Source: a virus
DNA length: 22,206 bases
Strand: one strand, 5' to 3'
Virus record (IMG/VR): IMGVR_UViG_3300030101_000688
Location: 1 to 22,206 of that record
The stretch's first letter is position 1; each line of letters starts with the position of its first letter. The notes under the pieces were generated by a model. It ran no database searches. It was not told the DNA's origin and saw nothing but the letters and a program-made list of their open reading frames with translations. Shown here piece by piece: positions 1-22,206 of the stretch. The position numbers and the translations under genes were made by a program.

Positions 1-1071
1 GAACTCGCCGCACTGATTGGTTCGCAGACGGCGCAGTCGAACAGGAACATAGTCATTAATGGTTCAACATCTGTAAATCAACGCGGGGACAGCACTGGCG
101 TCACCGCTACAGGTTATCATGGTCCTGACCGTTTTCAGCTTCTGTATACTGACGCTGGAACTTGGTCTATTTCGCAGTCATCTACTGCGCCGGAAGGTTT
201 TGCCAACTCTTACAAACTGGACTGCACCACGGCAAAATCATCACTCGCATCGAATAGTCGTCTTTTTGTGCAAACAAAGTTCGAGGGTCAGAGTCTTCAA
301 CAATTAAAAAAGGGAACCAGCAACGCGGTAAGCACCACGCTGTCCTTTTTCGTAAGGTCTAATAAGACTGGAACTTATCAAGTCAACCTTGAAGACAATG
401 ACAACACCCGTATCATTGGCGCAACATACACAATTTCTTCGGCTAATACTTTTGAGCATAAAAAGATTACGTTTGCTGGCGACACTAGCGGCGCACTTAC
501 CGATGATAACGGTGACAGCCTTTCCATCATGTGGGCTTTGGTAGCCGGTACAGACAATTCGTCTGGCGCTGTTCCAACAGGATGGGAAGCAAAATCAAAC
601 ACCGACAGAGGCGCGGGGCTGACTGTCAATCTCGCGGACAGCACAGATAATGAATGGTACATCACCGGCATCCAGCTTGAAGTCGGCGAACAGGCCACGC
701 CGTTTGAGCATCGGTCGTTTGCGGATGAGTTGGCTAGGTGTCAGAGGTATTTTCAAAATCCAATAAATGCCAATAACAGTGCTGTTTCAGGAGGGTGGAG
801 AACATCAAGTCAGTGTCAGTTTGGTCTTCCTCTTGTCACTTCAATGAGGGCATCACCTTCTATGACTCACAAGGCTACTACAGTTCACGGCCTCAACGGA
901 GGCACAAATGATAATGGAACTGGATGCAATATTAACAACAGCGGAACTATCCAAACTTCTATATGGACAGCCCTGACGGTAGCAGGTACTCCGGGAACTT
1001 CAGGAGAGGCTGTTATAGTTGCTGGCAGAAACCAAACAGAGGATGGTATTTTCTTGGATGCGGAGTTGTAG
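1..1071 (+). CDS. tail fibre-like structural protein, C-terminal part (5' end outside window)
   Basis: The reading frame is open from base 1, so this is the last 356 residues of a longer protein. Near the left edge it has an N-I-V-I-N-G...N-Q-R-G stretch, followed by G-Y-H-G-P-D-R-F, a pattern I know from tail-fibre/appendage proteins of many tailed phages. A beta-rich middle resembles a carbohydrate-binding jelly roll (for example TLSFFVRSNKTGTYQVNLED). It is followed near bases 661-750 by QLEVGEQATPFEHRS and then ELARCQRYFQ, a conserved C-terminal module of phage tail fibres. The likely role is adsorption to a host surface glycan; the host target cannot be read from the sequence. It opens the + strand virion gene block. 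The GTG at 268 is internal, not a start, because the same frame and motifs run upstream of it. The family call is fairly firm; the exact tail part is inference. Confidence 0.75.
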   Translation, partial: ELAALIGSQTAQSNRNIVINGSTSVNQRGDSTGVTATGYHGPDRFQLLYTDAGTWSISQSSTAPEGFANSYKLDCTTAKSSLASNSRLFVQTKFEGQSLQQLKKGTSNAVSTTLSFFVRSNKTGTYQVNLEDNDNTRIIGATYTISSANTFEHKKITFAGDTSGALTDDNGDSLSIMWALVAGTDNSSGAVPTGWEAKSNTDRGAGLTVNLADSTDNEWYITGIQLEVGEQATPFEHRSFADELARCQRYFQNPINANNSAVSGGWRTSSQCQFGLPLVTSMRASPSMTHKATTVHGLNGGTNDNGTGCNINNSGTIQTSIWTALTVAGTPGTSGEAVIVAGRNQTEDGIFLDAEL

Positions 1072-1073
1072 TC

Positions 1074-1256
1074 ATGAATCAGATGAACATAACATCAGCA
1101 CAATATTGGGCAGACGAAAACGGAAACAATGTTTCGGTAAGCGCAGTCATTGATGGCGAAACAATGTCTGTGCCTATGGACTTAAACAACCGCCACTACG
1201 ACGAAATCATGAAACAGGTCGCAGCCGGTGACTTGACAATCGCTGACGCCGACTGA
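1074..1256 (+). CDS. small phage protein, 60 aa, unknown function
   Basis: I chose the ATG at 1074 because GGAG sits 8 bases upstream and because the longer frame back to 963 would lie inside the tail-fibre gene. The product has a short hydrophilic N-terminus, then an ITSAQYW start and a middle ending in SVPMDLNNRHYDEI, and ends in an acidic tail (LTIADAD). Small proteins with a VPxDxxNRHY-like core are often encoded just after tail-fibre genes in marine phages, and the shape recalls XkdW-like tail accessory proteins. A tail-assembly helper is possible, but I do not assign a function. Its TGA stop overlaps the next ATG by one base (TGATG), so the two genes are probably translationally coupled. 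Confidence 0.75.
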   Translation: MNQMNITSAQYWADENGNNVSVSAVIDGETMSVPMDLNNRHYDEIMKQVAAGDLTIADAD

Positions 1257-1456
1257 TGAAGTTGGCAATGGAACCCGTACTCAAAACCCAGATGGAACTT
1301 GAGGCACACGAGAAGGAGTGCGCCATCCGCTATGCTGCTGTCCAAGAAAAGCTAGAGGGCTTAGACAAGCGCATGTGGCGTCTTGAAGCGATGATTATGG
1401 GTAGTACGATTATGGTGGTTGCAATGGTGGTCACAGTATTTATGGGAATGAATTAG
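1256..1456 (+). CDS. small coiled-coil and C-terminal membrane-anchor protein, holin/XhlA-like candidate
   Basis: This 66-residue protein has a charged helical N-terminal two thirds (about residues 9-45, rich in E, K and R with heptad-like spacing) and one hydrophobic segment (about 46-64) that would span a membrane, ending almost at once after it. That architecture, a cytoplasmic amphipathic helix with a C-terminal anchor, is shared by XhlA-type haemolysin/holin accessory proteins. A role in lysis is therefore possible, but no endolysin or spanin is adjacent and sequence identity to XhlA is not visible by eye. An alternative start at Met5 (1268) would leave the architecture unchanged. It sits one base after the 1456 stop from the 630-aa virion gene, within the late gene block. 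Confidence 0.7.
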   Translation: MKLAMEPVLKTQMELEAHEKECAIRYAAVQEKLEGLDKRMWRLEAMIMGSTIMVVAMVVTVFMGMN

Positions 1457-1457
1457 T

Positions 1458-3350
1458 ATGGCTGTATTCAGAGCATTTAAACCAGAAGCGATGAATAAAA
1501 TCGCCAAGAGCATGGGCTATACAGGCAACATGAGTCAGTTCCAAGACTTCATTGAGCAAGACCCCGCGCGTCAGGCACGTATGCAGCAGTTTACTAACGC
1601 CGCTATGCAGATGGCAAAGGGTGGTGTAGTAAAGATGCAGACTGGTGGTACAACACCACCTGCTGCACAAGCACAGCAAACTAATATTGGTGAGTCTACT
1701 GTACAGCGAATGTATGCACCGGGTTTGCCGCAAGGTGGGGTAACACAAGCGGCATTTACACCAAGTGAAGCTGGTCAGTATGTAGACCCACGCACAGGTG
1801 TGATGACAGGCTCTGTTGCAGTTCCAACCGCTGTGGCTGCTGCACAACAAGCTACCACATCACAAGAGCAACAAGCTAATGTGATGCAAGCCAGCACAGC
1901 CGCACCAGCCATTGATGCAGCAGTCGAGGCTACCCAAGCGGCACAGGTTGCTCCAGACCCCCGCACAGAGGTCACAGCGGCCCAGCAAACAGCATCCAGT
2001 GTAGGCAATGTAACTGCTGCACAGGGTAATGCCATTCTGATTGACAATCCTGTGCAACGAAACATTCAGCAGGGCGAACTTGTTTCGGGTGCTGCTAATG
2101 CACAGACAGCCGCGCAGTTTGCAGAACAGGTCCAAGCTGCTGAAGCTACTCCTTCCACACAGGCTACTGTTCAAGGTCAGCTTGCTTCTCTCACTGAAAA
2201 CTTTGACGCAAAGAACCCACCAGCATGGGCCGCAGGTGCATTGCGTAATGCAAATGCACAGATGGTTGCTCGTGGTCTTGGTGCAAGCAGTATCGCTGGT
2301 CAGGCTATTGTACAGGCTACGATGGAAGCGGCCCTTCCTATCGCACAAGCAGATGCGGCTATCCTTGCACAGTTTGAACAACAGAACTTGTCAAATCGTC
2401 AACAACGTGCTATACTGGCTGCGCAACAACGCGCCGCATTTATGGACATGGAGTTTACGCAAGAGTTTCAAGCGCGTGTACAAAATGCTGCAAAGATTAG
2501 CGATATAGCTAATATGAATTTTACTGCGGAGCAGCAGGTTCAACTTGAAAACAGCCGTATTGCCAACACAGTAAACCTCAACAACCTGTCTAATGCGCAA
2601 GCAATGGTTATGGCAGAGGCATCTGCTCTTGCACAAATGGATGCATCCAATCTAAACAATCGTCAGCAAGCTGCTGTTGCAAATGCGCAGTCTTTCCTAA
2701 ATCTAGATATGGCAAATCTTTCTAATCGGCAGCAGACTGATTTGTTTAAAGCACAACAACGAATACAATCTTTGTTTACTGACCAAGCTGCTGTCAACGC
2801 TGCGCGTCAGTTTAATGCATCTAGTCAAAATCAAGTTGACCAGTTCTTTGCTAATCTAGCAACGCAGACTTCGCAGTTTAATGCGACACAAACAAATGCA
2901 CAGGCACAGTTCAACGCTGGACAGGCAAACACTGTCAACCGATTTAACGCAGAAATAAACAATCAACGCGATCAGTTTAATGCACAAAACCAACTTGTCA
3001 TAGCACAAAACAATGCACAGTGGCGTCGTCAACTTGCTACAGCAGATACTGCTGCAGTCAATCGTGTAAACGAACTAAACGCTGCTGCAGTGCTTGACAT
3101 CTCCAAGCAAGCGTATGATAATCTGTGGAACTACTATGCTGACACAATGGAGTGGGCATGGACTTCTGCAGAGAATGACAAAGACCGTGTTGTACAAATG
3201 GCACTTGGTGAACTGTCTGCTAAGACACAAGCTAATCTGGCGCAGCTAAGACTAGACGCAGAAGAGAGTGGTGCTATCGGTGGTTTCTTTGCTGACGTTC
3301 TAACAAGTCAGGCTGGTAGTATTGCAAGTAAGATGTTAGGGTTTGGATAA
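1458..3350 (+). CDS. Ala/Gln/Asn-rich virion protein with hendecad repeats (putative internal/ejection protein)
   Basis: This 630-residue protein has three parts. Residues 1-60 form a compact N-terminal region (FKPEAMNKIAKSMGY, then a helical QARMQQFTNAAMQMAKGG). Residues 60-240 are low-complexity and rich in A, Q, T and P. From about 250 a long helical region follows. Within it, residues 310-440 repeat an N-[LF]-[ST]-N-R-Q-Q-like motif every 22 residues, and residues 451-510 repeat [QR]F-[NF]-A every 11 residues. The C-terminal 80 residues include a Trp/Tyr-rich patch (NLWNYYADTMEWAW) and a Gly-rich end. No enzyme motif is visible. Its place after the tail genes and before the 568- and 1282-aa proteins suggests an internal virion protein ejected into the host envelope, as with T7 gp14-gp16, but this is inference from size and order. 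The TAA stop overlaps the next ATG (TAATG). Confidence 0.8.
   Translation: MAVFRAFKPEAMNKIAKSMGYTGNMSQFQDFIEQDPARQARMQQFTNAAMQMAKGGVVKMQTGGTTPPAAQAQQTNIGESTVQRMYAPGLPQGGVTQAAFTPSEAGQYVDPRTGVMTGSVAVPTAVAAAQQATTSQEQQANVMQASTAAPAIDAAVEATQAAQVAPDPRTEVTAAQQTASSVGNVTAAQGNAILIDNPVQRNIQQGELVSGAANAQTAAQFAEQVQAAEATPSTQATVQGQLASLTENFDAKNPPAWAAGALRNANAQMVARGLGASSIAGQAIVQATMEAALPIAQADAAILAQFEQQNLSNRQQRAILAAQQRAAFMDMEFTQEFQARVQNAAKISDIANMNFTAEQQVQLENSRIANTVNLNNLSNAQAMVMAEASALAQMDASNLNNRQQAAVANAQSFLNLDMANLSNRQQTDLFKAQQRIQSLFTDQAAVNAARQFNASSQNQVDQFFANLATQTSQFNATQTNAQAQFNAGQANTVNRFNAEINNQRDQFNAQNQLVIAQNNAQWRRQLATADTAAVNRVNELNAAAVLDISKQAYDNLWNYYADTMEWAWTSAENDKDRVVQMALGELSAKTQANLAQLRLDAEESGAIGGFFADVLTSQAGSIASKMLGFG
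2385..3008 (+). repeat. 22-residue then 11-residue periodic helix repeats within the 630-aa virion protein
   Basis: Counting residues of the 630-aa protein, the repeat unit starts at 310 (NLSNRQQ), 332 (EFTQEFQ), 354 (NFTAEQQ), 376 (NLSNAQA), 398 (NLNNRQQ) and 420 (NLSNRQQ), exactly 22 residues apart. A second series places Phe at 452, 463, 474, 485, 496 and 507, exactly 11 residues apart, in a QFNA-like context. The period of 11 residues per three helical turns is the hendecad pattern of nearly straight or slightly right-handed coiled coils. The two blocks differ in register by two residues. The DNA itself is not a perfect tandem repeat, so the periodicity is held at protein level. Confidence 0.85.
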
Positions 3351-3583
3351 TGAGTGTAGAGCGTCAACCAGCAGTATTAGCTAGTCGCAACTTGAGGCGT
3401 GAAGTAGGAATGCTTCAACGTCAAAAAGCAAAAGCAGATTCTCCCATGAGAAAGGGTCTACTTGTTTCTAACAAAGTGGCACAGTCTCGCATGGATAGTG
3501 AGAACCAAGCTAAGACTGAAATAGAAAAAGTAATGGACGCTATCGCAGCCATCCGTGAGGGTATGTCAGAGGACACAGCATAA
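3350..3583 (+). CDS. small basic virion-block protein, 77 aa, unknown function
   Basis: The 77-residue product is hydrophilic and predicted helical, with a basic N-terminal half (RNLRREVGMLQRQKAKAD) and a more acidic C-terminal helix. It has no cysteine, membrane segment or enzyme motif that I can see. It is locked into the late block by one-base TAATG overlaps at both ends, so it is likely made together with the 630-aa and 165-aa products. The upstream Shine-Dalgarno is weak (TAGGG-like), which fits re-initiation after the preceding gene. I do not recognise the family. A structural or assembly-helper role is only inferred from position. Confidence 0.7.
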   Translation: MSVERQPAVLASRNLRREVGMLQRQKAKADSPMRKGLLVSNKVAQSRMDSENQAKTEIEKVMDAIAAIREGMSEDTA

Positions 3584-4080
3584 TGGCATTTAGAGAAACA
3601 TCAGACTTTGACTTGCCTATTCCGGGCATGGCGATGACCCATGAACTTGGGGCTAGGCCGTGGCAGTCTCCTCCGCAGATTACCACGGTAGAGGAAGGTA
3701 TTGACTTCTATCTGTCTCGTTTAGTAAATAGAAGCACAGCGTCTCGCCTAATTGAAATTATTGAAAAAGGCATACCTCTTACTGCTATTGCTGAAACACT
3801 GACTCTTGGTGGTGTTATGCAGGGCATACATACAATTGATGTGGCTGTTTTAGTCAATCCTGTTCTTGTGGAACTTATGGAAGGTCTTGCTAAAAATGCC
3901 GGTGTAGAGTATGTCACAGGGGATGAGGATGAGACTGAAGAGCCAGACGATGTGTTGCTACGTAACGCAATGGACACATTGTCTAAAAAAGATAGGGCTA
4001 TGTTTAGTCAAGATGAAGAACAAGAAGATACACCGGCTGAAGAGCCTACTGGTTTGATGTCACGTAGAGAGGAAGTGTAA
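3583..4080 (+). CDS. virion-block protein with acidic C-terminal tail, 165 aa
   Basis: The protein begins with an extended DFDLPIPGMAMTHELGARPW segment, then a mixed helical core (residues about 35-105) containing GIPLTAIAETLTLGGVMQG, and ends in a highly acidic disordered tail (DEDETEEPDD and QDEEQEDTPAEE). I have a general memory of similar proteins (an IPGM...ELGARPWQ start and an LGGVMQG core) in marine podoviruses and cyanophages, where they lie among structural genes without a defined role. A Shine-Dalgarno (AGAGGA) precedes the ATG, and the start overlaps the previous stop as TAATG; the stop overlaps the next start the same way. It begins M-A-F-R like its neighbour. A virion protein is likely; the specific function is unknown. 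Confidence 0.75.
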   Translation: MAFRETSDFDLPIPGMAMTHELGARPWQSPPQITTVEEGIDFYLSRLVNRSTASRLIEIIEKGIPLTAIAETLTLGGVMQGIHTIDVAVLVNPVLVELMEGLAKNAGVEYVTGDEDETEEPDDVLLRNAMDTLSKKDRAMFSQDEEQEDTPAEEPTGLMSRREEV

Positions 4081-5786
4081 TGGCTTTTAGATTACAATCT
4101 GCAATTGCGGGGGGTGCCAAAAGACTGTCTGAAAAGATGAAGGCTTTTGATGAAAACTACTATGAAACCATTAAAAACACTACCAGTGATCTAGCAAAAG
4201 AAGCCGGTCAAATTCGTAAAGATAGAATGAAAGCTGTAATTAATTATAGTGAAAAGGCTGGCATTTTACAGTCCGACTATGGATTGACAGATGGACAAGT
4301 GCAAGAACTACTTAGAGGTGGTCTGGGACGATTTGACCAGTTTGTGACGGCCATGAATAATGCTGAAGCTAAAGCTGCCACGGCACTACCGCCGGGAGCA
4401 GCAGGACCACTTCCCGCATTTGATCGTGCAAAAGCTGCACAAGCCTTGTTTAACATAGATAATGTAAATGAAGATGCTATTCTTACTGTGGCAGAACAAG
4501 GTCAAGCATATGCAGCTAAAATGTTTCCGTCTAGTTTTGATCTGGAAGCGACATCTCAAGCTGCGGCGACTGGCATTCAGCGTGGCTTCTTGAAGGTTGA
4601 TGCTGCAGATATTGCACCTAAACTGCGCAGTGCTATTGGTGACTTGGCAGATGATAATATTCGTCAGCTTGGTTCTACAGGCATTACGATTGAAGGTCTG
4701 GGTACGCTACAAGTATCTGAACTGACTGCACTTAAACAGCAGATTGCTCAACTTGAAAGCACTCTGGCGGGTAAAAAACAAACAGAAGCGCAGACACGTC
4801 TTGTTGAAGAAAATATTCTAACTACTCAAAGTGCTAGAAAAATTGCAGAGGCTGCAGAAAAACGTACTGCAGAACTGTTTCCCGTTGTTAAAAGAAATGA
4901 GCAGCTTAAAGCGCGTGAGATTGCTACAGGTATTACATCTAATCGTTTGTCGGCTGACAAACTTAGAGAAGAGATTGCTATCTTACAAGAAACTGGTATG
5001 GATGCTGCAGAACTTGCTATTGAATTGACTCGCGCACAGATTCTTAGTGAGGGTAATTTTGACAGCGTAGAAGAACTCTTTGCTGGCACTGTATCTCTTC
5101 GTGACAAAGCCGCAGCCAAACTTGCTGCACTAAAAGCTGATCCAGACAAAGCGGGATCAACTGAACTGGCGCAAGCGGAAGCCCTTGTGTCTATGTATGA
5201 TGCTGCAGTTGTAAGGAATGCAGAATTGTATGGTAATAATATTAGTGACGATATTCTTAGTAAGGTAAACCTTGACTCTGCTTTCAAAGATGCAGTCAAA
5301 CAAAATGCCGGTGGACTTGATATCGGGGCTATATATGGTAGCTTTGAAGCAGGTCTTGATGTTGCACTGGGAGAAGATGGGCAGCTTCCTGAGTTTTTCA
5401 CAGCAGTAGACGATGCAATCGCAGAGATGCGCCAACGATTTGGCGGACTTAAAGCTGGCGCAGACTTTATCGCTGCCAAGGAAACATCTTTGATAAATCA
5501 AATTAATTCCTATGCCCGGAAAGACGATACCAAAATATATGAAGTTAATGGTACAAAAATGGATGAACAAGATACCATTCACTCATTTGGAAATACTCGT
5601 GCAGAAAATCAAGAACTTATCAATACACTAAAAAGTTTGCCCAATCTTGAAAAAGGTATGGTTATTTATGTAAAGTCAAACAGTGAGCCTCCATTCATTA
5701 CAACGACAGCAGGTACTCAAATACCTAATCCTAAACATCTACCGGGCCGCTTCTATGTATATGGTTCTAGCAACGAATGGCTATAA
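4080..5786 (+). CDS. large helical virion-block protein, 568 aa (putative internal virion protein)
   Basis: The 568-residue product is mostly helical and rich in Ala, Glu, Leu and Lys. It has coiled-coil-like stretches around residues 10-60 and 215-330, for example LTALKQQIAQLESTLAGKKQ. The last 90 residues (after about 475) change character to a beta-type, Gly/Asn/Pro-containing domain with FYVYGSSNEWL at the end. I see no signal peptide, membrane segment or catalytic motif. Size, helical character and position between the 630- and 1282-aa genes match the middle gene of a three-gene internal-protein set such as T7 gp14-gp15-gp16. That match is positional; no sequence similarity to T7 gp15 is claimed. 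GAGGAAG provides a Shine-Dalgarno ahead of the ATG, and the next gene starts three bases after the stop. Confidence 0.75.
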   Translation: MAFRLQSAIAGGAKRLSEKMKAFDENYYETIKNTTSDLAKEAGQIRKDRMKAVINYSEKAGILQSDYGLTDGQVQELLRGGLGRFDQFVTAMNNAEAKAATALPPGAAGPLPAFDRAKAAQALFNIDNVNEDAILTVAEQGQAYAAKMFPSSFDLEATSQAAATGIQRGFLKVDAADIAPKLRSAIGDLADDNIRQLGSTGITIEGLGTLQVSELTALKQQIAQLESTLAGKKQTEAQTRLVEENILTTQSARKIAEAAEKRTAELFPVVKRNEQLKAREIATGITSNRLSADKLREEIAILQETGMDAAELAIELTRAQILSEGNFDSVEELFAGTVSLRDKAAAKLAALKADPDKAGSTELAQAEALVSMYDAAVVRNAELYGNNISDDILSKVNLDSAFKDAVKQNAGGLDIGAIYGSFEAGLDVALGEDGQLPEFFTAVDDAIAEMRQRFGGLKAGADFIAAKETSLINQINSYARKDDTKIYEVNGTKMDEQDTIHSFGNTRAENQELINTLKSLPNLEKGMVIYVKSNSEPPFITTTAGTQIPNPKHLPGRFYVYGSSNEWL

Positions 5787-5789
5787 ACA

Positions 5790-8700
5790 ATGGCTTTGCG
5801 CGATATCTTAAACGGGCCGCAGGATACACAGCCAACTATCACTTCACCTAGCACTAGCATTGGTGGAGGGGGTTTGCGTAGGCTCATAGATGCATTTCCC
5901 GAAGATGAAACCACTTCTGCTATTCCCACTACGCCTATAGTAGAGGAAGAAGAGGAGGAACTTGAAGTCGTAGACAATGATGCTGCAATGATTGCAGACT
6001 ATCTGTCTGGCGATGATCCCTTTTATGACGAAGAATATCTCTCCAGTCTTGGCCCACAGAAACTTCTTGAGGTAATCAACGAAGAAGACCCTGCTCTGAT
6101 TGCCAAGTATTATCCTTCTCTCACAGGAGAAGGCTCCATCTCTGACGCCGAAATAGATGATATATCAAAAGGCGCAGAACTCATTCCCTATGATCCTACA
6201 TCCAGAGAAAAAGCGCAGTCTGTTATTGCACGAGCCATGCTTTCGTCTGGGCTTATATCAAACAACTTTACTGCACAACAGTTTGCACAAGGCGTTGTAG
6301 GAAATCCCACTGCTGAAAATATCCTAAATAGTTTTGGTGTAGCAGATATCACCCCTGTTGGTGCTATCTTTGCTATACAAGAAGCCCTGCGTGATGTAGA
6401 GCGTTTGAACAATGTGGATGCCAAGGCTACATCATATATTGTACCGGGCTTGGTGACTGCCCTGTCGATATTAGAGGCTGTACCTCTTACGAAAGCTGTA
6501 GCAAAACCTGCTATACGTGCGTTGCGTGGTGGCAAAGAGCCAGTAAAAATAAAGACAGTGGACGAAATTCTGGCAGAGGCAAAAGTTAAAGACGATGCCG
6601 CAAAGAAAGCAGCTAGAGACGACTATAATAATCGCAAGTATAACGTGTCTCGTGCCAAAGAGGCTACCGAAACGGCGCGAGAACAAAAAACTGCTGCTGC
6701 TAAAAAGAAAGCTAGTGAAAACCAAGAGATAAAAGAAGACATGATTAAGTCTTTTGAAGATAGGCTTAATGAAGGCAATACTGGTGAGCGTATCTCAATT
6801 TCTACTCGTGCTAAAAATGGCAAGCTGGTCATTGACCCGGACAAAGTTCGTGCTGCTGGAATGCAAGTTACAAATGATCTAGGTAATACAAACAAAGAAA
6901 TTTTAAAAGAGTTTTTCTCTCCTGAAGGTGAGTCTGTTGCTCGTCTGGTGGGAGTGGGAGATCAAATTGTCGAAACTGTTATCAAGCCCGATAAGTTTGA
7001 TGCTATGGTAGCACTTGCTGCTGATCTCAAGAAGATAAAACCACGAGCATTTGATAATGATAAAACTGTTATTGACAATCTGTTTGAACTGACAGTCAAT
7101 AAAGACTTAGGTCTTGAGGGTGATGACCTTATTGACATGCTCAACAAGTATGACTTGTCTTTTGAAGAGTACGTAGTTGGCCTTGTAGGTACAGGATCAA
7201 GAGCCGGTCAAGTGCTGTCAAAGCTATCGCAGATCAAACGATCCAGACCAGTGGCTGAAATGAGAGCCATGCAAGAGGCAGCGGAGCATGAGTCTCTGAT
7301 TGCCCGTGCTGCGGTCATGCGTATTGAAAACATTCGTCGTGGTGGTCTTGTCTCACAGATTGCTACCGCTGCACGTAACCTCACGTCTGGTGTTATTCGT
7401 GCGCCGTTAGAGGGTGTGGGTAATGTCATGGATACGGCTCTGTATCGCCTTAGTGAAGAAGGTGTACTGGCAAGTGCGAAGGCACTGTCTCCTGTTACCG
7501 TGCGCAAACCAGTTGTAGGAAAGGGTGTGTCAGGATATAGCCCCATTACTATGTCTACTGATTGGAAGGATAGCTTCCGTCATTTGAGATATATGTTTAC
7601 CGGCGACGGATATCTACAAGCCAAAGAATATAGTGACTTTATACTTGGGCGTCCTGAACTTACAAAGCAGGGCAACATGTTGCTCCAACAACTAAATGAA
7701 CTTCAAGCATCTGTTGGTCGTGGACGACCTACACAACGTCAAATTGAACGTCTAGTAGATGCAAAGCGCGTTGAGGCGCAAAATAAAAAAGTAAAGTTTG
7801 ATGAGGCTGCTGCTAGGGCAGAAGCAACAGAAGAAGCCAACCGCACTACACTGAAGATAATTCCTTCAGGAACAGTAGGTGAGAAATTAAGCAAGAGTGG
7901 AGACGCTCTCTTGTCCGCTCTAGAAGATGGTGTTGAGGTATTAAACTTGCCTAACCGCTGGCAAGAACATCTTATTAGGCGTGGTGCTTTCTTAGGTGAA
8001 CTGGAACGGCTAGTACGTAGAGAGTGGGGAGTTGACTTTATCCCCAAGGTAAACGAAGTTGGAATCCGTGACTTCTTAAATGACGCCTCTAGTGTACGCC
8101 CGAAAGATGGTAGGTCTTTCTATAATATTATAGATGATGCTACACAACGTGCATTAGATATCACTTATACAAAACAACCTGACCTCAAGGTATTCCGTGC
8201 TGCAACTTCATTCATCACTCGTAATGGTTTGACTGTTGTCATTCCATTCCCTCGCTTCATGTTCAATAGCATGGAACTGATGGCACAATACGGTGCGGGT
8301 GCAGTCCTTCCTCTCACTCGTAAGATTGCTAATGTTGCAACCGGCGGCAAGGCGTTTAAAGGAAAGTCAGGAACAGGTAAACTTACAGCAAAAGAAAGAC
8401 AAGGTATATCACGTAACGTAGTGGGTGGCTTTGGTGCTGCGCCAATTGGTCTTGTTGCGACAGGTGCTGTTTTTGATAAGGATGCATCTAACAGTGAGTC
8501 TTGGACAGACGATCTGCTAGGTATTGCTGTAGCTGGTGCGTGTTATCAGTACAGAACATCTGAAGATGCACCCTCTGACTATAAAATGCTTCGTATGTCA
8601 GATGGCACAATGATGGATACTACAACGCAGTATCCTTTGCGTCAGTGCCTATATATTGGCGAAGCCGCAAAACAGATACAGCAGGGTACATTTGAGAATT

Positions 8701-9638
8701 GGTTCAAGACCAAGGAATTTGCAGACACATTCATTGGTGTAAACGTCCGGGTAGGTGTGGGTAATAGTCTTGTACAAGAGATAACTAATCTTGCCTCTGG
8801 TACTGACCTCACTGCTGATGAGGCTGTAGGTCGTTCTGCTGGCAGGGCGTTGGGTAACTATCTGGCTACTTGGATGGTTCCGTTTGCGCAGGTCATTGAA
8901 CTTGAACGTGCGCTGGGAATTAGGGGGCTTGAGTTTAAGGATGTAGCTAAAGACCCTACACTGTCTGGATTTGACGCATTTTTATCTGCTCTTGCAAGAC
9001 CGTTTCGTGCCAGAGGATTTGGTGTTAGTCCAGCAGAAGAAGCAGCTATGCCAGCCCGTGAGCCTGTATTCCAAGAGGGGCCAGAACGTGTCGCTCCTCT
9101 AGCAAAAGTATTGCTTGGTCTTACACTCACGAAGGCAGACTCCGAAGAGGGTGAATATCTTGGTAAGTTTGGCTATACTGACTTTGAGATTGGTAGCCGG
9201 TCACGTGTGCCAACAGTGCGTAGATTTGAGAACCAAGTTATACGTAATGCGCTGCCTACAATTGTGCGCATAGCAAAACGTAGAGAGAAAAAACTCATTC
9301 AAGATTACAAAAATGCCAATGAAGAAACACGTAGGCTATACACACAAGATCAGTACGTTGCTGAAAAACTGCGTCCAATTATTCAAGGCACATTAGACCG
9401 TGCAAAGAATGAGTATCGTGGTAAAACGGTAGTCTTGAGAGATGTGCCTAAAGAAAATAGAAAATACGTAAAGGCCGTGATGGATGTTCGCAAGCTGTCT
9501 GGTGATGATATGGATGCTGCAATGATAGAATTTGTAGAGCGTAACAACAGAGAACCTGACCCTAAAAGTGCGGCTGACCTAGCAGAAATATACAAGATAG
9601 GTAAGAAGTATAGCGGAATAGGTAGAAAAAGAAAATAA
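5790..9638 (+). CDS. giant virion protein, 1282 aa (putative gp16-like ejection protein)
   Basis: This is the largest and last gene of the + strand block. The N-terminus is disordered, with a run of six Glu at residues 52-57. Amphipathic or hydrophobic stretches occur at about 217-245 (VPGLVTALSILEAVPLTKAV), 807-841 (LTVVIPFPRFMFNSMELMAQ) and 876-905 (FGAAPIGLVATGAV), broken by a Lys/Ala-rich helix at about 255-318. The C-terminus is basic (KKYSGIGRKRK). I looked for a lysozyme or transglycosylase signature, as T7 gp16 has, and found none by eye. Large size, membrane-active-looking segments and last place in the block suggest a DNA-ejection channel component. An antirestriction or large polyvalent protein is a less likely alternative. 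Transcription probably ends at the hairpin two bases downstream. Confidence 0.75.
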   Translation: MALRDILNGPQDTQPTITSPSTSIGGGGLRRLIDAFPEDETTSAIPTTPIVEEEEEELEVVDNDAAMIADYLSGDDPFYDEEYLSSLGPQKLLEVINEEDPALIAKYYPSLTGEGSISDAEIDDISKGAELIPYDPTSREKAQSVIARAMLSSGLISNNFTAQQFAQGVVGNPTAENILNSFGVADITPVGAIFAIQEALRDVERLNNVDAKATSYIVPGLVTALSILEAVPLTKAVAKPAIRALRGGKEPVKIKTVDEILAEAKVKDDAAKKAARDDYNNRKYNVSRAKEATETAREQKTAAAKKKASENQEIKEDMIKSFEDRLNEGNTGERISISTRAKNGKLVIDPDKVRAAGMQVTNDLGNTNKEILKEFFSPEGESVARLVGVGDQIVETVIKPDKFDAMVALAADLKKIKPRAFDNDKTVIDNLFELTVNKDLGLEGDDLIDMLNKYDLSFEEYVVGLVGTGSRAGQVLSKLSQIKRSRPVAEMRAMQEAAEHESLIARAAVMRIENIRRGGLVSQIATAARNLTSGVIRAPLEGVGNVMDTALYRLSEEGVLASAKALSPVTVRKPVVGKGVSGYSPITMSTDWKDSFRHLRYMFTGDGYLQAKEYSDFILGRPELTKQGNMLLQQLNELQASVGRGRPTQRQIERLVDAKRVEAQNKKVKFDEAAARAEATEEANRTTLKIIPSGTVGEKLSKSGDALLSALEDGVEVLNLPNRWQEHLIRRGAFLGELERLVRREWGVDFIPKVNEVGIRDFLNDASSVRPKDGRSFYNIIDDATQRALDITYTKQPDLKVFRAATSFITRNGLTVVIPFPRFMFNSMELMAQYGAGAVLPLTRKIANVATGGKAFKGKSGTGKLTAKERQGISRNVVGGFGAAPIGLVATGAVFDKDASNSESWTDDLLGIAVAGACYQYRTSEDAPSDYKMLRMSDGTMMDTTTQYPLRQCLYIGEAAKQIQQGTFENWFKTKEFADTFIGVNVRVGVGNSLVQEITNLASGTDLTADEAVGRSAGRALGNYLATWMVPFAQVIELERALGIRGLEFKDVAKDPTLSGFDAFLSALARPFRARGFGVSPAEEAAMPAREPVFQEGPERVAPLAKVLLGLTLTKADSEEGEYLGKFGYTDFEIGSRSRVPTVRRFENQVIRNALPTIVRIAKRREKKLIQDYKNANEETRRLYTQDQYVAEKLRPIIQGTLDRAKNEYRGKTVVLRDVPKENRKYVKAVMDVRKLSGDDMDAAMIEFVERNNREPDPKSAADLAEIYKIGKKYSGIGRKRK

Positions 9639-9639
9639 A

Positions 9640-9663
9640 AGGGGGGGCCGCGAAGCCCCCTCT
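9640..9663. terminator. convergent intrinsic terminator between the two gene blocks
   Basis: Bases 9640-9648 pair with 9655-9663 (nine pairs, six of them G-C in the core plus one G-U), leaving a six-base CGCGAA loop. It lies two bases after the stop of the 1282-aa gene and seven bases after (in minus direction) the stop of the Na/Pi gene. Read on the minus strand, the stem is followed by TTTTATTTTC and then TTTTTC, a strong U-tract. On the + strand only CTCATTTTAG follows, so termination there would be weaker. Confidence 0.85.
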
Positions 9664-9669
9664 CTCATT

Positions 9670-10146
9670 TTAGAACCTACCTAGCCATCGTGCGATGTGA
9701 GATACAAACGGTAACAATGTAGCTGCCATAAACAAGTTCACACCTGTGTGCGCCATTGCAATACGCAATGTATCCCCTTTAGGCATACCATCTGACACAA
9801 ACAAACCTGCCAGCCAGATTGTTCCCGTTGTGCCTATGTTTGCGCCTAACACTGCAGCAATAGCTGCTGGTAAAGGCAAGGCACCAGCGGCAACCAGTGC
9901 AATAATAGCTGTAGTGGATAGGCTAGATGACTGCCATAGCAGTGTCATTATGATACCACCTGCAAACATATACAAGGGATTGCCCAAGAACCATGAAAGA
10001 TGTTCTATGTTGCCCATAGATTTCATGCCACCAGAGAACGTCTTCAAGCCTACGTAGAATATAATTAAACCTACTAAGGCTGTTATTACAGGGTTTCCTA
10101 AGTCCATCCTACTTACTCTCTTCCATAGTTTCTTTCCTTCCGTCAC
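9670..10146 (-). CDS. half-size Na/Pi cotransporter-family membrane protein (one QSSS repeat)
   Basis: The sequence shows the Na/Pi cotransporter signature: QSSSLSTTA at residues 72-80 followed by GANIGTTGT at 101-109 and an AHTGVN segment at 132-137, with hydrophobic segments at about 18-36, 52-70, 80-100 and 128-146. Known NptA/YjbB-type transporters carry two such repeats in inverted arrangement, often plus a PhoU-like tail; this protein has only one and is 158 residues long. It would import phosphate with sodium through the inner membrane, probably as a dimer. The GTG start at 10146 overlaps the MazG stop (GTGA). An ATG at 10107 (Met14) with a GGAAGAGAG sequence upstream is an alternative and would remove a basic N-terminal extension. 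It is the last gene of the minus block. Family call firm, activity inferred. Confidence 0.85.
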   Translation of the reverse strand: MTEGKKLWKRVSRMDLGNPVITALVGLIIFYVGLKTFSGGMKSMGNIEHLSWFLGNPLYMFAGGIIMTLLWQSSSLSTTAIIALVAAGALPLPAAIAAVLGANIGTTGTIWLAGLFVSDGMPKGDTLRIAMAHTGVNLFMAATLLPFVSHIARWLGRF

Positions 10147-10550
10147 CTGTTGTCACCTGACCCCGACAAAGTACCCCGCTTTTTCCTATCGGCTAGTTTC
10201 TCCAAGTTCTTTTCCATGATGTGTCCAAGGTCCATGCCAAGTTCTTCGGCAAGTACGGCGCAGTACCACATCACATCCCCAATCTCATACGCAATCTGTG
10301 TGCGCTTGTCTGCGTATTCTTTGCCAGTCAGGTAGCTGTGTGAAGTTTTACTTGCACCATCCCTTATAAACTTCTTAACTTTGTTAGCTATCTCACCTGC
10401 TTCTCCTGTGAGGCCAAGAGTGAGATACTCCATAGCCATGTCTTTAGGAAAGATGGCCGTGTCACACGCAGCTAGTTGATATGCTTTAGCTGTAATGCCA
10501 TACATTGATTTCTCCTTCATCCATTGTTTAGCTTCTAGTTCTAAGTCCAT
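10143..10550 (-). CDS. MazG-like nucleotide pyrophosphohydrolase
   Basis: The 135-residue protein has the all-alpha NTP pyrophosphohydrolase core: GLTGEAGEIANK with Glu50 and Glu53, and EIGDVMWYCAVLAEELG with Glu89 and Asp92, which together would coordinate Mg2+. The ending KLADRKKRGTLSGSGD is typical of phage MazG-like proteins. The family hydrolyses (d)NTPs to monophosphate and pyrophosphate; in marine phages it has been proposed to act on (p)ppGpp or to help recycle host nucleotides, but substrate cannot be read here. The ATG at 10550 is supported by TTTGGAGC eight to ten bases upstream. A shorter start at Met16 would still keep the catalytic core. Its start lies 23 bases inside the preceding RMF-like gene and its stop overlaps the Na/Pi start. 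Confidence 0.85.
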   Translation of the reverse strand: MDLELEAKQWMKEKSMYGITAKAYQLAACDTAIFPKDMAMEYLTLGLTGEAGEIANKVKKFIRDGASKTSHSYLTGKEYADKRTQIAYEIGDVMWYCAVLAEELGMDLGHIMEKNLEKLADRKKRGTLSGSGDNR

Positions 10551-10740
10551 TTATTTGCTCCAAATTCTTAAAGTACGCAGCTTCCCATCCCCGTTGCCAC
10601 TCCCGGTAAGGAGTGGTGTTGGGTTTCATGGGGTTAGCTACCTGCCGATAGCGTTTACCGTAGCGTGGACTATCGAACTGCTCCACTCTGCCGAAGGCTT
10701 TAAAACCTGCGGTAAAGTTATCAGCCAGACTCTTGTTCAC
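10528..10740 (-). CDS. ribosome modulation factor (RMF/CrpP)-like small protein
   Basis: The 70-residue basic protein contains the spaced pattern seen in RMF-type proteins: an N-terminal A-G-F-K-A-F-G-R helix, an N-P turn at about residues 36-37, then Y-R-E-W-Q-R-G-W-E-A-A-Y-F. E. coli RMF has the same G..A..GR and W..GWREA elements, and binds 30S subunits to drive formation of inactive 100S ribosomes in stationary phase. CrpP-like relatives on plasmids and phages share the fold. The phage product might slow host translation or protect ribosomes, but an unrelated use of the fold is equally possible. It overlaps its upstream neighbour by 20 bases and MazG by 23 bases, so all three are likely made together. 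Similarity is by motif only. Confidence 0.6.
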   Translation of the reverse strand: MNKSLADNFTAGFKAFGRVEQFDSPRYGKRYRQVANPMKPNTTPYREWQRGWEAAYFKNLEQINGLRTRS

Positions 10741-10948
10741 TTTCTTCCTCCTGCGGCCAGTTTCGTAGGATTGCTAGTCTATCTTCATGCAAGGCAATTT
10801 TATCTAACTCAACCTGCACTGATTCCAAAATGTCGGAGTGTTCTCCTATACCTGCGGGATTAGCAAAGTATATATCAATATTGGTTTTATGCAGGTGTAT
10901 GTTTGCGATGGCATGGTTTTTAAGAGCCTGTATCATTTGCTTTTTCAC
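10721..10948 (-). CDS. small conserved phage protein, 75 aa, unknown function
   Basis: The protein is a helical hairpin-like sequence: an N-terminal helix (QALKNHAIANIHLHKTNIDI), a central N-P-A-G-I-G-E-H turn at about residues 30-37, and a second helix (ILESVQVELDKIALHEDRL) before a short acidic tail. I remember proteins with the same NP.GIGEH.D turn from cyanophages and other marine phages, always small and without a known role. It starts 29 bases inside the GIY-YIG-type gene and ends 20 bases inside the RMF-like gene. No Cys, membrane segment or catalytic motif is visible. Confidence 0.75.
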   Translation of the reverse strand: MKKQMIQALKNHAIANIHLHKTNIDIYFANPAGIGEHSDILESVQVELDKIALHEDRLAILRNWPQEEESEQESG

Positions 10949-11495
10949 TATGCAACTCCTTGCTTAGTTCATTCATGGCGTGTACGTTAAAGATGTTGAT
11001 CGCCTTTACCCGGTCAATCTTAAACCACTCACCTCGACGTTCGTTAGAAAAATGTGTGAAGGCTTTGTGCATCTCTCGTTCTTTAACATGACGATCCTCT
11101 GCTGTTAAGGTAGCAATAACACTGTAGTCGCGGAAAGGTGAAGAGGTTTGATACCCATTCAATCTATCTTCAGATGATACAGCTTTTCCAACCTTAACCC
11201 ACTCAGGCCATGCATCGTTAACGACTATGTATACCTCTCCAAGTTCTGTACTCTCAATCTTAGAGTGTGACCACGCATCATCTAGAGACTTGTATCGTCC
11301 CGGCTTATGAAGTGGATGTGAACTAGGGATATACTTGCCGTTCAGAAACATACGATTATTATTCTTAGCGGCATGTGTAGATACGCGCTGACGGTATCCA
11401 CTAGGACTTTTGTACCACCAATCACCATCCTCAAAGACTGCTTCACTTTTTGTGTAGTTAGTGACATCATCTTTCTTGAACTTTTTCATCAGCAT
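10920..11495 (-). CDS. GIY-YIG superfamily protein with T5orf172/MUG113-type domain
   Basis: Residues about 86-160 match the T5orf172 (MUG113) branch of the GIY-YIG nuclease superfamily: VYIVVN at 88-93 for the first strand, WVKVGKA at 99-105 for the YIG strand, Arg111, Glu140 and His143 in REMHKAF, and GEWFKID at 155-161. Residues 1-85 form a separate Trp/Tyr/Lys-rich part (DWWYKSPSGYRQRV, then MFLNGKYIPSSHPLH), possibly DNA-binding. Relatives in phages are mostly uncharacterised; roles in DNA cleavage, homing-like activity or host-genome breakdown are possible. I chose Met1 because AAGGAG lies seven bases upstream. It follows a 47-aa gene with a 29-base overlap. Domain call fairly sure, function inferred. 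Confidence 0.7.
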   Translation of the reverse strand: MLMKKFKKDDVTNYTKSEAVFEDGDWWYKSPSGYRQRVSTHAAKNNNRMFLNGKYIPSSHPLHKPGRYKSLDDAWSHSKIESTELGEVYIVVNDAWPEWVKVGKAVSSEDRLNGYQTSSPFRDYSVIATLTAEDRHVKEREMHKAFTHFSNERRGEWFKIDRVKAINIFNVHAMNELSKELHSEKANDTGS

Positions 11496-11610
11496 TTTCT
11501 TTCTCCTTTTCCTTTAGTTTCATCCACTCTTCGTACTGTGGGTGGTGACGAGGAGGATTGTATTGAATCCATCCATCACCCTGTTTCCACACTACTCTTT
11601 TTTTATTCAT
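11467..11610 (-). CDS. small charged protein, 47 aa, unknown function
   Basis: This short gene fits between its neighbours by overlaps: its ATG at 11610 overlaps the TGA of the 43-aa membrane protein (ATGA), and its own TGA lies 29 bases inside the GIY-YIG-type gene. AAAAGGG lies about eight bases before the ATG. The product starts with a basic, Trp-containing part (VVWKQGDGWIQYNPP), has a His-rich R-H-H-P turn and ends in a Lys/Glu-rich helix (MKLKEKEKENADEK). The KQGDGWIQYNPP phrase looks like a folded beta segment rather than random sequence. I do not recognise a family. Confidence 0.6.
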   Translation of the reverse strand: MNKKRVVWKQGDGWIQYNPPRHHPQYEEWMKLKEKEKENADEKVQER

Positions 11611-11738
11611 GTGTCAACCCTTTTCTTCTGCCTAAACCTGTGCTTGAAGAATACAACTACATTGATAGCGGTATTGACAGTGATGGCTAATAGTAACCAC
11701 CACTGCCACCAGTTAGGCATATCTGCGCCCTCAATCAT
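11607..11738 (-). CDS. small single-span membrane protein, 43 aa
   Basis: The gene starts with an ATG that overlaps the RNR stop (ATGA) and stops with a TGA that overlaps the next ATG (ATGA), which is strong evidence for a real, translationally coupled gene. The product has a short acidic start, a Trp cluster (PNWWQWW), one hydrophobic segment of about 17-20 residues (LLLAITVNTAINVVVFF) and a basic tail (KHRFRQKKR). The positive tail predicts an outside N-terminus and a cytoplasmic C-terminus. Possible roles include membrane remodelling, superinfection exclusion or lysis timing; none is shown. Confidence 0.7.
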   Translation of the reverse strand: MIEGADMPNWWQWWLLLAITVNTAINVVVFFKHRFRQKKRVDT

Positions 11739-13675
11739 GCTGCCTCAATATCCACTACTTCACAGACACCAGCCGTGCATGCCAACTCTCGTCCGCCTGA
11801 TGTGGTATCCTCCTTCTCGTATTCACGAAGCAAGTCCCAGTTTACTTTCTTGGGCATCTGCTCCAGCATCTCACTATACTCCTCAACACTACAGTCTTGA
11901 TAGGGTGCTTGCTTGTACGTATGCTCACTGAAAGGCAAGAAGCTGATGCCCGATACTTCATCAAAGTGTTTGTATACCCATGAGCCTACTTCCATCCACT
12001 CTTCTTCTTTGACAGAGATAGTGACAGATGGCTTGTGTTCACACCAGTGACGTTGATACAAGAGCCACAGTTCAAGCTGCTCAATAGCCGACATATCAAA
12101 CCGTGTGACCGCACTGTGTGGAGACTTCATTGGGAAGCTGAACACTGTTGTGCTGTCTGGCTTCATCACATCTGGCTCTGCCGGTATGCCTTCAGAGACA
12201 AGGAACTGTGTGATGGGGTCTTTATTGTCACCACGAACCGTGCGAATGTAGTACGGGTTGTGACGAGCATGGATGCCAGAGGCACTGTCTACAAGCTGTG
12301 ATACCGTGCCTGACGGCTTAACGCAAGTAATGGCTGTAGAGATTGGTATGTCTAGTTGCGCTGCAAGTGCAGCATTGGTCTTAACTGCTTGTATACGGAG
12401 TGCTTCTAGTGTGGTACCAATGTTCATACCCAGATGAGTTGACTTACCAGCCATTAAAGCATTGTCCATTATGCCCGTTAACGACACACCAAGCAAACGC
12501 TCCTCCTCTGTGTTCTTTTTCCACACATTACGAATGTACTTAAAATCTGTAAGAGTAGATTGGAACGTGCCAAGGATGGTAGCCAGACGAACCTTGTCTG
12601 TCAGTGTCTGCTGCGTGTCTGATGCACGAACAACAACCTCTGACAAATTGCAGAACTGATATGGACGCAAGATAATTTCACTGCATGGGTTGCATCCGAA
12701 ATCTTGTTCCGCATCACGGCGACCATTTAGTGACGCTTGCTTCTTGGCTGCCTGCCTATTAAAAATACCACGTTCACCGGATTTACTCTCGTACAAAGCT
12801 AACCACTCACGTATAAAAGTATCCATGTCTGGCTTGAACTTATAGGACACGCTGTTGTTTGCAAGCGCACGTTGTCCCTCGTTCTCCCACCACTGCCCCG
12901 ATTTAGCGTGACGCATCTGCGTGTCACCTAAATTAGACAGGCTGATGAGTGCGCTACGTCGTACCCCACCCACGACGACAACCTCACCAATCTTACACAT
13001 GATATCGTGACACTCTAGTGGGTAGAGCCTACGACCTGCAGCGTTTGTTATCTTGTCAATGACAAACTGGAACAACTCCTCAAGAGGGGCAGGGCCAGAG
13101 GCACGACCACCAAATGTCTTCAGTCTTGCACCAGCAGGTCTTACCTCTGACACATCCCACTTTGGAATCTGCCCAGCGTACAGCAGCGAGATCAACTCTC
13201 TCAATGCTCTTGCCCAACCGGGACGGCTATCACCTACTTTGATTATGGTATCGCTGTTTTCAAAGTGTTCATTAATAGTGGGCAGCTTATCTACGTTCTC
13301 TCGTTCCACAGAAAAGCCTACACCTGTACCACACATAAGTATGTACATAGTCTCATCAAAGGCGCGAGTGTTATCTACAGGCACATAGGAACAGTTATAT
13401 CCACCCACGTGACAGCGGTCCAGCGCAGGGCCAGCAGTCATCAATGCTCTCATGCTTGGCATGATGTCTTGGTTAAGCACAGACATCTCAAGTTCCGCAC
13501 GAAGTTCATCCGATAGGGTATACTTGTGCTTGTCTTTAAGATGCTTGCTCATGTAATCAAAGTATCGTGCAACTGTCTCTCCCCAAGTCTCACGACGTTG
13601 TTCATCCTCCTTCCATCGGGCGTACCGCGAAAGAGCAATAAAGTTCTGATAGTCCGTAGGTAAATAGTTGTTCAT
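11735..13675 (-). CDS. nrdJ: adenosylcobalamin-dependent (class II) monomeric ribonucleotide reductase
   Basis: The 646-residue protein reduces ribonucleotides to deoxyribonucleotides using a B12-derived radical. It resembles the Lactobacillus leichmannii enzyme: N-P-C-S-E at 329-333 gives the radical Cys331 with Asn329 and Glu333; Cys95 (GGYNCSY) and Cys342 (FCNL) form the redox pair, with 331 to 342 spacing of 11 as in that enzyme (408 to 419); and C-terminal Cys633/Cys638 (ACTAGVC) would re-reduce the active site. It is shorter than the 739-residue reference. No N-terminal ATP cone is evident. Related enzymes are common in marine roseophage-type phages. GGAG lies eight bases before the ATG. 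It sits five bases after the 53-aa gene, so no B12 riboswitch leader is possible directly upstream. It links phage replication to host cobalamin supply. Confidence 0.93.
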   Translation of the reverse strand: MNNYLPTDYQNFIALSRYARWKEDEQRRETWGETVARYFDYMSKHLKDKHKYTLSDELRAELEMSVLNQDIMPSMRALMTAGPALDRCHVGGYNCSYVPVDNTRAFDETMYILMCGTGVGFSVERENVDKLPTINEHFENSDTIIKVGDSRPGWARALRELISLLYAGQIPKWDVSEVRPAGARLKTFGGRASGPAPLEELFQFVIDKITNAAGRRLYPLECHDIMCKIGEVVVVGGVRRSALISLSNLGDTQMRHAKSGQWWENEGQRALANNSVSYKFKPDMDTFIREWLALYESKSGERGIFNRQAAKKQASLNGRRDAEQDFGCNPCSEIILRPYQFCNLSEVVVRASDTQQTLTDKVRLATILGTFQSTLTDFKYIRNVWKKNTEEERLLGVSLTGIMDNALMAGKSTHLGMNIGTTLEALRIQAVKTNAALAAQLDIPISTAITCVKPSGTVSQLVDSASGIHARHNPYYIRTVRGDNKDPITQFLVSEGIPAEPDVMKPDSTTVFSFPMKSPHSAVTRFDMSAIEQLELWLLYQRHWCEHKPSVTISVKEEEWMEVGSWVYKHFDEVSGISFLPFSEHTYKQAPYQDCSVEEYSEMLEQMPKKVNWDLLREYEKEDTTSGGRELACTAGVCEVVDIEAA

Positions 13676-13679
13676 AGCG

Positions 13680-13841
13680 TCACTCCGTTAGTGTTTTTAT
13701 ATGTTTGATTTTGGCACCGTCAACATCATAAAAGTATTCACGTATACCGTCCTCAATTTCAATGCCAACATCTTCGTCGGCAGGTATAGGGTACTCGTCT
13801 GGGTCTATCTCAATTGTAATGAAGACTTTAACTCTGTTCAT
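13680..13841 (-). CDS. small acidic protein, 53 aa, conserved-type phage protein of unknown function
   Basis: The ATG at 13841 overlaps the TGA of the upstream 67-aa gene (ATGA), and the stop lies five bases before the RNR start, so this gene fills what would otherwise be a gap. The product begins with a beta strand (RVKVFITIEIDP) followed by DEYPIPADEDV, an acidic helix (GIEIEDGIREYFYDVDG) and a basic final strand (AKIKHIKTLTE). The beta-alpha-beta order and the DPDEYP.PAD phrase recall small proteins I have seen in marine phages. A nucleic-acid- or protein-binding role is possible; function unknown. Confidence 0.7.
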   Translation of the reverse strand: MNRVKVFITIEIDPDEYPIPADEDVGIEIEDGIREYFYDVDGAKIKHIKTLTE

Positions 13842-14041
13842 GTCTCATCACCTTTTGAGTGACACTCAATAGAAAACCTATAATACTCATTTGTTTCCCA
13901 CCAAGACCAGTTATCTGCCATCTCGTGACATTGTTGTTCTGTCATGTCTTGATTTAATACAATTTGATTTCCTACGTATAACCACTCGTCACCATCAAAG
14001 CCCCAAATGCTTATAACAAGCACAAATATATTACTTATCAT
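13838..14041 (-). CDS. small secreted or membrane-anchored protein, 67 aa
   Basis: The N-terminus (MISNIFVLVISIWGF) is a short hydrophobic segment that could be a signal peptide or anchor, though it lacks basic residues before it. The rest is hydrophilic and Trp-rich (NWSWWETNEYY) with exactly two cysteines, Cys38 and Cys60, which could form a disulfide in the periplasm. The start lies 11 bases inside the DUF3310 gene and the stop overlaps the next ATG. Export is inferred from the N-terminus and cysteine pair. I do not recognise a named family; tiny Cys-containing exported proteins of this kind are frequent in marine phage early regions. Confidence 0.65.
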   Translation of the reverse strand: MISNIFVLVISIWGFDGDEWLYVGNQIVLNQDMTEQQCHEMADNWSWWETNEYYRFSIECHSKGDET

Positions 14042-14291
14042 AGCATCCCTCTACTTCCTCTATTAGCTTATCAAGATACCACTTAGCTTTGTTCAAGTCT
14101 TCAGTTCCATTCTTGTAGCGATAACGCCACAGGTACTTCATGATGTTTCCCTGTAGATAATACTCATAGCCGTCACCTGTAGCGGCTTGGATGGCATCAA
14201 TACATTCAATGCCAGCCTTGTTGTAGTGTGGTGGACTGTTCACCATGTCTAATTCTTTAGCTTTCATTTTCATGTACTCCTCATGCCGCAT
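14031..14291 (-). CDS. DUF3310 (SaV-like) phage protein
   Basis: The 86-residue product shows the DUF3310 pattern: VNSPPHYNKAGIECIDAIQA, then YLQGNIMKYLWRYRYKNG and EDLNKAKWYLDKLIEE. The family is widespread in phages and overlaps with the T7 gp1.7 nucleotide-kinase annotation in databases, as I recall, so a role in nucleotide metabolism is possible but not established for short members like this. The ATG at 14291 overlaps the upstream TAA (TAATG); Met7 or Met9 could also serve as start without touching the conserved core. Its neighbours in this stretch are all small early-type genes. Confidence 0.8.
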   Translation of the reverse strand: MRHEEYMKMKAKELDMVNSPPHYNKAGIECIDAIQAATGDGYEYYLQGNIMKYLWRYRYKNGTEDLNKAKWYLDKLIEEVEGCYDK

Positions 14292-14638
14292 TATGCTGTG
14301 CCATTAGTTTTACTTCCGAAACTAAGATGTACTACATTACCATCTTCTTTCGTGATAATAACACCATCATCATCTTCTAGCACATCTTCATCCTCCTTGT
14401 CAACAACTTCCATCACGTAGTTGTGTACAAGATTACGAAGACTTTCATCTGCTTCCATCAAAGGCACCGTCGCACACATCATCTTACAGAAATGCATGAC
14501 TTGTGTATACCCCTCATCATCAAGGGGATTACCAGATTGGGTGATAATGGATATATCAATCTCACCTGTCCACTCTCCGTTTACTTCTGAGGGACGAACA
14601 CGGATCACGAAGTCTCCTTCGTCAATTTGTACTTTCAT
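14291..14638 (-). CDS. acidic phage protein, 115 aa, unknown function
   Basis: The product has an N-terminal beta-rich part (KVQIDEGDFVIRVRPSEVNG, then EWTGEIDISIITQSG), a helical middle with HFCKMMCATVPLMEAD, and an acidic segment (DKEDEDVLEDDDGVIITKED) before a short hydrophobic end. The first half looks like a small beta sandwich, and two cysteines lie four residues apart. AAGGAGA lies about six bases before the ATG, overlapping the end of the endonuclease I gene. I do not recognise a characterised family. Placement between endonuclease I and DUF3310 suggests an early DNA-metabolism context. Confidence 0.75.
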   Translation of the reverse strand: MKVQIDEGDFVIRVRPSEVNGEWTGEIDISIITQSGNPLDDEGYTQVMHFCKMMCATVPLMEADESLRNLVHNYVMEVVDKEDEDVLEDDDGVIITKEDGNVVHLSFGSKTNGTA

Positions 14639-14640
14639 TG

Positions 14641-15096
14641 TTATCTCCTTTTCACTTTGGTTCCATTAAACTTGATGAACTTCGGGTGCTTGTTCTTTCC
14701 CTTTTCTTTTAGCCAATCCTCCGGTATTATGCGGTCATAATACTTGAACCCGTATTTGATACACCACTCTGCATAGCTAGACTTAGCACCCTTACGTAGC
14801 TTTCTCCTACTATTCTCGAAAACAAAGCGGATGTCAAGCTGGGGGTGCTGCTTCTTAATTGCAAGATGCTTTCTCCTATCTGCTGCTGTAAACATGCCCT
14901 TGGTTTCGATAATAATACCATTGCACAGCACGAAGTCTGGTGTGTAGGTGCGGTACGCAAGGTCTTCCCATTCTATCTTTAACTTCTCATAGTCGTACTT
15001 TATTTTAAGTTCGTCAAGATAAATAGATACCTTGTGTTCTAATCCACTCCTATAACCATACTTTCGTGCTGCACGAAATGCTGCGTGATTAGGCAC
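14641..15096 (-). CDS. T7 endonuclease I-type Holliday junction resolvase
   Basis: The protein aligns by eye with T7 gp3 along its length (151 versus 149 residues). The catalytic residues are at matching positions: Glu20 in RSGLE, Asp54 in YTPDF, Glu64 and Lys66 in IIIETKG (T7: E20, D55, E65, K67). ADRRKHLAIKKQHPQLDIRF and the following Arg/Lys-rich segment also match. The enzyme resolves branched DNA and, in T7, helps degrade host DNA for nucleotide reuse. The start is GTG at 15096; no earlier start is possible because an in-frame TAA, the stop of the preceding gene, lies three bases upstream. The Glu20 register supports this GTG. It works in the same pathway as the nearby exonuclease. Confidence 0.92.
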   Translation of the reverse strand: MPNHAAFRAARKYGYRSGLEHKVSIYLDELKIKYDYEKLKIEWEDLAYRTYTPDFVLCNGIIIETKGMFTAADRRKHLAIKKQHPQLDIRFVFENSRRKLRKGAKSSYAEWCIKYGFKYYDRIIPEDWLKEKGKNKHPKFIKFNGTKVKRR

Positions 15097-15099
15097 AGT

Positions 15100-15330
15100 T
15101 TAGTTGCTTCGCCATAGCGGAATGCCAAAGGACGTTCTGCTTGTTTGATAAGCTGTGCCTAATGCTTTCATCTCTTCACGAATCAAAGCATCTGCTTCGT
15201 TACGTGCCTCAATTGCTGCACGAAGACCAGCAGTTTTTCGTTCACGATATTCCTTACGCAAGTCGCTAAGTTTCTGTTCAGTAGCGTTAATCTCTTCTGT
15301 CAGAGCATCAAGTTCAAGTTTTTCATCCAT
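15100..15330 (-). CDS. small coiled-coil protein, 76 aa, unknown function
   Basis: The first 50 residues form a charged helix with heptad-like spacing (LDALTEEINATEQKLSDLRK). The C-terminal part is different: REEMKALGTAYQTSRTSFG followed by IPLWRSN, a short basic and aromatic end that could bind DNA or another protein. AGGAG lies seven to eight bases before the ATG. It lies between exonuclease and endonuclease I and ends three bases before the endonuclease I GTG in the same frame. I do not recognise the family; an accessory role to a nuclease is a guess from position. Confidence 0.7.
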   Translation of the reverse strand: MDEKLELDALTEEINATEQKLSDLRKEYRERKTAGLRAAIEARNEADALIREEMKALGTAYQTSRTSFGIPLWRSN

Positions 15331-15343
15331 TTAATTCTCCTTT

Positions 15344-16087
15344 CTATTTCCATATCTTCCTAGCTTCTTCTTTCATTTTACTACCCCATGTCCACGAATC
15401 AAAATTAGGGTAGACTAAAGAAGCCAACTCATACTTATCGCTGCTAATGGATAAGAATCGTTGTATTGTATATGCAACCTTTTCTAGTTGCTTTTTATAC
15501 TCCGACAAATTATCCAGAGTAAATTTCCTATGATCTTTAGGTGAGGCAAAGAATAAGTCTATCTCATTGTTTGGGTAGGCCATAGAATAGAGTGCCATCT
15601 GTCTTTTCTGTGCCTCTGTTGGTTCTGCTGGCATCCTAGTTGTTGTCTTTAAGTCCACTATTCTGTCCTTAAACCTAAAGTCTATGTAGCCAATTATTGG
15701 TATTGACAGATCATTAAGTTTAACCTCAACCTTTTCTTGATAAGTTTCTAGATTATCATAGTCAAACGATTTGTCAATGACCTCTCCGAAACTATTTAGA
15801 TTTTTTATCTCTTTTTGAGCAGACTTAGTATCTAAGGCAATCATAGATTCAGCGCATAGGGTCATAAACTTTGCTTCCAGAGTAGCATAATCCATCCCCC
15901 CTTCAGAAAACTTTTTTTCTAGCGCGAACTCTAAAGCATTGCCTCTAGCCGCTGCCGCTCCACTAGGCGATTTTACTTTGAACAGATATCTCAAGACCCA
16001 CATAGGTGGGTCATTGATATATGTGTTTATGCTACTTGGAGACAGCCAGTTTATACCATGTGCATTGAACGGGTCATTACTTAACAT
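15344..16087 (-). CDS. PD-(D/E)XK exonuclease (RecB/Cas4-like), functional counterpart of T7 gp6
   Basis: The 247-residue protein has the PD-(D/E)XK nuclease core: a GAAAARGNALEFALE helix at 43-57, Asp136 in IIGYIDFRF, Asp145 and Lys147 in RIVDLKTTT, and a following helix with Gln160/Gln163 and Tyr167 (EAQKRQMALYSMAY), the usual RecB/Cas4-type arrangement. The family degrades DNA ends with Mg2+; here it likely serves recombination, primer removal or host DNA turnover. There are no Cys residues for a Cas4 iron-sulfur cluster and no CRISPR array, so a Cas4 adaptation role is unlikely. The ATG at 16087 follows the upstream TAA directly. It stands with polymerase and endonuclease I in the replication cluster. 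Confidence 0.85.
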   Translation of the reverse strand: MLSNDPFNAHGINWLSPSSINTYINDPPMWVLRYLFKVKSPSGAAAARGNALEFALEKKFSEGGMDYATLEAKFMTLCAESMIALDTKSAQKEIKNLNSFGEVIDKSFDYDNLETYQEKVEVKLNDLSIPIIGYIDFRFKDRIVDLKTTTRMPAEPTEAQKRQMALYSMAYPNNEIDLFFASPKDHRKFTLDNLSEYKKQLEKVAYTIQRFLSISSDKYELASLVYPNFDSWTWGSKMKEEARKIWK

Positions 16088-16996
16088 TTAAGCTACCGCT
16101 TCATCGTCAATGTCAATCATGTCAGCTAGACCATCAGTGATGGCTACATCGTCTTCATCGTTATGCGAGGATGCTTTCTCCGCATAGATATTAATGATGT
16201 ACTCGTTGTAGTTTTCAACCCATGCCATGAAGTCAGTAAACAGTTCTTGATCGGACTGTTCAATGTCCACGATGTTAGTCAGGTTGACAGTGGTTACAGG
16301 CAAGAAGAAGCTATTGCCATTGGGCAGCTTACGCTCCTCTGTGGCTGCATCAACTACATGCTGGATAGGCAGACGCTTCTGCTTGGCAAAGGTAGCGAAT
16401 ACCTCGCCCCAGCCCTTGAAAGCGTCACGGTTGTCTACCTCCCATATGAAGGGGGTAGCATCCAATTCTACAGAGTTTCCTTGGTCATCTGTTGGATTAA
16501 CCAGTTCAACTGTACCAAAGATTACACGCACTCTCTTGATCTGCTTAATCAAGTCCTGTGTCTTCTCAGGCAGTGACTTGAAATCTTGGATGTAGCCAGC
16601 CGGTTTGCCACAGTTGAAGCCGCCATCATTGTCCTTGAGGTCAATGTTCAGATTGTCAGCCATGACAGTCTTGACATAGCGGTTAGGCGCGTTACCCGAC
16701 CCCATCACAAAACGCTTGTACATAAAGCGTTGCATGTATGGACGAATACGTGCAGCCGAAGCGTAGTAGGTGGGGCCATCGGGAATCTCCAGCTTATACT
16801 GGCCACCCTCTACAACCTCAACATTTACCTTCTTGCCCTTCACTTCAGCCAACCCCATGATGGGGGTGTGATGGATACGAAGACGAGCGAGAGTGCTAGA
16901 CTTCTTGCTACCGCTGCTTGTACCTTCATTTGCAATACCCATAGCTTTTGCCATAGCAGCATAGTTATTGGTATCAATGGTAGTGATCTGATTCAT
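16088..16996 (-). CDS. putative single-stranded DNA-binding protein with acidic C-terminal tail
   Basis: The 302-residue protein has a Ser/Lys-rich disordered start, a beta-rich body with many aromatic and basic residues (GPTYYASAARIRPYMQRFMY), and a strongly acidic C-terminus (HNDEDDVAITDG, then MIDIDDEAVA). An acidic tail is a common feature of phage SSBs such as T7 gp2.5 and T4 gp32, where it contacts the polymerase and helicase. The gene is directly next to the DNA polymerase, the usual place. TAGGAG lies about nine bases before the ATG. No clear OB-fold motif can be proven by eye, so an unrelated replication accessory protein remains possible. The 40-base gap before it is the largest in this part of the block. 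Confidence 0.5.
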   Translation of the reverse strand: MNQITTIDTNNYAAMAKAMGIANEGTSSGSKKSSTLARLRIHHTPIMGLAEVKGKKVNVEVVEGGQYKLEIPDGPTYYASAARIRPYMQRFMYKRFVMGSGNAPNRYVKTVMADNLNIDLKDNDGGFNCGKPAGYIQDFKSLPEKTQDLIKQIKRVRVIFGTVELVNPTDDQGNSVELDATPFIWEVDNRDAFKGWGEVFATFAKQKRLPIQHVVDAATEERKLPNGNSFFLPVTTVNLTNIVDIEQSDQELFTDFMAWVENYNEYIINIYAEKASSHNDEDDVAITDGLADMIDIDDEAVA

Positions 16997-17036
16997 GTAT
17001 TTATACTCCTATTTTGATTTAGAACCCATAGTTATA

Positions 17037-19079
17037 TCACGACACATCTTTAGTGTCAAGCCAGTTGGGGCCAATTTTTGCCTCTAGTTCTAATGGAACA
17101 TTGAACACTAACCCCCAACGTATAGCGATCAAGTCAGGCAGCACCCTGTTAGTTTCCTGAATTACTTCGATAACTCTTTGTTCTTCATCAGGATGAACGT
17201 CAACTACGATGCTATCGTGTACAGTATTTACCACACAAGAGTGCATACTGTCAAGTAGTTTTTCTATGTGCAGCAGGGCAATCGGTACAATATCTGCCGT
17301 TGCAAAGGACTGTACAGGATAGTTTTTGATTTGTGTAAAATGTGACACACGCCCACTTGCCTTGCGGACTACATCAGGGAAAGCAAACTGCCTACCTGAT
17401 GGGGTGGTAATGCACCCCGTGTTTATAGCTTCTTTAGCCAATCGGGTGTGCCATACCCCGATCCCTTTGTACTTCTCCGTGAAGTGTGAATAATACTCTG
17501 CTTCCGCTGGCGTTCTCCCAAAGCCCGTTGCGCCATAAAGCGGTGCAAACGTGTGAGCCTTCGCAGTCTGGCGATCCGTAGGTTGACCAGCATCGGTAAT
17601 AACTTTAGCGGTATATGAGTGTACATCAAACCCAGTAGATACTTCATCTATAGCAACTCCATCTTGTGAAAGGAATGCTGCTGCGCGAAACTCTAGCTGT
17701 GCGAAGTCAGCTTCCATAATCTTGCCACTCTCCCACCGGGACACGAACACCTTCTTGACAGGAAAGGTGCCGCCACGTGGCATGTTCTGCATGTTAGGCT
17801 CTGCGCCTGACAGTCGCCCTGTAGTGGTGCGATGTTGAAGCAAACGAACATGCAGCTTACCATCTTTCTTGGTAAACATCTTGATGCCCTCAACAAACGA
17901 GGACAGATATGTATCAACAGCAGATAAGCGTCGAACTTTTGACAGGAAGTCTACAGCATCTGTCATTCCCTTGACACGTGCTGCTTTCTCCAATATCTCA
18001 AGGTTTAGCTTGCTCGTGCTGAAGCCGTTGGCACTAGCCCACTTTGCTGACGGGGGCTTGAACTTTAGCCCAGCCACGGCATTGGATGGTGATAAAAGAT
18101 AGCCAGCAGTATCACAAGTAGGGCAGCGATTAGGTTTCGCAAATGGCTCTCCATTTTTCTTTACCTTTCGTACGTAGCCTGTTCCATTACAGGTCTTGCA
18201 TTGTGTTGCTCTGGTCTTGGCTAGCTTTGTGGTGTGTGCATTGACCAGCCTACGGAAGTCATCATCAGGCATGTATGGGTCAATCTGTGTGGCCCAGAAC
18301 TGCTTGTCGTTTACCTTGCGACTGTATATTACCCAAGACAATTGTTCTGGGCTGTTCAGGTTGATTGGGGTATCACCCATCAGCCTTCGCACATGGGCCT
18401 GTAGGTCATCTGTAAGCTGCTTACGCTCCTGCTCAAACTCTGTGCGCACCTCTTCCAGTGCATCACGATCTACGGTGAAACCCCGCTGATAGATGCGCGA
18501 CAGACATACTGCCACCTGATTGGTTAGGTCAACGGTACCCATAAGACCACTGTCCTTTGGTGTGTTCAGACGATACATTAGCTTGTCAGCCAGTTGCTGT
18601 GTAGCTTCAAGGTCAGCGATCAGGTACTCCGTCAGTTCATCAATAGGAATAGTGCGTGTGCTATATCCCCGCTTAAAATACTCTTTGAGAGTGTCTTGTT
18701 TCTTGGTATCAAGGTCATAGCGTTCTGCACATGCCTCAAGCGACAGCGGCTCCTTGATGCCACGTTGCAGCACGTACTCAGCCAGCATCGTATCGAACAC
18801 GGGACCATCATACTTGAAGCCACTCTCCCACAGCCACAGCAAGTCGTGTGCTGCATTGTGCATAATAAGCACAGTGGCCTCATCAAGAAACATCTGCACA
18901 CGATCACTATAGTCATGCCCACTCTCATGCTCTTCGTGGTCAAATGGGAATGTGTAACATGCCCCTTGGTCAGTCAGTATGCCCACCATAGTCAAGCTGT
19001 TGTTAGCCTCAAACGGATCAAGGTGCATCTTGCCGTCACGATGTGTGACTGTATTCTCTACATCTAATGTTATCTTCAT
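17037..19079 (-). CDS. family A DNA polymerase with 3'-5' exonuclease and DnaJ-like zinc-finger insertion
   Basis: The exonuclease domain comes first: Asp6/Glu8 (LDVENT), Asn75 and Asp79 (HNAAHD), Tyr152 and Asp156 (YLIAD). Between it and the polymerase domain, residues 294-326 hold two CxxC pairs (Cys294/297, Cys319/322), the first as CxxCxGxG like a DnaJ zinc finger. The polymerase domain has TGRLS at 420-424, motif A DFAQLEFR (Asp458), motif B with Lys507, Phe511 and Tyr515-Gly516, and motif C His621-Asp622-Ser623. Phe511 equals the position called 762 in E. coli Pol I. Motif C is usually His-Asp-Glu, so Ser623 is a change. At 680 residues it is near T7 gp5 size (704). Its ATG overlaps the helicase stop (ATGA). 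A partial DnaJ domain is known in phage HMO-2011 polymerase. Confidence 0.95.
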   Translation of the reverse strand: MKITLDVENTVTHRDGKMHLDPFEANNSLTMVGILTDQGACYTFPFDHEEHESGHDYSDRVQMFLDEATVLIMHNAAHDLLWLWESGFKYDGPVFDTMLAEYVLQRGIKEPLSLEACAERYDLDTKKQDTLKEYFKRGYSTRTIPIDELTEYLIADLEATQQLADKLMYRLNTPKDSGLMGTVDLTNQVAVCLSRIYQRGFTVDRDALEEVRTEFEQERKQLTDDLQAHVRRLMGDTPINLNSPEQLSWVIYSRKVNDKQFWATQIDPYMPDDDFRRLVNAHTTKLAKTRATQCKTCNGTGYVRKVKKNGEPFAKPNRCPTCDTAGYLLSPSNAVAGLKFKPPSAKWASANGFSTSKLNLEILEKAARVKGMTDAVDFLSKVRRLSAVDTYLSSFVEGIKMFTKKDGKLHVRLLQHRTTTGRLSGAEPNMQNMPRGGTFPVKKVFVSRWESGKIMEADFAQLEFRAAAFLSQDGVAIDEVSTGFDVHSYTAKVITDAGQPTDRQTAKAHTFAPLYGATGFGRTPAEAEYYSHFTEKYKGIGVWHTRLAKEAINTGCITTPSGRQFAFPDVVRKASGRVSHFTQIKNYPVQSFATADIVPIALLHIEKLLDSMHSCVVNTVHDSIVVDVHPDEEQRVIEVIQETNRVLPDLIAIRWGLVFNVPLELEAKIGPNWLDTKDVS

Positions 19080-20299
19080 CCTTCATACCTCGCTGTCAAA
19101 TAGTCCAGTTCACAGTTTACCATACCGTGCCAACCATTCAACTTGTTTTTTACAATATTCATGTGCCGTAGTGGGCTGTCCTCTTCCTGCCCTTCAACTG
19201 ACGGCGACTTGCCGATTAGGATCATAAGGTCAGCTTCCGCTGCCTTGCCTGTACGTGAACCCTCCATCATGCTTTGATTAAGCTGTGACCTACCCTCCGC
19301 GTCTGCGGAAAGCTGGGACATGTAGAACACAGCACAGTCATATGACTTGGCGATCTGTCGTGCGTGGATGGCGCAAGCCTTGAGTGCTTCATCCTGTCGG
19401 GCAAAGCCACCCTCTGCCTTGAACTTGTCTCCCATGTCAAGCACGAGGACATCAGGGCGATACGTTTTGGCTACGCTCTCAACCCAATTCATGTCACGAC
19501 CAGATGCCTCTTTGATCTTGATGTTGCTCATCACCGGCTCATATAGAGACTTGGCCTTGGACATATTCTCCTTGACTTCACGCGCCGACATACCGGCAGC
19601 GGCGGTCAGATATCTTGCGCCAACCCTGTGCGTCGGTTCCTCGTTACAGAGGATGACACACTTGGCACCCTGATGGGCAAAGCCATTGGGGGCAGCAATC
19701 AGGCTGGCATGAAACGATGTCTTGCCCGTGTTGGGACGCGCACCCACTTCGATAAGCTGACCGGCACTAACACCCTCTATCTTACGAGCGACAGTGGGGA
19801 TGTTGAAAGACCAACGTGCTTCCAGTTCAGCCTTGGCCATCAGTGTCTCAATCGTGATATCATCCCATTCTATATTAAGATTGGGAGTGAAGTCGTCACC
19901 ATACCGCTCAAGCAGATTGCGCAGCGACTCCATCGTACCGCCTGTTCCACTCACCATGTCGAATCCAATGTTGGCGATGTCCTCGCCCACTACTTTCTGG
20001 AACAGCTTGGACAGCACTTCCTGTGCGATGTCGTTGCCCATCGGCTCCTCACGTTTGAGTTGGGCAAACAGGCTATCGAAGCCTGTCTTCTGCGCCGTCG
20101 TCATCGTGGGGTTTCCAGATACGAAGAGGGCTTGCACCTCGTCGGGTGTGACACTACGGTTGTAGTGATCCATAGCTTTGTCAATCGTCTGTTTGATCTT
20201 GCGATTGTCTGAACTGAACAGTCGGTCAGGACACTTGGCACCACGATGGTCATCGTAGAAACCCTTGTCCATCAAACTGCGTAGCATTGGTACTTCCAT
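19076..20299 (-). CDS. replicative DNA helicase (DnaB/T7 gp4 helicase type)
   Basis: The 407-residue protein has a RecA-like helicase core: Walker A GARPNTGKTS (about 186-195), a CNEEP catalytic Glu at about 220-221, Walker B VLVLDMGD (284-291), a YMSQLS segment (Gln/Ser) and MEGSRTGKAAEADLMI near 345-360, as in DnaB-type helicases. The first 130 residues are helical and could be the subunit-assembly or primase-contact domain. It would unwind DNA ahead of the polymerase as a hexamer using NTPs. In T7 primase and helicase are one protein; here they are two genes overlapping by one base (TAATG at 20299), so equal expression is likely. The stop overlaps the polymerase start. Confidence 0.92.
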   Translation of the reverse strand: MEVPMLRSLMDKGFYDDHRGAKCPDRLFSSDNRKIKQTIDKAMDHYNRSVTPDEVQALFVSGNPTMTTAQKTGFDSLFAQLKREEPMGNDIAQEVLSKLFQKVVGEDIANIGFDMVSGTGGTMESLRNLLERYGDDFTPNLNIEWDDITIETLMAKAELEARWSFNIPTVARKIEGVSAGQLIEVGARPNTGKTSFHASLIAAPNGFAHQGAKCVILCNEEPTHRVGARYLTAAAGMSAREVKENMSKAKSLYEPVMSNIKIKEASGRDMNWVESVAKTYRPDVLVLDMGDKFKAEGGFARQDEALKACAIHARQIAKSYDCAVFYMSQLSADAEGRSQLNQSMMEGSRTGKAAEADLMILIGKSPSVEGQEEDSPLRHMNIVKNKLNGWHGMVNCELDYLTARYEG

Positions 20300-21063
20300 T
20301 ATATATCTCCTATGTCGGCTAGGTTTGTCATATCAGTTGGATTACGATATTTCAAATCATCTGTCAAGTAAAGGACACGCACGTCATCAACATGTCCTCG
20401 CAACTCCTTTGCCATCAGCAAAGTCTTACGCACTGCATCGGGGTCTAGTGCGATGACTGCTGTTGAGAACTGCGCGAGAAACTTTTTGTGTGCATCAGAC
20501 AGTGATGTTCCTAGCACAGCAATCCCGACAAAGTTACCACCACCAACCACAGCGGCACTCACGCAGTCCTCAACAACTACAGCGACCTTACCACAACCAT
20601 GAGCATATGGCAAGCCACTTTTTCCATATCGACGCCATTTAGGCAGCCGCTTACCCAACGCGCGACCTGTAGCGTCTACCATTTTACCCTCGTGCATGAT
20701 GGGAAACACAGCACGGTGTTCACGCACATCATACAGCAAACCTAGTTCTGCGGAATCCAGCCCATACGTATCGCTGGCCCACATAATCACATCGTGATTG
20801 GCTGGCACAAGATACTCAGGCACATCAAACTCAGCACCAACGAAACGCTCCGCATCGGATAGCTGGGTGCGTATATCATCTACAGTCATACGCACACGTG
20901 TGCCACCTTTGAGATCACAGGACATACGGAAGCAGTTCCATACCAGTGACCCCATGTTGTTGGTCACGGTGAATGTACGCTGACCACAGCTAGGACACTT
21001 AGTCCTGACTGTAGTACCCACTGGTACATTCATATCACTTATAGTGTTATATATATTATTCAT
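20299..21063 (-). CDS. DNA primase with zinc-binding and Toprim domains
   Basis: The zinc-binding domain at the N-terminus has Cys23/Cys26 (CPSCG) and Cys44/Cys49 (WNCFRMSC). The Toprim domain follows, with catalytic Glu165 (VVVEDCVSAA) and Asp207/Asp209 (VIALDPDA). This is the primase half of T7 gp4 as a separate 254-residue protein; it makes short RNA primers for the polymerase. The final residues are Asp/Thr-rich and may contact the helicase. AGGAG lies about ten bases before the ATG. An alternative start at Met11 exists, but Met1 has the better ribosome site. It sits 23 bases after the integrase and is coupled to the helicase by TAATG. Confidence 0.92.
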   Translation of the reverse strand: MNNIYNTISDMNVPVGTTVRTKCPSCGQRTFTVTNNMGSLVWNCFRMSCDLKGGTRVRMTVDDIRTQLSDAERFVGAEFDVPEYLVPANHDVIMWASDTYGLDSAELGLLYDVREHRAVFPIMHEGKMVDATGRALGKRLPKWRRYGKSGLPYAHGCGKVAVVVEDCVSAAVVGGGNFVGIAVLGTSLSDAHKKFLAQFSTAVIALDPDAVRKTLLMAKELRGHVDDVRVLYLTDDLKYRNPTDMTNLADIGDI

Positions 21064-21086
21064 ATATAATCTCTCCTGTGCGGCAG

Positions 21087-21983
21087 TTAAGTGCTTTTAC
21101 CATGTATTTTACGTGCTGTCAAGGCAGTATTTGCACTGGCATACGTATTTTTCATATAGGGTTTGACTGACTGTGGGTTAGCATGTCCTGTAACCGACAT
21201 AATTTGTCCAATACCGACACCAGCCTCGACCATTTCAGTTGTGCCAGTACGACGCAGGTCAGATAGTCGCAGTTCGCTTGACAATCCAGCCTCATCCATC
21301 AGCTTACGAGCGTGAAGCGGCAGCTTGTACTGGCTGTATGGAATGTACTCACCCCCAATTGGATTGGGGCGTGGTGCTACCCACTGCTGAAACCCAAAGT
21401 CTTCATGCTGTTGTTTTAACATATCCAGCAGATCGTCATCAATAGGCAAAAACACCTCTGCCCTACGCTTGGATTGCTCAATATGTACACGAGCCTTATC
21501 AAATTGTATACTTTCCCATGTCAATAATCGCATGTCTCCGACACGCTGGCACCAAGCGTATGCCATGTGAGCAATCAGACCAATGTTACGGGTGCTAAAA
21601 TCGCTGTACGCCACGTCTAGCAGCTTTTGTATATCCCCCCTACCCCAAAGCACCTTACGGGGCGTGGACGAGCGTCTACGGACGACAGAGAAGGGGTTCA
21701 GGTTGCAATGCTCCATCCGCACAGCGTAGTTGTACAGTATGCGGATAGTAGCCATGATATGATTAGCGAATGGAATGCCACGATCACACCACAAGTCATA
21801 CACCAACTTGGCTTGCTTGGTGGTGATGCTTGCATGGTTCAGAAAACCAAGGCTCGTACCGTCTACTTTTGTCTCAAATGCGACACGCAGAAAGTATTGA
21901 TACGAAGCCTTAGTCTCGTCACGCAAGTTCTTGAAATCATGGGAAGAAAAGTATTCATCCGCTATTTCTAGAACCGTTGTCAT
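21087..21983 (-). CDS. int: tyrosine recombinase (phage integrase)
   Basis: I start the gene at the ATG at 21983 (298 residues), one base after the stop of the preceding gene. A longer frame to 22139 would overlap that gene in another frame and adds a low-quality N-terminus. The N-terminal core-binding domain (about 1-105) is followed by a catalytic domain with Arg147 (CQRVGDM), candidate Lys182 (IEQSKRRAEV), Arg244 (SDLRRTG), His267 (VTGHANP) and the nucleophile Tyr276 (VKPYMK), with the usual nine-residue His-to-Tyr spacing. The first position of the HxxR motif is Ser241 instead of His. The enzyme would join phage and host att sites; no attP or repressor is visible in the window. It leads the replication genes rather than forming a separate lysogeny module. 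Confidence 0.88.
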   Translation of the reverse strand: MTTVLEIADEYFSSHDFKNLRDETKASYQYFLRVAFETKVDGTSLGFLNHASITTKQAKLVYDLWCDRGIPFANHIMATIRILYNYAVRMEHCNLNPFSVVRRRSSTPRKVLWGRGDIQKLLDVAYSDFSTRNIGLIAHMAYAWCQRVGDMRLLTWESIQFDKARVHIEQSKRRAEVFLPIDDDLLDMLKQQHEDFGFQQWVAPRPNPIGGEYIPYSQYKLPLHARKLMDEAGLSSELRLSDLRRTGTTEMVEAGVGIGQIMSVTGHANPQSVKPYMKNTYASANTALTARKIHGKST

Positions 21984-21984
21984 G

Positions 21985-22206
21985 TTATGCAGCCCTCTTC
22001 TCACGGACAAGAGATTGGAACTGCGAGGTGTTTGCCCACTTGGCTGCGTCATATTCACGCAGTAGCATGTTGTATGCCTGTGTGTCATTGCCTGTCTCAC
22101 GCAGCTTGAAACCATTACGCTCATCAGCATAGGTTGCATAGTTTGTGAAGGCAGAGTACAACGCCCACAGGTTCTGACCTCGCGTTGTCACCTCTTCACG
22201 GTACAA
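21985..22206 (-). CDS. DUF932-like phage protein, C-terminal part (5' end outside window)
   Basis: The frame is open to the right edge, so this is the last 73 residues of a longer protein. The first visible codon is TTG, so no start is claimed. The segment RGQNLWALYSAFTNYATYAD and the following AKWANTSQFQSLVREK resemble the C-terminal end of DUF932 proteins, which are found in phages and plasmids next to replication genes and whose function is unknown. Its stop TAA is one base before the integrase ATG, so the two are probably co-translated. With only a fragment in view the family call is moderate. Confidence 0.55.
   Translation of the reverse strand: MYREEVTTRGQNLWALYSAFTNYATYADERNGFKLRETGNDTQAYNMLLREYDAAKWANTSQFQSLVREKRAA

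Follow-up and report, generated by a model that had tools for sequence, protein, structure and literature searches.

What does a long tract of exactly spaced repeats do in a virion-type protein of a short-tailed phage? The question is raised by a 22.2-kb virus record of the HMO-2011 type (IMGVR_UViG_3300030101_000688; 22,206 nucleotides, analysed at full length and called the window below), whose structural module has the same gene order as that of Puniceispirillum phage HMO-2011. The HMO-2011-type podoviruses rank with the most abundant virus groups known from the ocean, and the HMO-2011-like RCA phages are podoviruses with short tails (PMC6918029); the rod described here bears on how such phages cross the cell envelope. 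The window encodes a ribonucleotide reductase and, on its minus strand, an A-family DNA polymerase (17037-19079) whose internal DnaJ-type CXXCXGXG zinc finger (residues 288-328) is an HMO-2011 hallmark. A tyrosine recombinase of the phage integrase family (21087-22139, minus strand, E 1.7e-17) is also present in this HMO-2011-type genome.

The rod protein and its homologues

The rod protein (630 aa; 1458-3350, plus strand) is a homologue of the hypothetical protein phage1322_25 of HMO-2011, with 68% identity over the full length. Direct homologues, at 25-68% identity, include phage1322_25 and proteins of CRP, HTVC, CHOED, MQM1, Slicky01 and Rhizobium/Sinorhizobium phages, all annotated as hypothetical in the records examined save one called 'huntingtin'. 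This label, on a freshwater homologue (L083, 3900-6491), is a misannotation, probably caused by richness in Gln and Pro. No convincing family for the rod protein emerged from Pfam (no match), PHROG (one weak hit) or NCBIfam, and PDB profile searches returned noise. The match of one rod-family member to phrog_1958, 'minor tail protein' (E 0.0048), was discarded as probably an effect of composition. Prophage carriage was set aside as well: the matches in genome contigs are all on MAG contigs, probably binned phage contigs.

The chain starts with a helical head (residues 1-53; 1458-1616), predicted by AF2 at a pLDDT of ~85-92 for residues 11-50, in which the opening MAxFxAFKP is conserved among relatives. 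An Ala/Pro/Gly-rich linker of variable length (residues 54-235; 1617-2162; AF2 pLDDT mostly 30-57) leads to a conserved collar (residues 236-293; 2163-2336). Then comes the rod: block 1 (residues 294-447; 2337-2798) has 14 hendecads alternating as 22-residue units of the NLSNRQQ type, and block 2 (residues 448-524; 2799-3029) has 7 hendecads of the QFNA type, with one Phe per 11 residues. It is followed by a register continuation of fixed length (residues 525-568; 3030-3161) and a variable C-terminal tail (residues 569-630; 3162-3347), all on the plus strand. A Pfam Peptidase_S74 domain stands at the C-terminus instead in the rod proteins of CRP-3 (L088, 5215-7071) and L148 (1505-4024); those of CRP-212 and CRP-235 (L236 and L237) have an S74-like C-terminus too, as judged by reading. 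In one relative (L130, 4540-7956) the rod ORF carries an N-terminal extension of ~500 aa without a Pfam match.

A single 11-residue frame

The periodicity of 22 and 11 residues that had been counted by eye in the tract holds up, exceeding every composition-preserving shuffle. In a BLOSUM62 autocorrelation of residues 310-520, z reaches 8.1 at lag 22, 5.6 at lag 33, 5.2 at lag 44 and 4.5 at lag 11, against a null maximum of 4.3 over all lags in 500 shuffles. Residues 445-520 alone give z = 5.7 at lag 11 and 6.5 at lag 33; residues 1-299 show no periodicity in the same autocorrelation. The phenylalanines of block 2 lie, as first described, exactly 11 apart, at 452, 463, 474, 485, 496 and 507. 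NLSNRQQ-like units had been placed every 22 residues from 310 to 420: those at 310, 376, 398 and 420 fit N[LIV][SN]N[RA]Q exactly, whereas those at 332 (EFTQEFQ) and 354 (NFTAEQQ) are degenerate, though still in register.

The preliminary description also saw a two-residue change of register between the blocks and a possible hinge there. When the sequence is set out 11 residues to a row starting at P294, position 6 holds Asn in both blocks (that of NLSN in one, that of FNA in the other) and position 5 holds Phe; the apparent shift arose because the Asn of one block had been compared with the Phe of the other. A single frame is kept without a break from P294 as far as W566 or beyond, which rules out a hinge made by a register shift and extends the tract from the original estimate of about 200 residues to ~270. 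The distance from W522 to W566 is 44 in every relative where the second Trp was located. The DNA of the tract shows no detectable tandem repeat, and the pattern is therefore old.

Rod length varies by whole hendecads

Repeat number was compared among related phages, and the rod is found to differ in length by whole 11-residue units. Between P294 and W522 it measures 118-668 residues in 394 relatives, in 17 size classes of 11-61 hendecads. With HMM-placed anchors and a single anchor pair, 393 of these 394 homologues are equal modulo 11 (8 mod 11), the sole exception, L169, having one inserted residue (+1). Five loci with two possible anchors were left out; choosing the in-class anchor for them gives 398/399. 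Since the homologues are kin rather than independent samples (195 share the rod length of the window), the useful number is that of the 17 classes, which correspond to at least 16 length changes, each a multiple of 11.

The P294-W522 distance of HMO-2011 is the same as in the window (difference 0). Nine distant named phages (phages of Pelagibacter, Roseobacter, Rhizobium/Sinorhizobium, Vibrio, Aeromonas and Pseudoalteromonas, and a freshwater podovirus) differ from the window by +110, +88, -44, -44, -55, -66, -66, -77 and -77. The collar just upstream serves as an internal control: in the same proteins it has 53, 54, 56, 57, 58 or 59 residues, not in steps of 11, so that indels there are not generally quantised. 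Among 80 close relatives, residues 232-570 contain no indel, and insertions are located in the N-terminal linker or at the C-terminus.

The scarcity of non-unit indels suggests a constraint on register. Steps of 11 could also arise, with no selection acting on register, if units were duplicated at the DNA level by recombination.

Across the family the rod would span ~18-100 nm, the longest (668-671 residues) reaching ~100 nm if straight. Across 13 phages its length shows no correlation with genome size (Spearman -0.24, p 0.42). Rods differ between phages that infect one and the same strain, FZCC0040 (165 residues in CRP-3, CRP-212 and CRP-235 versus 220 in CRP-207), which weakens the idea of a ruler matched to the periplasm of the host; rods of ~100 nm exceed the periplasm, and this argues against a simple periplasm-spanning ruler. 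By estimate, the longest rods would also be too long for a 55-60-kb capsid unless bent.

A probable helix with two opposite hydrophobic faces

Proline is absent from all 94,156 rod residues of the family, compared with 6.6% in the upstream regions. AF2, run with 40 sequences, models nearly all of residues 280-626 as helical, at low confidence (rod mean pLDDT 57, pTM 0.23). The predicted helix is interrupted at 333-336, 350-357 and 417-422 and is continuous at 310, 376 and 398, where NLSN units lie.

These breaks bear on a different architecture, a zigzag alpha-solenoid in which each 22-residue unit would be a helix plus an NLSN turn and the whole a compact superhelix instead of a rod. It is conceivable that NLSN could cap helices, and block 1 differs in length by 22s in every lineage but that of CRP-207/CRP-9 (-11). 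However, block 2 varies in steps of 11, a single register spans both blocks, and the lack of proline and the helices predicted through three NLSN units do not favour turns at these places. Loops, moreover, normally tolerate single-residue indels, and one non-unit indel was found in 394 proteins. We consider a solenoid very unlikely.

For a straight helix the next question is how its faces are arranged. The power of Gln peaks at 3.67 residues per turn (13.3, null maximum 2.6). Kyte-Doolittle hydropathy, in contrast, has almost no power there (1.3, null maximum 2.4) and peaks of 14.8 at 2.75 and 12.8 at 2.2 residues; in a wider set of 29 proteins covering the size classes, hydrophobic power is 2.8 at 3.67 versus 22.3 and 19.7 at the two shorter periods. 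On a helical wheel, Gln and Ser take positions 8, 11 and 1, charged residues 10 and 3, and Asn 6. Hydrophobic residues form one seam at 2/5/9, which includes the large Phe, and another at 4/7, which has the small Ala.

If the tract is helical, the harmonics at 2.75 and 2.2 would correspond to two opposite hydrophobic faces. As these are not one stripe, they lend no support to a simple coiled coil: of the features of a hendecad coiled coil, the exact 11-residue period is present in the tract and its relatives, and the single hydrophobic stripe is absent. The long straight hendecad helix first proposed thus survives in part. Its geometry of 11 residues per 3 turns agrees with the quantised indels, the lack of proline and the AF2 helices, whereas the classical one-stripe bundle has to be given up. 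The pattern supports instead a helix that would touch others on two sides, like those of a tube or a sheet. Beta alternation would be expected to produce these hydrophobic harmonics too; what argues for a helix is the Gln and charged faces, the composition and the AF2 models. A fold search with the rod model, itself of low confidence, brought up homologues and unrelated long helices only and was uninformative.

The same spectrum bears on a trimeric coiled-coil fibre, or a tail needle like P22 gp26, that would plug the tail or touch the cell. Peptidase_S74 acts as an intramolecular chaperone and is characteristic of tail appendages that are trimers; its presence at the C-terminus of the CRP-3 and L148 rod proteins speaks for such an appendage. 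Nonetheless, the domain was found only in the CRP-3-like branch and one contig, the heptad signal of a gp26-like needle is missing (lag-7 z 0.9, little power at 102.9 degrees per residue), and there is no single hydrophobic stripe at either 3.5 or 3.67 residues. A fibre or needle is accordingly a distinctly unlikely identity for the rod.

The genes that accompany the rod

A Gln/Asn/Ala-rich rod with a Phe column in a protein that may be ejected, as the preliminary description had it, fits the genomic setting, which resembles an ejection module. Downstream of the tail genes, the rod gene starts a conserved virion cassette with genes for proteins of 165, ~570 and ~1,280 aa. This cassette, in which insertions occur in some cases, is kept in HMO-2011, CRP-3, CHOED, phiM6 and others. 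The 165-aa partner (3583-4080, plus strand) is present in 12 of the 12 rod-bearing records tested and occurs even in records without a match to the window's polymerase. The largest protein (1,282 aa; 5790-9638, plus strand) is by size and position, without a sequence match to that kind, a candidate gp16-like ejection protein. In CRP-603, CRP-13 and CRP-207 a peptidoglycan hydrolase directly follows the rod gene (Hydrolase_2, SLT/Phage_lysozyme2, LysM plus GH19-like).

The protein encoded between the 165- and 1,282-aa ones (568 aa; 4080-5786, plus strand) is fast-evolving and helical in AF2. It is only ~31-34% identical to its homologues in phages whose rod proteins are ~85% identical, a divergence that suggests either fast change or exchange of modules. 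A fold search with its model gave generic helical matches only, with Z below 10; this was uninformative, and the missing T7 gp15-like matches are no evidence.

A candidate part of the ejection machinery

On balance, we see about an even chance that the tract is an alpha-helical, length-quantised rod in the genome-ejection machinery of HMO-2011-type and related podoviruses, possibly one that forms a tube; its role would probably be in carrying viral DNA into the cell. The tract would then be a continuous helix on a lattice of 11 residues per 3 turns, and the protein a member of the internal (ejection) set. Besides two opposite hydrophobic seams, each helix would present Gln on one face (8/11/1) and charge on another (3/10), and several copies could pack side by side in a sheet or a closed tube, for which the faces seem a better fit than for a coiled coil of two or three helices. 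Length would evolve by whole hendecads, in block 1 mostly by pairs, because other indels would break the register of the lateral contacts. It is possible that the virion stores the rods and that, during infection, they contribute to a conduit across the envelope, perhaps lined with amides, together with the 165-, ~570- and ~1,280-aa proteins and, in some relatives, the peptidoglycan hydrolase. The rod may, as the preliminary description proposed, build either a trans-periplasmic tube or a bundle inside the capsid. The literature consulted yielded no virion proteomics or membrane data on rod proteins.

A bolder version, possible but doubtful in our view, is that short-tailed phages have a modular DNA-conducting tube or tape of their own: a register-locked helical protein of digital length, set in 11-residue (16.5 Å) steps over ~18-100 nm. 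Such a protein would be unrelated in sequence to the tape measure and H proteins. The variation in exact units supplies natural variants with which to ask whether the rod acts as ruler, tube or spool.

Comparison with known systems

The ejection proteins gp14, gp15 and gp16 of T7 and gp7, gp20 and gp16 of P22 resemble the rod cassette in that their genes cluster next to the tail genes and encode a small, a middle-sized and a large virion protein, and peptidoglycan hydrolase activity near the cassette in some relatives adds to the likeness. HMM comparison of the rod with these six proteins gave no match (best E 0.034), and unlike the rod they lack an 11-residue periodicity: in a common periodicity test at lags 11 and 22, z is at most 3.3 for the T7 and P22 proteins, 6.0/6.9 for the rod and 8.6/9.5 for the tape measure protein (TMP) of TP901-1.

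In this respect the rod is closer to siphophage TMPs, whose 11-residue units, marked by an aromatic residue (W/F), have been described (PMC3271669, PMC5099701). The TMPs of the lactococcal phage TP901-1 and other siphophages also share with it unit-wise length evolution and, as proposed for the rod, a mostly helical character and co-delivery with DNA. The rod might then act like a tape measure within the virion, setting or stabilising a core stack or the tail lumen and leaving before the DNA without forming a tube. Several differences make this rather unlikely. HMM comparison with the TP901-1 TMP gave no match (E 1.1), and none of 12 rod-bearing records matches TIGR01760. The rod is rich in Gln and Asn instead of hydrophobic and lies in another gene neighbourhood: in HMO-2011 neither a major tail tube gene nor a chaperone gene is annotated beside it, and the HMO-2011-like RCA virions have short tails, not long ones (PMC6918029).

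A solved structure with which a possibly tube-forming rod can be compared is the DNA pilot protein H of phiX174, a decameric alpha-helical tube (PDB 4JPP). The solved H tube contains three hendecads (PMC7354561), followed, unlike in the rod, by heptads. No homology is detectable between the two, and the rod profiles A1 and A2 retrieved neither 4jpp nor 4jpn from the PDB. Both have Gln on one helical face and no single hydrophobic stripe; the amide side chains of the rod cluster on one face, as they would in an H-like tube. The hendecads of H from phiX174, G4 and NC3 follow the rod's rank order of hydrophobic harmonics, with the 3.67 term the weakest, and their Gln is likewise strongest at 3.67. 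Position profiles of H and the rod match best in register (permutation p = 0.045), which is suggestive only. Tube length also varies between relatives of H: G4 H (L247, 1-405) has 14 more residues in its coiled-coil region than phiX174 H, that is, two heptads.

Both kinds, the 11-residue units of tape measures and the H tube, are already known, and by analogy the rod may be a variant of these. In mechanism it could correspond, within the short-tailed phages, to the tape measures of siphophages and to the tube of phiX174.
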